DNA from: Gammaproteobacteria bacterium
Lineage (GTDB): Bacteria; Pseudomonadota; Gammaproteobacteria; Steroidobacterales; GCA-2729495
Direction of reading: 5' to 3'
NCBI GenBank assembly: GCA_021773815.1
Contig: JAJFJS010000086.1
Location: forward strand, 1-64,000
Length of the DNA stretch: 64,000 nucleotides
The notes below the pieces were generated by a model. That model was not told where the DNA came from. It made no database searches and worked only from the letters and a program-made list of their open reading frames with translations. The first letter of the stretch is position 1. Each line of letters begins with the position of its first letter. Of this stretch, positions 1-64,000 are shown piece after piece. Made by a program: the position numbers and the translations under genes.

Positions 1-78
1 ACCTTTCCGAGACACGCCGTGAACACGTCCATGTGGGCTTGGGGCCCGCGTCCCTGCGGGCCACAGTCTCGGAAAGGT
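1..78. repeat. Nested intergenic palindrome (REP/BIME-like)
   Basis: A perfect 13-bp inverted repeat (1-13 against 66-78) encloses a second hairpin whose 7-bp arms lie at 43-49 and 56-62. The element is non-coding and could fold into a branched structure as DNA or RNA. The nested-palindrome form resembles multicopy intergenic repeats of gammaproteobacteria. It starts at the window edge, so the left arm may extend further. No second copy was seen in the window, so the repeat status is inferred from form alone. Confidence 0.6.
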
Positions 79-246
79 GCCGCTCCGTCATGCCAGCCTG
101 ACAGGATGTGCAAGGTTGTGGGACAGCAGTGGTGTCTGACACCAATTTCTAAACCAATTTCCAGCATTTTCGGGCTCTGCATCTTGAGAGATCGGTAAAC
201 AATCCCCAAATTTCAAAGACCACAGCATTACAAATGGAGAAAGAAA

Positions 247-534
247 ATGGCGAATGAAGGCTATCACGAGCCTATCCAGGAGTTGTCGGACGAAACGCGA
301 GATATGCATCGCGCGATCACGTCCCTGATGGAAGAGCTGGAGGCCGTTGACTGGTATAACCAGCGGGTCGATGCCTGCAAGGACGACGAATTGCGTGCGA
401 TCCTTGCGCATAATCGCGATGAAGAAAAAGAGCATGCCGCGATGGTTCTGGAGTGGATACGTCGTCGGGATCCGGCATTCGACAAAGAGCTCAAGGACTA
501 TATTTTCTCGACAGACCCGATCGCGCATGGTTAG
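247..534 (+). CDS. EncFtn-type (encapsulated) ferritin-like protein, no targeting tail
   Basis: This 95-residue protein closely resembles the core of encapsulated ferritins (EncFtn), two-helix proteins that dimerise to build a ferroxidase centre and normally sit inside encapsulin shells. The hallmark MEELEAVDWY and HNRDEEKEHA motifs are present. E29, E30, E32, W36, E60 and H63 match the metal-site and entry-site residues of the Rhodospirillum rubrum protein. The start is ATG preceded by GGAGA. The protein stops right after the ferritin-like core (about residue 95), without the usual C-terminal extension that ends in the encapsulin-targeting peptide. No encapsulin gene lies downstream; upstream is outside the window. 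It may therefore work free in the cytosol or depend on a distant partner. The family call is firm; the encapsulin-free role is inference. Confidence 0.88.
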   Translation: MANEGYHEPIQELSDETRDMHRAITSLMEELEAVDWYNQRVDACKDDELRAILAHNRDEEKEHAAMVLEWIRRRDPAFDKELKDYIFSTDPIAHG

Positions 535-657
535 CCCGTCAATCTCACCGGTATCGCGGGAGCCGGCGGAATGGTTGGCGTGGGTGACTGATCTCCTGGG
601 GGTTGCGATCCCTTTGCGGACCGATGCATCCGTAGCCGCCTGAGCCGGTTGTCGACA

Positions 658-695
658 TAAAAAAGCGGGCCCACGAAAAGGCATCGTGGACCCGC
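658..695 (-). terminator. Rho-independent terminator for the lipoprotein gene
   Basis: A 12-bp stem with one mismatch (665-676 against 684-695, 7-nt loop) is followed, reading on the minus strand, by a run of T residues at 664-659. It lies just past the stop codon of the minus-strand lipoprotein gene at 718, which makes it a classical intrinsic terminator. Confidence 0.8.
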
Positions 696-717
696 ACGGG
701 GGAGGCACGGGGCTTTG

Positions 718-2637
718 TTACGGCCCGCTGCCCGGCGCTTCGATATGCACGCCGATGAAACGCGCCGTGAAGACGTTTTGACCCTGGTCATAGCCGCCGG
801 CAGTGTGCATGAACCGCGCCGTGTTGGCGCCGTCAAGCAGCAGGGCCAGTGCGTCGGCGAACCGTTCGAAGTCGCGGAAAACCCGTACCCGGCGTTGCTG
901 CAGAATCGCGAAGACCCGCGGGCCGTCCGTCGCCCCGGTAATCGTCGGCGCGGCCGGCAGATCGAACAGGTCGATAATGACCGAACCGATCCGGATGTGA
1001 TGGCGGGCACCGATCGCCGGGTTCGCCAGGTCCGGAACCAGGCCGGCGTCGCCGATGCTCGCGAACGGGGCGATCGTGCCGTCGGCGCCCCAGCCGAGGC
1101 CCAGCGCGGCACGTCGGCCGGTCAGATCGATCACCGAACGGGCGTCGAAATCCGCGGGCGCGGCGCCGAACGGACGAACGAATCCGAATACCTGGACCGG
1201 CGAACCGGTCGTAAGCCCGGTCAGTCCGAGCGTGTCGGTCGCGACTTCGTAATCGGCGGGGTCGGCATCTTGCGAGACGCTCATGCCCGTGCCGGCGAAG
1301 TCGAAGATTCCGACGCGGCGACGATCGATCGATTGCAGTGCGATATTGAGCTGGCCGGTCGTGACGGCATTCGTGAGGCCGGCCAGATGCGTCATGCGCA
1401 GGCGCACGCGGCCCCGGGTGGCATCCAGTTCTACATCGGTCGATGACGGCTCGGAAGTGACCTGACCGAAAACCTGCACGCGCTGGCCGACCGACAGTGC
1501 ATCGATTGTGGCGTTGCCGGCGGTACCGGGTTTCTTGACGATCGTATCCGAGCCGATCGTCACGGTCACGTTGTCATTAAAGATGACGCTGCCGGACGTG
1601 CGGACGATCGTCGCGCCCCTGACGAGCAGCTCATTCCCGTCGCGACTCAGGATATTGCCGATCGCCGCGTCGAAGGTGTGTCCGGGCACGCTGTTGCCGG
1701 CCGCGACATGGGCGGCGGTAAACTCTCGTGCGCCGACATTCAGGGTACCGTGGGCCACCGTCGGCGTGCCGGTGGCAAGGCTCGCCATCGCGGCGAGTCC
1801 GTCGGCGCCGGTATAGTCGACGCCGTCGATGGCGTAGGTTGTGTCGGCATCGACATGCACCTCGGCGGGCCCGAAGTCGCCGAGCGGGTGATGGAACGGT
1901 CGCAGACGAATCGAGTAGGTTTGCGCGGTGGTGTCAACGGCCACGAGCGGCCCGCGCGCCCGCAGTTCTTTCTCATCGACCGGTTCGAGTTCGGCGACGA
2001 TGAACGGATCGGCTGTGACGAGCGGCGGGTTTTGCGCGGTGTCGACGTCATGTGAGGCGGCGAGGTCGAAATCGACGTTCAGCAGCGCCGGCAGTCCGGG
2101 GCGTACGATCAGCGGCCGGTCGCCGGACAGTTCGATTTCCAGTTCGTAGAGTCCGAGCGGGTTGCCTTCGGGGTCGCGCACATCGGCCGGCACGGCCGTG
2201 CCGCCGACCTCGACCCGGACATCGGCCGCCCGGTAATCGAGCGTGATCGTGCCGGCGACATAGACGCCTGCAGGCACCTGCGCTGCCGTGAACAGTTCGG
2301 TCAGTTCGACGTACTGGGCGAAATCCAGCGGGCCGGCGTTCGGCAGCGTCTCGACGATGTCACCGTTGGCGCGGCGTAACTTCAGCGAGGCAACGTCGAC
2401 GGTGTAACTGACAAAGTCGCCCTCGGCATCGGTGACGGTTACAAGAACGGTGCCGCAATCCGTGCAGTCGCCGGCGCCGAGAACGCCGCCGCCACCCGAT
2501 CCGCCACAGGCGGCCAGCAACCCGAACAGTCCGATGATGAGGACCAGTGCGCCGATCCGGCGCCAGCGCGCCGTCAGCCGACCGATATATTGCGGCGCTT
2601 TTTCTTCGGCCGCCGGCGTGATGTCGAGCTTCGTCAT
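718..2637 (-). CDS. Large secreted lipoprotein with DUF4382/DUF5666-like repeats
   Basis: This 639-residue protein has an N-terminal charged stretch (about 1-28), a hydrophobic segment and a lipobox ending LAAC at Cys44, followed by a Gly/Ser-rich linker. It should be a lipid-anchored outer membrane or periplasmic protein. The region from about 60 to 210 resembles DUF4382 domains (repeated VTVTDAEGDF-type beta strands). The remainder has several beta-rich repeats of the DUF5666 kind (VGQRVQVFGQV-type strands near 385). No catalytic motif is visible. It is a single-gene unit with its own terminator. The lipobox sits unusually deep because of the 28-residue cytoplasmic leader; an internal start is possible but no better ATG is apparent. 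Function is unknown. Confidence 0.75.
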   Translation of the reverse strand: MTKLDITPAAEEKAPQYIGRLTARWRRIGALVLIIGLFGLLAACGGSGGGGVLGAGDCTDCGTVLVTVTDAEGDFVSYTVDVASLKLRRANGDIVETLPNAGPLDFAQYVELTELFTAAQVPAGVYVAGTITLDYRAADVRVEVGGTAVPADVRDPEGNPLGLYELEIELSGDRPLIVRPGLPALLNVDFDLAASHDVDTAQNPPLVTADPFIVAELEPVDEKELRARGPLVAVDTTAQTYSIRLRPFHHPLGDFGPAEVHVDADTTYAIDGVDYTGADGLAAMASLATGTPTVAHGTLNVGAREFTAAHVAAGNSVPGHTFDAAIGNILSRDGNELLVRGATIVRTSGSVIFNDNVTVTIGSDTIVKKPGTAGNATIDALSVGQRVQVFGQVTSEPSSTDVELDATRGRVRLRMTHLAGLTNAVTTGQLNIALQSIDRRRVGIFDFAGTGMSVSQDADPADYEVATDTLGLTGLTTGSPVQVFGFVRPFGAAPADFDARSVIDLTGRRAALGLGWGADGTIAPFASIGDAGLVPDLANPAIGARHHIRIGSVIIDLFDLPAAPTITGATDGPRVFAILQQRRVRVFRDFERFADALALLLDGANTARFMHTAGGYDQGQNVFTARFIGVHIEAPGSGP

Positions 2638-2854
2638 GGGGAAATCCTTTTTCGACTGAGTCTGCCCTTACAACGCTGGTGCTCCGCGAGCGTTGACAAC
2701 GTGGTGGAGGAATCCGGCTAATTACTTTTTATTCATGGAGTTATCTTGTAATTCGATGAATCCATGGCAGAATGTGGTCCGTTGAGCACGAATATGTAAA
2801 GAGAATGCCCGCTGTGCGCAGACACGGCATTCACCGTCACAGGCTGTTGTCGCA

Positions 2855-5521
2855 GTGGGAGGCGATGCTGACTTGGATCACGCATCGACATTGACGAGTC
2901 TGCAAAAGGCTCTCCGGGGCGGTCGTCAGGCCGGAACCCTGGACGTCGTATTCACCAAGCTCGCTGTCGACTTGCAGACGTTGCGCGATGAGAACGCCGA
3001 CGTCACGCTACTGGCCGGTCTCGAGGTCCTGCGCGAATCCATCGGTGCCGACGCCGTCTGTATCGGCCTGTTCGATGCGCGGGGCGACTCCCTGTATCGC
3101 GTGCTGTCCGCGCGCGCCACGTTCGCCGCCTGTAATCCCGAAGTGCTGCAGGGGACCGCGCTCGAGGATCTACCCTGGCTGGGCGGTGCGCTCCGGCATC
3201 TGCGCCTCGTCAGCATCGCTGACACCGGGCAACCCGAGCCGGGGCAGGAAGCCGATGCCGCGATCCTGGCGGGCCTGCATATCGGCGCGCTGATGACGGT
3301 CGGTTTCGACGTGCGCGGGCAAAAAGCGGGCTTCATGGCATTCTGTTACGGGCAGCCGCAGGCCGAATGGAGCGTTGAGCATCAGTTGCTGATCAAGCTG
3401 TGCGGCACGAGCTTCGCGTCGGGTCTCGCGCAACTGCGTACGGATGCGAGCCTCGCTGATCTCGAGGAGCGCGAGGCGCTGATCTCCTGTACGGCGAACG
3501 ACGGCACGTGGGATTTTGATGCGCTCAACAACATCATGCATTACTCGCCACGCTGGTGCGCCATCATGGGGTTCAGCGAGGACGAGGTGCAGCGCGAGGC
3601 GCCCGACTGGAAGAAGCTCGTGCATATGGATGATCTGGCGCGTGTGCAGATCAAGCTGCGTGAGCACCTGGCCGGCAACGGCGAGATCTTCGAGAGCGTC
3701 CACCGGATGCGGCGCCGCGACGGCGAATGGCGCTGGGTGCAGTGCCGGGCCAAGGGCCTGCTGGACGACAAGGGTCGCCTGCGGCGGCTCATCGGCGTAG
3801 AGACGGATATCACCGAGCAGAAGATCTACGAAGAGGCGCTGTTTCGTGAGAAGGAAAGCGCGCAGATCACGCTGCAGTCGATCGGTGACGGCGTCGTGAC
3901 GACGGACGCCGATTGTGTCGTCGAGTACATGAATCCGGTGGCCGAAGGATTGACCGGCTGGAAGGTCGACGATGCGACCGGTTGTCCTATCGATGAGGTC
4001 TTTCGCGGCTTCCACGAGGAGACCTGTGAACCGCTGGAGAACCCGCTGTCGGTGGCGATTCGCCGCAACCGTTCGATCAAGTCCGTGCGCCCGACGCTGT
4101 TGATCCGGCGCGACGGCAATGAACTCTATATAGAGAGTACCGCATCGCCGATCCGCAACGACCGCGGCGATGTCTCGGGCGGCGTTCTGGTGTTCCACGA
4201 TGTCAGCGAGGCCCGCGAGCTGAACCGGCGCCTGAGTTATCACGCGAGTCACGATATCCTGACCGGCCTGGTCAACCGGCGTGAATTCGAGAACTGCCTG
4301 GAGCGTGCGTTAAAGAGTGCCAAGGCGCAGGAGACATCCTACGCGCTGTGTTACCTCGACCTCGATCAGTTCAAGATTATCAACGACAGTTGTGGCCACA
4401 GCGCCGGCGACGCGTTGTTGAGTCAGCTCGGTGCGCTGCTGAAGTCGAAGATTCGCTGGCGCGATACGCTGGCGCGGCTGGGCGGGGATGAGTTCGGCCT
4501 GTTGCTCGAGAGCTGCAGCCTCGATGAGGCGATGCGCACGGCCGATGGGCTGCGCGAGGTCATCCGCGACCACAAATTTACCTGGGACGAACGCAGCTTC
4601 AGTCTCGGCGTCAGTATCGGCGTCGTGCCGATCACGGCTGGGAATCAGGACGTCGCCGCGTTGCTAACGGCCGCCGACAGCGCCGCACAGGCCGCGAAGG
4701 AGGCGGGTCGCAACCGGGTCCACAGCTTCCAGGAACACGATATCGACCTGATGCGCCGCCGCCGTGAGATGCAGTGGGCCGCGCGAATCAATAACGCACT
4801 CGAGGACTCGCGCTTCGAGCTGTTTCGTCAGACGATCCTGCCGTTGCAGGAAAAGGAATCCGGCGCGCACTACGAGTTGCTGCTGCGGATGCGTGATGAG
4901 AATGGCGCACTCGTGTCGCCGGACCTGTTCATCGCCGCGGCCGAACGCTACGGCATTACGCCAAATATCGATCGCTGGGTGGTGGAGCATGCGCTGCAGT
5001 GGCTCGTATCCGAAGCGGATGAGCGCGAGCGACTGGCAATGTGCTCGATCAACCTGTCGGGCCAGAGCCTGACCGATGACGAGTTCCTGCCGTTCGTGAT
5101 CCGACAGTTCCAGCGCAGCGGCATCGATGCGGAGAAGATCTGTTTCGAGATTACCGAGACCGCGGCCATCGCCAGTTATGCGCAGGCCAGCCGTTTCATC
5201 AATGCGCTGAAGGAACTCGGCTGCAAGTTTGCCCTTGATGACTTCGGCACCGGCCTGTCATCGTTTGGCTACCTGAAGCATTTTCCCGTCGATTACCTGA
5301 AGATCGACGGCAGCTTCGTCAAGGAAATCCTGCATGATCCGATTGACCGCGAGATGGTGCGCTCGATTAATGAGATCGGTCACCTGACCGGCAAAAAAAC
5401 CATTGCCGAATTCGCCGAAAACACCGAGATCATTACGATGCTCAAAGGGATGGGTGTGGACTTCGCACAGGGATACGGCGTGTCGGAGCCGCAACGCATC
5501 CAGCGGGCCGTCAACAGCTGA
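2855..5521 (+). CDS. GAF-PAS-PAS-GGDEF-EAL cyclic-di-GMP signalling protein
   Basis: This 888-residue soluble protein probably makes and/or degrades cyclic-di-GMP in response to a small-molecule or redox signal. The order is GAF-like region (about 30-190), PAS with PAC tail (about 210-325), second PAS (about 335-450), GGDEF (about 455-620) and EAL (about 640-885). The GGDEF loop is intact (LGGDEFG near 544). The EAL signature reads YELLLR, keeping the metal-binding Glu, and the downstream ligands NLSG, FEITETA, DDFGTG and KIDGSF are all present, so phosphodiesterase activity is plausible. No transmembrane segment is seen. The GTG at 2855 gives the longest frame; a TTG at 2873 with GGGAGG about 10 nt upstream is an equally good start. 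It stands alone and converges on rhlE. Confidence 0.92.
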   Translation: MGGDADLDHASTLTSLQKALRGGRQAGTLDVVFTKLAVDLQTLRDENADVTLLAGLEVLRESIGADAVCIGLFDARGDSLYRVLSARATFAACNPEVLQGTALEDLPWLGGALRHLRLVSIADTGQPEPGQEADAAILAGLHIGALMTVGFDVRGQKAGFMAFCYGQPQAEWSVEHQLLIKLCGTSFASGLAQLRTDASLADLEEREALISCTANDGTWDFDALNNIMHYSPRWCAIMGFSEDEVQREAPDWKKLVHMDDLARVQIKLREHLAGNGEIFESVHRMRRRDGEWRWVQCRAKGLLDDKGRLRRLIGVETDITEQKIYEEALFREKESAQITLQSIGDGVVTTDADCVVEYMNPVAEGLTGWKVDDATGCPIDEVFRGFHEETCEPLENPLSVAIRRNRSIKSVRPTLLIRRDGNELYIESTASPIRNDRGDVSGGVLVFHDVSEARELNRRLSYHASHDILTGLVNRREFENCLERALKSAKAQETSYALCYLDLDQFKIINDSCGHSAGDALLSQLGALLKSKIRWRDTLARLGGDEFGLLLESCSLDEAMRTADGLREVIRDHKFTWDERSFSLGVSIGVVPITAGNQDVAALLTAADSAAQAAKEAGRNRVHSFQEHDIDLMRRRREMQWAARINNALEDSRFELFRQTILPLQEKESGAHYELLLRMRDENGALVSPDLFIAAAERYGITPNIDRWVVEHALQWLVSEADERERLAMCSINLSGQSLTDDEFLPFVIRQFQRSGIDAEKICFEITETAAIASYAQASRFINALKELGCKFALDDFGTGLSSFGYLKHFPVDYLKIDGSFVKEILHDPIDREMVRSINEIGHLTGKKTIAEFAENTEIITMLKGMGVDFAQGYGVSEPQRIQRAVNS

Positions 5522-5564
5522 TATTCCCGGCGCAGGTTCGCGCCATGACCGCCGAAGCGAACTG

Positions 5565-6875
5565 CTATCTCGAGCGGCCCGATGAGCGACTGTGCGCCGC
5601 GCCGCGTGAGCGTCCGCCACCGGCCCGACGCTTGTTGTGGGCGGCGCCGGCGGGGCCTTTCGCGGGGCCCGTTTTCGGCCCGGTCTTGCGCCCGGCCGAC
5701 CGCTGGTTGCGGCCCTGAGGAATCGGTTCCGGGCGAATCCGCGGGTCCGGCTCATAGCCCGGGATGATCTCCTTCTCGATCTCGCCTTTCAGCAGTCGTT
5801 CGATATCGAGTAACAGCGCCCGTTCGTCGACGCAAACCAGCGAGATTGCATGGCCGTGCTGACCCGCACGGGCCGTGCGTCCGATGCGATGAACATAGTC
5901 CTCCGGCACGTTGGGCAATTCGTAATTCACGACATAGGGCAGCATCTCGATGTCGAGACCGCGGGCGGCGATGTCCGTGGCCACCAGGACCCGGATCTGT
6001 CCGGACTTGAAGTCCGCCAGCGCGCGGGTTCGGGCGCCCTGTGACTTGTTGCCGTGAATCGCCACGGCGCGAATGCCGTCCTGACACAACTGTTCGGCCA
6101 GTCGATTGGCGCCGTGTTTCGTGCGTGTAAAGACCAGTACCTGTTGCCAGTTCTCTTGTCCGATACGGTGCGACAGCAGTTCGCGTTTCCGGCGGCGATC
6201 GACGGGGTAGACGACCTGCCGGATTCGCTCCGCCGGCGTATTGCGTGCCGCGACCTGGATTTCCTTCGGTGCACGCAGCAGACCGGCGGCGAGTTGCCGG
6301 ATTTCTTTCGAGAACGTCGCCGAGAACAGCAGTGTCTGGCGTTGCGGTGGAACCAGGGCAAAGATTTTGCGCATGTCGCGGATGAAACCCATGTCGAGCA
6401 TCCGGTCCGCCTCGTCGAGCACGAAAATCTCGATGGCGGACAGGTCGACGGTCCGTCTCTCGATATGATCGAGCAGGCGTCCGGGCGTGGCGACGATGAT
6501 ATCGACACCCTTGCGCAACTTCGATATCTGCGGATTGATGCTGACCCCGCCGAAGATGACGGCGGTGCGGAACGGCAGGTGACGGCCGTACTCGCGCACG
6601 CTTTCATCGACCTGGGCCGCAAGCTCGCGGGTCGGCGTCAGGATCAGCGCCCGAACGTGCCCGCGCCCGGCGCGGGGAGTAGTCTGCAGCCGTTGCAACA
6701 ATGGCAGCGTGAAGCCGGCCGTTTTGCCGGTGCCGGTCTGGGCGCCGGCCAGCACATCGTGGCCTTCGAGGATCAGCGGAATGGCCTGTGTTTGAACCGG
6801 GGTGGCCTCGCTGTAACCCTGTTCTTCGACGGCACGCAGTAATTCGGCCGACAGGCCGAGTCGAGTAAATGACAT
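5565..6875 (-). CDS. rhlE: DEAD-box ATP-dependent RNA helicase, RhlE type
   Basis: This 436-residue RNA helicase likely remodels structured RNA in ribosome assembly or mRNA decay. Visible motifs are the Q-motif [10 protein letters not shown] (about 24-33), motif I AQTGTGKT (about 45-52), PTRELAAQV (81-89), DEAD (154-157), SAT (185-187), and in the second RecA lobe [10 protein letters not shown] and [10 protein letters not shown]. The C-terminal 60 residues are basic and rich in Gly, Arg and Lys, as in RhlE proteins that bind RNA through the tail. I chose the ATG at 6875, preceded by GGAG at a good distance, because the reading frame upstream of it has no family similarity. It converges on the GGDEF/EAL gene. 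Confidence 0.95.
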
Positions 6876-7132
6876 GTTTGGAATGCTCCGGAATCGCCTG
6901 ATCCGATTACCGCGGGGATTGCGGCGTGCGGCTCGGTCCAGGCTGGAAAATCTGAGTGGATCCGGCGATCGCGGATGCGGGCCGGAGATCAGAGCGCAGA
7001 CCGAGTGCGCTCGATGCGGCGCACTATAGCAGATGCCCGAACGAATAACAGGCACGGCCACCCGACCCCCGCAGCAGAGCGGGCGGGGGATGCGGGCGGC
7101 TTCGCGTTGCCCGGGTGCGGGCCCGGCGCGGA

Positions 7133-7624
7133 TCAGCGACCGGGTTCGACGGCCTTTTGACCCGGGATATATTGGTGGTACACGTAAACTACGGCGTCAA
7201 GATCGGCCAGCTGACTGTTGATCAGCGGCCGCACATCCGCCCAGTCCAGACCGCCGACGCCGGTTGCCAGCCGCGGCAGCGCGACCGACGCATAGCCTTC
7301 TTTCGCGACCATCTTCTTGAGCGCCCGCAGGGCGTGATTCACTGAACTCACGCTGGCCTTGCCCGGCCGGGTACCGTGGTCATGCCCGCCTTCCTGGGTA
7401 ATCAGATTGATGATATGCACGCCGCCGACACCGCTCCAGCTCCAGGCGCTGCCGGTTTTCGGGTGCTGCACGTGACACCAGTGATGGAAATCCTTATGCA
7501 TCGACGGATAGTTCTTGTGCAGCGCCTCGGCCAGGCCCTGGTCCATGGGATCATTGGCCGCGACGCCGTGCGCGATGGCTTCGGCGCCGGACAGCAGGAT
7601 ATCCCCCTCGACTTCATGAATCAT
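7133..7624 (-). CDS. Stand-alone macrodomain (ADP-ribose-binding/hydrolase) protein
   Basis: This 163-residue protein consists of a single macrodomain. The N-terminal [16 protein letters not shown] stretch matches the adenine-binding strand and loop, and [13 protein letters not shown] (about 118-130) matches the phosphate-binding loop. Macrodomains of this kind bind ADP-ribose and many remove ADP-ribose from proteins or nucleic acids; the closest form in my judgement is the TARG1/ALC1-like or DarG-like group. There is no adjacent DarT-like toxin gene, so a housekeeping role is more likely than toxin-antitoxin. It lies between rhlE and nadC on the same strand with wide gaps (257 and 193 bp). 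Confidence 0.82.
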
Positions 7625-7817
7625 TTGATATTTCTCCGCTGGTCAGATTGCAAAACATTTACTGTAGGCGCGCACCGGCGCTTTTTGCCATACGCGCTTT
7701 CCCCGGTTCCCATCCGTATTCCGCTCGAACCAATGCCCGCTAATCTCGCCGGCATGAACGGGTAATCGGCGGTCAGCGATCAAACTCAAGGCGCCCGTCG
7801 TCGCTTCGGTCCCGGTT

Positions 7818-8681
7818 TCAATCGTGCAGTTCGAACTGCATCGACAGGTCAATCGCCCGGCAGTCCTTGGTCAGCGCGCCGATCGAGATGAAGTCGACGC
7901 CCGTTTCGGCAATTGTCCGGACCGTGTCCAGCGTGACGCCGCCGGAAGCTTCCAGCGTGATGGCCGGTGCGATGTCGTCACGCAGCCGAACGGCGGCAGT
8001 GAGGTCATCGGTAGAAAAATTATCCAGCAATAACCGGTGTGCCCCGGCCTCGAGCGCGGTGCGGGTGTCATTGAGTGTTTCGACCTCGATTTCCACGAGC
8101 ACGTCGCGGCCGATTCGCAGGGCCGTTTCCAGTGTCCGGCGAATACCGCCGCCCGAGGCGATGTGGTTTTCCTTGATCAGGATCGCGTCATACAGGCCGA
8201 TGCGATGATTCTGCGCGCCGCCGGTCAGTACCGCATATTTCTGTGCGAGGCGCTGGCCGGGGATGGTTTTGCGCGTGTCGAGGATCGTGGTGTTCGTGCC
8301 GGCGACCGCATCGACGTAGGCGCGTGTCGTCGTCGCGGTGGCCGAGAGCAACTGCAGGAAATTCAGGGCAGTGCGCTCGCCGGTCAGTATCGCGCGCGCC
8401 GGCCCGCTGACGGTACAGATGTGCCGGTCGGCATCGATCCGGACGCCCTCATCGACATGCCAATGGACGCTGACGGCAGCGTCGAGCTGACGGAAGACTT
8501 CGTCGAACCACTGTCGACCGCAGACGATACAGGCCTCGCGAGTGATGACCCGTGCATTGGCGTGCTGCGCGGCCGGCACCAGGCCGGCGGTCAGGTCGCC
8601 GGGCCCGACGTCTTCGGCGAGCGCCACGCTGATCGAATTGGTGATGTACTGCGCAAATGCGTCTGGTTCGGGCGGCGTCAT
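7818..8681 (-). CDS. nadC: Nicotinate-nucleotide pyrophosphorylase (quinolinate phosphoribosyltransferase)
   Basis: This 287-residue cytosolic enzyme converts quinolinate plus PRPP to nicotinate mononucleotide, CO2 and pyrophosphate in de novo NAD synthesis. The substrate-binding core is clear: DTRKTIPGQRLAQKYAV (about 135-151), GGAQNHRIGLYDAILIKENH (about 154-173), and the C-terminal LEASGGVTLDTV and VDFISIGALTKD stretches that bind phosphate. The length is normal for the family. No nadA or nadB is adjacent. Confidence 0.96.
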   Translation of the reverse strand: MTPPEPDAFAQYITNSISVALAEDVGPGDLTAGLVPAAQHANARVITREACIVCGRQWFDEVFRQLDAAVSVHWHVDEGVRIDADRHICTVSGPARAILTGERTALNFLQLLSATATTTRAYVDAVAGTNTTILDTRKTIPGQRLAQKYAVLTGGAQNHRIGLYDAILIKENHIASGGGIRRTLETALRIGRDVLVEIEVETLNDTRTALEAGAHRLLLDNFSTDDLTAAVRLRDDIAPAITLEASGGVTLDTVRTIAETGVDFISIGALTKDCRAIDLSMQFELHD

Positions 8682-8792
8682 ATCGGGTTCCCGTCACTGC
8701 GGTCGCCATGATAGCGCGTCGGGAATCGCGAACAACAGGTCGAAAAAGGCCGGCAGGATGCCGGCCTTGTTTCGTTCATTGCCCGTCGTTGC

Positions 8793-9401
8793 CTACAGGA
8801 AGAACCCGTGGTGCGCACCGACCATGCTCATCAACATCGGTATCGACAGCATCGTGTTCGTTCGCGAGGCCAGAAATGCGATGCGTTTGCCTTTGGCAAT
8901 CTCTTCGGCGCCGGCCTCGACAATGCCGAGCACCTTCTTCTGGTTCGGCCAGATCAGGATCCAGACGTTGAACAGCATGACCGTGCCCATCCACGCGCCG
9001 ACACCGATCGTCAGGCCGTAGACGGGGTTCGTATCGCCGCCGGCGTTGCCGAGCATGAATGCGTTCAGGAACTCGCCGCGCTCGAGCAGGTAGATCGCGC
9101 CCGATACCCAGGTCGCCAGCGCCGCCCAGCGAAACCACAGCAGCGCGCGTGGCACGATGTACTTGGAGATGCCGGCGCCGCCCGGACCGCCTTCGTCGGC
9201 CGCCGCATCGGCGAGTCCCGGAACCTGGACGAAATTAAAGTAGTACAGGATTCCGACCCAGGTAATGCCGACGGCGACATGAATCAGGATAAGGATGGCG
9301 CCGCTGTCGGCCATGTTGACGGATACGGCGGCGATGGCAATCGCCACGGCGATCACCAGTCCGGCGATGATCGTGCCCCAGATGGTATTTAATGGGTTCA
9401 T
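8793..9401 (-). CDS. Urate_ox_N-like integral membrane protein
   Basis: This 202-residue protein has about four or five transmembrane helices (about 5-28, 33-55, 88-108, 128-150 and 180-200). The segments HVAVGITWVGILYYFNFVQ, NVWILIWPNQKK and ASRTNTMLSIPMLMSM resemble the membrane domain found at the N-terminus of the urate hydroxylase PuuD (Urate_ox_N family). The cytochrome c domain that completes PuuD is absent, so it is unlikely to be a full urate oxidase; histidines within helices could bind haem. It is monocistronic in appearance. A Fur-box-like site lies about 100 bp upstream. The family call is moderate and the function is unknown. Confidence 0.62.
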   Translation of the reverse strand: MNPLNTIWGTIIAGLVIAVAIAIAAVSVNMADSGAILILIHVAVGITWVGILYYFNFVQVPGLADAAADEGGPGGAGISKYIVPRALLWFRWAALATWVSGAIYLLERGEFLNAFMLGNAGGDTNPVYGLTIGVGAWMGTVMLFNVWILIWPNQKKVLGIVEAGAEEIAKGKRIAFLASRTNTMLSIPMLMSMVGAHHGFFL

Positions 9402-9494
9402 GATATTGAAGCCCTCCTGTCAGCCATGTGAACGATGCGCTATGCCGAAATCTTGCTGCGCTGAATCGAAGAATAGGCGAGGCCCCGTAATAAT

Positions 9495-10142
9495 TCAACG
9501 AGAATCATTATCATTCAGGCCTGTCTGACCGTTCTCGTAAATCGGCCGGAACCGATTGACGATCCTGCAGAACAGGTCAGCGGTCAGTTCCGCATCGTAG
9601 GCGGCCGAATGCGCGGCATCGGGATCCCAGCGCAGGCCGGCGGCGGCGGCGGCCCGTGCCAGCACGGTCTGGCCGAGCGCGACGCCGCTGATCGAGGCCG
9701 TATCGAAGACGCTGAACGGATGAAACGGGTTGCGCTTGATGCCGGCACGTCTGACCGCCTCGTTCAGAAAGCTCAGATCAAAATGGGCGTTGTGGCCGAC
9801 GAGAATCGCGCGTGTGCAGTCCGCCTCGCGCAGGGCGGCGCGGACATCGCGGAACACTCGCTGCAAGGCATCGCGTTCGGGGATCGCCGGGCGCAGCGGA
9901 TGATGCGGATCGATTCGGTTGACCTCCAGCGATGCCGCCTCGATGTTCGCATTCGCGAACGGCGACACGTGAAACCGCGTCGTTGCGTCCCGCTGCAGAT
10001 TGCCGTCGGCGTCGAGTATGACCGTCACGGCCGCAATCTCCAGCAGCGCATCGGTCAGCGGGTTGAAACCACCGGTTTCGACATCGACGACGACCGGCAA
10101 AAAGCCGCGGAAACGCGTCGCTATCGGTCCGTGCGCATTCAT
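9495..10142 (-). CDS. rnt: Ribonuclease T
   Basis: This 215-residue DEDDh exonuclease trims the 3' ends of tRNA and other stable RNAs. Catalytic residues are visible: D20 and E22 in VVDVETGG, D122 in [10 protein letters not shown]178 and D183 in [11 protein letters not shown]. The N-terminal [11 protein letters not shown] and the FHPFSVFDT stretch are typical of RNase T. The ATG at 10142 overlaps the stop of the upstream M17 peptidase gene by 4 bp (ATGA), implying translational coupling. The last codons overlap a Fur-like AT-rich site. Confidence 0.94.
9500..9516. promoter_or_regulatory. Candidate Fur box
   Basis: The AT-rich sequence GAGAATCATTATCATTC stands out in GC-rich surroundings and matches most of the Fur consensus GATAATGATAATCATTATC. 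It lies about 100 bp upstream of the minus-strand membrane protein gene starting at 9401, within the last codons of rnt. Iron control of that gene is an inference. Confidence 0.4.
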
Positions 10143-11692
10143 TGCGAGACTACCGGTAGCTCGCCGCCGAGCACCTGGGTCATGGCGCTGGCCTGCTCGT
10201 GCAGCAGGTTCAGCGTCCAGCGCACGCCGAAGCCGCTGAGCCCGGTCGGCACCTGCCCGAGGCCGCCCTTGCGCGTGACGGCGCTGAGGTCGACGTGTAC
10301 CCACGGCGTTTGCTTCGGTGTGAAGCGCTGTAAAAACCGCGCGGCGAGAATCTGATCCGCTTCGCCGCCGATTGAGCATTGTGCGATGTCGGCAGTGCCG
10401 GACTTCAGGTCGTCGTCGAAGTCGGCATCCATCGGGAAGGGCCAGACCCGTTCGCCTGACTGTTTGCCGGCCTCGAGCAGCGCGCCGTTCAGCATGGCGC
10501 GATTCGTGAAGACGCCGCTGTAGCGATCCGACAATGCAACGTGGCAGGCGCCGGTCAGCGTTGCGTAGTCGATAATCAGTCCGGCATCCTCGCGACCGGC
10601 CAGGGTGAGCGTGTCGGCGAGCGCCATGCGGCCCTCCGCATCCGTGTGAATGACCTCGATCGTCGTGCCGTTCAGCGCGGTCACGACATCGCGTGACTTG
10701 TAGGCCGCCGGCCCGATCCGGTTTTCGGTGATCGCTAGCCAGCAATCGACCGGATGCGGGAAACCGATATCGGTCAGCGCCTGCAGCGTGGCGACCGCGA
10801 CGGCGCTGCCACCCATGTCCTGGTGCATGTCGAGCATCGATTTGAAGGGTTTCAGGTTATTGCCGCCGGTATCGAAGATGACGCCCTTGCCGACCAGCGC
10901 CAGTTTCGGCCGTGAGCGGCTCCCGGGCGGGCGGTATTTGAGGCGCACGATACCGGCGTCCCGGTCGGCATTTCCCTGGGCGACGGCTAGGAACGCGCCG
11001 GCGCCGAGTTTCTCCAGGCGCGTGACACCGAAAAATTCACTCTGCCATCCGCACTCGTTCGCCAGGGTGGTCAGCACATCGCGATAGGTGCGTGCGGTTA
11101 GCATATTCGCGGGTAATGCCGTCAGCCAGCGGGCGAGGTTGATCGCGCGTGCCTCGGCCAGCGTGCGGGTCACATCCAGTTGTCGTCGCAGTCCCAGCAG
11201 GCGGACGCTGCTCAAGGACACTTTCTTCGGCGGTTTGCGCCGGAAATCGGGCGCGCAATAATCGTGCGCCGCGAGGGCCAGCAGCAGCGCCGTGTACGCC
11301 TGGTCAGCGGTTTCGTCGTCCAGTCCCGGCGTGACGATGCCCAGGTGCCGCGGCCGGTCGGCCAGCGCATCGGCGGCGACACCGGCTGCCCACCGGAGCC
11401 ATCCGTAGGCATCGATCGGATGTTTATCGGCGTCCTGCACGGGAATGCGTTGCAGCCAGACGGCGGTGGCCCGCTGATTGGCGAGCCGCGAATGTGCCGA
11501 TTTTTTCGGTCCGATGCGTTTTGCGATCGTGGCCAATGCGTCGGCGCCGGGAATTTCCCGCCACAGTTTGGCCGGAATACGTTTCGGCGTGACGACGATC
11601 AGGCCGTCGAGTTTCGCCAATGCGGCTGGCGTTGCCAATCCAACCGACTGAATGACATGCAGATTTTTGTTGCTGGGGAGAAGTTCAGGCAT
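10139..11692 (-). CDS. M17-family leucyl aminopeptidase-like metallopeptidase (divergent paralogue)
   Basis: This 517-residue protein is a di-zinc aminopeptidase of the M17 family with all metal ligands kept: [11 protein letters not shown] (Lys, Asp), LKP (Lys), HQDMGG (Asp) and HTDAEGRM (Asp, Glu, Arg). The usual NTDAEGRL signature has His instead of Asn. A canonical PepA is encoded at 56638-58122, so this is a second, divergent member that probably degrades cytosolic peptides with different specificity. The ATG at 11692 gives the family-like start; a TTG at 11713 would add seven residues. Its stop overlaps the rnt start, so the two genes form one unit. Confidence 0.87.
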
Positions 11693-11838
11693 CTGGGGTT
11701 CGCTTGACCGCAAAGAAGTAAACCCCGATCATACCGGGGCTTTCACCGACGCGCGTTGCACGAAAGCGGCCACGCATCGGTAAAGATTATAAAATATCCA
11801 TCACGCCGCCGTATCAACTCACCCATTTAAGAGGTCCA

Positions 11839-14502
<2,664 letters not shown>

Positions 14503-14554
14503 TCGAGCGGTGGATCTCGTTTCTTTGAATCTGAAAGGCTGACAAGAGCAGATA

Positions 14555-16210
14555 ATGACGAATCGTCACGAAATTCGCGTCCCGGATCTTGGTGATTTCG
14601 ACGATGTCGAAATCGTTGAGGTCATGGTGGCCGTCGGCGATGCCGTGTCGCGGGAAGATCCGCTGATTACACTGGAAACGGACAAGGCCGCGATGGAGGT
14701 GCCGTCGACGGTCGAGGGCACGATTGCCGAGGTCGCGGTGGCCACGGGCATGCGCGTGTCAAAGGGCGATCTGGTCGTCGTGGTCGAAACGACGGCGGCG
14801 GATGCCGTGCCGGCCGCGCCCCAGGTTGATTCCCCCGCATCTGATTCGCCGGAGTCTGATTTGCCCGCGTCTGTTTCGCCCGCACCCGACGATGCCGGAA
14901 CGGCCGCCGTGGCAGCCGGCCCGATCGAGGTCCGCGTGCCCGAGCTCGGCGATTTCCCCGAGGCCGAAATCATCGAGGTACAGGCGCGGGTCGGTGACAC
15001 CATCCGGGTCGACGATCCGGTCATTACGCTGGAAACGGACAAGGCCGCGATGGACGTGCCGTCGACGGCGGCCGGCAAAATTGTGAATGTCGCGGTGGCC
15101 GTGGGTCACAAGGTCGGCCCGGGCGCCCTGTTGATTGAGGTCGAGCCGGCACCGGGTGCTGCTGCCGCCGCGCCGGCGGAAAAACTGTCCGCAGCCGCGA
15201 CGCCCGCATCGCCTGCGCCCGTGTCATCGGCCCGGGCGCCATCGACACCGGCGCCATCGGCACAGGCGCCGACAGCGTCGCTGCCGCCGATTAATGAGGC
15301 GACGTTCGGCACGGCACACGCGAGTCCGTCGGTGCGCAAGTTTGCGCGCGAACTCGGCGTCGATCTCGCGCGCGTCACAGGCACGGGGCAGAAAGCCCGC
15401 GTCCTTAAAGAAGACATCAAGGCCTTCGTCAAGGGCATCATGACCGGGCCGGGGTCTGCGGCCGGCGGTTCGGCGCTGCCGCGTTTGCCGGAAGTCGATT
15501 TCGCGAAGTTTGGAGAAATCGAAGCCAAGCCACTGACGCGCATACAGAAAATCTCCGGACCGCGGCTTCAGGCGAGCTGGCTCAACATCCCGCACGTCAC
15601 GCAGCATGACGAAGCCGATATCACCGAGCTGGAGCAGCGGCGCGAGCGGCTCAAGGGGCCGGCGAAGGACAAGGGCGTGCCGCTGACGCCGCTGGCCTTC
15701 ATTATCAAGGCCGCCGTGATCGCGCTCGGCGAATTCCCGGTGTTCAATACGTCGCTGTCGGCAGACGGCAAGAATCTCGTCTATAAGAAGTATTTCCATG
15801 TCGGCTTCGCGGCCGACACACCGCAGGGTCTGCTGGTGCCGGTGATTCGCGACGTCGACCGCAAGGATGTCATGAGTATCGCCAGGGAACTCGGCGAACT
15901 CAGTGCCCGGGGACGTGAGGGCAAGTTGACGGCTGAACAGATGCAGGGCGGCACGTTCACCGTGTCGAGTCTCGGCGGGATCGGCGGCACGCACTTTACG
16001 CCGATCATCAACCCGCCCGAGGTCGCGATCCTGGGCGTCGGCCGTGCCGGGCTCCGGCCCGTCTACCGCGGTGGTGCCTTCGAACCGCGGCTGATCCTGC
16101 CGCTGTCGCTGTCCTACGATCACCGGGTCATCGACGGGGCGACGGGCGTGCGTTTCACGACCTTCCTGGCCGATCTGCTTGCCGATGCCGATCGGCTGAT
16201 GCTCGGTTGA
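14555..16210 (+). CDS. aceF: Dihydrolipoamide acetyltransferase, E2 of pyruvate dehydrogenase
   Basis: This 551-residue E2 core protein moves the acetyl group from lipoate to CoA. It has two lipoyl domains (lipoylated Lys44 in ETDKAAMEV, and Lys near 164 in ETDKAAMDV) separated by a Ser/Pro/Ala/Asp linker, then an Ala/Pro-rich linker, the peripheral subunit-binding domain ([15 protein letters not shown], about 255-290) and the catalytic domain ending in DHRVIDGA (about 521-528), which holds the active-site His and Asp. An AAGAG ribosome-binding site precedes the ATG. Its stop lies 11 bp before the chosen lpd start. Confidence 0.97.
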
Positions 16211-16221
16211 CGGGGGCGGTC

Positions 16222-17982
16222 ATGGGCGAACATCACGACGTCAGGGTGCCGAATATCGGCGAGTTCACGGACGTCGAGGTCATCGAGGTGCATGTCGCCG
16301 CCGGTGACCGGGTCGCGGCCGAAGACCCGCTGATCACGCTGGAAAGCGACAAGGCCGCGATGGAGGTGCCGTCACCGGTGGCCGGCACCGTCGAATCGGT
16401 CAGCGTACGGCCGGGCGACCGGGTTTCCGAAGGCACGCCGATCGTGCGCCTGACCGTCACCGCGTCCGCCGACGCCGCCGGGTCGGGTGCGACGGCCGCA
16501 CCGGCGGCGACCGCCGGTGCACCGGCTGATGCGGCGGCCGCGGCGATCCCGGCCGGCGATTATGACGGACCCGTCGATATCACGACCCGGCTCGTCGTCC
16601 TCGGCGCAGGTCCCGGCGGCTACACAGCTGCATTCCGCGCCGCCGATCTCGGCCTGGACGTGACGCTGATCGAGCGCTGGCCGACGCTGGGCGGCGTCTG
16701 CCTGAACGTCGGCTGCATTCCGTCGAAGGCATTGCTGCATGCAGCGAAGGTGATCGACGAGGCCGCCGAGATGGCCGACCTCGGCATTCGCTTCGGCGCA
16801 CCCGACATCGACCCGGTCGCGCTGCGTGACTGGAAAGACAAGGTCGTCGGGCGGCTGACCGGAGGACTTCAGGGTCTGGCCAAACAGCGCAAGGTCAATG
16901 TCGTGCGTGGTACCGGCGCCTTCCTGTCGCCGCATCATCTCGAGGTCACTGACGGCGACACGCGGCAGGTTGTTGCGTTCGAACAGTGCATCATCGCGGC
17001 CGGCTCCGAAGCGGTACGCATCCCCGGCTGGCCGGAGGATCCACGGATCATCGATTCGACCGGCGCGCTGGAACTGGCGATTCTGCCCGAACGCATGCTG
17101 GTCATCGGCGGCGGCATCATCGGCCTGGAGATGGCGACGGTGTATGCGGCGCTCGGTGTCGAGGTGTCGGTCGTCGAATTACTGGACCAACTGATGCCCG
17201 GTTGCGACAAGGACCTGTTGCGCCCGCTCGTCAAGCGCATTCGCTCACGATACGGACGCATCATGACGGGTACGAAGGTCACAGGTCTGGTGCCGACCGA
17301 CGCCGGTATCGAGGTTTCTTTCGAAGGCAAGGGCGCGCCGGACAAGGACACCTATGGTCTCGTGCTCGTGGCCGTCGGGCGCACGCCGAACGGCGGCCGG
17401 ATCGCGGCAGAGCGGGCGGGCGTGGATGTCGATGCGCGCGGCTTCATCGCGGTCGACAAGCAGATGCGCACGAACGTCGAACATATCTTTGCAATCGGCG
17501 ATATCGTCGGCCAGCCGATGCTCGCGCACAAGGCCACGCACGAGGCGAAGGTCGCGGCTGAAGTTGCGGCCGGCGAGAAACGCGCATTCGATGCGCGCGT
17601 CATCCCGTCGGTTGCCTATACGGATCCGGAAATCGCCTGGGTCGGACTGACCGAGACGGAGGCCGCGGCGCAGGGCACTGCCTTCGAAACCGGCAAGTTC
17701 CCGTGGGCGGCCAGCGGCCGGGCGCTGGCGCTGAATCGCGACGAGGGCATGACGAAGTTGCTGTTCGATCCGGGTAGCGGGCGCGTGCTCGGCGCCGGTA
17801 TCGTCGGGCCGAATGCCGGCGACCTGATTGCCGAAGTCGCCCTCGCCATCGAGATGGGCTGTGATGCCGAAGATATCGGTCTGACGATACATCCGCACCC
17901 GACGCTGTCGGAGACGATCGCGATGGCGGCCGAGGCGTTCGATGGCACGCTGACGGACCTGTATATCCCCAAAAAGTCCTAA
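16222..17982 (+). CDS. lpdA: Dihydrolipoamide dehydrogenase (E3) with N-terminal lipoyl domain
   Basis: This 586-residue flavoprotein reoxidises the dihydrolipoyl arm and passes electrons to NAD. An extra lipoyl domain (residues 1-80, Lys44 in ESDKAAMEV) is joined by an Ala/Gly-rich linker to a normal E3: FAD motif GAGPGGYTAAFRAA, redox disulfide C160/C165 in GGVCLNVGCIPSK, NAD motif GGGIIGLEMA and the C-terminal IHPHPTLSE with the catalytic His-Glu. Lipoyl-fused E3 is known in some proteobacteria. The ATG at 16222 is chosen; a TTG at 16207 overlapping the aceF stop is possible. Confidence 0.96.
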   Translation: MGEHHDVRVPNIGEFTDVEVIEVHVAAGDRVAAEDPLITLESDKAAMEVPSPVAGTVESVSVRPGDRVSEGTPIVRLTVTASADAAGSGATAAPAATAGAPADAAAAAIPAGDYDGPVDITTRLVVLGAGPGGYTAAFRAADLGLDVTLIERWPTLGGVCLNVGCIPSKALLHAAKVIDEAAEMADLGIRFGAPDIDPVALRDWKDKVVGRLTGGLQGLAKQRKVNVVRGTGAFLSPHHLEVTDGDTRQVVAFEQCIIAAGSEAVRIPGWPEDPRIIDSTGALELAILPERMLVIGGGIIGLEMATVYAALGVEVSVVELLDQLMPGCDKDLLRPLVKRIRSRYGRIMTGTKVTGLVPTDAGIEVSFEGKGAPDKDTYGLVLVAVGRTPNGGRIAAERAGVDVDARGFIAVDKQMRTNVEHIFAIGDIVGQPMLAHKATHEAKVAAEVAAGEKRAFDARVIPSVAYTDPEIAWVGLTETEAAAQGTAFETGKFPWAASGRALALNRDEGMTKLLFDPGSGRVLGAGIVGPNAGDLIAEVALAIEMGCDAEDIGLTIHPHPTLSETIAMAAEAFDGTLTDLYIPKKS

Positions 17983-18110
17983 ATTCCAAGCATGCAGGAA
18001 TTTGCGCGCCTGCGTCGTTGGGTATTTCCCCGGGGCGGCCTGGTACGCCCGGTATCCCTCGACAACGCCGCTTTCACAGATCGCTCCAGGCTGAATGGGC
18101 TCTGTACTGA

Positions 18111-18150
18111 CTGGTGCCGGTGTACAGTTTCTTAAGTTTCTTAAGTTATT
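18111..18150 (+). repeat. REP-like 40-bp inverted repeat, left arm
   Basis: This arm is the exact reverse complement of 18425-18464. The match continues imperfectly for about 10 bp inward (TGCCGCAATG against the complementary GGCTGCATTG). It contains the stop codon of the transposase relic. Confidence 0.85.
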
Positions 18151-18374
18151 TGCCGCAATGCATGTAGTCTGGCGCTGACGGCCTGACTGATGGCCGACTC
18201 CGATCGGTGCGGTCGTCCTGCGATCTCCGCGATATTTGCGATGCCTTGCCCGAGTGCGTCCAAAGAAGCCGTATGCCGGCACCAGACTGGCCATAACTTG
18301 AGAAACTGGACATCGGCACCAGACTGACCGTGGGATAGCGCGCCGGGGTAATGGATACGGGGTTGACGAGCCAT
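18141..18374 (-). pseudogene. Decayed REP-associated tyrosine transposase (RAYT) with internal deletion
   Basis: Read from the ATG at 18374, the frame begins MARQPRIHYPGAL, the conserved N-terminus of RAYT (Y1_Tnp, IS200-like) transposases. After 13 residues it runs into REP-like repeat DNA and then resumes as GIANIAEIAGRPHRSESAIS and a following QAVSARLHAL, which fits the C-terminal helix-turn-helix tail of the same family. The HUH metal site and catalytic Tyr, which should lie between, are gone. The stop codon lies inside the flanking 40-bp repeat. About 77 codons remain of roughly 200-300, so it is certainly non-functional. Family assignment rests on recognition of both ends. Confidence 0.68.
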
Positions 18375-18424
18375 GGGCCCGGCATAGGCATCGGACCTAG
18401 GTCGTGGCATGACTCAATGCAGCC

Positions 18425-18464
18425 AATAACTTAAGAAACTTAAGAAACTGTACACCGGCACCAG
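18425..18464 (-). repeat. REP-like 40-bp inverted repeat, right arm
   Basis: This arm is the exact reverse complement of 18111-18150. It lies about 50 bp upstream of the relic start codon, as expected of a REP flanking a RAYT gene. Confidence 0.85.
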
Positions 18465-18610
18465 GGCTCACTTTTCCGGATAAGAGCAGGCCGAAAGCGC
18501 TACGGGTCGAGCCGGAAGGTTTCCCATGGATGTCGCGCGCGCAAGGCCTTTGCATCCTGGTGGCACGATGACATGGCTTCGTTTGCGTGCCACGGATGTG
18601 TCCCGGTATT

Positions 18611-18712
18611 GAGGCAGCCTGTCCCCCTCGGAAACCTTCAGCCGCGACCCGGAGGCCTTTCAGCCAGTGATAAGCCGTGCGAGCGGCGTTTCCGAGGGGG
18701 ACAGGCTGTCTC
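18611..18712. repeat. 102-bp palindromic element with 25-bp arms
   Basis: Arms at 18611-18635 and 18688-18712 are inverted copies with a single mismatch, around a 52-nt GC-rich spacer. The arm core is CCTGTCCCCCTCGGAAAC. It is unrelated in sequence to the neighbouring 40-bp repeats. It could be a second miniature element or a large hairpin; no T-run follows, so a simple terminator is unlikely. Confidence 0.7.
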
Positions 18713-18851
18713 AAAGCCGGCCAGGGAAAACCCCGGAATCACGCGAAGAAAGCTGTCCCGGCAACAGCCCGGATAGGTACTTGTTACGCTACCCACCGGT
18801 TGCCGTCATGCGGTATGTTCTCTAATCGTGCAGGATTAATGGGGTAGTTGC

Positions 18852-20129
18852 GTGGATCCGCTCGTTCAACTCGCCATCATGTGGTTGGGTGTGTTCGTTG
18901 CCAGTGTCCTGGCGGCGAAGACGAAGCTGACGTCGGTCCTGTATTTCCTTGCCTTCGGTTCGCTGATGGTCAACATCGGCATCCTGCCGTCCGGCAGCGA
19001 TCCGTTCATTCGCGGCTTCGCCGAGATCGGCATCATCCTGATCATGTTTGCGCTCGGCTTCGAGGAGAATACGCAGAACTTTATCGGCGGCATTAAACGC
19101 AGCTGGGGCATCGCCTTTTTCGGCGCCGTCGCGCCGTTCATGACGGCATATGCCGTCGCCGATTATTACTGGTCCGACACGAATATCTCGATCATGTGTG
19201 GGCTGACGATGACCGCGACGGCCGTCTCGCTGACGATGGTGTCGCTCAAGAGCCTCGGCCTGCAGAAATCGAAGGCGGCGACCGGCATCATGACGTCTGC
19301 CGTGCTGGATGATGTGGCGTCACTGGCGCTCGTTGCCGTGCTCGTGCCCATCGCGACCGGGGAGGCCGTCGTCAGTATCCCGGCCATCGCGTTCATCCTC
19401 GGCAAGGCCGTGATGTTTTTCGGCGGCATCGCGCTGCTCGGCATCTACCTGTTGCCGCATGATCTCGGCGGCTGGATGGCGCGGGTGCCGCTAATCGGTC
19501 GCTACGGCGTGCGCGACTTGCTGGCGACCGGGCAGGGCGAACATTCGACGCTGACCGTACTGCTGTTCGCCCTCGTTGTCGGACTCGTCGCGCATGAATT
19601 TGGTTTTCATCCGGCCGTCGGCGCCTACATGGCGGGACTGATCCTGCGGGAGGAGTATTTCCTGTTCGAAGGCAAGTCCTCGCGCAGCTCCTACCGGCGT
19701 ACGAAGATGGTGGTCGACAATGCCGCTTTCTCGTGGATCGGACCAATTTTCTTTGTCGACCTCGGCACCAAGATCGTCTTCGACTGGACCACGTTCGTCG
19801 CCGTGATTCCGCAGACACTGGTGCTGACGGTCGGCCTGTTTGTTGCGCAGATCACATCCGCGTCGCTGGCCGCGCGCTATACGGGTCGATTTTCGTTTCA
19901 CGAGAGCATGATGATCGGTTTCGGCATGCTCGGTCGGGCGGAACTGGCATTCGTCGTCATGGATATCGCGTATGTGCAGAACCAGATCCTGACGACCGAA
20001 GTTTTCTATACGCTGATGTTCACGGCTTTCTGGCTGAATGTGGCCGTGCCGATCACAATCACGCTGTGGAAACCCCATTTCGATCGGGCCGCGGACGCGG
20101 CAGACATCGCAGAGGCCACGGAGCCATGA
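18852..20129 (+). CDS. Kef-type cation/proton antiporter (CPA2 family)
   Basis: This 425-residue inner membrane protein has about 11-12 transmembrane helices. The stretches FALGFEENTQNFIG, TMTATAVSLTMVSLKSLGL and TSAVLDDVASLALVAV are typical of CPA2 sodium or potassium/proton antiporters, including the paired acidic residues (LDD) of the transport site. There is no C-terminal RCK/TrkA-N domain, unlike KefB or KefC. It starts with GTG. The ion cannot be told from the sequence. It converges on the ABC exporter gene. Confidence 0.86.
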   Translation: MDPLVQLAIMWLGVFVASVLAAKTKLTSVLYFLAFGSLMVNIGILPSGSDPFIRGFAEIGIILIMFALGFEENTQNFIGGIKRSWGIAFFGAVAPFMTAYAVADYYWSDTNISIMCGLTMTATAVSLTMVSLKSLGLQKSKAATGIMTSAVLDDVASLALVAVLVPIATGEAVVSIPAIAFILGKAVMFFGGIALLGIYLLPHDLGGWMARVPLIGRYGVRDLLATGQGEHSTLTVLLFALVVGLVAHEFGFHPAVGAYMAGLILREEYFLFEGKSSRSSYRRTKMVVDNAAFSWIGPIFFVDLGTKIVFDWTTFVAVIPQTLVLTVGLFVAQITSASLAARYTGRFSFHESMMIGFGMLGRAELAFVVMDIAYVQNQILTTEVFYTLMFTAFWLNVAVPITITLWKPHFDRAADAADIAEATEP

Positions 20130-20139
20130 CCGCGGCGAA

Positions 20140-21978
20140 TTAGCGCAGTTGATCCGGGTTCTCGACCTCGTCGGCGACCGATGCCGGCGCCGGATTGCGG
20201 CGCTTCTGCTGCGCACGCCACAGGTCGGCATAGTGCCCGTCCCGGGCCAGCAGCCCGTCGTGCGTGCCCTGCTCGACGATGCTGCCCCGGTCCAGCACGA
20301 TAATGCGGTCGGCATCGATGATCGTCGACAGTCGATGGGCGATGACGAGGCTCGTATGCTCCTCGGCGATCTCGCGTAGCGCGGCGAGGATCGCCTGCTC
20401 CGACTTGCTGTCCAGCGACGACGTGGCCTCGTCGAAGACGAGGATCGGCGGCCGCTTCAGGACCGTGCGCGCGATCGATACCCGTTGCTTCTCGCCGCCC
20501 GACAGCTTGAGACCGCGCTCGCCGACCATCGTCGCGGTGCCCTGTGGCAGGCTGGCGATAAACTCCGACAGGTGGGCGAGCCTGATGGCATTGTCGACGT
20601 CCGCATCACACGCGTCGGGCCGCCCGTAGCGCACGTTCTCGTAAATCGTGTCGTTGAACAGCACGGTGTCCTGCGGAACGATGCCGATGGCCTGGCGCAG
20701 GGATTGCAGCGTGACCTTGCTGATGTCCTGGCCGTCGATTCGCACCTGTCCCGCCGTGGTGTCGTAAAAGCGGAACAGCAACTTGACGAGCGTGGATTTG
20801 CCGGCGCCGCTCGCGCCGACGACCGCGATCTTTTGACCGGGTTCGATCCGGAAGCTGACGTCTTTCAGGATCGACCGGTCCGGACGGTAATGGAAGCTGA
20901 CGCCGTCGAATTCGATGCCGCCGTCTTTGAGCGCGAGTTCGGTGGCGCCGGGTGCGTCTTCGATCGCCGGCTGCACGTCAAGCAGGTCGAACAGACGCTC
21001 GATGTTGGCCAGTGAGCCCTTGATTTCCCGATAGATAAAGCCGAGGAAGCCGAGCGGCATGAATAACTGGATCATGAACTGGTTGATCAGCACGAAATCG
21101 CCGAGCGTCAGCACGCCGGCGCGAACCTGGAAGGCGGCGATGCCGATCATGCTCGTCTGGGCGATCGCGATGATCAATGCCTGGCCGCCGTTCAGCGTGA
21201 ACATCGACAGGCGGTTCTTGCGCCGCGCCGTCTCCCATGCCTGCAGTTCATGGTCGTAACGATCGGCTTCGAATTCCTCGTTCGTGAAGTACTTGACCGT
21301 CTCGTAGTTCATCAGGCTGTCGATGGCCCGCGTGTTGCTGGCCGAGTCGGCCACGTTGGCCTCGCGCACGAACCGGGTGCGCCATTCCGTGGCCATGACG
21401 GAGAATGCGCCGTAAACCACGACGGACGCGAACGTGATCGCCGCATAGATCCAGCCATAGTTAAAGAACAGGATGCCGACGACCATTGCGATTTCGAACA
21501 GCGTCGGAGCGATGTTGAAAACGAAGAACCGCATCAGGAAGCTGATGCCGGTCGTGCCCCGTTCGATATCCCGCGCGAGGCCGCCGGTGCGCCGGTTCAG
21601 GTGGAAATCGAGATCGAGCCGATGCAGGTGGCGAAAGACCTCGAGTCCGAGAAAACGCATCGCGCGCTCGGTGACGCGGCCAAACACCGTGTCGCGTATT
21701 TCGCCGAACAGCACGTTCGAAAATCGGGCCATGCCGTAGGCGAGGACGAGACCGACCAGCAGCGTCGCGGCGATGGTCGCGCCGCCTTTGGTCTCGAGGC
21801 CGTCGACCAGCGCCTTCAGGAAGAACGGGATGACCAGGATCGCGGCCTTGGACAGGACGAGGCAGGCCAGCGCGAGCAGGACGCGCCCCTTGAAGCGCAT
21901 CAGGTAGGGCAGTAACGCCTGAACGATCCGCCAGTTGAATTCCCCGGTCGGTTCTTCTTCATATTGTCCGTGACGCAT
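20140..21978 (-). CDS. Atm1/HMT1-type ABC exporter (fused membrane and ATPase domains)
   Basis: This 612-residue half-transporter has six transmembrane helices (about 25-330) followed by an ATPase: Walker A VGASGAGKST, signature LSGGEKQR, Walker B ILVFDEATSSLD and a switch His in IAHRLST. The intracellular loop NYETVKYFTNEEFEADRYD and the segment LNGGQALIIA are characteristic of the Atm1/ABCB7 group, which exports glutathione-bound metal or sulfur compounds. It probably works as a homodimer. It is a single-gene unit ending 11 bp from the antiporter gene stop. Confidence 0.9.
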   Translation of the reverse strand: MRHGQYEEEPTGEFNWRIVQALLPYLMRFKGRVLLALACLVLSKAAILVIPFFLKALVDGLETKGGATIAATLLVGLVLAYGMARFSNVLFGEIRDTVFGRVTERAMRFLGLEVFRHLHRLDLDFHLNRRTGGLARDIERGTTGISFLMRFFVFNIAPTLFEIAMVVGILFFNYGWIYAAITFASVVVYGAFSVMATEWRTRFVREANVADSASNTRAIDSLMNYETVKYFTNEEFEADRYDHELQAWETARRKNRLSMFTLNGGQALIIAIAQTSMIGIAAFQVRAGVLTLGDFVLINQFMIQLFMPLGFLGFIYREIKGSLANIERLFDLLDVQPAIEDAPGATELALKDGGIEFDGVSFHYRPDRSILKDVSFRIEPGQKIAVVGASGAGKSTLVKLLFRFYDTTAGQVRIDGQDISKVTLQSLRQAIGIVPQDTVLFNDTIYENVRYGRPDACDADVDNAIRLAHLSEFIASLPQGTATMVGERGLKLSGGEKQRVSIARTVLKRPPILVFDEATSSLDSKSEQAILAALREIAEEHTSLVIAHRLSTIIDADRIIVLDRGSIVEQGTHDGLLARDGHYADLWRAQQKRRNPAPASVADEVENPDQLR

Positions 21979-22008
21979 CCAGGTGTTCCCAATATTGTGC
22001 GGCGGGCA

Positions 22009-22647
22009 TCATGCGCCGCCGGTCTTGTCACCATATTCGCAGAGATCGACAATGATGCAACGTTCGCATTCGGGTCTGCGCGCCTTGCAGACATAGCGGC
22101 CATGCAGAATCAGCCAGTGGTGCGCGTCTTGCCGAAACTCCGCCGGTGTCAGCCGTGTCAGCCGCTTCTCGACCTCCAGAGGCGTTTTGCCGGTCGCGAT
22201 CCGGGTCCGGTTGGCGACCCTGAATATATGGGTATCGACCGCGATCGTCGGTTCGCCGAACGCGGTGTTCAGGATGACGTTCGCGGTTTTGCGCCCGACG
22301 CCGGGCAGCGCCTCGAGTGCGGCGCGGGTCCGCGGTACTTCGCCGCCATGTTCTTTGAGCAATTGCCGGCAGGTACGGATGATGTTTCGCGCCTTGCTGT
22401 TAAACAGGCCGATCGTCCGGATATAGCGCTTGAGTCCGGTTTCGCCGAGTGCGGCGATGGTGCTCGGGGTGCCGGCGACCGGGAACAGTTTCGCCGTGGC
22501 CTTGTTGACACTGACGTCGGTGGCCTGGGCCGACAGGATCACGGCGATCAGCAACTGGAACGGACTGTCATAGTGCAGTTCCGTCGTTGGCGTTGGGTTG
22601 GCTTGTCGGAGGCGGCTGTAGATCTCGGCGCGCTTGTGCGCGTTCAT
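22009..22647 (-). CDS. nth: Endonuclease III (DNA glycosylase/AP lyase)
   Basis: This 212-residue base-excision repair enzyme removes oxidised pyrimidines. It shows the helix-hairpin-helix LPGVGRKTANVI with the catalytic Lys, the catalytic Asp in VDTHIFRV, and the [4Fe-4S] cluster loop C-x6-C-x2-C-x5-C near the C-terminus (CKARRPECERC...C). The ATG at 22647 overlaps the rnfE stop by 4 bp. Position after rnfE is the common enterobacterial arrangement. Confidence 0.97.
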   Translation of the reverse strand: MNAHKRAEIYSRLRQANPTPTTELHYDSPFQLLIAVILSAQATDVSVNKATAKLFPVAGTPSTIAALGETGLKRYIRTIGLFNSKARNIIRTCRQLLKEHGGEVPRTRAALEALPGVGRKTANVILNTAFGEPTIAVDTHIFRVANRTRIATGKTPLEVEKRLTRLTPAEFRQDAHHWLILHGRYVCKARRPECERCIIVDLCEYGDKTGGA

Positions 22648-23324
22648 GAATCGGCCGCCGCTGCGGTGACCCGACCGGCGTTTGCCCGGCGCCGGGTCAG
22701 CGCATTGCGTGCGGCGATCAGCACCGCGAGGCCGATGAACGCACCGGGCGGCAGTGCCGCGAGCAACAGGCCGCCGGACTGCGGCACGAGCTCGAGCGAC
22801 CAGCCGCGCCCGACCGGGCCGAACAGCAGTTCGGCGCCCGCCAGCAGGCTGCCTTGCCCGACCAGTTCGCGCAGGCCGCCGAGTGCAATCAGAACAGCGG
22901 CGAAGCCCAGGCCATGGGCGAGGCCGTCGGCCAGTGCGGCGGACACGCGTTGTCGGGAGGCAAACGCTTCGGCGCGGCCGAGGATCACGCAATTGGTGAC
23001 GATCAGCGGCAGAAAAATGCCCAGCGCCAGGTGCAGGTCGAACCAGAACGCCCGGCACAATAATTCGACGCTGGTCACGAACGTCGCGATGATCAGTACG
23101 AAGACCGGCAGTCGGAAGTCATCGTGCAACCAACGCCGGCACGCGGAAACAAGTACGTTCGTTGCGCAGATGACCAGTATCGTCGCGAGGCCGAGGCCGA
23201 GACCGTTGACCAGCGTGTTGCTGACGGCGAGCAACGGGCAGAGTCCGAGCAGTTGGACGAGCCCCGGATTTTCGTGCCACAGGCCGCGTCGCAGGATTTG
23301 CGCGAAACTGTCCGTGTCGCTCAT
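22644..23324 (-). CDS. rnfE: Rnf electron transport complex subunit E
   Basis: This 226-residue integral membrane subunit has about six helices. NPGLVQLLGLCPLLAVSNT and LPLIVTNCVILGRAEAFAS are the paired Cys-containing motifs of RnfE that help hold a membrane [2Fe-2S] centre with RnfA. The ATG at 23324 (with AGGA upstream) overlaps the rnfG stop by 4 bp. The frame continues upstream without homology, so the shorter start is chosen. Confidence 0.95.
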   Translation of the reverse strand: MSDTDSFAQILRRGLWHENPGLVQLLGLCPLLAVSNTLVNGLGLGLATILVICATNVLVSACRRWLHDDFRLPVFVLIIATFVTSVELLCRAFWFDLHLALGIFLPLIVTNCVILGRAEAFASRQRVSAALADGLAHGLGFAAVLIALGGLRELVGQGSLLAGAELLFGPVGRGWSLELVPQSGGLLLAALPPGAFIGLAVLIAARNALTRRRANAGRVTAAAADS

Positions 23325-24103
23325 GCCGGATCCTGCGGCGGATGCCGGTGAATTTTGGCTATTGAGTGCGGTGAGGACGGGATGGCGAGCATGGAATCCT
23401 GATTCGAGGCGGACGGGTTCATGTTGTCGGCGCGTGATGGCGGCGCCCCGTTCAGGGGTACGCTTTCGGTGGTTGCCGGAAAAATTTCTGCGCGATGCGC
23501 GGAAAAATATAGCACGGCGTTGCGCACGGCGCCGAGGACCGCGCGGCTCGTGATTGTCGCGCCGGTCAGGCGATCGAAGGCGCCGCCGTCGCGGTCCAGT
23601 GTCCATGCATCGGTCGTTGGTTCTTCAGTGCGCAGGCCGCGGAAGCCGAGGATCCACCCGGATTTGCGTGCCTCGATCCGGTCGCCGAGTCCCGGCGTTT
23701 CGCGATGTTCGGCGACGCGCACCCCCTTGACCTCGCCGTCGATGCCGACGGCCACGAGCAGGCGGATGCGACCGGCATAGCCGTTCGGTGCGACCACGGT
23801 CAACACGGCGGCGACCGGTTGTATTCCGCTTCGCGCGCGATAGATTGGCAGCGACTCGTCGCTGCCCAGTAGTTCGGGATCGTGTACCGTGATGACGTCC
23901 CGGTGCGGGGCATTATCGAAACTGCCCGGCGTGAGCACGGCGCGCAGACTTCGCAGTTGTTCGGCTGCGATATTGTCGGCGATGCGCGGCGCCGTGAACC
24001 GGTTGACGGTCGCCAGCAATGCGGCGGCGGCAACGGCGGCAACGATCAGCATCAATGCGCCGCCGCGGCGTGACGTCGTCCGCTGCGTATCGTGTGCGTT
24101 CAT
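23321..24103 (-). CDS. rnfG: Rnf electron transport complex subunit G
   Basis: This 260-residue subunit has one N-terminal membrane helix (about 15-33) and a periplasmic flavin domain. The TGAT motif within DRLTGATITSRAV carries the threonine to which FMN is attached through phosphate by ApbE. HRETPGLGDRIEARKSGW is the usual family stretch. The C-terminal 50 residues, rich in Ser and Pro, go beyond the normal end. It overlaps rnfD and rnfE by 4 bp each. Confidence 0.93.
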   Translation of the reverse strand: MNAHDTQRTTSRRGGALMLIVAAVAAAALLATVNRFTAPRIADNIAAEQLRSLRAVLTPGSFDNAPHRDVITVHDPELLGSDESLPIYRARSGIQPVAAVLTVVAPNGYAGRIRLLVAVGIDGEVKGVRVAEHRETPGLGDRIEARKSGWILGFRGLRTEEPTTDAWTLDRDGGAFDRLTGATITSRAVLGAVRNAVLYFSAHRAEIFPATTESVPLNGAPPSRADNMNPSASNQDSMLAIPSSPHSIAKIHRHPPQDPA

Positions 24104-25149
24104 TGCTGACTCCGCGGCGGGCGGCCGTATACCCGCGGCCGCGTATACCGGTCGATCAGCGGCACGGCCATGTTGACGAGCAGCACTGCGAAGGCAATGC
24201 CGTCTGCATAACTGCCCCAGGTGCGAATGACATAGGTCAGCGCGCCGATAGCGGCGCCGACGATCAGTTTGCCGCGATTCGTCGCCGCGCCGGTAACCGG
24301 GTCGGTCGCGATGAAAAACGCGCACAGCATCGTACCGCTGCTGAACAGGTGAAAGCCCGGGCCCGGTAAACGGGCCGGATCGAACAGGTAGCCGACCGCG
24401 GCCATGCCCGCGAGCGTCACGAGCATCGCGACCGGTGTCTGCCAGCGAATGATGCGACGAATCAGCAGCCAGCCGCCGCCGAGTGCGACGAAATTGGCGA
24501 TCCATTCCCAGCCGCGGCCGCCAAAATCGCCGAATAACGGGTTCGTGCCGATCTCGTCCATCGTCCGCATCATGCCGAGTTCCGTCTTCACCGTGTCGAG
24601 TGGCGTGGCGCGGGTGATGGCATCGAGCGACAGATCCCCGGGCAACTGGCCCGTCAGCGTGAACCACAGCGTGGCGCCGCTGCCCGGTATCGGCGCGTCG
24701 AGATCGCCGATATTCGGGGCGGGCCAACCGCTCAAGGCGTCCGGGAACGACACGAGCACGGCGACATACCCGGCCATGGCCGGGTTGAACAGGTTGAAAC
24801 CGAGCCCGCCGTACAAATGCTTGGCGACAGCAACGGCGAAGCAGGCCCCGGTTGCCGTGACCCACCATGCCGTCAGCGGCGGTAAACACATCGCCAGCAG
24901 TACCGCGGTGACGATCGCGCTGTAATCGGCAAGACCGGGTCCTGCGGGGCGGCCGCGCAGGCGCAGCGCGATGGCTTCCGTGACCAGCGCCGTGACGACG
25001 GCGACGATCAGGTTGTACACAATGCCGATGCCGAAGAACCAGACCGAGGCGATGATCGCCGGGACCAGCGCATACAGTACGTGGCGCATGATCACCGGCA
25101 CCGTATCCGGCGTGCGCCAGAAAGGCGCCGACCCGGTGGTCAGCGGCAC
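24100..25149 (-). CDS. rnfD: Rnf electron transport complex subunit D
   Basis: This 349-residue membrane subunit has about nine helices. The KHLYGGLGFNLFNPAMAGYV stretch is typical of the RnfD/NqrB family, as is the threonine of the ATPLDTVKTE segment where FMN is covalently bound. It starts with GTG at 25149; no ATG, GTG or TTG lies between this codon and the upstream in-frame stop, although homology hints at a few more N-terminal residues. It is part of rnfABCDGE-nth. Confidence 0.93.
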   Translation of the reverse strand: MPLTTGSAPFWRTPDTVPVIMRHVLYALVPAIIASVWFFGIGIVYNLIVAVVTALVTEAIALRLRGRPAGPGLADYSAIVTAVLLAMCLPPLTAWWVTATGACFAVAVAKHLYGGLGFNLFNPAMAGYVAVLVSFPDALSGWPAPNIGDLDAPIPGSGATLWFTLTGQLPGDLSLDAITRATPLDTVKTELGMMRTMDEIGTNPLFGDFGGRGWEWIANFVALGGGWLLIRRIIRWQTPVAMLVTLAGMAAVGYLFDPARLPGPGFHLFSSGTMLCAFFIATDPVTGAATNRGKLIVGAAIGALTYVIRTWGSYADGIAFAVLLVNMAVPLIDRYTRPRVYGRPPRSQQ

Positions 25150-25230
25150 GACCGGGATGTCCGGTGCGGGGCTTGTGCGCCAATGGGTGGCCCGGTGCGC
25201 CGGTCATTGCGGAGCGGACGGCTTGGCCCG

Positions 25231-26790
25231 TTAATCATCGACCTGCTCATCTTTTGATTCTGTGGCGTGGGTTTCTTTGTCGCGGACGCGCGCCATGATG
25301 GCATCGATCGCGTCGGCATCGTCGGTGTTGTCCAGTTGCCGGTCCAGGTCAGCGGCCTCGGCGTGCCGTTGTGCCGCCAGCCGGGCGGTGCGCGCGTCCG
25401 ACCGTTGCTGCGCCTGCATGGCGTGGCGCAAACCGGCCACGTGTTGTGCGTGGGCGGCTTTGGCTGCAATCAATCGGTCGGTCAGGCGGATCTGGCTGGG
25501 GCAGACGTAATCGCAGCAACCGCATTCGATGCAGGCATCGATGCCCAGCGCCTGCAGTCCGTCCATGTCATGCCGACGCGCGGCGATCAACAATTCCTGC
25601 GGCAGCAGTCGGGCGGGGCAGGCGATGACGCATTCGCCGCAGCGGATACACGGCATCTCCGGCGCGTCCGGGACGATGTCGCCGGGTTGCATCACGATCA
25701 GGCAGTTGGTGGCCTTCGTGACCGGCAGCGAGTCGCCGGGTAACGCCCAACCCATCATCGGTCCGCCCATTATGATTCGGCCGGCGGGTTCGTCGTGCCG
25801 GCCCGCGAATGCCAGCAGATCGCGTATCGGCGTGCCGATGCGGACCTCGAAGTTGCCGGGGTCCGCGACGCCATGGCCGGTCACGGTCACGATTCTTGAG
25901 ATCAGTGGTCGGCCGCGGTCGAACAGGTCTGCGACCGCCGCCGCGGTGCCGACGTTGTGACAGACGATGCCGATGTCGGCCGGCAGGCCGTACTCGGGCA
26001 CCTCGCGGCCCATGATCAGTTCGGTCAGCTGACGCTCGCCGCCGGCCGGGTACTTGGCGGTGACGACGCAGACATGCATGTCGTCATGGCCGGCGGCTTC
26101 GATCGCATCGAAGATCGCGGCGCGGGCCTCGGGCATGTTGCTCTCGACGGCGATGACGGTCTGTGTCGCGCCGAGCGCATGCTGCATTATTCGCACGCCG
26201 CGCAGGACATGCATCGCGCGCGTGCGCATCAGGATCTCGTCGCAGGTGATGTACGGTTCGCATTCGGCGCCGTTGATGATCAGCGTGTCGATCGGCCGGC
26301 CGCTGCCGAGTTTGGCCGCGGTTGAGAACAGTGCGCCGCCGAGGCCGACAATTCCGGCGGCGGCGATCTGCGCGCAGATGTCGTCGGGTGATACTGGCAG
26401 CGGCTCGACCGGGTTGTCGTCGGCCGCCAACGTCTCGTCCCGACCGTCACCGTCGACGAGGACGCACAGACGATCGGTCGTGTCGCGTCCGGCGACCGGT
26501 CGCCGCTCGAGACCCGTCACGATGCCGCTGATCGATGCATGCACGCACGGACCCGCGGTGCCGCTCGTGGATCCGGCCGCCGCGATCGGCTGGCTGACGG
26601 CGACGGACTGACCGACCGTCACCAGCGGCGCGGCCGCGAGCCCGAGGCACTGGTCGACCGGGATCACGACGCGCATCGGTGGCGGCATCGTCCGGATCGG
26701 TTGCGCCAGCGACAGGTCTTTGTTCGGCGGCGGTCGTATGCCCCATGCCGGCCGGGGCGGCCGGGCGTTAAATCCGCTGCTTGCGTTCAT
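25231..26790 (-). CDS. rnfC: Rnf electron transport complex subunit C
   Basis: This 519-residue peripheral subunit links NADH to the complex. It has an N-terminal barrel, a Rossmann-like region with GLGGALFSTAAKL, the NGAECEPYITCDE motif that contacts flavin/NADH, a SLBB region and two [4Fe-4S] binding sites, CIRCGECVIACP and CIECGCCDYVCP. The C-terminal tail (about 440-519) is Ala/Arg/Gln-rich and likely helical, shorter than the long repeat tail of E. coli RsxC. The ATG at 26790 lies 4 bp after the rnfB stop. Confidence 0.95.
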   Translation of the reverse strand: MNASSGFNARPPRPAWGIRPPPNKDLSLAQPIRTMPPPMRVVIPVDQCLGLAAAPLVTVGQSVAVSQPIAAAGSTSGTAGPCVHASISGIVTGLERRPVAGRDTTDRLCVLVDGDGRDETLAADDNPVEPLPVSPDDICAQIAAAGIVGLGGALFSTAAKLGSGRPIDTLIINGAECEPYITCDEILMRTRAMHVLRGVRIMQHALGATQTVIAVESNMPEARAAIFDAIEAAGHDDMHVCVVTAKYPAGGERQLTELIMGREVPEYGLPADIGIVCHNVGTAAAVADLFDRGRPLISRIVTVTGHGVADPGNFEVRIGTPIRDLLAFAGRHDEPAGRIIMGGPMMGWALPGDSLPVTKATNCLIVMQPGDIVPDAPEMPCIRCGECVIACPARLLPQELLIAARRHDMDGLQALGIDACIECGCCDYVCPSQIRLTDRLIAAKAAHAQHVAGLRHAMQAQQRSDARTARLAAQRHAEAADLDRQLDNTDDADAIDAIMARVRDKETHATESKDEQVDD

Positions 26791-26794
26791 CGGT

Positions 26795-27316
26795 TCAGGC
26801 GCAGGTTTCTCGGGTTGGTGGCACCAGGGTGATGCAATCGACCGGGCAGGGTGCGATGCACAGTTCGCAACCGGTGCAATCGGCCTCGATGACCGTATGC
26901 ATCCATTGCGGGGCTCCGAGTATCGCATCAACCGGACAGGCATGCAGGCACAGGGCACAGCCGATGCAGGCAGCCTCGTCAATGACGGCGACCGCGGCGG
27001 GTCCGCATTCGCCGTACTGCGGATCCGGCGGTAGCGCCGGCCGATCAAGCAGGTGGCTCAGTGCGCGTATCGTGGCCTCGCCGCCGGGCGGGCACCGGTT
27101 CAGGGCCGCCGTGCCGGCCACCAGCGCCTGGGCATACGGCCGGCAACCTGCAAATCCGCACTGGCCGCATTGGGTGTGCGGCAGTACGCGATGGATGCGT
27201 TCAACGGCGACATCCGCGTTGTCGTCCAGCCGTGATGCGGCGAACGCGAGCGCGGCGGCGATCAACAGCGTCAGGCCGCCCATGAACAGGATCGCCGTTG
27301 CCATCGTCGTCGCCAT
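26795..27316 (-). CDS. rnfB: Rnf electron transport complex subunit B
   Basis: This 173-residue iron-sulfur subunit takes electrons from or gives them to ferredoxin. An N-terminal membrane helix (about 8-27) is followed by a four-Cys domain CGQCGFAGC...CPPGG and two ferredoxin motifs, CIGCALCLHACPVD and CTGCELCIAPCPVD. The length matches short RnfB forms. It lies 16 bp after rnfA. Confidence 0.95.
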   Translation of the reverse strand: MATTMATAILFMGGLTLLIAAALAFAASRLDDNADVAVERIHRVLPHTQCGQCGFAGCRPYAQALVAGTAALNRCPPGGEATIRALSHLLDRPALPPDPQYGECGPAAVAVIDEAACIGCALCLHACPVDAILGAPQWMHTVIEADCTGCELCIAPCPVDCITLVPPTRETCA

Positions 27317-27332
27317 GGGCGTGCGAAAGGCG

Positions 27333-27914
27333 TCAGGCGCGAAACAGGCCGGTGAAGCCGATGAAGGCCATCGACATCAGGCCCGCCGTGACCAGGGCGA
27401 TCGCGGCGCCCCGGAATGGGGCCGGGACGTCGGCGGCGTCGACACGCTCGCGCAGGCCGGCGAACAGGATCATGACGAGGCAGAAACCCAGTCCGGCGCC
27501 GATGCCGTAGGCCAGGGCCTCGACGAAGCGCGTGCTCTGGTGTGTATTGAGCAGTGCGACACCGAGCACCGCGCAGTTTGTCGTGATCAGTGGCAGGTAG
27601 ATGCCGAGGACTTGGTGCAGCAGCGGACTGGCGTGACGCACGAACATCTCGGTGAATTGCACGGCCGCGGCGATGATCACGATGAACGAGACCAGACGCA
27701 GGTATTCCAGTTCGAACGGGATCAGCAGCCAGTGATCGACGAGAAAACTCAGCGCGGCGGCGAGCGTCAGTACGAACGTGGTCGCCAGCGACATGCCGGC
27801 CGCGGTCTCGAGGCGGGTGCTGGCACCGAGCAGCGGGCACAGCCCCAGAAACTTGACCAGGACGAAGTTGTTGACGAGGACCGTCGCGAGAATAATCAGC
27901 AGCAGGTCAAACAT
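27333..27914 (-). CDS. rnfA: Rnf electron transport complex subunit A
   Basis: This 193-residue membrane protein has six helices and is the topological twin of Rnf[21 protein letters not shown] and [15 protein letters not shown] are the paired Cys motifs. It is the first gene of rnfABCDGE-nth. It lies 33 bp after the metG stop on the same strand, so the operon could be read through from metG. Confidence 0.96.
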
Positions 27915-27947
27915 GCGCCCGTGATCCCGGTCCGCACCGTCACCTGA

Positions 27948-30008
27948 TTATCGAACGCGCATGCCGGGCTGCGCCCCGGCGTCCGGACTGATGAGAAAGA
28001 TTTCCTGAGCGCCGGAGCCGGCAGCCAGCAGCATGCCTTCGGAGGTGCCGAAGCGCATCTTGCGCGGCTCGAGGTTGGCGACGAGGATGACCTGGCGCCC
28101 GACGAGCGACTGCGGATCGTAAGCCGTGCGAATACCGGCCAGCACCGTGCGGCGCTCGTCGCCGAGCGACACGGTGACGCGGACCAGTTTATCGGCGCCA
28201 TCGACGGCCTCGGCCGCGATCACTTCGGCGACCCTGAGGTCGACGCCGAGAAACGTATCGAGCGAGATCTTCGACTCGGTATTGCCGTCAGGCGATGCCG
28301 GTTCGGGCGGGACGGTCGTCATTGATTTCTCCACCATGCGGGCGACGGCCTTTTCGTCGATGCGCGTCATCAACGGCCGGAACGTGTTGATGACGGTGCC
28401 GAGCAAGGGCGTGCCGCGGTTGTGCCAGGTCAGCGGCTCGATATCGAGAAAAGCCTCGGCGGCGCGGGCGACGCCCGGCAGCGTCGGCTGCAAATAGGTC
28501 ATCAACACGCGGAACAGGTTGAGTCCCTGGGTGCAGACGGCCTGGACACGGGGCAGTTGCGACTCGTCCTTTACCAGTTGCCAGGGCTTGTGCTCGTCGA
28601 TGTATTGGTTCGCGCGATCGGCCAGTCGCATGACCTCACGCATCGCCCGAGAGAACTCGCGGGCCTGGTAGGACGTTGCGATGTCATCGCCGGCCGCCAC
28701 GAATTCGTCGAACAGTTCCGGATCATCGAGTTTGTCGGCGAGTCGGCCGTCGAATCCGCGCGAGATAAACCCGGCGCAGCGACTGGCGATATTGACGAAT
28801 TTACCGACCAGGTCGGAATTGATGCGCGCGACGAAGTCCTCGAGATTCCAGTCGATGTCGTCGATGCCAGAGCCGAGCTTGAACGCGTAGTAATAACGCA
28901 GGCTTTCCGGATCCAGTTCTTCCAGATACGTCGCGGCCGAGATGAACGTGCCGCGCGATTTTGACATCTTCTGCCCATTGACGGTCAGGAAGCCATGCGC
29001 GAAGACGCCGGTCGGTTTGCGGTAGCCTGCGCCTTCCAGCACGGCGGGCCAGAACAGCGTGTGGAAGTACACGATGTCCTTGCCGATGAAGTGATAGACG
29101 TCCGCGTCGCTGTCGGCAGCGAAGAAGGTGTTGAGATCCGGCGTGCCGGGCTTGCGGCGGGCCAGGTTGACGAGGCTGGCCATGTAGCCGATCGGCGCGT
29201 CCAGCCAGACGTAGAAGAACTTGCCCGGGGCGCCCGGAATCTCGAAGCCGAAATAGGGCGCGTCACGCGAGATATCCCAGTCCTGCAGTCCGGCCTCGAA
29301 CCACTCGTTGAGTTTGCGCGCGACGCCGGCATCGACGTGGCCGGATGACGTCCAGTCGCGGAGCGAGTCCTCGAAGGCGCCGAGCCGGAAGAAAAAGTGC
29401 TCGGACTCCCGCTGTACCGGTGTCGTGCCGGAAACGACGGACTTCGGGTCGATTACCTCACTTGGTGAATAGGTACGGCCGCAGACTTCGCAATTGTCGC
29501 CGGCCTGGTCCTCCGCGCCGCAGTTCGGGCAAGTGCCGCGGACGAACCGGTCGGGCAGAAACATGCCCGCCTGCTCGTCGTAGGCCTGTTCGATCGTGCG
29601 CCGGGCGATGAGTCCCTTCGCGTCGAGCCGTGCATAGATGTCTTCGACGATTTCGCGGTTCTCTGTCGAATGCGTCGTATGAAAGTTGTCGAATTCGACG
29701 AGAAAGGCAGAGAGATCGCGCTGGTGCTCGGCGAAATAACGACCGACGAGCTCTTCCGGCGCAATGCCTGCCTGGCGCGCGCTGAGCATGATCGGCGTGC
29801 CGTGTGCGTCGTCGGCGCAGACATAGGTGCAGTCGTTGCCGATCAGGCGCTGGAAGCGCACCCAGATATCCGTCTGGATGTACTCGACGAGGTGGCCCAT
29901 GTGGATCGGCCCGTTCGCATATGGCAGTGCGCTCGTGACCAGGATTTTCCGGCCCTGAATGTTTTGGCCTGAGGTTATTTGGCTCTGGCTGTCAGTCCGG
30001 TTGGTCAC
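27948..30008 (-). CDS. metG: Methionyl-tRNA synthetase
   Basis: This 686-residue enzyme charges tRNA-Met. The HIGH-type motif reads HMGH in [12 protein letters not shown], the zinc knuckle is [18 protein letters not shown] (about 145-162), and KMSKS is in GQKMSKSRG. The C-terminal 105 residues form the tRNA-binding (Trbp111-like) domain [12 protein letters not shown] to [20 protein letters not shown]. The ATG at 30008 overlaps the upstream pilT-like stop by 4 bp. Confidence 0.97.
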
Positions 30009-31069
30009 GCGTTCAGGTCTTTGACGTCTTCGAAACTGCGTTTCTCATTGGCCGCCATGTAGGCGGCGTTACCGGTGATCATGTCTTTCTGCAACAGGGT
30101 TTTCAGCGCCGCATCCATCGAGACCATGCCGACCTTGCGGCCGCCCTGCATCGCGCTCTCGAGCTGATCGAGTTTGCCCTGGCGAATGATGTTGGCGACG
30201 GCCGAGGTGTTGACCATGATCTCGAGCGCGGCGACGAGGCCGTTGCCGCCCTTGCGCGGCACCAGTTGCTGTGAAATCACGCCGCGCAGCGATGTCGACA
30301 GCATGGTCCGGACATGGTTCTGCTTCTCGGACGGAAACGTATTGACGATTCGGTCGACGGTCGCGCCGGCGCCATTGGTATGCAGGGTGCCCATGACGAG
30401 GATGCCCATCTCGGCGGCTGTCACTGCGATGCTGATGGTGTCGAGATCGCGCATCTCGCCGACGAGAATGACATCGGGGTCCTCGCGCAATCCCGAGTGC
30501 AGCGCGTCGGCAAAGCTTCGCGTATGAATCCCGAGTTCCCGCTGACTGATCAGACAATGCTTGCGTTCGTGGACGAATTCGATCGGATCCTCGATCGTCA
30601 GGATATGGCCGTTGATCGTGTTGTTGATCTCGTCGATCATCGCCGCCAGCGTCGTCGATTTCCCGGAGCCGGTCTTGCCCGTCACGAGGATCAGTCCCTG
30701 TGTCTGGCGGCAGATCGTTTTCAGGACCGGCGGCATCTTCAGTTCGTCAAGCGTTTTGGCCTGGGACGGGATCGCCCGCATCACGCTGCCTATGCCGCCG
30801 AGGTGCCGGAACACGTTGACGCGAAAACGCGCCTCGCCCTGCAGTGAATAGGCGAAATCGCAGGAATCGTGTTCGTCGAAATCCTTGCGCATCTGAGCTG
30901 ACATGATCGTAATCAGCAGGTCTTTCGCTTCGTCCTGACTCAATGGCTCGGACCGAATCGGCTGCAGTTCGCCGTAAATCCGGATGCGCGGCGGCTGGCC
31001 TGCGATCAGGTGCAGGTCCGATCCGTTGCGGGCAATCAGTTGGCGCAGGAGGTCGTCGATCTGGTTCAT
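30005..31069 (-). CDS. PilT-type pilus retraction ATPase (second of tandem pair)
   Basis: This 354-residue hexameric motor ATPase resembles PilT/PilU, which depolymerise type IV pili. It has Walker [11 protein letters not shown], the Asp box [12 protein letters not shown], Walker [16 protein letters not shown] and the His box GTLHTNGA. The C-terminal part [20 protein letters not shown] is less like canonical PilT than its neighbour, so a PilU-like auxiliary role is possible. It is translationally coupled to metG and lies 18 bp after the other pilT-like gene. Confidence 0.87.
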
Positions 31070-31087
31070 GCTGCTGGCGGAGCCGGG

Positions 31088-32179
31088 TCAGGCGCCGATG
31101 TCCAGCTGCGGCAGCATGCTGGTATCGGTGACATATTTCTGGAACATGTTCTTGTCAGACGCAAACCGGTAGGCATCGTCCGGGTCGATCTGTTTGGCCT
31201 TGATCGCTTCGAGCAGCGAATGGTCCATCGTCTGCATGCCCAGGTCCCGCCCGGTCTGTAACTGGGCGGGAATCTGGTGGCTCTGATCCGTCGCGATCAT
31301 CTTCGCAATAGCGCGCGTCATGACCATGATCTCGAGCACCGCGCGCCGTCCCTTGCCGTCGGGCGTCTTGACGAGATTCTGGGTAACGACCGCATTCAGC
31401 CCCTGGCCGAGGAAACTCTTGGTCTGCTCGCGCATTTCGCCGGGCAGGGCGTCGATCATGCGGTCGATCGTCTTGACGGCGCCGGTCGTGTGCAACGTAC
31501 CGAGGACGAGGTGGCCGGTCTCGGCCGCCGTCATCGCCATCGAAATGGTCTCGGCATCGCGCATCTCGCCGACGAGGATGACGTCCGGATCCTCGCGGAG
31601 CGCGGCCCGGATGCCGCCGGAGAATGACGGCAGATGCGTGCCGAGTTCGCGCTGGATGATCTGTGAGCGCTGACTGTCGTGCACGAACTCGATCGGATCC
31701 TCGAGGCTGATGATGTTCTGATTTCGCGTTTGGTTGATGTGGTTGATCATCGCCGCCAGCGTCGTCGACTTGCCCGTACCCGTCGACCCGGTCACGAGGA
31801 TCATGCCCTGATGATGGTCGCAGAGTTTGGCCAGGATACCGGGGAGTTGCAGGTCATCGAGCGTTGGCACGTGGCGCGGGATGAAGCGGAAGGTCGCGCC
31901 GATACCCGTGGCCTTGCGGAAAATATTGACCCGGAACCGGCCGCCGTCCTCGGAGACGTAGGAGAAGTCGATATCCCGCCCGCTGGCGAACTGCTCCTGC
32001 AACTTCTTCGTCAGGATCTCGTTGACATAGCTCTCGAGCTCGGCGTCACCGAGTTCGCGGAACTTGATCGGCATCAGGTCGCCGTGCATCCGCAGCATCG
32101 GCGGCACGCCGACGGCCAGGTGCACGTCCGAACAACCCTGGGCCAGCCCAAGCTTCAGAAAGGCATCGATTCTGGACAT
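31088..32179 (-). CDS. PilT-type pilus retraction ATPase (first of tandem pair)
   Basis: This 363-residue motor ATPase has Walker A TGSTGTGKST, the Asp box [12 protein letters not shown], Walker [16 protein letters not shown] and the His box GTLHTTGAVKT. The C-terminal GRDLGMQTMDHSLLEAIKAK matches the PilT tail. It lies directly downstream of the HEAT/kinase gene (70 bp) and upstream of a second PilT paralogue. None of the core pilus genes (pilB, pilC, pilD) is in the window. Confidence 0.87.
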   Translation of the reverse strand: MSRIDAFLKLGLAQGCSDVHLAVGVPPMLRMHGDLMPIKFRELGDAELESYVNEILTKKLQEQFASGRDIDFSYVSEDGGRFRVNIFRKATGIGATFRFIPRHVPTLDDLQLPGILAKLCDHHQGMILVTGSTGTGKSTTLAAMINHINQTRNQNIISLEDPIEFVHDSQRSQIIQRELGTHLPSFSGGIRAALREDPDVILVGEMRDAETISMAMTAAETGHLVLGTLHTTGAVKTIDRMIDALPGEMREQTKSFLGQGLNAVVTQNLVKTPDGKGRRAVLEIMVMTRAIAKMIATDQSHQIPAQLQTGRDLGMQTMDHSLLEAIKAKQIDPDDAYRFASDKNMFQKYVTDTSMLPQLDIGA

Positions 32180-32249
32180 TTAACGGATAGCGCCCCGGAC
32201 CCAAACTCACCCCGGCCAGACGGCCGGCATACGGAAGACAGCTCGGGAT

Positions 32250-34643
32250 CTACGCCGCCGCCGCGGCCAGCGCCTGGCGCAGATCATCCATCGAACTATA
32301 CCGTTTGAGTTTGTCGACTTCCATGGCCTTCTTGACGACCGCGGCCAGTGCCGGCGGGATATTCGGATTCAGTTCTTCGCAAAACGGCGCCTTGCCCTGT
32401 ACGTGCTGATACATCACGGACATGTGGTCGCCCTTGGTATATGGCGGCGTGCCGGTCAGCATCTCGTAGATCATGACGCCGAGACTGTAGATGTCGGCGC
32501 GCAGATCGACCTTCTTGCCGAGAATCTGCTCGGGCGCCATGTACTTCGGTGAGCCGATGACATACCCGGTCTTGGTCAGTTGGGTGTCACCCGACGAGGC
32601 GGCGGCGGCCACGCCGAAGTCTACGATCTTCAGCAGGCCGTCGTCGTCGATCAGGATATTTGCCGGCTTCAGATCGCGATGCACGATACCGACCTGGTGG
32701 GCGACGGTCATGCCGGTGGCGATATCCTGGCCCCAGCCGACGGCCTTTTCGACCGGCATCGGCTTCTGGCGGGCAATCTCGGCGCCGAGCGTATGCGACG
32801 GAAAATACTCCATCGAGATCGCGTAGTTGCCGCCGAGGCTGACGAAGTCATAAATACGGATTACGTTCTTGTGCGTGATCTTGCGCGAATACCGAAGTTC
32901 GTGGACGAAGCGCTGCATCATTTCCTCGTCGGAACTGACGTTTGCATTCAGGAACTTCAGGATCAGGCGTTCGTCGACGACGGTGTCCTCGACGAGCACG
33001 ACCGTGCCGAAAGCACCCTTGCCGATCTTGTCGATATAGCGGTACCGGCCCTCGATGATGTCGCCGGCCCGCAGCGTGGAGATGTCCAGATGCGAAGTCA
33101 TGCTGGCCGCTTTCGCAACCTGTTCGACCTGCGCTTCTTCGATCAGCAGCGTGTGCGCCGGTTCGGCAAACCGGTTGGCGATCTCGTCGGCCTGGCGCGC
33201 GGTCGTCGAGAACCGGTTGTCGATGCGCACCACGGCATCGGCGGCCAGCCGGGCGATGGTCTCGTCGGAACCCGACATCAACGGCTGGAGTTTGCTCTTG
33301 ATGGCGGTGGCGAGCGACTGATCGGCGAGCTTGGCCAGTGCGTTGACCGCTTCGACGCGAATATTTTTTTCGCTGTGGTTAAGCATAGGCAGAACCTTGG
33401 TCGCGACATCCTCGCCGCCGATCTTTCCCAAAGCGCGGACGGCGGCCGGAACCGAGCGCTCGTCGCCGGTGAGCATCGACAGCAAGGCGGGTACGGCCGA
33501 CCGGTCGCCGATTTCACCGAGTGCGTCGGCGGCGCGTTCACGCACCCACCAGTCTTCGTCGTTGACCGCCTGGACCAGGTGCTTGACGGCGCGTTCATCC
33601 TTGGTCTGATTCAGAATTTCTATTGCCGAACGGCGGACGTTTTCGTTGTCGTCGCGAATCAATTCCAGTACGGCATCCATGACCTTGGGACCGCCGATCG
33701 CGGCGAGGGCATCGGAGGCCCGCGAGCGGACCCACCAGTCCTCATCCTCGATCGCCGTCAGGAGGTGTCGGATCGATGACGGATCGGCGATTTCGTTGAG
33801 CACCTCGACAGCCGATCGGCGCGCGTATTCGGACTCGTCCTTCAGCACCGTGACAAGATGCTGCATGGTTTCCGGATTGCGCAGCTTGACCAGCAGATCC
33901 ACGGTCTTGTTCTGCACGTCCATATCGGGGTCCAGCAGCAGGTCGCAGATACGCTTGATGCTAATGCCCAGGTCGCCCCCGTCCATCCGCGTCAGTGCAG
34001 TGACCGCCGCCTGCCGAATTGACTTGTGTGGATCGCCGAGTTGCTGCTCGAGCGCATGCGCTACATCCGGCCGGTGGAAGCGCGACAGAATATTGATGAT
34101 ATGCACCCGCACCGCGTAATCCTTGCCCTGGATGCGCGCGATCAGGTCTGGCACGGTCGCTTCGGTACTGATGTCACTGATGATCTTGAACAGCGCGGCT
34201 TTCTCGCGCGGTTCCAGTTCGTAGGCGCGGGCCAGTAGCTGCCCGACGTTCAGACGGCTTTTCTTCGCGCGCAGCACCTCGATCAGCGCCGGCTTCGAGA
34301 TGCCGTCATCGCCGAGCAGATCGACGAGTTTGCTTGCGTTATAGCCGGTGCCGGTCGACAGAGCTGCCGCGACGCCGGACACGCAACGCTGTTCGGAATG
34401 GCCGAGGCCGGCCGCGAACTGTCGGAAGGTCGTGTCGTTGAGTTGGGCTGCCAGTGTTTCGATCAGCACCATCGTCTGGGCCTTGTCGGCCGTCGCGAGG
34501 GCATCGACGACGTTTGGCACGGCGCCGCCGCCCATCTTGCGCAGCGATTCGGCAGCCTTGCGCGCCGCCGGCGCGTCGACGTCACTCTCGCCCAGGAATT
34601 GAGCAATCGATCTTTCGGCCCGTAATGAGCTGATAAATTTCAT
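32250..34643 (-). CDS. HEAT-repeat protein fused to Ser/Thr protein kinase
   Basis: This 797-residue cytosolic protein has two halves. Residues about 1-500 form HEAT or PBS-lyase-type helical repeats, with near-identical units such as DEDWWVRSRASDALAAIGG and DEDWWVRERAADALGEIGD. Residues about 535-797 form a Hanks-type kinase: glycine loop GKGAFG, the ATP Lys in LILKFLN, catalytic HRDLKPANIL (about 653), DFG (about 675) and MAPEQ. All catalytic residues are present, so it should be active. There is no membrane helix, unlike PknB-type kinases. Its place ahead of two pilT-like genes suggests it acts on the pilus motor or twitching control; this is inferred from context only. Confidence 0.9.
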   Translation of the reverse strand: MKFISSLRAERSIAQFLGESDVDAPAARKAAESLRKMGGGAVPNVVDALATADKAQTMVLIETLAAQLNDTTFRQFAAGLGHSEQRCVSGVAAALSTGTGYNASKLVDLLGDDGISKPALIEVLRAKKSRLNVGQLLARAYELEPREKAALFKIISDISTEATVPDLIARIQGKDYAVRVHIINILSRFHRPDVAHALEQQLGDPHKSIRQAAVTALTRMDGGDLGISIKRICDLLLDPDMDVQNKTVDLLVKLRNPETMQHLVTVLKDESEYARRSAVEVLNEIADPSSIRHLLTAIEDEDWWVRSRASDALAAIGGPKVMDAVLELIRDDNENVRRSAIEILNQTKDERAVKHLVQAVNDEDWWVRERAADALGEIGDRSAVPALLSMLTGDERSVPAAVRALGKIGGEDVATKVLPMLNHSEKNIRVEAVNALAKLADQSLATAIKSKLQPLMSGSDETIARLAADAVVRIDNRFSTTARQADEIANRFAEPAHTLLIEEAQVEQVAKAASMTSHLDISTLRAGDIIEGRYRYIDKIGKGAFGTVVLVEDTVVDERLILKFLNANVSSDEEMMQRFVHELRYSRKITHKNVIRIYDFVSLGGNYAISMEYFPSHTLGAEIARQKPMPVEKAVGWGQDIATGMTVAHQVGIVHRDLKPANILIDDDGLLKIVDFGVAAAASSGDTQLTKTGYVIGSPKYMAPEQILGKKVDLRADIYSLGVMIYEMLTGTPPYTKGDHMSVMYQHVQGKAPFCEELNPNIPPALAAVVKKAMEVDKLKRYSSMDDLRQALAAAAA

Positions 34644-34877
34644 ACAACCAGTGTATTAACCCAATTCAAGAACGGAGAACGACCCCTATCGTGCTCGCAT
34701 CAATCGTACCCGCAACAAAACTACTCGCACCACCGCATGGCGCCCGTCCGCGCGGTGTCGGAATTATGCCACAGGACCCGCGCCGGACCCTGCGGGTCCG
34801 GTTGCCGGAAAGCCTGTGATCTCATGTAGAATGTCTCGCTTCCCGGGGTCCGGATACTGTTAAACCCGTCACGAATC

Positions 34878-35969
34878 ATGTCAGAAGTAACCGTTTCATC
34901 CGTAAAAGCAGCGATTGATCGAGCTACCGTCCCATTTGCGGGAGTGGATTTGCAGGCGGCCGCAATTGCCGTCGAGCCGGCCGGGGGCGGCGTTTCACCC
35001 GCGGTGCGCGTAACGCTCGGCTATCCCGTTGACGATATCGCGCCACAACTTGGCGAATTTCTCGGTGGCGTGATCGGCGAGGCGTGCGGCACCGCCGCTG
35101 CCAATGTCACGGTGGATTGGCGCGTCCGCGCGCATGCGGTTCAGGGCACGACGCTGGCGCCGTTGCCCGAAGTGCGCAATATCATCGCGATCGCCTCGGG
35201 CAAGGGCGGGGTCGGCAAGTCGACGACCGCCGTGAACCTCGCCCTCGCGCTGGCCCGGCAGGGCGCGCACGTCGGCATTCTCGATGCGGATATCTATGGG
35301 CCAAGCCAGCCGAAAATGCTCGGTCTGAGCGGTCAGCGTCCGGAAACCAAAGATGGCAAGTCGTTCGAGCCGCTCGAGGCGCACGGCCTGCAGGCCAATT
35401 CCGCGGGCTTCCTGGTCGACGAGCAGACACCGATGATCTGGCGCGGCCCGATGGTCACGCAGGCGTTGACGCAACTGGCCTTCACGACGAACTGGCGCGA
35501 CCTTGATTATTTGCTGGTCGACCTGCCGCCGGGGACCGGGGACGTGCAATTGACGTTGACTCAGCAGGCGCCGCTGGCCGGGGTCATCATCATCACGACG
35601 CCGCAGGATATCGCGTTGCTCGATGCCCGCCGCGGTCTGCGAATGTTCGAGAAGGTCGGCGTCCGCATCCTGGGCATCGTCGAAAACATGAGTACGCATG
35701 TCTGCACGGCCTGTGGCCATGAGGACGCGATTTTCGGCAGCGGCGGCGGCGCGCACCTCGCCGAGGAGACCGGGGCGCCGTTGCTCGGCCAGTTGCCACT
35801 CGCCGCCCAGATTCAGCGCGAGGCCGATGGCGGCTCGCCGACCGTGATCGCAGACCCCGACGGGCCGCTCGCGGTCCGCTATGGCGACATCGCGCGAACC
35901 ATGGCGGCCCGACTCGCGACCGCACCGCGGGATCGTAAAGCGGCATTCGGCAAGATCGTCGTCGAATAA
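34878..35969 (+). CDS. apbC: Mrp/ApbC iron-sulfur cluster carrier ATPase
   Basis: This 363-residue P-loop protein carries and delivers [4Fe-4S] clusters to target enzymes. An N-terminal MIP18-like domain (about 1-95) is followed by the deviant Walker [11 protein letters not shown], the switch [12 protein letters not shown] and the paired Cys CTACGHE that bridges a cluster between two subunits. The metG-mrp-dcd neighbourhood is common in gammaproteobacteria; here the pilT-kinase genes have come between. It lies 17 bp before dcd. Confidence 0.95.
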
Positions 35970-35986
35970 CGCGGCCAACGACTCGC

Positions 35987-36553
35987 ATGAGTATCAAGTC
36001 CGATCGCTGGATTCGCCGCATGGCCGAAGAGCACGGCATGATCGAACCCTACGAGCCCGGGCAGGTGCGCGAGAACGGCGGCGGCCGGATCATCTCCTTC
36101 GGCACGTCGAGTTACGGCTATGACGTGCGCTGCGCCGCCGATTTCAAAGTCTTCACGAATATCTACTCGGCCGTCGTCGATCCCAAGGCGTTTGATGAGA
36201 AAAGCTTCGTCGACATGCGGACCGACGTCTGCATCATCCCGCCGAATTCGTTCGCACTGGCTCGCACGGTCGAGTATTTCCGGATTCCTCGCAATGTGCT
36301 GACGGTCTGCCTCGGCAAGTCGACCTATGCCCGGTGCGGCATTATCGTCAACGTGACGCCGCTCGAGCCGGAATGGGAGGGGCACGTGACGCTGGAGTTC
36401 TCGAACACGACGACGTTGCCGGCGAAGATCTATGCGAACGAAGGTGTGGCGCAGATGCTGTTCTTCGAGTCGGACGAGCCGTGCGAGGTGTCGTACAAGG
36501 ACCGTGGCGGCAAGTACCAGGGGCAGACCGGCGTTACGCTTCCAAAAGCATGA
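35987..36553 (+). CDS. dcd: dCTP deaminase
   Basis: This 188-residue homotrimeric enzyme deaminates dCTP to dUTP for thymidylate synthesis. Typical stretches are [13 protein letters not shown], the catalytic segment [12 protein letters not shown] with its Ser and Arg, [16 protein letters not shown] with the catalytic Glu, and QMLFFES. The length matches the E. coli enzyme. It is co-directional with apbC. Confidence 0.97.
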
Positions 36554-36563
36554 AAAACAAATG

Positions 36564-36595
36564 CTTATAGATAACTTCTAAGATTCTTCTATAAG
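36564..36595. terminator. Possible bidirectional terminator hairpin between dcd and purN
   Basis: An AT-rich inverted repeat with 8-bp arms (36564-36571 against 36588-36595) lies 10 bp past the dcd stop and overlaps the last codons of purN. The local AT content is far above the surroundings. There is no proper T-run on either strand, so the call is tentative. Confidence 0.35.
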
Positions 36596-37297
36596 AGCTG
36601 GCTCGGCCAGCGGCAACCCGTCCAGCCACACCTCGCCGTTTTCCAGCCGCAATCGGCCGTTCGCAAACCAGCCGATCGCGCGTGGATAAATCAGGTATTC
36701 GCCCTGCTGTACCCGCGCGGCAAGGCTCTGCTCCGTCTCGTCGTCATGTACCGGTACGCGATACTGGATGATCGACGGACCGGCATCGAGTTCGGGAATC
36801 ACGAAATGCACGGTCGACCCGTGGTGATGGTCGCCGGCCTCGATGGCCCGTCGGTAGGTGTGCAGGCCGCGATACCGGGGTAGCAGGGAAGGGTGGATGT
36901 TCAGCATCCGGCCGTGGTACCGGCGGACGATGTCGGTTGGCAGAATACGCATGAAGCCGGCCAGCACGACGAGTTCCGGCTCGCACGCGACCAGTTCCCC
37001 GGCCAGTGCCTCGTCGGCCGAACGGCGCTCGGGAAAGCGGCGGTAGTCGATGACCCGCGTCGGAACCCCGGCGGTTGCGGCGCGATCGAGACCCAGTACG
37101 CCAGGCCGGTCGCTGATGACGGCGCACAGGTGGATCGGCAGTTCGCCGGACCGGACCTGGTTGATGATCGCCTGCAGGTTCGTGCCGCCGCCGGAAATCA
37201 GGACGACGGTGCGCATCCCGGCGCCGATGCCGGTCCCTGGTTCGTCGGGTCCGGAATCGTCGTTGCCCGGATGGTCGGACCCGGAATGGTCGGTCAT
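36578..37297 (-). CDS. purN: Phosphoribosylglycinamide formyltransferase
   Basis: This 239-residue enzyme transfers the formyl group from 10-formyl-THF to GAR in purine synthesis. [18 protein letters not shown] binds the phosphate, [14 protein letters not shown] holds the catalytic Asn and His, and ELDAGPSI holds the Asp. The ATG at 37297 overlaps the purM stop (ATGA) but adds a 27-residue leader of Asp, Gly, Ser and Pro that the family lacks. The ATG at 37216 would give a standard-length enzyme. Confidence 0.94.
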
Positions 37298-38328
37298 CGG
37301 CCGAACCGGACGCGACGCGTACCGGTCTGGACCACCCCGATGTCGAACACGGTCTCCCCGCCGGCTTCCAGCGTGAGCCGCGCGGTGTCGGCGTCGTCGG
37401 GCCGCACGACCACGACCATGCCGATGCCGCAGTTGAACGTGCGCAGCATTTCCGCTTCGGCCACGCGACCATGTGTCTGCAGAAATTCGAATACCGGGGG
37501 TCGCGGCCAGCCGGTCGGGTCGATGACGGCGTCGAGGTCGTCCGGCAACACGCGATTGACGTTCTCGGGCAATCCGCCCCCGGTGATATGGGCGATCGCG
37601 CGCACCGGGCAGGCCTTCAGCAGCGCCAGGATCGACCGGACATAGATGCGGGTCGGCGTCAGCAATTGCGCGCCGATCGGCCCGCCCTGGAAATCCGTCG
37701 CCGCGCCGTCGGGCAGATCCTGCAGGATGCGGCGAATCAGCGAATACCCGTTGGAATGCGGCCCGGACGAGGCCAGGCCGAGCAGGCGGTCGCCGCGCCG
37801 GACAGCGGACCCGTCGATCAGTGCGTCGCGGTTGACGACGCCGACCGTGAACCCGGCGAGGTCGAAATCGCCGTCGGTGTACATGCCCGGCATCTCGGCC
37901 GTTTCACCGCCGAGCAGGGCTGCGCCGGCCTGCCGGCAGCCTTCGGCGATGCCGCCGACGACGGCTGCGCCGGCCTCCACGTCGAGCCGGCCGGTGGCGT
38001 AATAGTCCAGGAAAAACAACGGCTCGGCGCCCTGCACGATGATGTCGTTGACGCACATCGCGACGAGGTCGATGCCGACCGTGTCGAAGCGGTCGAGTTG
38101 GATGGCCAGTTTCAGCTTGGTGCCGACGCCGTCGGTGCCCGACACGAGGACCGGATGGGGATATTTCTCGAGATCGAGTTCGAACAACCCGCCGAACCCG
38201 CCGATGCCGCCGAGCACGCCGGGCCGTATCGTGGTGCCGACGATCGGTTTGATGCGCTCGACGAGCGCGTTACCGGCGTCGATGTCGACGCCGGCGTCCT
38301 TATAAGTCAGAGATTTGTCGCCGGTCAT
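37294..38328 (-). CDS. purM: Phosphoribosylformylglycinamidine cyclo-ligase (AIR synthetase)
   Basis: This 344-residue ATP-dependent enzyme closes the imidazole ring to form AIR. It shows the N-terminal [12 protein letters not shown], the glycine-rich [10 protein letters not shown] and [24 protein letters not shown] with the catalytic Asp region, and [16 protein letters not shown]. The ATG at 38328 gives the standard N-terminus; an ATG at 38349 is also in frame. It is coupled to purN and divergent from the DUF2066 gene. Confidence 0.96.
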
Positions 38329-38359
38329 GCCCGCTATCCGTCGATGCAATTACGGGCGG

Positions 38360-38366
38360 TATAATA
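38360..38366. promoter_or_regulatory. Overlapping divergent -10 elements, purM and DUF2066 gene
   Basis: A perfect TATAAT at 38360-38365 faces the DUF2066 gene, and the complementary TATTAT at 38366-38361 faces purM. On the plus strand the predicted transcription start falls at or next to the ATG at 38373, so the mRNA could be leaderless from that codon. The -35 regions are not clear. Confidence 0.45.
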
Positions 38367-38372
38367 GAGCAT

Positions 38373-39467
38373 ATGAACCGATGGCAGATAATGATGTGCG
38401 GATGGCTGTGGACAGTTTTCTGCCTGGGATCGAGTGGCGTGCATGCGGCGCGTGTGTCCGATCTTTACTCGGCCGAGGCGCCGATCGAGCGCGCCGCGTC
38501 CGCCGGATTGACCGCTGCGTTCAGTCAGGCGCTGCGCCAGGTTCTGGTCAAGGTCACGGGTCGCCGCGATGTCGTCGAGGATCCCGCCGTCACGAACCGG
38601 TTCTCGCCGGCCGATGCCTATGTTCAGCAATATCGGACCGGCGCCGACGGCTCGACCTGGGTGCTGTTTGACCGGGTCGCACTGCGCCGGACCCTGGATG
38701 AACTCGGGCAGTCCGTCTGGGGTGACGAGCGGCCCGTGACGCTGGTCTGGCTCGTCATGGACTACGGGACCGGTACCCGGGACATCCTGGCTGCCGCGCA
38801 GGATGTCGGTGGTGCGGCGAATCCTTTCGGGGATCCGCCGGCTGCCGGAGTAGCGGAACGGTTGACGGCGGCGCGCGACATGTTGCAACGAACGGCCGAC
38901 GAGCGCGGTTTGCCGCTGGTGCTGCCGCTCGTCGATTCCGAGGAACTGGACATCGTGTCGATCTCGGATGTCTGGGGCGGGTTCACCGAATCGGTGCTGC
39001 TGGCCTCGCAGCGATACGGCGCCGATGCGATCCTGGTCGGCCGCGCGCGAGCGCGCGTTCCGGAGTCCGTGACTGTGCGCTGGACGCTGATGCTGGCCGA
39101 CGAGCGATTCAACTGGGACGGCGACATCGCGAGCGGCCCTGATCGGCTGGCCGATTTACTCGCCGGCCGGCTGGCGACGTCGAGCCGCTCGACGGAGCAG
39201 TTACGCCTGCGCGTCGATGGTGTCGATTCGCTAGATGCGTATGGCCGATTGAGCAATTATCTGTTGGCGCTTGATGTCGTCGAGGACTTTTCAGTCGACC
39301 GGGTCGCTGATCGCAGCGTCTTTTTGTCACTGATCGTGCGTGGCGACGCCGACCGGCTGATGCGCAGTATCGCGTTGCGCCGGATCTTGCGGCCGATCGA
39401 TGTGCCGCCCGACGGCGCCGGTGCGTTGCGGTCGGACCTGCGTTACGAACTGCTGGCGGGACCGTGA
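38373..39467 (+). CDS. DUF2066 domain-containing exported protein
   Basis: This 364-residue protein begins with a signal peptide (about 1-25, with a likely cut after VHA) and should be periplasmic. ARVSDLYSAEAPI and FSQALRQVLVKVTGRRDV are typical of the DUF2066 family that sits between purM and hda in many gammaproteobacteria. No catalytic motif is apparent. The ATG at 38373 is used, but in-frame ATGs at 38391 and 38394 would still leave a good signal peptide. It overlaps the next gene by 4 bp (GTGA). Confidence 0.86.
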   Translation: MNRWQIMMCGWLWTVFCLGSSGVHAARVSDLYSAEAPIERAASAGLTAAFSQALRQVLVKVTGRRDVVEDPAVTNRFSPADAYVQQYRTGADGSTWVLFDRVALRRTLDELGQSVWGDERPVTLVWLVMDYGTGTRDILAAAQDVGGAANPFGDPPAAGVAERLTAARDMLQRTADERGLPLVLPLVDSEELDIVSISDVWGGFTESVLLASQRYGADAILVGRARARVPESVTVRWTLMLADERFNWDGDIASGPDRLADLLAGRLATSSRSTEQLRLRVDGVDSLDAYGRLSNYLLALDVVEDFSVDRVADRSVFLSLIVRGDADRLMRSIALRRILRPIDVPPDGAGALRSDLRYELLAGP

Positions 39468-40048
39468 GTATGGGTTTCCGAACGTCGCCGGTCATGCTGC
39501 ATGCAGCAAACATCCCGAACATCATTTGTGTGATGCGCATTTTGCTGGTCGTGCCGATCGTCGTCCTGTTGCGCGACGGGGATTTCGCCATGGCGCTGCT
39601 GCTGATTTTCATCGCCGGTTTTTCCGACGGTCTCGACGGATTCCTGGCCAAGCGGTTCGACTGGCGCACGCGACTCGGCGGTCTGCTCGATCCGGCCGCG
39701 GACAAGCTGCTGCTGGTGGCCGTTATGCTGACGCTGACGTCTCTCGAACTCGTGCCGGTCTGGCTGACCGTCGTCGTGATCGGTCGCGATATCGTGATCG
39801 TCAGCGGGGCCGTCGCCTATACGTTGCTGATCGGTGCCGTCAAACCGGCGCCGTCGAGCATCAGCAAGATCAATACCGGGTTGCAGTTGTTGTATGTCGT
39901 CTGCGTTATTGCGCAGCAGGCTTTCGGCTGGCCACCGGCGATCGCGTTGCTCCTGACCGGCAGCGCCGTGTTCTGCACGAGCGCCGTCAGCGGTATCGAC
40001 TATGTCCTGTGCTGGAGCCGCAAAGCCGTCGCTGCCCGGCGCGTCTGA
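39464..40048 (+). CDS. CDP-alcohol phosphatidyltransferase family protein (PgsA-like)
   Basis: This 194-residue membrane enzyme has about five or six helices. The family motif is clear as FSDGLDGFLAKR followed by TRLGGLLDPAADK, giving the D-G-x2-D-G...G-x3-D-x3-D pattern that binds metal and CDP. It probably joins CDP-diacylglycerol to glycerol phosphate or another alcohol. The gene between DUF2066 and hda is often annotated as CDP-alcohol phosphatidyltransferase, and a separate pgsA may exist elsewhere. It starts with GTG overlapping the upstream stop; an ATG at 39470 is an alternative. Confidence 0.87.
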   Translation: MSMGFRTSPVMLHAANIPNIICVMRILLVVPIVVLLRDGDFAMALLLIFIAGFSDGLDGFLAKRFDWRTRLGGLLDPAADKLLLVAVMLTLTSLELVPVWLTVVVIGRDIVIVSGAVAYTLLIGAVKPAPSSISKINTGLQLLYVVCVIAQQAFGWPPAIALLLTGSAVFCTSAVSGIDYVLCWSRKAVAARRV

Positions 40049-40057
40049 ATCACGCCC

Positions 40058-40751
40058 GTGAAGCAGATTCCGCTCGACGTCCGGCTCGCCGACCATGCCG
40101 TGTTCGACACCTGGTATCCGGGCGCGAACGGCGCCCTCGTGCATGCCGTCCGCGAGGCCGCCGCGGTGCGGACTCACACCGTGTGCTGGATCTGGGGCGC
40201 GCCCGGTTGCGGCAAGACGCACCTGCTGCAGGCGTGCGTCAGTGAGGCGCATCAGCGCGGCGCGACCACGGCCTACATCCCGGTTGATCCGGTTGGCGGA
40301 CTCGATCCGGCAATGCTCGAGAACATGGGCGGCCTCGATGTCGTGTGTGTCGATGCAGTCGATCGGGTGGCGGGACACGCCGGCTGGGAGCAGGCAATGT
40401 TCATGCTGTTCGAGCAGATCAAGCAACGCCGCGCGCGCCTGATCATGGCGGCGGAGAAACCGCCGTTGCATTGCGCCTTTAAATTGCCGGACCTCGTCTC
40501 GCGGTTCACGTCCGGCGCGACGTTCCGGGTCCATGAACTGTCCGATGAAGACAAGATCCGCGCCATGCAACTCCGGGCGAAGTGGCGGGGACTGGATCTG
40601 CCCGATGAGGTCGCGCAATTCCTGTTCGCGCGTATCGAACGCAGCAACCCGCACCTGTTCGATGTGCTCGATCGGCTCGATACGCGCGCGCTGGCCGAGC
40701 AGAAGCGCCTGACCATCCCGCTGGTGCGCGCGTTGCTTGCCGACGAGCGCG

Positions 40752-40768
<17 letters not shown>
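40058..40768 (+). CDS. hda: DnaA regulatory inactivator Hda
   Basis: This 236-residue AAA+ protein promotes hydrolysis of ATP bound to DnaA after replication starts. The N-terminal KQIPLDVRL is the sliding-clamp-binding motif, followed by a DnaA-like AAA+ domain with Walker A GAPGCGKTHLLQA and the sensor region SRFTSGATFRVHELSDEDK. It lacks the DNA-binding domain of DnaA, as expected for Hda. The start is GTG, 9 bp after the upstream gene. Its 3' end overlaps the convergent DUF2069 gene by 17 bp. Confidence 0.95.
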
Positions 40769-42033
<1,265 letters not shown>

Positions 42034-42192
42034 GAAAGTACCTCGGGTCACTGATGGTGGTCCGGGACATTGTAAGCGGATCGCGCGCCGCGTGAGAATG
42101 GTGCGGGGGTGCGGCCGGCGCCGCGTTCTTGACGCGGCTGGTTGTCGGCCGCACACTCGGCGCGATGTTTCGCTGAACCGGTAACGCGTATC

Positions 42193-42543
42193 GTGCTCCA
42201 TTCCGTCGTTTCCCTGCCCGCCCGATGGCTCGGGTTCATGCTGTTGATCGCCGTGCTTGGCGGCTGCGCAACCACGCCGCCGGTGCAGGAGATGAGCGAC
42301 GCACGCCAGGCGATTGCCGCGGCCCGGGAAGCGGGTGCCGAGGCGCTGGCGACGCTGCAGCTGCGCAGTGCCGAGGATCTGTTGCGCAGCGCCGAGGCGT
42401 ATCTCGAAATAGGCACATCGAATGCCTACTGGCAGGCCCGCAAGGCGGCCATCGGCGCCAAGGAACGCGCCTTCGAGGCATTCCTGGCCAGCCGGTCTGT
42501 AACGAATGGCTCGGCCGACGGTTCATCACCGCGATCCCCGTAG
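42193..42543 (+). CDS. DUF4398-type lipoprotein
   Basis: This 116-residue protein has a signal sequence ending in a lipobox (VLGGC), so it is a lipoprotein. The mature part ARQAIAAAREAGAEALATLQL to AYWQARKAAIGAKERAFEA is a two-helix amphipathic region typical of DUF4398 proteins, often found next to OmpA-like genes. It starts with GTG at 42193; there is no strong ribosome-binding site, and an ATG at 42238 right before the hydrophobic core is possible. Function is unknown. Confidence 0.72.
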   Translation: MLHSVVSLPARWLGFMLLIAVLGGCATTPPVQEMSDARQAIAAAREAGAEALATLQLRSAEDLLRSAEAYLEIGTSNAYWQARKAAIGAKERAFEAFLASRSVTNGSADGSSPRSP

Positions 42544-42560
42544 CCCGTCCGGGCAAACCC

Positions 42561-42845
42561 TTGAGCGAGCCGATCTGCAAGCGTTACCTCGTGTCCGGTC
42601 GCGTGCAGGGCGTTTTCTTCCGGGCCAGTGCGGCGCGCGAAGCGTTGCGACTGGAACTGGCGGGTTCGGCACGCAACCTGGCGGACGGCCGTGTCGAGGT
42701 GCTGGCCCGCGGCGCGCCGGCGGCGATTGAGCAGTTCGAGCGCTGGCTGGCGGTCGGACCACGGTTGGCAAAAGTCAGCCGTGTCGAGGCGCAGGACGTT
42801 GATCGGGGGGACTGGCCCGCCGCCGACGGGTTTGGCACGGGCTGA
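42561..42845 (+). CDS. acyP: Acylphosphatase
   Basis: This 94-residue enzyme hydrolyses acyl phosphates. VSGRVQGVFFRASA carries the phosphate-binding Arg, and GSARNLADGRVEVLARG the catalytic Asn. The start is TTG at 42561, with GTG at 42591 too late to keep the first strand. It lies 17 bp after the lipoprotein gene. Confidence 0.9.
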   Translation: MSEPICKRYLVSGRVQGVFFRASAAREALRLELAGSARNLADGRVEVLARGAPAAIEQFERWLAVGPRLAKVSRVEAQDVDRGDWPAADGFGTG

Positions 42846-42863
42846 CTCCGCGCCGCATCCGGG

Positions 42864-43445
42864 CTACTGCTGGAACCAGCGCGCGCGCAGGCGTTCGAGT
42901 ACCTTCTCGGGGTAGCGACGACTGCCGACACTGCCGTTGTAGCGCGCCAGGGCGCGTGTCAGGTCGCCGCGTTCCATGTCGATGTAATACTTGAGTATCG
43001 TGCAGCCCATCCGCAGGTTCGTGCCGATGTCGACGAGTCGGTCGCCGGGCTGGCCGATTTCGTTGAGCCAGAAGGGCATGACCTGCATGAGTCCCTGCGC
43101 GCCGGCCACGGAAACCGCATAGGCGTCGAACGCGCTTTCGATATCGATGACCGCGAGCACCAGTTCGGGCGGCAGGTCCGCGCGCGTCGCCTCCTGGTGC
43201 ACGCGCGTCAGTATCCGCACGCGTTCTTTCGGGTCCGTGACCTGCTCGCCGAGGCGACTGGCCATGTCGGTGAGCCAGACCTGTGCGTCGAACCGGTCCG
43301 GAAAACTCGCCGGGTCCTGCATGGCGATCTGCAGCCGTTCGCGCAGTGCGGGGTCCATCGCGTCGGCGCCGACCGAGATCGGCGCGACGAGCAGCGCCAA
43401 CCAAAGCGCGACGGGCCAACCGGACAGCGATGCGAGCCGGACCAT
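42864..43445 (-). CDS. Lytic murein transglycosylase (SLT domain)
   Basis: This 193-residue protein has an N-terminal signal peptide (about 1-26) and an SLT domain that cleaves peptidoglycan. The catalytic Glu lies in VIDIESAFDAYAVS, followed by GAQGLMQVMPFW and LARYNGS, which mark family 1 transglycosylases. It lacks LysM or other cell-wall binding parts. Its start codon shares bases with the proS stop, so it is coupled to proS. Confidence 0.92.
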   Translation of the reverse strand: MVRLASLSGWPVALWLALLVAPISVGADAMDPALRERLQIAMQDPASFPDRFDAQVWLTDMASRLGEQVTDPKERVRILTRVHQEATRADLPPELVLAVIDIESAFDAYAVSVAGAQGLMQVMPFWLNEIGQPGDRLVDIGTNLRMGCTILKYYIDMERGDLTRALARYNGSVGSRRYPEKVLERLRARWFQQ

Positions 43446-45154
43446 TATCCGTCTCGTGCGATGCGCGCCCGGAGGTCGGCAGCCGCGCCGTCCACGGCGA
43501 TGCGCGTCTCGTCACCCGTCCCGCGGCGGCGGTACTCGATGACGCCGGCGTCCAGTCCGCGTTCGCCGATCACGATACGGTGCGGAATGCCGAGCAGGTC
43601 GGCGTCGGCGAATTTCACGCCGGGCCGCGCGTCGCGGTCGTCGAGCAGCACGTCGATGCCGGCCGCTTCCAGTTCCGCGCACAGCGTTTCGGCCGCCGCA
43701 GCTACGGCGGGCGCCTTCTTCGGATTCAGCATCAGGATCGCGACATCGAACGGGCTCATCGGTTCCGGCCAGACGATGCCGTGCTCGTCGTGGTTCTGTT
43801 CGATGGCCGCGGCGACGATGCGTGTCACCCCGATCCCGTAGCAGCCCATTTGCATGTGGACCTCGCGTCCCCCGTCATCAAGCACGGTTGCATTCATGCT
43901 CTGACTGTACTTGTCTCCGAGCTGAAAGATGTGACCGACTTCAACTCCGCGAGCGATAGCCAATCGGCCGCCACCCGGGCTTGAGTCGTCGGCGACGACA
44001 TTGCGGATATCGACCGCCGTCGGCTCCGGCAGGTCGCGACCCCAGTTGACGCCCGTCAGGTGCTCGTCGACGCGGTTGGCGCCGCAGATAAAATCGGCCG
44101 CATGTGCAGCGGAATGATCGGCATAGACGGGGATCTGCAGGCCGACCGGACCGATGAAGCCCGGCGGACAGCCGGTGACCTGCTCGATGAGTTCCGGCGA
44201 TGCAAGCTGCAGCGGCGCGGTCACGCCCGCGAGTTTTTCCGCCTTGATCGTGTTGAGTTCGTGATCGCCGCGCAGGACCAGCGCGACCGGACCATCGGTG
44301 CCGTCGACGATCAGCGTCTTCAGGCAACGGGTGGCATCGACGGACAGGAATTGGCTGATCTCATCGATTGTCCGCACCGCCGGCGTGGACACCGCGGCGC
44401 TCCCGGCCGTCGCTGCCGGACGCGGTCCGTCGGGCGGCAGTGCCGGCGCGAGTTCGACATTTGCCGCGAACCCGTCGGCATCGCAGTAGGCGATCGCGTC
44501 TTCACCCGAGTCGGCGAGCACGTGAAATTCCTGTGACCGGGCGCCGCCGATCTCGCCGCTGTCGGCATCGACGGTGCGGAAGTGCAGGCCGAGTCGCGTG
44601 AAGATCCGGACGTAGGCGTCGGCCATGCGCCCGTAGGTTTCCTGCAGAGACGCCTGATCGATATGAAAAGAGTAGGCATCCTTCATGATGAATTCGCGCG
44701 CGCGCATGACGCCAAACCGCGGGCGAATCTCGTCGCGGAACTTGGTCTGAATCTGATAGTAATTGACCGGTAATTGCCGGTAGCTCTTGAGTTCGTGACG
44801 CGCGATATCGGTGATGACCTCTTCATGCGTCGGGCCAAAACAAAAGTCTCGTGCATGCCGGTCCTGCATACGCAGCAGCAGGTGGCCGTAACGATCCCAC
44901 CGGCCGGATTCCCGCCACAGTTCCGCGGGTTGCACGGCAGGCATCAGCAGTTCGTTCGCGCCGGCACGGTTCATTTCCTCGCGGATGATCTGTTCGACCT
45001 TGCGCAACACGCGCAGGCCGATCGGCATCCATGTGAACAGCCCGGAGGCGAGCCGGCGGATCAGGCCGGCGCGTAGCATCAACTGATGGCTGATGATTTC
45101 CGCGTCTGCGGGCGTTTCCTTGAAGGTGGTAAGAGGCAGTTGACTGAGTCGCAT
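43445..45154 (-). CDS. proS: Prolyl-tRNA synthetase (bacterial type)
   Basis: This 569-residue class II enzyme charges tRNA-Pro. Motif 1 and 2 regions show [27 protein letters not shown] and [12 protein letters not shown]. Between motifs 2 and 3 lies the YbaK-like editing insertion (about 225-385), and the C-terminal anticodon-binding domain begins near 470. [17 protein letters not shown] is motif 3. Confidence 0.97.
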
Positions 45155-45270
45155 TATGGAGTGTCTGTGTGTCGGGGGGCGAGTCGCCGGTTGAAGCCGC
45201 GCTCATTCTATCCAGTTTGTGCGGCCGGGTCAGGTTGACGGCATCGGCGCCGGGGGAGTAGGTTGCGCGC

Positions 45271-45897
45271 GTGGTTGCGCATCGACGATCTATGATTGCC
45301 GGCGAGGGATGGCCATGGTTGATCGTCACGGCGATCGTCGGGCTGTTGATCGCGCGGTACGTGGGGCTGCTCTGGGCGGCTCCCGTCGCGGGATTGTGCC
45401 TGCTGCTGTTCCTGTTGTTCCGTGATCCCGGCCGCAGCATTCCGCCGCTGCCGCTGGCCGTGGTCGCGCCGATTGACGGGCGCGTCATCGCCGTCGGGCA
45501 GGAAGTGGACGAGGCGCTGCCGGGGGCATGGGCGCGGATATCGATTCGGACGAATCACTTCGGCGCCTACACCGTGCGGTCGCCGATCGAGGGGGCAATT
45601 CTCGATGTCGGCGAAGCGGCGGGCCCCAGACATGCGGGGCAGGTGCCTGCCGGTTTGTGGGTGCGCAGCGAGGAAGAGGACGATGTCGTCCTGCTGTTTC
45701 CGAGCAGCGGTCGGGGACTCGCGCCGAAAGCGTTCGTCCGCTACGGGGAGCGCGTCGGTCAGGGCCAGCGATTTGCCTATTTACGCCTCGCACCGCGCGC
45801 CGACGTATGCCTGCCGGTCACGGCTCAGGTCCGTGTGCGTGTGGGTGAGCGGGTGCGCGCCGGCAGCACGGTGCTGGCCGACCTGGCGGACAAATAA
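45271..45897 (+). CDS. Phosphatidylserine decarboxylase-like protein lacking the active site (probable pseudoenzyme)
   Basis: This 208-residue protein has two N-terminal membrane helices (about 14-50) and a phosphatidylserine decarboxylase (Psd) fold. VVAPIDGRVIAV keeps the catalytic Asp (D69), but the catalytic His is Tyr (Y100 in HFGAYTVRSP), and the Gly-Ser pair at which Psd cleaves itself is Ala-Pro (A174-P175 in RLAPRADVCLP, against RFGSRVDVYLP in the short-type family). It cannot form the pyruvoyl group or decarboxylate. It is next to pssA, as active psd is in many genomes, so it may be a scaffold or regulator of phospholipid synthesis. The start is GTG; an ATG at 45292 is also possible. 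Confidence 0.8.
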   Translation: MVAHRRSMIAGEGWPWLIVTAIVGLLIARYVGLLWAAPVAGLCLLLFLLFRDPGRSIPPLPLAVVAPIDGRVIAVGQEVDEALPGAWARISIRTNHFGAYTVRSPIEGAILDVGEAAGPRHAGQVPAGLWVRSEEEDDVVLLFPSSGRGLAPKAFVRYGERVGQGQRFAYLRLAPRADVCLPVTAQVRVRVGERVRAGSTVLADLADK

Positions 45898-45977
45898 CCG
45901 GTGGGCCACAAGGCGCGGAGCGTGTTTTCGGCCGGCGGCCGTGGCACACTGTCATGAGCCGAAGAGGCGATATTCAG

Positions 45978-46775
45978 GTGACCAAAGATAATTCAAATAA
46001 CAAGGTGCGCGTGGCCAGCCACAAGGGAATTTTCCTGTTCCCGAATCTCGTTACGACCGGGGTCCTGTTCGCCGGTTTTTACGGCATCGTCGCGGCGATC
46101 GACGGCAATTACCCGCGCAGCGCCGTGGCGTTGTTTATTGCGATGGTCCTCGACGGGCTGGACGGTCGCATCGCGCGCCTGACCGGGACCGAGTCGGAGT
46201 TCGGCAAGGAATTCGACAGCCTGTCAGACCTCGTTGCCTTCGGCGTCGCGCCGGCGATCATCGTGTACCAGTGGGGCCTCAGCAGGCTGGCCGAGTACGG
46301 CTGGCTGTGGGGCAAGCTGGGCTGGCTTGCCGCATTTTTATATGCGGTGGCCGCGGCTTTACGGCTCGCGCGTTTCAATGTCATGCGGGATACCGGCAGC
46401 AAGGCGTTTTTCGAGGGTTTGCCGAGTCCGTCTGCGGCCGCGCTGGTCACGTTCATGGTCTGGCTGGGCACCGAACTCGGCTGGTCGGGCGGATTTGCGC
46501 TGGCGTTTGCCGCGGCCATCACGTCGGCTGCCGGCGCGCTGATGGTGTCGCACCTCGACTTCTACAGTTTCAAGGAAGTCAGCCCGGATCGCCGTATCTC
46601 GTATACGTACATGCTCGCGATTCCGCTGACGCTCGTGCTGATCTTCCTCAATCCGCCGGTCGTTCTGTTCACGATGGCCGCCGGTTATGCGATCTCCGGT
46701 CCGATTGTGACCTTCTTCAGACATCGCCGGGCGGCGGCCGGGCAGGACGGGGAAGAGGGTGAGTCCAGTACCTGA
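45978..46775 (+). CDS. pssA: CDP-diacylglycerol-serine O-phosphatidyltransferase (phosphatidylserine synthase)
   Basis: This 265-residue membrane enzyme joins CDP-diacylglycerol and serine. The motif [12 protein letters not shown] followed by [16 protein letters not shown] is the CDP-alcohol transferase signature in its PssA form. It has about eight helices. The GTG at 45978 has AAGAGG upstream and is preferred; an in-frame ATG at 45954 lacks a ribosome-binding site. The type differs from the soluble E. coli PssA. It lies downstream of the PSD-like gene. Confidence 0.93.
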
Positions 46776-46786
46776 GAGCCGGTCCA

Positions 46787-47473
46787 ATGTCTGAGACGAT
46801 CGGTGCCGGGCGCCGCCGGATACTCCATGCGATGAATATCGATGTCTGGACGCGGCGGTCGGCGCAGCTGTCGCCTGCATCGTCTGATGCAGGCACGGAG
46901 CCCGCCGACGAGTCGGGATGGGCAACTCTGGAACGTGATGTTTCCGGTTGCACGCAGTGTTCGTTGCACGAGACCCGCACGCAGACCGTGTTCGGTGTTG
47001 GCGCGCACGATGCGCACTGGATGATCATCGGGGAGGCGCCCGGCGCTGACGAAGATCGCCAGGGAGAACCCTTCGTCGGCAAGGCAGGGCAATTGCTGAA
47101 TGAGATGTTGCGCGCCGTCGGTTTGAGCCGTGACCGGGTCTTCATTGCCAATATTCTCAAATGTCGCCCGCCGAATAACCGTGATCCGCATGCGGACGAG
47201 GTCGCCGCATGTACGGCCTACCTGCATCGACAGGTGGCCCTCGTGCGACCGAAGCTGATCGTCGCGGTGGGCAGAATCGCGGCACAGAATCTGCTCGGTG
47301 ACGATCGGCCGGTCGGGCGGTTGCGCGGTTGCGTCCACCGGTTCGGCGAGGGCGATATCCCCGTCGTGGTGACTTATCACCCGGCCTACCTGCTGCGCAG
47401 TCCGGGGCAGAAGCGCAAGGCCTGGGAAGATCTGTGTCTCGCGCGCGGGGTGATCGATGGAGCGTCTGCGTGA
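46787..47473 (+). CDS. Family 4 uracil-DNA glycosylase
   Basis: This 228-residue DNA repair enzyme removes uracil from DNA. The catalytic loop [20 protein letters not shown] and the closing [11 protein letters not shown] loop are family 4 hallmarks, and Cys residues ([19 protein letters not shown]) bind a [4Fe-4S] cluster. The first 45 residues are variable; an internal ATG at about residue 16 is another possible start. Its stop overlaps the rimI start (GTGA). Confidence 0.93.
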
Positions 47474-47970
47474 TTGCGGTGGTCCGCGAGCGCCCGCCGG
47501 CCATTCGCTTGATGCGGCAGGCGGATATTCCCGCGATCGCGGCGATCGAACGCGACACTTATATTTTTCCGTGGAGCGACGGTATTTTTCGTGACTGTCT
47601 GCTCGCCGGATACACGAACCTCGTACTCGACAGTGATGGTGATGTGGTCGGTTACGGCATCATGTCCGTCGCGGCCAGCGAGGCGCACCTGCTCAATATC
47701 TGTGTCGCCGAAGATTATCGCCGGCGAGGCATCGGTCGGGAGCTGCTTGAGTACATGATGCAAATCGCGCAGTCCGCGGCGGCCGAATGCGTGTACCTCG
47801 AGGTTCGGCCGTCGAACCGGCCCGCGCTGAATTTATATGAGTCGGCCGGTTTTCATGTCGTCGGCGTGCGTGAAAACTATTACAAGGCGCAAGACGGCAA
47901 GGAAGATGCCGTGGTCCTGGTGCGGCGTTTCGATGAATCCGGCGACCCGTCCGGCAACGGAACGAACTGA
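47470..47970 (+). CDS. rimI: Ribosomal protein S18-alanine N-acetyltransferase
   Basis: This 166-residue GNAT-fold enzyme acetylates the N-terminus of ribosomal protein S18. It shows IRLMRQADIPAIAAIE, the acetyl-CoA loop EDYRRRGIGRELL, and EVRPSNRPALNLYESAGF. It starts with GTG overlapping the stop of the uracil-DNA glycosylase gene. Its last 38 bp overlap the following MFS gene in another frame. Confidence 0.92.
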   Translation: MIAVVRERPPAIRLMRQADIPAIAAIERDTYIFPWSDGIFRDCLLAGYTNLVLDSDGDVVGYGIMSVAASEAHLLNICVAEDYRRRGIGRELLEYMMQIAQSAAAECVYLEVRPSNRPALNLYESAGFHVVGVRENYYKAQDGKEDAVVLVRRFDESGDPSGNGTN

Positions 47971-49243
47971 GCGCACCGGACGGCCGTTGGCATTCTGGTC
48001 GAATCGTTCCGTCATCGCCTGGTCGCTGTATGACTGGGCAAATTCTGCGTTTTCCCTGAGCGTCGTTACGGTATTTGTGCCCGTGCTGCTGGCCGAGTTC
48101 TGGAGCACGGGCGTCGATTCGACGGTCACGACGTTCCGCCTTGGCATGGCGAACGGTGCCGCCAGCCTGATTGTTGCGGTCGCTGCACCATTGCTCGGCG
48201 CCATCGCGGACCAGATGGATCGACGCAAGGGTTTGTTGTGCATTCTCGCGGGCCTCGGCATCGTCATGACCGGTGCGTTGTTTTTCGTGGCCCGCGGACA
48301 ATGGGAGATCGCCGTAGCCTGCTACGTACTGGCCTCAGTCGGTTTTGCCGGCAGCAACTCGTTGTACGACTCGCTGTTGGTTGACGTGACATCGAGCGAT
48401 CATTTCCACGAGGTTTCCGCGTTGGGTTTCGGTCTCGGCTATATCGGCGGTGCGCTGCTGTTTGCCGTGAATGTCTGGATGGTGGCGAGTCCCGCATCGT
48501 TCGGTCTCGAATCTGAGATTGAAGCGATTCGCATTGCCTTCATCCTCGTGGCGATCTGGTGGGCCGTATTTTCGATTCCGCTGCTGCTATGGGTGGATGA
48601 ACACCGCGAACCAGACCGACAGCACTCGGCTCGTGATGGCCTGCGGCAACTTGTCGCGACATTCCGGCAGATTACCCGGCGCCGGGATCTCTCGCTGTTC
48701 CTGTTGGCCTATTGGCTGTACATCGACGGCGTCTATACGATCATCAAGATGGCCGTCGATTTCGGCCTGTCGCAGGGTCTGTCGATGCAGGACCTGATCC
48801 GGGCCATCTTGCTGACGAATGTCATCGGCTTTCCTGCCGCGCTGTTGTTCGGCCGGCTCGGCGTGGCGCTCGGCGCGCAGACGGGATTGACGATCGCGCT
48901 GGTTGTCTACATCGGCGCGACAATTGCCGCCGTGTTCATCGACACCGCGCTGGATTTTTACGTTCTTGCCGTTTGCATCGGGCTCGTGCAGGGCGGCGTA
49001 CAGAGTCTGAGCCGTTCTATGTTCGCGCACCTGATTCCGGCCGATGAGAGTGCGGCCTATTTCGGTTTCTACAATATGCTCGGCAAGTTTTCGGCGATCC
49101 TCGGGCCGGTCATCACCGGCTATGTCGCGCTCACCTTCGGCAGTCAGCGGCTTGGCATCCTGTCGCTGATCGTTTTATTCGTGTCGGGCCTCGCGCTGCT
49201 GACGCGCGTCGGACGTCGGTCGGACTCCAAGATGCCTGTCTGA
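47933..49243 (+). CDS. Atg22/UMF1-family major facilitator transporter
   Basis: This 436-residue membrane protein has about 12 helices. The N-terminal SLYDWANSAFSLSVVTV stretch is the marker of the UMF1/Atg22-like branch, which includes amino acid effluxers. GAIADQMDRRKG is the MFS loop 2-3 motif. The ATG at 47933 lies inside the rimI end; starting later would lose part of the conserved N-terminus. The substrate is not predictable. Confidence 0.87.
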   Translation: MNPATRPATERTERTGRPLAFWSNRSVIAWSLYDWANSAFSLSVVTVFVPVLLAEFWSTGVDSTVTTFRLGMANGAASLIVAVAAPLLGAIADQMDRRKGLLCILAGLGIVMTGALFFVARGQWEIAVACYVLASVGFAGSNSLYDSLLVDVTSSDHFHEVSALGFGLGYIGGALLFAVNVWMVASPASFGLESEIEAIRIAFILVAIWWAVFSIPLLLWVDEHREPDRQHSARDGLRQLVATFRQITRRRDLSLFLLAYWLYIDGVYTIIKMAVDFGLSQGLSMQDLIRAILLTNVIGFPAALLFGRLGVALGAQTGLTIALVVYIGATIAAVFIDTALDFYVLAVCIGLVQGGVQSLSRSMFAHLIPADESAAYFGFYNMLGKFSAILGPVITGYVALTFGSQRLGILSLIVLFVSGLALLTRVGRRSDSKMPV

Positions 49244-49248
49244 CGCGG

Positions 49249-51288
49249 CTACCGGCCGTTCTTCGGTTCCGGATGCAGGCGGCGTTGCGGTCGAAAGGCG
49301 CGTACGCCGTCGATGAATTCCTGCCTCGTGCTCGCATCACCGGTCCCGTCGTAACGCAGACCGATGTACAGACCGACCAGGCGTTGCAGTTCCGCGGCAA
49401 GATCCGGGCGCTGCGCGCAGCAGGCCGCGAGGTATTCGCCGGGACCCTCCGACGGACGGCGCGCGCGTGTCGCCTCGCCGGTTCGCCGGCATAGCCGCAG
49501 ATAAGCCGCAGTCAGCGCGTCCGGCTTCATGCGCGCACCGCGCCGCTGCGAGATGCCGATCAGCAGCAGCAACAGCGTGGCTGCGATGCTCATCGTGATG
49601 ACGAGGTGCTCGATTGCCGGCTGGCGAAAACCGATGAAGCGCAGGATCGACGATTGCGCCTCGGGTCCGAATCCCAGCACCCAGCGATTCCAGCCGGCGT
49701 TCAGCGCATCCCAGCTCATGGCGAGCCGCATGAACGCCGGGTTGCGCGCCAGCAGGTCGCGGGTGATTTCTGCGCGGCGTCCCATTGCTTCGCTGAAGCC
49801 GTATTCAATGCGATCCGGCGCGACGCTGGCGGTCGGGTCATAGCGGACCCAGCGCCCGTCGAGCCATGCTTCCGACCATGCGTGTGCGTCGGACTGGCGA
49901 ACGATCCAGTAATCGCCCAACGGATTCTTTTCGCCTCCCTGGTAACCGGTGACGACCCGCGTCGGCACACCGCCGGCGCGGGCCAGCAGCGTAAAAGCGG
50001 ATGCATAGTGTCCGCAGAACCCGCGCCGGGTCTCGAACAGGAATTCGTCGACCGGGTTGGCGCCGAGCGTCGGCGGGCGCAGCGTGTAGGCAAAATCCCG
50101 CCCGGCAAAATACGCCAGCAATGCGTCCAGGAACGCGGCGTCGCTGCCGGCCGCGCGCCGCAGCGTCCTGCCGAGCTCCGCGCTGCGGGGATTATTGACG
50201 ACCGGTACCTGGCGCGCGGCGCCGAGTGCATCGGGTCGCTCATAACGCGGGCGGGGACCGCCGAGCGTGGAGGTGCCGCGCCACGACAGCCGTCGATCGA
50301 TGTCCCGCTCGGCGAGTAACTGGTCCGTACCGCTGAGACCGGCGCCGGGCATATCCCAGCGAATCGGGGTTTCGAGTGCCAGCAGCCACTTGTTGCCATG
50401 GGGTTCGAGCGTCAGTTCGTAGGCGATTTCCGTCGTGTCCGGCTGGGCGGCGCCCGCCGCGCGCGGCCGCGGCGTCGACTGGCGTTGTGACCACCGGCGG
50501 CCGTCGAAACGGCTCATGACGGGGCCGCGCCAGTACATATCGGCCGGGTCCGGTGCGGGACCCTCGAAGCGCACCCGAAACGCGACCTTGTCCGACAGTG
50601 CCAGTTCGCCGATGTCCCCGGGGCTGAGTTCGTCGGAAAGTCCGCTGGCGGCCTGGTCGCTCGCGCGCGGCAGAGACCAAAACGGTCCCGGTATCCGGGG
50701 AAACAGCAGGAACAGCAGCAGTGCAATCGGCAGCGCCTGGAGCAACAGTCTGGCGGCCTGCGTCACGGCGACGGGCGCCGGCACGACCCGGCCGGTGCGG
50801 GCTACCTGGAACAGTGCGGCCGTGGCGACGACGGTGCCGATGACCAGCCAGGCCAGCGACCAGATTTCCTGCGCGCGCAGGAAGGTAGTGAACAGCAGGA
50901 AATAGCAGATGAAAATGACGATCGCCCGGTCGCGGTGTCCACGGGTCTCGAGCAGTTTCATGGCCGCCATCACGAGCAGCAATGCAGCGCCGGCGCTGAG
51001 CCCGGACAGTTGCTGGTAACTGACGAGCACGCCGGCGAAGCCGAGCAGGGTCAGCGACACCCGCACCCAGGGGCGGGGCAGTGGGCGGCGCTTCAGCGCC
51101 GCGACAAGGCGCCACGTCAGGATTGCGATGACGACGAGCGAGACCCACGGATGCACGTGAAGGGCATGCGGCGCACCGGTCACGGCGATGGTTGCGATCA
51201 GCCAGATGATCTGGCCCGTGGATGCCTCCGGCGTCTCGCTGCGTCGTTCGGTGGTCGCCGGTACTGCTTTTCGGCGCTTGCCGATCAT
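49249..51288 (-). CDS. TgpA-type transglutaminase-like membrane protein (DUF3488)
   Basis: This 679-residue inner membrane protein has an N-terminal block of about six helices (about 25-200, DUF3488), a periplasmic region, a transglutaminase-core domain and a further helix near 560. The Cys-His-Asp triad is visible in RRGFCGHYASAFTLLARAGG, SDAHAWSEAW and WVRYDPT. It resembles TgpA of Pseudomonas, an essential protein of unknown substrate. It overlaps the DUF58 gene by 4 bp and ends 5 bp from the convergent MFS gene. Confidence 0.93.
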   Translation of the reverse strand: MIGKRRKAVPATTERRSETPEASTGQIIWLIATIAVTGAPHALHVHPWVSLVVIAILTWRLVAALKRRPLPRPWVRVSLTLLGFAGVLVSYQQLSGLSAGAALLLVMAAMKLLETRGHRDRAIVIFICYFLLFTTFLRAQEIWSLAWLVIGTVVATAALFQVARTGRVVPAPVAVTQAARLLLQALPIALLLFLLFPRIPGPFWSLPRASDQAASGLSDELSPGDIGELALSDKVAFRVRFEGPAPDPADMYWRGPVMSRFDGRRWSQRQSTPRPRAAGAAQPDTTEIAYELTLEPHGNKWLLALETPIRWDMPGAGLSGTDQLLAERDIDRRLSWRGTSTLGGPRPRYERPDALGAARQVPVVNNPRSAELGRTLRRAAGSDAAFLDALLAYFAGRDFAYTLRPPTLGANPVDEFLFETRRGFCGHYASAFTLLARAGGVPTRVVTGYQGGEKNPLGDYWIVRQSDAHAWSEAWLDGRWVRYDPTASVAPDRIEYGFSEAMGRRAEITRDLLARNPAFMRLAMSWDALNAGWNRWVLGFGPEAQSSILRFIGFRQPAIEHLVITMSIAATLLLLLIGISQRRGARMKPDALTAAYLRLCRRTGEATRARRPSEGPGEYLAACCAQRPDLAAELQRLVGLYIGLRYDGTGDASTRQEFIDGVRAFRPQRRLHPEPKNGR

Positions 51289-52268
51289 ACCTGGCCTGCC
51301 TCATCGAACAGTGCGAGCGCGGCGAGGCAGGCGTGCCGATGCACCGCGCCGCGTTGCGGTCCGAGCGTTTGCCCGGGCAGGCGCAGGCCCCAGGGTTGCC
51401 CGGCTGTATCGGCGTCGACGACGCGTCGGGCCATCAGCGACAGGCGCTGCTCGCTATCGGCGGGGGCAAATGCCTGCCAGTCGATCCAGACCGGACTGTC
51501 GCTGGCGCCATCGTATTCGGTGATCAGCATTTCGCCCGTTCGCGCGAGCACTTTCCATGCAATGCGTTTGGGCGGGTCGCCGATGCGGTAGTGACGCAGG
51601 CCCGAGAAATCATCGTCGCCACTGGTGCGGCGTCCCGTCGTCGTGAGGCCCGTGCCGCCGGTCGCAGACATCGACGCCGCAGGCGCGGGTTGCGGATAGA
51701 CGATTTCGGTTAAGTCCATGTCGATCCATGTCCAGGCTCGAAACAACCCGAGCGGGTACCGGCAGGACACCGACAGACGCGGCAGGTGCAGCCATCCGCG
51801 ACGGCTCGTCGCGACGCGCTCGATCACGGTCTGGCGTGCGCCGGGCAGGAGTTGATCGCAGCGATCCGGCCGCGGGCCGCTGCCGAATTGCAGTTGCTCG
51901 CGCACATGGCTCGACGTGTTTTCGATGACGAAACTAAAGCGCGCGGTTTCCCCGTTGAATACGGGGTGGCTGCCGGCGAAATGTACGCAGACGTCCGCCA
52001 GGTTGCGGTGACAGTGATAGATGCTGATGATGCCGATCCCGGCCAGCAGGAACGTCAGGGCAAAGCCCATGTTGTTGTTGTAGTTCATCGAACCGAGCAG
52101 CATCGTGAATACGACGCCGGCAAAGATCAGTCCGGCCCGGGTCGGCAGGATGTAGATGCGTCGGCTGGCGAGGCGGACGGACGGCGGGTCGATGCCCTGC
52201 CGGCGCCGGGCCCAGGCCTGGACCTTGTTCTCGAACGTGCCCGCGAGGCGCCGCGCGATGGCGTTCAC
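51285..52268 (-). CDS. DUF58 family protein (MoxR partner)
   Basis: This 327-residue protein has two N-terminal membrane helices (about 40-85) and a DUF58 region marked by DFSGLRHYRIGDPPKRIAWKVLARTGEMLITEY. Such proteins act with MoxR ATPases and transglutaminase-like proteins. The GTG at 52268 overlaps the moxR stop by 4 bp, and the stop overlaps the start of the transglutaminase gene, so all three are coupled. Confidence 0.92.
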   Translation of the reverse strand: MNAIARRLAGTFENKVQAWARRRQGIDPPSVRLASRRIYILPTRAGLIFAGVVFTMLLGSMNYNNNMGFALTFLLAGIGIISIYHCHRNLADVCVHFAGSHPVFNGETARFSFVIENTSSHVREQLQFGSGPRPDRCDQLLPGARQTVIERVATSRRGWLHLPRLSVSCRYPLGLFRAWTWIDMDLTEIVYPQPAPAASMSATGGTGLTTTGRRTSGDDDFSGLRHYRIGDPPKRIAWKVLARTGEMLITEYDGASDSPVWIDWQAFAPADSEQRLSLMARRVVDADTAGQPWGLRLPGQTLGPQRGAVHRHACLAALALFDEAGQV

Positions 52269-53227
52269 GGCACCGGCACTGACTCGAGCACGAAGGCGGC
52301 GATATCCGGATCCGGATGACTCGCGTCGTTGCGGGTTCTGAGCCGGTGTCCGGCGACGGATGTGAAGACCGCCTTGATGTCTTCGGGCTGGACGCCGGTG
52401 TGACCACTGATCATCGCCCAGCATCGTGCGGCGTTAACGAGTGCCTGCGCGCCGCGCGGCGACAGGCCGAGGTCGATCTGCGGGGCATCGCGCGTGAAAC
52501 GCACCAGTGCCTGCGTATAGTCGAGTATCGCTTCGGAGGCGTGGATGTGTCGCGCTGCGTTCTGCATCGTGATGATTTCCTGCCGGGTCAGCGACGGCTC
52601 GAGGACCGCGAGCAGGTCGCGACGGTCCTGGCCGGTCAGCAGCTGGCGCTCGAGCGCTTCTTCCGGATAACCGAGGCCGATGCGCATCAGGAACCGATCG
52701 AGTTGTGATTCGGGCAGCGGAAACGTGCCGATCTGGTGCAGGGGATTCTGGGTCGCAATCACGAAAAACGGATCGGGCAGATCATAGGTGTTGCCGTCGG
52801 CGGTAACCTGCTGTTCTTCCATCGCCTCGAGCAGCGCGCTCTGCGCTTTCGGGGTTGCGCGATTGACCTCGTCGGCCAGCACGAGTTCGGCAAACAGCGG
52901 GCCTTCATGAAAACGGAAGGCTGCCTGTTCCTTCTCGAATACCGACACGCCGATGATGTCGGCAGGCAGCATGTCGCTCGTGAACTGAATGCGGCGATAG
53001 CCGAGGCCCAGCGCAATGGCGAGCGATCGCGCCAGCAGCGTCTTGCCGACGCCGGGAACGTCCTCGATCAGCAGATGCCCGCGGGCGAGCAGGCAGGTCA
53101 ACGCGAGGCGGATTTCGCGTTCCTTGCCGAGAATGATGCGCCCGACGTTTCCGGCGACCTTATCGGCCAGTTGCCTGGCCTGATCGAGCCTGTCGCGTTC
53201 GGGCACCAGTGCCAGTCTGTCAGTCAT
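52265..53227 (-). CDS. MoxR-type AAA+ ATPase
   Basis: This 320-residue AAA+ chaperone-like ATPase is the first of three coupled genes. Walker A is EDVPGVGKTLLARSLA, Walker B LVLADEVNRATPKAQSALLEAM, and the sensor region ATQNPLHQIGTFPLPESQLDRF is highly typical. A 20-bp palindrome lies 17-36 nt upstream of the start. Confidence 0.95.
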   Translation of the reverse strand: MTDRLALVPERDRLDQARQLADKVAGNVGRIILGKEREIRLALTCLLARGHLLIEDVPGVGKTLLARSLAIALGLGYRRIQFTSDMLPADIIGVSVFEKEQAAFRFHEGPLFAELVLADEVNRATPKAQSALLEAMEEQQVTADGNTYDLPDPFFVIATQNPLHQIGTFPLPESQLDRFLMRIGLGYPEEALERQLLTGQDRRDLLAVLEPSLTRQEIITMQNAARHIHASEAILDYTQALVRFTRDAPQIDLGLSPRGAQALVNAARCWAMISGHTGVQPEDIKAVFTSVAGHRLRTRNDASHPDPDIAAFVLESVPVP

Positions 53228-53243
53228 AACCTGTTATAACCTC

Positions 53244-53263
53244 AGGGCCTGTTAACAGGCCCT
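53244..53263. promoter_or_regulatory. Perfect 20-bp palindrome upstream of moxR
   Basis: AGGGCCTGTTAACAGGCCCT is fully self-complementary and lies 17 nt before the moxR start, in the gap after valS. It could be an operator or a compact hairpin that ends valS transcription. No T-run is present, which favours a protein-binding site or an mRNA hairpin. Confidence 0.5.
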
Positions 53264-53388
53264 AGGAAGCGCTGGGGGCCAGCCTCGGGCCGCATTGCGC
53301 GTCCGCGCATCTTGCCCGAACCGGGGGCGGAATGTGCGACCTGTGCCGCAGTTTCGTCCGTGTCTGTGTGGTGCGCGATCCCGACAGG

Positions 53389-56157
53389 TCAGTCCAGCGC
53401 GTCGAGGCGCGCCAGTTGCTCGTCGATCTGGCCGATTTCCTGCTCCATGCCCGCAAATTTCTGCTCTTCCTTCGCAATGACCTCGGCGGGCGCATTCGCG
53501 CGAAATTTTTCGTTGGCGAGTTTGCCGGCCACTCGCTGCAGCCCGGTGCTGACCCGTTCGCGGTTCTTGTTCAGTCGTGCGCGTTCGGCCGCGACGTCGA
53601 TGAGACCGGCCATCGGCACGAGGATCTTCATCGTGCCGAGCAGCGCCGTTGCCGAAGGCGGCGGGTCTTCTCCCGCGGGCAACACGGCGATGGTTTCCAG
53701 GCGGGCAAGTTCCATCAGGTAACGTTCGTGCTTGCCGAGCAGCGCCTGATCGTTTGCGTTCGCATCCTGCAGGAACACTGGTAGCGGCTTGCCCGGTGCG
53801 ATGTCCATCTCGCCGCGGATCTGGCGGATGCCGAGCACGAACCGCTGTACCCAGTCGAGTTCTCGCTCGGCGTCTTCGTCGCCGGGGAAATCAGTCGCCT
53901 CCGGGTACGGCTGGCGCATGATCGATGCACCGTCGGTCGTGCGGCCGGTAAACGGGGCGACGCGTTGCCAGATTTCCTCGGTGATGAACGGCACGAGCGG
54001 ATGCAGGCAACGCAGTAGTGTCTCCAGCACGGTGGTCAGCGTCGCCCTCGTTGCGGCCTTTTCGGCAGCGTCGCCTGCGCCCTGCAGGATCGGCTTGGAC
54101 AACTCCAGGTACCAGTCGCAGTATTCGTTCCAGGTGAACTCGTACAGGGCCCGGGTCGCCAGGTCGAGACGATACTGGCCGATCTGCATCGTGACCTCCG
54201 CGATGGTTTTGCCGAGCCGGGAGCGAATCCATCGATCGGGCAGGCTCGACGGCTCTGTTCCGGCGGCCGCGATCTCGGCGCCTTCGACATTGAGCAGGAC
54301 GTAGCGCGCCGCATTCCAAAGTTTGTTGCAGAAGTTTCGGTAGCCTTCGATGCGATTGAGATCGAAACGAATATCGCGCCCGTTGCTGGCCAGCGCCGCG
54401 AACGTAAAACGCAGCGCGTCGGTGCCGAATTCCGGGATGCCGTCGGGAAACTGTTTGCGCGTGGCCTCCTCGATTTTGGGCGCCAGGTGCGGCTGCATCA
54501 GCCCGGTCGTGCGCTTGGCGACCAGTGATTCGAGATCCGTGCCGTCGATCAGGTCGAGAGGATCGAGAACATTGCCCTTCGACTTGGACATTTTCTGGCC
54601 TTCCTGATCGCGGATCAGCCCGTGGATGTAGACCTCGCGGAACGGCACGTCGCCCATGAACTTGATGCCCATCATGATCATGCGCGCGACCCAGAAGAAG
54701 ATGATGTCGAACCCGGTGACCAGAACGCTGGTCGGATAGAACGTCTGCAGTTCCGGCGTTGCTGCCGGCCAGCCGAGCGTCGAAAACGGCCACAGCGCCG
54801 ACGAGAACCAGGTGTCGAGCACGTCCTCGTCCTGCCGCAGCGCGGTTTCTGCCGCGAGGCCGTGACGGGCGCGGACCTCGGCCTCGGTTCGACCGACGAA
54901 CACGTTGCCGTCGTCGTCATACCAGGCCGGAATCCGGTGTCCCCACCACAACTGCCGGCTGATGCACCAGTCCTGGATGTTGTGCATCCACTCGTAATAG
55001 GTCTTGTCCCAGTTCTCGGGGATAAAGCGAATGCGTCCGCTCTCCACCGCTTCGATCGCCGGCTTGGCGAGCGGCCCGGCACGGACGAACCATTGATCGG
55101 TTAAATACGGTTCGACAACTTCGCCGCTGCGGTCGCCGCGCGGCACCATGAGTTTGTGCGGATCGATGCGTTCGAGGAGACCGGCCGCATCGAGATCGGC
55201 GACGACGCGCTCGCGCGCCGCGTAACGGCCCAGGCCGCGGTAGGGCGCCGGTGCGTTCTCGTTGAGTGCGGCGTCGATCGTGAAAATATTGATCAGCGGC
55301 AGCGCATGGCGCGTGCCGACCTCGTAGTCATTGAAATCGTGGGCCGGCGTAATCTTGACGCAGCCGGTGCCGAACTCGGGATCGACATAGTCGTCGGCAA
55401 TGATCGGGATTTCGCGATCGGTCAGCGGCAGACGAATCGATTTGCCGACGAGGTCCGCGTAGCGCGGATCTTCCGGATGCACGGCGACTGCCGTGTCGCC
55501 GAGCATGGTCTCCGGACGGGTCGTCGCGACGACGACATGTGCACTGCCGTCCGCCAGCGGATAGCGGAAGTGCCACATATGGCCGTCTTCCTCGGCCGAC
55601 AGCACCTCCAGATCCGACAGTGCCGTGTGCAGCACCGGATCCCAGTTGACGAGCCGCTTGCCGCGGTAGATCAGACCTTCATCGTGCAGCCGCACGAAGG
55701 CTTCGATGACCGCCTGCGACAGACCTTCGTCCATCGTGAAGCGTTCGCGTGACCAGTCCACGGAACTGCCCATGCGTCGCAGTTGTTGCTGAATGGTGTT
55801 GCCCGACTGCTCTTTCCACTCCCAGACCCTGGCGAGAAACGCTTCGCGCCCGAGTTCGAGGCGCGACAGGCCCTGCGTTGCGAGTTGTCGTTCGACGACC
55901 ATCTGCGTGGCGATGCCGGCGTGGTCCGTGCCCGGCTGCCACAACGTACGGTCACCGCGCATGCGGTGATACCGGGTCAGCGCGTCCATGATCGTGTCCT
56001 GGAACGCGTGGCCCATGTGCAGCGTCCCGGTGACGTTCGGCGGCGGGATCATGATGCAGTAGGGGGCGCCGTCGCCGGCCGCTGAGAAATGCCCGGCCTG
56101 CTCCCAGCGATCGTACCAGCGACGCTCGATCGCTGCGGGTTGGTAAGTCTTGTCCAT
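53389..56157 (-). CDS. valS: Valyl-tRNA synthetase
   Basis: This 922-residue class I enzyme charges tRNA-Val. The HIGH-type motif is in [16 protein letters not shown] (about 37-52), KMSKS in [18 protein letters not shown] (about 522), with the editing domain between. The C-terminal 70 residues form a coiled coil ([20 protein letters not shown]), as expected. It is in the pepA-holC-valS series, 30 bp after holC. Confidence 0.97.
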
Positions 56158-56187
56158 AAGAGAGGTGATGCGGCGGCGTGCCGGCGC

Positions 56188-56622
56188 CTAAAGTTTATGC
56201 GTATCGGGTTCGTAGCCGTTATCGCGATAGAAGGCGAAGCGCTCCCGGCCGGTGCGGCGACCGTCCGGGCTCGCGTCGATGATTTCGACAATGCGCGCGA
56301 ACTGATCGAAAAACGGCGGGATCGTGTCCGTCAGGTTGATCAGCAGGTCGCCGCCGACGGCGGCGCCGTCATCGTGACTGATCGTCACCGGCGCCGACAC
56401 TTCCGGCGTCGTGCCGGCGATCTCGTGCGGAATGAAACTGCCGCGCCGGAACGTCCACAGCAACTCGTCGAGTTCGCGGGCCTGTGCCGCGCCGGCGACA
56501 TGGGCATACGCGCGATGTTCGAGTTTGTAGGCCTTCTCCGTCAGCCGGCACGCAAACCGCAGGCGTGCGTCGGCGTTGACCTCAGGCAGCACGTAAAAAT
56601 CGACGCGGGGCAAATTCGACAC
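56188..56622 (-). CDS. holC: DNA polymerase III chi subunit
   Basis: This 144-residue protein of the clamp loader links it to SSB. VDFYVLPEVNADARLRFACRLTEKAY and the LLWTFRRGSFIPHE region with LLINLTDTIPPFFDQF match HolC. It lies between pepA (15 bp) and valS (30 bp), its usual place in gammaproteobacteria. Confidence 0.94.
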   Translation of the reverse strand: MSNLPRVDFYVLPEVNADARLRFACRLTEKAYKLEHRAYAHVAGAAQARELDELLWTFRRGSFIPHEIAGTTPEVSAPVTISHDDGAAVGGDLLINLTDTIPPFFDQFARIVEIIDASPDGRRTGRERFAFYRDNGYEPDTHKL

Positions 56623-56637
56623 GGGTCATCACAGGGT

Positions 56638-58122
56638 TTAATGGCGGTTCAGCAGGAACTCGCAGAGCAGGGGCACCGGCCGGCCGGTGCTGCCCTTGCG
56701 GCTGCCGGTCAGCCATGCGGTGCCGGCGATATCCAGATGTGCCCATTCGCTGTCGCCGACAAACTCGGCGAGAAACGCGCCGGCCGTGATCGTACCGGCG
56801 TCGCGCCCGCCGATATTTTGCAGGTCGGCGAAATTGCTCTTCAGCAACTCCTTGTATTCGTCGTCGAGTGGCAGGCGCCAGACCGGGTCGTCGGCGGCGT
56901 CGCCGGCCTTGAGCAGTGCATTGGACAATCCGTCCGAGTTCGACAGCAGTCCGCTGCGGTGCCGGCCCAGTGCGACAAGGCAGGCGCCGGTCAGCGTGGC
57001 GATATCGATGATCAGTTCGGGTTTGAATTTCTGCACATAGGTCAGGGCGTCGGCGAGGATGAGCCGGCCTTCGGCGTCCGTGTTCAGGACCTCGATGGTT
57101 TTTCCGGACATCGCCGTCACGACATCGCCCGGCTTGGTCGCCGTGCCGCTCGGCAGATTCTCGCAGGTCGGAATGATACCGACGAGGTTCAGCGCGGGTT
57201 TGAGTGTCGCTATTGCGTGAAAAACGCCGAGCACAGTCGCGGCGCCGCACATGTCGAACTTCATTTCGTCCATGGCCGGGCCGGGTTTAAGCGAGATGCC
57301 GCCCGAATCGAAGGTAATGCCTTTGCCGACCAGGGCGACCGGCTGGCGTGATTTCGCGGCGCCGTCATAGTGCAGCACGATGAGCTTGGCCGGTTCCGCC
57401 GTGCCGGCAGTGACCGACAGCAGCGATCCCATGCCGATCTTTTTCATGTCGGCTTCGTCCAGCACCTGAACACGCAGCTTGCTGTTGCCGCGTGCGATGC
57501 GCCGCGCTTCGGCGACGAGGTGGCCGGGCGTGCAGATATTTGCCGGCAGGTTGCCGAGCTCGCGCGACAGGGCTACGCCGCGGGCCGTCGCATCGCCGTG
57601 CTTGATGCCCTTGCGGATGGCCGTGCCCGTGGCGGTCGTGGCCGTCAGGCCGATCGATGTCTGCGCGATCGGCGGCTGTTCGTCGGTGGACTTGGTCGTC
57701 GTGTAGCGATAGGCGCCGTGGTGCCAGACCTCTACGGCGATGCGCGCGCGACGGTACATATCGGCGCCGGCGATGGCCTCTCCGTTCAGATAGGACACGG
57801 CCGTCTTGAGCCGGGTCTGGCGCAGCGAGCCGAACGCGACACGCACCGCCTTGCGATACTGCTTGCGGTCGAACTTGTCACGCTCGCCGCAGCCGATCAG
57901 CATGATCCGGTCGGCGCGCAGCGTCGGCGGCGCCTTGATCAGCAATGCATCGCCGACTTTGCCCGAGATGTCGCCGTCTTCGAGAAGCCCGGCGATCAAG
58001 CCGTCGGTGGCCGTATCGACGCGCCGCGTGGATGCCGGCAGTGGGCCCGATGCATACACGGGCAGGATCAAGCAAGCTGTTTTCTGTTCCGTCGCATGAC
58101 CCGTCTTGGCTTCAAACCGCAT
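56638..58122 (-). CDS. pepA: Leucyl aminopeptidase
   Basis: This 494-residue M17 di-zinc enzyme cleaves N-terminal residues from peptides. Metal ligands are in VGKGITFDSGGISLKPG, KFDMCGAA and NTDAEGRLILADAL. In E. coli, PepA is also a DNA-binding protein for cer recombination and carAB control; that cannot be judged here. It heads pepA-holC-valS, divergent from lptF. A second divergent M17 member is encoded at 10139-11692. Confidence 0.96.
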   Translation of the reverse strand: MRFEAKTGHATEQKTACLILPVYASGPLPASTRRVDTATDGLIAGLLEDGDISGKVGDALLIKAPPTLRADRIMLIGCGERDKFDRKQYRKAVRVAFGSLRQTRLKTAVSYLNGEAIAGADMYRRARIAVEVWHHGAYRYTTTKSTDEQPPIAQTSIGLTATTATGTAIRKGIKHGDATARGVALSRELGNLPANICTPGHLVAEARRIARGNSKLRVQVLDEADMKKIGMGSLLSVTAGTAEPAKLIVLHYDGAAKSRQPVALVGKGITFDSGGISLKPGPAMDEMKFDMCGAATVLGVFHAIATLKPALNLVGIIPTCENLPSGTATKPGDVVTAMSGKTIEVLNTDAEGRLILADALTYVQKFKPELIIDIATLTGACLVALGRHRSGLLSNSDGLSNALLKAGDAADDPVWRLPLDDEYKELLKSNFADLQNIGGRDAGTITAGAFLAEFVGDSEWAHLDIAGTAWLTGSRKGSTGRPVPLLCEFLLNRH

Positions 58123-58365
58123 AAGGACCTCCCGTTACCGCGATCGCGCGGCCGTCGTCACCATTGTCGTCGAACCATCGCCCGTTCGGACCGGACCTGC
58201 CTGAACCAGGGGTCGCTTGACCGAGGCGTTACCCGCAACCGAAGATAGCCGCACGGTCGATGCTCGCGTCGGCTAAAATGCGACAGTGTACTCGATTCCC
58301 GAAATTCTGGCGAAAGGACAAGGCTGTCAACGGCACGGTTTCCGGCCCGACCGATACTAAGTCAT

Positions 58366-59469
58366 ATGTCCAGAATTCTCAGTCGCTATATTCTCAGGGA
58401 AACGGCACAAACATGGATCGTCGTGACCGTGGTCCTGATGCTGATCTTGCTGACCAATCAGTTTGCCCAGGTCCTGGGTGATGCGGCCGCCGACAAATTG
58501 CCCAAAGATGCGCTATTCCGCGTCATGGGCCTGACGTCGATGCAATATCTGACGATCCTGATCCCGATCGGCCTGTTCCTGGCCGTCATGCTGGCGCTGG
58601 GGCGCCTGTACCGGGACAGCGAGATGGCCGCGCTGATGGCCTGCGGCATCGGGCCGGCGTCGTTGTACCGGCCGCTGCTGGCATTTTCCGCCTTGCTGGC
58701 GGCCTTCGTCGGCTGGCTGGCGCTCGTCGTGTCTCCCGATGCGATCCAGCAGGTCCAGATCATCGTGCAGGAGGCGCGGCAACGGGTGGACCTGCGCATC
58801 CTTGAGGCGGGCCGGTTCATCACTTTCGCCGATGCCGATGCCGTGATGTATGCCGAATCGATCACACCCGAAGGCGTGCTCGGCAACGTATTCGTGCAGC
58901 GGCACAAGGGTGCTGACGTCGAGGTCATCATCGCCCGGCGCGGCTGGCAGAGTGATTCGCCCGACGATTCCGTCAAGATCCTGAAGTTTGCGGACGGCCA
59001 GCGCTACGAAGGCCGGCCGGGCAGCCCGCGATTCGAGATCGTGTCGTTCGAGGAATACGGCATGCCGTTCGCGCTGCCGCCGCCCGGTCCGCCGAAACTC
59101 AAGCCCGAATCCCGTCCGTTGCTGGACCTGCTCGGCAGCGATAATCCGGCCGATCGTGCCGAGTTGCAGTGGCGAATGTCGGCGCCGTTGTCGGTGCTCG
59201 TGCTAATGTTTCTGGCCGTGCCGCTGAGTCGCAGCGCGCCGCGTCAGGGCCGCTACGGCGGACTCGCGGCCGGCATTCTCGTTTACATCATCTATGTCGA
59301 TCTGCTCGGCGCGGCCAAGGTCTGGGTCGAACGTGAACAGTCGCCGGCATTCATCGGTCTGTGGTGGGTGCATCTCGTGTTCCTCGCGGCGGGCGGCGTT
59401 CTGCTGGCGCGCCAGTTCGGCTATTTCAATCGTCTGTCGGCTTATCGCGGCACGGAAGTGACGACATGA
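58366..59469 (+). CDS. lptF: LPS export ABC transporter permease LptF
   Basis: This 367-residue permease has six membrane helices (three at each end) around a periplasmic beta-jellyroll domain and, with LptG and LptB, extracts lipopolysaccharide from the inner membrane. The N-terminal MSRILSRYILRETAQTW and the ELQWRMSAPLSVLVLMFLAVPLSRSAPRQGRY segment are typical. It is divergent from pepA and overlaps lptG by 4 bp. Confidence 0.96.
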   Translation: MSRILSRYILRETAQTWIVVTVVLMLILLTNQFAQVLGDAAADKLPKDALFRVMGLTSMQYLTILIPIGLFLAVMLALGRLYRDSEMAALMACGIGPASLYRPLLAFSALLAAFVGWLALVVSPDAIQQVQIIVQEARQRVDLRILEAGRFITFADADAVMYAESITPEGVLGNVFVQRHKGADVEVIIARRGWQSDSPDDSVKILKFADGQRYEGRPGSPRFEIVSFEEYGMPFALPPPGPPKLKPESRPLLDLLGSDNPADRAELQWRMSAPLSVLVLMFLAVPLSRSAPRQGRYGGLAAGILVYIIYVDLLGAAKVWVEREQSPAFIGLWWVHLVFLAAGGVLLARQFGYFNRLSAYRGTEVTT

Positions 59470-60533
59470 GAGTGATCCGCCGCTACCTGTTCCGGTCAAT
59501 CATCGGCATGATTGCGCTGGTCCTGGCTGTGCTGCTGGGACTTGCGGCGTTTATTGAGTTCGTGACCCAGCTCGACGAAATTGGCACGGGCAACTTCGGC
59601 ATCGTCCAGACCGTGATCTATACGCTGCTGAAACTGCCGAACCTTGCGAGCCAGATGTTGCCGATGGCGGTGTTGCTCGGTGCGCTGCTGGGACTTGGTG
59701 CGCTGGCGAACCATGGCGAACTCGTGATCCTGCGCGCGTCCGGTGTGTCGCTGCTCCGGCTGGCCGGGTCCGTGACCTGGACGGGCATCATCCTGACGCT
59801 GTTTGCGCTGGTGCTCGGCGAATATATCGGGCCGCCGCTGGACAACTATGCGCGGCAATACCGGGCCGAGGCGAAGCATTCGGATCAGGCCGTGTCGACC
59901 GGCCGCAGCGCATGGATTCGCGACGGCAATACGTTCGTGAACATCAGTCGCCTCGGCGAAGATTTCCGGCTCGGTGGCGTCTACCTGTACCGCATGGATG
60001 CGAACGGCCGGCTGTTGAGTATCGGCAGGGCGGACTCGGCCGGCATCGATGATGCCAACCGCTGGGTCCTGAGCAACTTCGAGGAGTCGACGTTCATCGA
60101 CGGCGGCGTCAAGACCGGCCAGTACCGGCGATCGACGCAGGCGAATAACCTGAGCGCCGACCTCGTCGGCCTGACGGTGATCCGGCCCGACAGCCTGACC
60201 GGCAGCGAGTTGTACCGGTATGTACAGTACCTTAAACGCAACGGACTCGATTCCCGTCGCTACGAGGTCGCGTTCTGGAGTCGCATCGCCGCGGCGGTGG
60301 CGGTTACGCCGATGTGCGTGCTGGCGTTGCCGTTCGTCTTCGGCCGCATGCGCCGCACGGGTTCAGGAGGCAGAATGCTGATCGGGCTGCTGGCCGGCCT
60401 CGTGTATTTCCTGGCCAGCCGGGCGTTGTCGGACGGCGGCCAGGTCTACGATCTCGATCCGCTGCTGGTTGCGTGGGCGCCGACGCTCGCGCTGTCAGTC
60501 GTGACGATTGCCTCACTGCTGCGCCCGCGCTAA
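59466..60533 (+). CDS. lptG: LPS export ABC transporter permease LptG
   Basis: This 355-residue partner of LptF has the same architecture. Typical segments are VIRRYLFRSIIGMI, LPNLASQMLPMAVLLGALLGLGALANHGELVILRASG and the late FGRMRRTGSGGRMLIGLLAG. The ATG at 59466 overlaps the lptF stop (ATGA). The frame remains open upstream inside lptF but without similarity. Its 3' end overlaps the convergent RDD gene by 4 bp. Confidence 0.95.
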   Translation: MRVIRRYLFRSIIGMIALVLAVLLGLAAFIEFVTQLDEIGTGNFGIVQTVIYTLLKLPNLASQMLPMAVLLGALLGLGALANHGELVILRASGVSLLRLAGSVTWTGIILTLFALVLGEYIGPPLDNYARQYRAEAKHSDQAVSTGRSAWIRDGNTFVNISRLGEDFRLGGVYLYRMDANGRLLSIGRADSAGIDDANRWVLSNFEESTFIDGGVKTGQYRRSTQANNLSADLVGLTVIRPDSLTGSELYRYVQYLKRNGLDSRRYEVAFWSRIAAAVAVTPMCVLALPFVFGRMRRTGSGGRMLIGLLAGLVYFLASRALSDGGQVYDLDPLLVAWAPTLALSVVTIASLLRPR

Positions 60534-60979
60534 CCCTTTTTCGGCAGCACAATGACGCGTGTACGCGCGATGCAGTCCGGCCAGGTGCGGCGCCGCGCAT
60601 CGATGAGCGCCCACCAGATACCGATGCCGAACAAGGCAATCGACGGGATCGCCGCGGCGAACCGGAGCAGGGCGCGGCCCGGTCGCAGCGCCTGCCCGGA
60701 TTCCCGTTCAATGCGCAGGCGCCAGGCACGCATGCCCAGCGTTTGCCCGCCGTAAACCCAGAAACCGACGAAGAACGTGCCGATTGTCGTGATGAGCAGT
60801 ATCCGGAGCAGCGGGTCGCCGGGCGGGATCGGTCCGCCGCCGCGCACGGCGATGACGATCGAGGTCGGTATCACGCACAGGGCCGCGACCAGCAGCGCAT
60901 CGTAGACCGCCGCGGCCAGTCGCCGCGGCAGCCCGGCAGTGACCGGCGTGGCGGGCGAAGCGTCGGGTGGCACCTTCAT
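60530..60979 (-). CDS. RDD family membrane protein
   Basis: This 149-residue protein has three or four helices. PRRLAAAVYDALLVA corresponds to the Arg-Asp-Asp stretch that names the family (here RRLAAAVYD), and GQTLGMRAWRLRIERESG is the conserved loop. RDD proteins are small membrane proteins of unclear, possibly transport-related function. It often sits after lptG in gammaproteobacteria. Confidence 0.86.
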   Translation of the reverse strand: MKVPPDASPATPVTAGLPRRLAAAVYDALLVAALCVIPTSIVIAVRGGGPIPPGDPLLRILLITTIGTFFVGFWVYGGQTLGMRAWRLRIERESGQALRPGRALLRFAAAIPSIALFGIGIWWALIDARRRTWPDCIARTRVIVLPKKG

Positions 60980-60999
60980 GAATGATTGGCATGAATGAT

Positions 61000-61074
61000 T
61001 GGCGCTCCCTACGAGAATCGAACTCGTGTTTCAGCCTTGAGAGGGCCGCGTCCTAACCGCTAGACGAAGGGAGC
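61000..61074 (-). tRNA. tRNA-Glu (anticodon CTC)
   Basis: The minus strand folds into a standard cloverleaf: 7-bp acceptor stem GCTCCCT/AGGGAGC, a D-arm with GTCTAGCGGTTAGGAC, anticodon loop CTCTCAA with anticodon CTC, and a T-arm with loop TTCGATT. The discriminator base is G and CCA is encoded at the 3' end (61002-61000). It decodes GAG. Glu isoacceptors with TTC are more usual in gammaproteobacteria; a CTC form fits a GC-rich genome. Confidence 0.93.
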
Positions 61075-61132
61075 GTAATAATAATGAATATTTTCAGGAT
61101 GTTAGAACATTTATCTTGATTAGTTCTAAGTC
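61075..61132 (-). promoter_or_regulatory. AT-rich upstream region of tRNA-Glu with small inverted repeat
   Basis: About 58 bp upstream of the tRNA are strongly AT-rich in contrast to the neighbouring DNA, with a TATTAT-like -10 stretch near the tRNA 5' end and a 7-bp inverted repeat (61102-61108 against 61123-61129). This fits a strong stable-RNA promoter with an UP-like element. The exact start cannot be fixed. Confidence 0.4.
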
Positions 61133-61251
61133 CTGCTTTCGCGGTCTATCGGCGCTGGCCGCGAAGCACGCGTATGGTAATCAGTTCGCCCGGCCAGTGG
61201 AAGCCGTGATGCGTCGATCGTGGCTCAGGCTGTTATGATACGCGGCTTGTT

Positions 61252-62607
61252 TTGTTACCCACCTTGCTTTTCCGACCGGGATTGTTGTTGACCAAGATAA
61301 GGAAATCCGAACCACGGGCGCCGCTGAAGGTGCCGCGTGCCGAGCACGGCGTATCCCGGGCGAACATATCGCGCAACGCGCTCAAGGTGCTTTATCGACT
61401 CAAGGATGCCGGGCATCAGGCGTTTCTCGTCGGCGGCGGCGTCCGCGATCTGTTGCTGGGGCTACAGCCCAAGGACTTCGATATCGCCACAGACGCGCGC
61501 CCCGAGCAAGTGCGCGCGCTGTTCAGTAACGGCCGGCTGATCGGCCGGCGTTTCCGGCTGGCGCACATCCGCTTCGGCCGTGACCTGATCGAGGTCGCGA
61601 CGTTTCGCGGCACGACGCCGTCACAGGGCGGTGATCAGGAGCAGGTTTTCCACGAGTCCGGGCGCATCATCGCGGATAACGTCTACGGCACGGTTGAGGA
61701 AGACGCGTGGCGTCGGGATTTCACCGTCAATGCGTTGTATTACAACATCGCCGACTTCTCGATCTGGGCCTTCGCTGGCGGTCTCGATGACCTGCGCGCA
61801 CGGCGGTTGCGGCTTATCGGCGATCCCGAGACCCGCTACACCGAGGATCCGGTGCGCATGCTGCGGGCCGCGCGGTTTGCTGCCAAGCTCGATTTCGATA
61901 TCCACCCGGACGCGGCCGCGCCGATCTCGGCCATGGCGGGCTTGCTCGACGACGTGCCGCCGGCGCGCCTGTTCGACGAGTTTTTGAAGATGTTTCAGTT
62001 CGGACACGCGTCGGCGAGCTATCGGCACCTGCGCCGGCTCGGCCTGTTCCGGCATCTGTTCCCCGATACCGACCGGTGGCTCGATGATCCGGCCGGCGCC
62101 GACAACGCCTTGATGATCGAGCGGGCGTTGGAAAACACGGACCAGCGGGTTGCCGCCGGCCAGCCGGTGACGCCGATGTTCCTGTTCGGCGTCTTCCTGT
62201 GGCGCGCGGTGCAGGCGCGTGCCGCGGAGATTCGGGCCGAGCGCGATGATCAGTCTGAGGCCCAGGCGATGATCGTGGCGACGGCGGAGATCGGCACGCG
62301 CCAGGCGCAGCGTATCGCGCTGCCGCGGCGGTTCGGGTTTCCGATGCGCGAGATGCTGCAGTTGCAGCCGCGGTTCGAGAACCGGACCGGGCGGCGCGCA
62401 ATGAACCTGCTGTCCCATCGGCGGTTCCGTGCCGCCTATGACCTGATGCTGCTGCGCGCGTCGGTCGGCGAGGTCGATCAGGAGACTGCTGACTTCTGGA
62501 CCGCCGTTCAGGAGCAATCCGCCGAGGAGCAGCGGCAGAGCTTCGGTGCGGCAGGGCGCCGGCGCCGGCCGGCCCGGCGTCGACGGCGGTCGGGTTCGGC
62601 CAACTGA
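61252..62607 (+). CDS. pcnB: Poly(A) polymerase I
   Basis: This 451-residue nucleotidyltransferase adds 3' poly(A) tails that mark RNA for decay. VGGGVRDLLLGLQPKDFDIATDA carries the catalytic Asp pair, followed by GRRFRLAHIRFGRDLIEVATFRG and the RNA-binding EDPVRMLRAARFAAKL. The C-terminal tail is a run of Arg and Gly. The start is uncertain: TTG codons at 61252, 61264 and 61285-61288 are all possible, and the conserved part begins near KVPRAEHGVSR (about 26). A tRNA nucleotidyltransferase role is unlikely given the PcnB-like C-terminus. Confidence 0.92.
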   Translation: MLPTLLFRPGLLLTKIRKSEPRAPLKVPRAEHGVSRANISRNALKVLYRLKDAGHQAFLVGGGVRDLLLGLQPKDFDIATDARPEQVRALFSNGRLIGRRFRLAHIRFGRDLIEVATFRGTTPSQGGDQEQVFHESGRIIADNVYGTVEEDAWRRDFTVNALYYNIADFSIWAFAGGLDDLRARRLRLIGDPETRYTEDPVRMLRAARFAAKLDFDIHPDAAAPISAMAGLLDDVPPARLFDEFLKMFQFGHASASYRHLRRLGLFRHLFPDTDRWLDDPAGADNALMIERALENTDQRVAAGQPVTPMFLFGVFLWRAVQARAAEIRAERDDQSEAQAMIVATAEIGTRQAQRIALPRRFGFPMREMLQLQPRFENRTGRRAMNLLSHRRFRAAYDLMLLRASVGEVDQETADFWTAVQEQSAEEQRQSFGAAGRRRRPARRRRRSGSAN

Positions 62608-62633
62608 ACCGGCCGGACGTTGCGGAGCCGGCA

Positions 62634-63140
62634 ATGGGGCCGCCTGAACACTGGATACCGGCCGCGATCGGGATCGGCAGCAATCTCGACGATCCCGTTG
62701 CCCAGGTGCGCCGTGCGCTGACGGCGCTGGCGGCGTTGCCGCGGACCCGGTTGATGCTTGCGTCCGATTTGTACCGGAATCCGCCCATGGGACCGGCCGA
62801 TCAGCCTGACTACGTCAATGCCGTCGCCGTGATCCTGACGCAGTGGCCCGCACATTCGCTGCTGGACCGGCTGCAGGCGCTCGAACAGGCGCAGGGGCGT
62901 GTGCGCGCCGGCGGTGACCGCTGGGGGCCGCGGCGTATCGACCTGGACATTCTGACGTACGGCCATCGACAAATCGACACGCCCGGTCTCGTGATTCCGC
63001 ACCCGGGAATTTCTGCGCGAAATTTTGTATTGTTCCCGTTACTCGAGATCTGTCCGCATTGGTCGATACCGGGCCGGGGGGAGGTGCGCCGGCTCGCAGG
63101 ACAAATCGACGCGGCGGGGCTGGAGAAGATACCGGGTTGA
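62634..63140 (+). CDS. folK: 2-amino-4-hydroxy-6-hydroxymethyldihydropteridine pyrophosphokinase
   Basis: This 168-residue enzyme passes pyrophosphate from ATP to the pterin in folate synthesis. IGIGSNLDDPVAQVRRAL opens the domain, RWGPRRIDLDILTYG is the family signature and IPHPGISARNFVLFPLLEI the closing motif. It is followed by the deoxynucleoside kinase and panB, the typical gammaproteobacterial order. Confidence 0.96.
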   Translation: MGPPEHWIPAAIGIGSNLDDPVAQVRRALTALAALPRTRLMLASDLYRNPPMGPADQPDYVNAVAVILTQWPAHSLLDRLQALEQAQGRVRAGGDRWGPRRIDLDILTYGHRQIDTPGLVIPHPGISARNFVLFPLLEICPHWSIPGRGEVRRLAGQIDAAGLEKIPG

Positions 63141-63201
63141 GGCGAGTGTGCGGCCCGGGCGCGCGGAATAACCAAAATAACGACCGGGTAAAAAAATACC
63201 A

Positions 63202-63849
63202 ATGAGTGAATCCCGATTTATCGTCGTCGAAGGTCCGATCGGCGTCGGCAAGACCAGTCTCGCCAGACGCCTGGCCGAGAGCATGGACAGCGAACTGTTA
63301 CTGGAACGGGCCGAGGCCAATCCGTTTCTCGAGCGGTTCTATCGCAATCCGCGCGAGGCGGCCCTGCCGACGCAGTTGTTCTTCCTGTTTCAGCGCATGC
63401 GCCAGGTTGAGGAACTGCGCCAGGCCGATATCTTCAGCGATACGCGGGTTGCGGACTTTTTGATCGAAAAGGATCGCCTGTTTGCGCAGATCAACCTGGA
63501 TCGCCACGAACTGGAACTCTACGAAAAGGTCTATGAATCGATGGCAATTGCGCCGCCCGAGCCGGACCTGGTCATTTACCTGCAGGCGCCGGTCGACACG
63601 CTGCTGTTTCGTATTGCGCGCCGCGGCATCGAGTACGAGCAGCGAATCGGGCGGCATTATCTCGAGCGGCTCAACGAGGCTTATGCCCGGTTTTTTCATG
63701 ATTACGACGGGGCGCCGTTGCTGATTGTTAATGCCGCAACAATCGATCCGATCCATAATGATGAGCATTACAATGTGCTGTTCGAGGAAATCACCCGCAT
63801 TCAAAGCGGTCGCCATTTCTTCAATCCGATCGTGTCGGCCACGGCATGA
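63202..63849 (+). CDS. Deoxynucleoside kinase (deoxyadenosine/deoxyguanosine kinase type)
   Basis: This 215-residue P-loop kinase phosphorylates deoxynucleosides. Walker A is VEGPIGVGKTSLARRL, followed by LERAEANPFLERFY, the DRH-like region ADIFSDTRVADFLIEKDRLFA and the lid RRGIEYEQRIGRHYLERLNEAYARFF. The gene between folK and panB in gammaproteobacteria is normally of this family, and substrate choice among deoxynucleosides is not certain. Confidence 0.92.
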   Translation: MSESRFIVVEGPIGVGKTSLARRLAESMDSELLLERAEANPFLERFYRNPREAALPTQLFFLFQRMRQVEELRQADIFSDTRVADFLIEKDRLFAQINLDRHELELYEKVYESMAIAPPEPDLVIYLQAPVDTLLFRIARRGIEYEQRIGRHYLERLNEAYARFFHDYDGAPLLIVNAATIDPIHNDEHYNVLFEEITRIQSGRHFFNPIVSATA

Positions 63850-63866
63850 TCGAACCGGGGTAGAGC

Positions 63867-64000
63867 ATGTACACACAACTTGAACAGCGAGGCATGGCGG
63901 AGCCGCCGGTCAACATCTCGACGCTGGTCAGGATGAAGTCCGAACGCGCGCCGATCGTTTGCCTGACCGCGTACGACGCCAGTTTCGCTTTGCTCGTCGA
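63867..64000 (+). CDS. panB: 3-methyl-2-oxobutanoate hydroxymethyltransferase (partial, N-terminus)
   Basis: The window ends 45 codons into this gene. The visible part ends with STLVRMKSERAPIVCLTAYD followed by ASFALLV, the conserved start of PanB, which makes ketopantoate for pantothenate and CoA synthesis. The ATG at 63867 follows the deoxynucleoside kinase by 17 bp. A slightly long leader of about 20 residues precedes the conserved region, so a later ATG is possible. Confidence 0.88.
   Translation, partial: MYTQLEQRGMAEPPVNISTLVRMKSERAPIVCLTAYDASFALLV

Follow-up and report, generated by a model that had tools for sequence, protein, structure and literature searches.

A short-type phosphatidylserine decarboxylase homolog without its catalytic residues: a putative partner of type II phosphatidylserine synthase in gammaproteobacteria

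Annotation of the locus

Why should a protein with the fold of phosphatidylserine decarboxylase (Psd) be retained next to phosphatidylserine synthase when the residues needed for decarboxylation have disappeared from it? The question is raised by a 64,000-nucleotide stretch of gammaproteobacterial DNA (the window), for which an earlier note had proposed a non-enzymatic partner, perhaps one that controls PssA. The region 45271–46775 was found to comprise two genes, the Psd-like gene (45271..45897, +) and pssA (45954..46775, +), separated by 56 bp. The Psd-like gene lies between pssA and the divergent proS (43445..45154, −), which was recognized by its Pfam domains and serves as the locus marker of the window's gene order. 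It begins with a GTG start codon and encodes 208 amino acids, and its frame is intact, as the earlier note had read. The product of pssA is a type II (CDP-alcohol phosphotransferase) phosphatidylserine synthase, with a TIGR00473 score of 116.9 bits (cut-off 107), and is the sole match in the genome above that cut-off.

The Psd-like protein matched PF02666 with an E value of 7e-9 and 36 bits (gathering score 22), which establishes its homology to Psd. With the best NCBIfam short-Psd equivalog, it reached 118 bits where 262 are required, and two intact short Psds scored 318–319 with the same model. A phmmer search of the PDB with the single sequence gave no match, and a scan of contigs for the protein returned two close relatives only, both from Chromatiales bacterium MAGs.

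Loss of the catalytic residues

Self-cleavage of Escherichia coli Psd requires D90/D142, H144, and S254 of the LGST motif, which form a D-H-S triad (PMC7952604). The corresponding positions of the window protein were evaluated in an alignment of 113 collected homologs. The triad aspartate is retained as Asp69 (45475..45477, +), Asp being present in 105 of the 113 sequences. The catalytic His is replaced by Tyr100 (45568..45570, +), a position occupied by His in 11/11 intact homologs and by Tyr or Phe in 90/113, and the Gly-Ser self-cleavage site, likewise present in 11/11 intact homologs, is replaced by Ala174-Pro175 (45790..45795, +). Around these two positions, the 11 homologs whose site is complete share VHxNRxP and IRFGSR; the equivalent stretches of the window protein are AYTVRSP and LRLAPR. 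Among the features expected of an active short-type Psd, the window protein thus has the Asp and lacks the catalytic His and Gly-Ser, exactly as the earlier note had described.

The loss is common to a large clade of relatives. Both His and Gly-Ser are present in 11 of the 113 homologs and neither in 93, seven having Gly-Ser only and two His only, so that one or both are lost in 102/113. The proteins without the site, referred to below as dead Psds, are also devoid of the motifs G.F.NA..KAS.ENERNALW and QVAGL.ARRI, both of which are conserved in intact short Psds. A sequencing error, named by the earlier note as a possible refutation, was excluded because two assemblies of the same genus (L005 and L006) carry the identical Tyr and Ala-Pro.

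The seven members with Gly-Ser and no catalytic His (L035, L039, L041, L044, L054, L065, and L081) are possible intermediates. The two with His100 and no Gly-Ser (L074 and L089) are scattered in the tree, and the His at this position is probably a chance reappearance.

Predicted structure

An AlphaFold2 model of the dead Psd (pLDDT 91.5, pTM 0.86) showed two helices followed by a β domain. The two membrane helices mentioned in the earlier note were predicted with high confidence at the amino-terminus, at residues 11–30 and 33–49 (45301..45417, +). The best match among solved folds was EIIA-Glc (Z 13.9 over 129 residues, rmsd 2.9), followed by LytM domains (Z ∼8) and E. coli Psd (Z 7.8 over 117 residues), and most of the soluble domain accordingly conforms to the duplicated hybrid motif fold of EIIA-Glc and LytM/M23 proteins. 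As similarity to the uncleaved hybrid-motif folds is to be expected of any Psd chain that has not been cleaved, the match is uninformative as to function. The dead Psd and PssA of locus L010, folded as a single read-through chain, gave a pTM of 0.64 with a disordered linker, the two proteins being neither confidently associated nor clearly apart.

Phylogeny, selection, and clade-specific residues

In the tree of the 113 homologs, a branch with a support of 100/100 sets the 11 intact sequences apart. Another 29 intact sequences were then added (27 from beyond the class and two from within it), all of those examined having His and Gly-Ser. In the enlarged tree, a single branch has 96 dead proteins on one side and the 40 intact short-type Psds on the other, and the split persisted when the columns around His and Gly-Ser were omitted. 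As one branch divides the dead from the intact forms, a single ancient loss fits as the simplest reading of this unrooted tree.

The earlier note had seen no sign of decay, and the substitution pattern bears this out. Pairs of dead Psds with usable dS gave dN/dS values of 0.05–0.47, all well below 1, with 0.12–0.18 for the window protein and that of L005. PssA of the same genome pairs was nearly always slower; for L005 and L006, the values were 0.43 for the dead Psd and 0.06 for PssA. The frame is open in nearly all of ∼110 loci, and 19 columns are invariant among 25 members. Several residues are specific to the dead clade. Glu107 has a frequency of 0.98 in the dead clade vs. 0.27 in intact Psds. 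The acidic motif at residues 134–137 (45670..45681, +) reads EEED in the window and DExD in most relatives, the frequencies of D134, E135, and D137 being 0.91, 0.97, and 0.95 in the dead clade and 0.55, 0.36, and 0.18 in intact Psds. In the motif G159-E-R161-x-G163-Q164-G165 (45745..45765, +), R161, G163, and Q164 reach 1.00, 0.99, and 0.94 vs. 0.45, 0.18, and 0.27. Fixed residues of this kind are the trace expected of a gained function and not of decay. A pseudogene was ruled out by the invariant columns, the clade-specific residues, and dN/dS below 1. With its catalytic residues lost and the protein intact and under selection, the gene product has, as judged from sequence, the characteristics of a pseudoenzyme.

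Gene neighborhood

The gene following the dead psd is pssA in 93 of 101 lost-site loci. The commonest order is ilvI-ilvH-ilvC-[dead psd]-pssA-leuA, with leuA found downstream in many loci. In the order seen in the window, proS is located upstream (recognized in 21 lost-site loci) and a uracil-DNA glycosylase gene downstream. Intact short Psds are also placed behind ilvC, in 11/11 cases, and the dead gene is therefore an old operon gene in its original place. Long open frames that suggested a dead Psd-IlvC fusion in L077, L093, and L094 were rejected, as the extra part proved to be an out-of-frame translation of ilvC.

The earlier statement that the gene is "kept next to pssA" holds for these 93 loci and fails for two families that retain a dead Psd from which pssA has moved away. 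In family f7 (L123 and L124), which has the window's order, proS, the dead psd, and the glycosylase gene are present with pssA missing and the order otherwise unchanged. In family f80 (L126, L127, L130, and L131), the dead psd is followed by genes of SPOR, Colicin V, and amidotransferase type, and pssA is located elsewhere, behind folC- and accD-like genes (both called by eye). The converse is seen in L132, where pssA follows ilvC directly with no dead psd between them; the dead psd can therefore be lost.

Distribution and the long-type Psd

Distribution was evaluated in 276 gammaproteobacterial genomes drawn evenly from the class. A homolog was detected with profile A1 in 96/276, type II pssA in 260/276, and PF02666 in 259/276. 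The dead Psd is present in 82/276 (∼30%) and an intact short Psd in 14, three dead and three intact forms having been assigned by family or score and the remainder by sequence. A long-type Psd (E ≤ 1e-48) was found in 77/82 carriers of the dead form vs. 0/14 carriers of an intact short Psd (Fisher 5e-13; 3e-11 when only sequence-inspected genomes were considered). The long Psds read from carriers contained GST and the HxxH pair in 40/40 cases. The genome of the window is no exception: its long-type Psd on contig G000:C50 has HRVH and LGST and scores 194 bits with TIGR00163 (cut-off 112), and the earlier expectation that a true Psd must be encoded elsewhere in the genome was thus borne out. The long-type Psd is likely the working enzyme in genomes with a dead Psd. 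The occurrence of the dead form where another gene performs the reaction is as expected if a second Psd had relieved the first.

Five carriers of the dead Psd had no clear long-type Psd (G173, G203, G267, G288, and G309); these may be incomplete assemblies or cells that make no phosphatidylethanolamine (PE) by this route. The two psd genes are usually far apart, but in G110:C18 they were found on one contig, ∼21 kb from each other (313312 and 334860).

Co-variation with PssA

Pairwise distances were compared in 37 genomes having dead Psd, PssA, long Psd, and IlvC. The distances of dead Psd and PssA showed a correlation of 0.63, and a partial correlation of 0.56 (0/500 permutations) remained after conditioning on long Psd and IlvC, compared with 0.14 for long Psd and −0.11 for IlvC. 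With the longest branches removed, the partial correlations were 0.41 for PssA, 0.24 for long Psd, and −0.08 for IlvC. The permutation ignores relatedness; hence, the distances support a link to PssA and do not prove contact. The correlation could also arise from a shared locus history or relaxed rates.

A putative non-catalytic partner of PssA

We consider it moderately probable that the protein is an ancient short-type Psd pseudoenzyme that persists because it acts, without catalysis, as a partner of type II PssA in the membrane. The short-type Psd would have lost self-cleavage and catalysis long ago, once the lineage relied on a second, long-type Psd, and would have been retained as a membrane partner of the PssA encoded adjacent to it. 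Binding to PssA may take place in the membrane and involve the helices, a new surface formed by E107, DExD, and RxGQG, or both, and, as a guess, the protein may sense or hold phosphatidylserine (PS), the product, and adjust or protect the output of PssA. The guess of PS sensing derives from the fact that type II PssA lacks the peripheral-membrane control of the type I enzyme of E. coli. The latter is restrained by the anionic lipid content, through a control that depends on peripheral binding to the membrane; when the integral type II enzyme of Bacillus subtilis replaced E. coli PssA, PE rose with the enzyme level (PMC8027125). This contrast between an E. coli type I enzyme under anionic-lipid control and a B. 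subtilis replacement that is not makes a role in feedback attractive. A role in PssA control or PS binding, as the earlier note had suggested, would fit the pssA linkage and the distance co-variation. More tentatively, the pseudo-Psd could possibly be the subunit by which type II PssA is controlled in gammaproteobacteria, reading the PS or PS/PE state and setting the rate of PS synthesis, as a counterpart of the anionic-lipid control in E. coli. As type II PssA is present in 260/276 genomes and the dead Psd in only 82/276, PssA works without it. The retention of the dead Psd by f7 and f80 after the departure of pssA counts against the reading as a PssA partner.

Several other explanations were weighed. 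That the protein is an active decarboxylase cleaved at a shifted position is hardly conceivable: although seven members have Gly-Ser without His and two have His without Gly-Ser, and the G253A variant of E. coli Psd is still slowly cleaved (PMC7952604), no Ser occurs at or beside the site in the window protein (RLAPRADV), the His and the active-site motifs of the intact clade are absent from it, and no Ser is conserved elsewhere in the dead clade. A relic in decay that simply travels with the operon, to which the faster evolution relative to PssA of the same genome (dN/dS 0.43 vs. 0.06 for L005 and L006) and the absence of the gene from many genomes such as L132 might point, is very unlikely in view of the open frames, the 19 invariant columns, clade-specific residues at 94–100%, dN/dS well below 1, and the retention of the dead Psd after operon break-up. 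Families f7 and f80, in which no pssA adjoins the dead Psd, would agree with a role outside phospholipid synthesis, in which the hybrid-motif fold would serve as a binding module in the manner of EIIA-Glc or the dead LytM activators, and the model does match EIIA-Glc and LytM no less well than it matches E. coli Psd. Such a role, suggested by analogy, nevertheless appears quite improbable given the pssA linkage in 93/101 loci and the distance correlation with PssA, and likeness in fold is expected of any uncleaved Psd chain.

Two further explanations remain within phospholipid synthesis. By analogy with a prozyme, the dead Psd might act as a subunit that regulates the separately encoded long-type Psd; its carriers nearly always own a long-type Psd, and a dead paralog that activates another pyruvoyl decarboxylase is on record (PMC5201418). 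This co-occurrence, however, is expected anyway, the loss of an only Psd being lethal; the two genes lie apart (contigs C134 and C50 in the genome of the window), and the distances track PssA and not long Psd (0.56 vs. 0.14; trimmed, 0.41 vs. 0.24), so that we regard a subunit of this kind as unlikely. A putative carrier or scaffold that passes PS from PssA to the long-type Psd and regulates neither would agree with descent from a PS-binding enzyme, membrane anchoring, and pssA linkage. PS binding need not have been retained, however, as the active-site motifs of intact short Psds are gone, and a carrier is in our estimate an improbable explanation as well.

Significance and comparison with known systems

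The open literature that was searched contained no description of a dead Psd, nor of a Psd gene accompanied by ilvC and PssA, an absence that is weak evidence as subscription papers mostly lay outside the search; a review of pseudoenzymes did not mention phosphatidylserine. Located beside pssA and present in ∼30% of the sampled gammaproteobacteria, the dead Psd is a specific candidate for the balance of PE and anionic lipids under type II PssA. Many proteins likely annotated as phosphatidylserine decarboxylase are probably not decarboxylases, Pfam still matching them above its cut-off, and such misannotation would matter for metabolic models and for attempts at Psd inhibition.

Among characterized families, the short-type Psd (NCBIfam NF003680, PRK05305 group; PF02666) shares with the dead Psd its length, the two N-terminal membrane helices, the FRDPxR..P..P...PxDG start, the GxxVxAG end, and the position between ilvC and pssA. 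The dead Psd differs in the absence of His, Gly-Ser, ENERNALW, and QVAGLxARRI and in its equivalog score (118 vs. the cut-off of 262). The long-type Psd (TIGR00163, E. coli Psd; PDB 6L06, 7CNX) is homologous in fold, and differs in keeping HxxH and L/MGST. Dead paralogs that act on a partner are already known. The duplicated-hybrid-motif fold serves as a partner-binding module in EIIA-Glc and in the dead LytM-domain activators EnvC, NlpD, and DipM, and dead LytM proteins regulate hydrolases (PMC10336132); their partners and compartments are different, and their likeness to the dead Psd is one of fold only. The nearest known system is the trypanosome AdoMetDC prozyme, which is similarly related to a pyruvoyl-dependent decarboxylase, catalytically dead, and maintained by selection (PMC5201418). 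The prozyme activates its own catalytic paralog, whereas for the dead Psd both linkage and distances indicate another enzyme, PssA.
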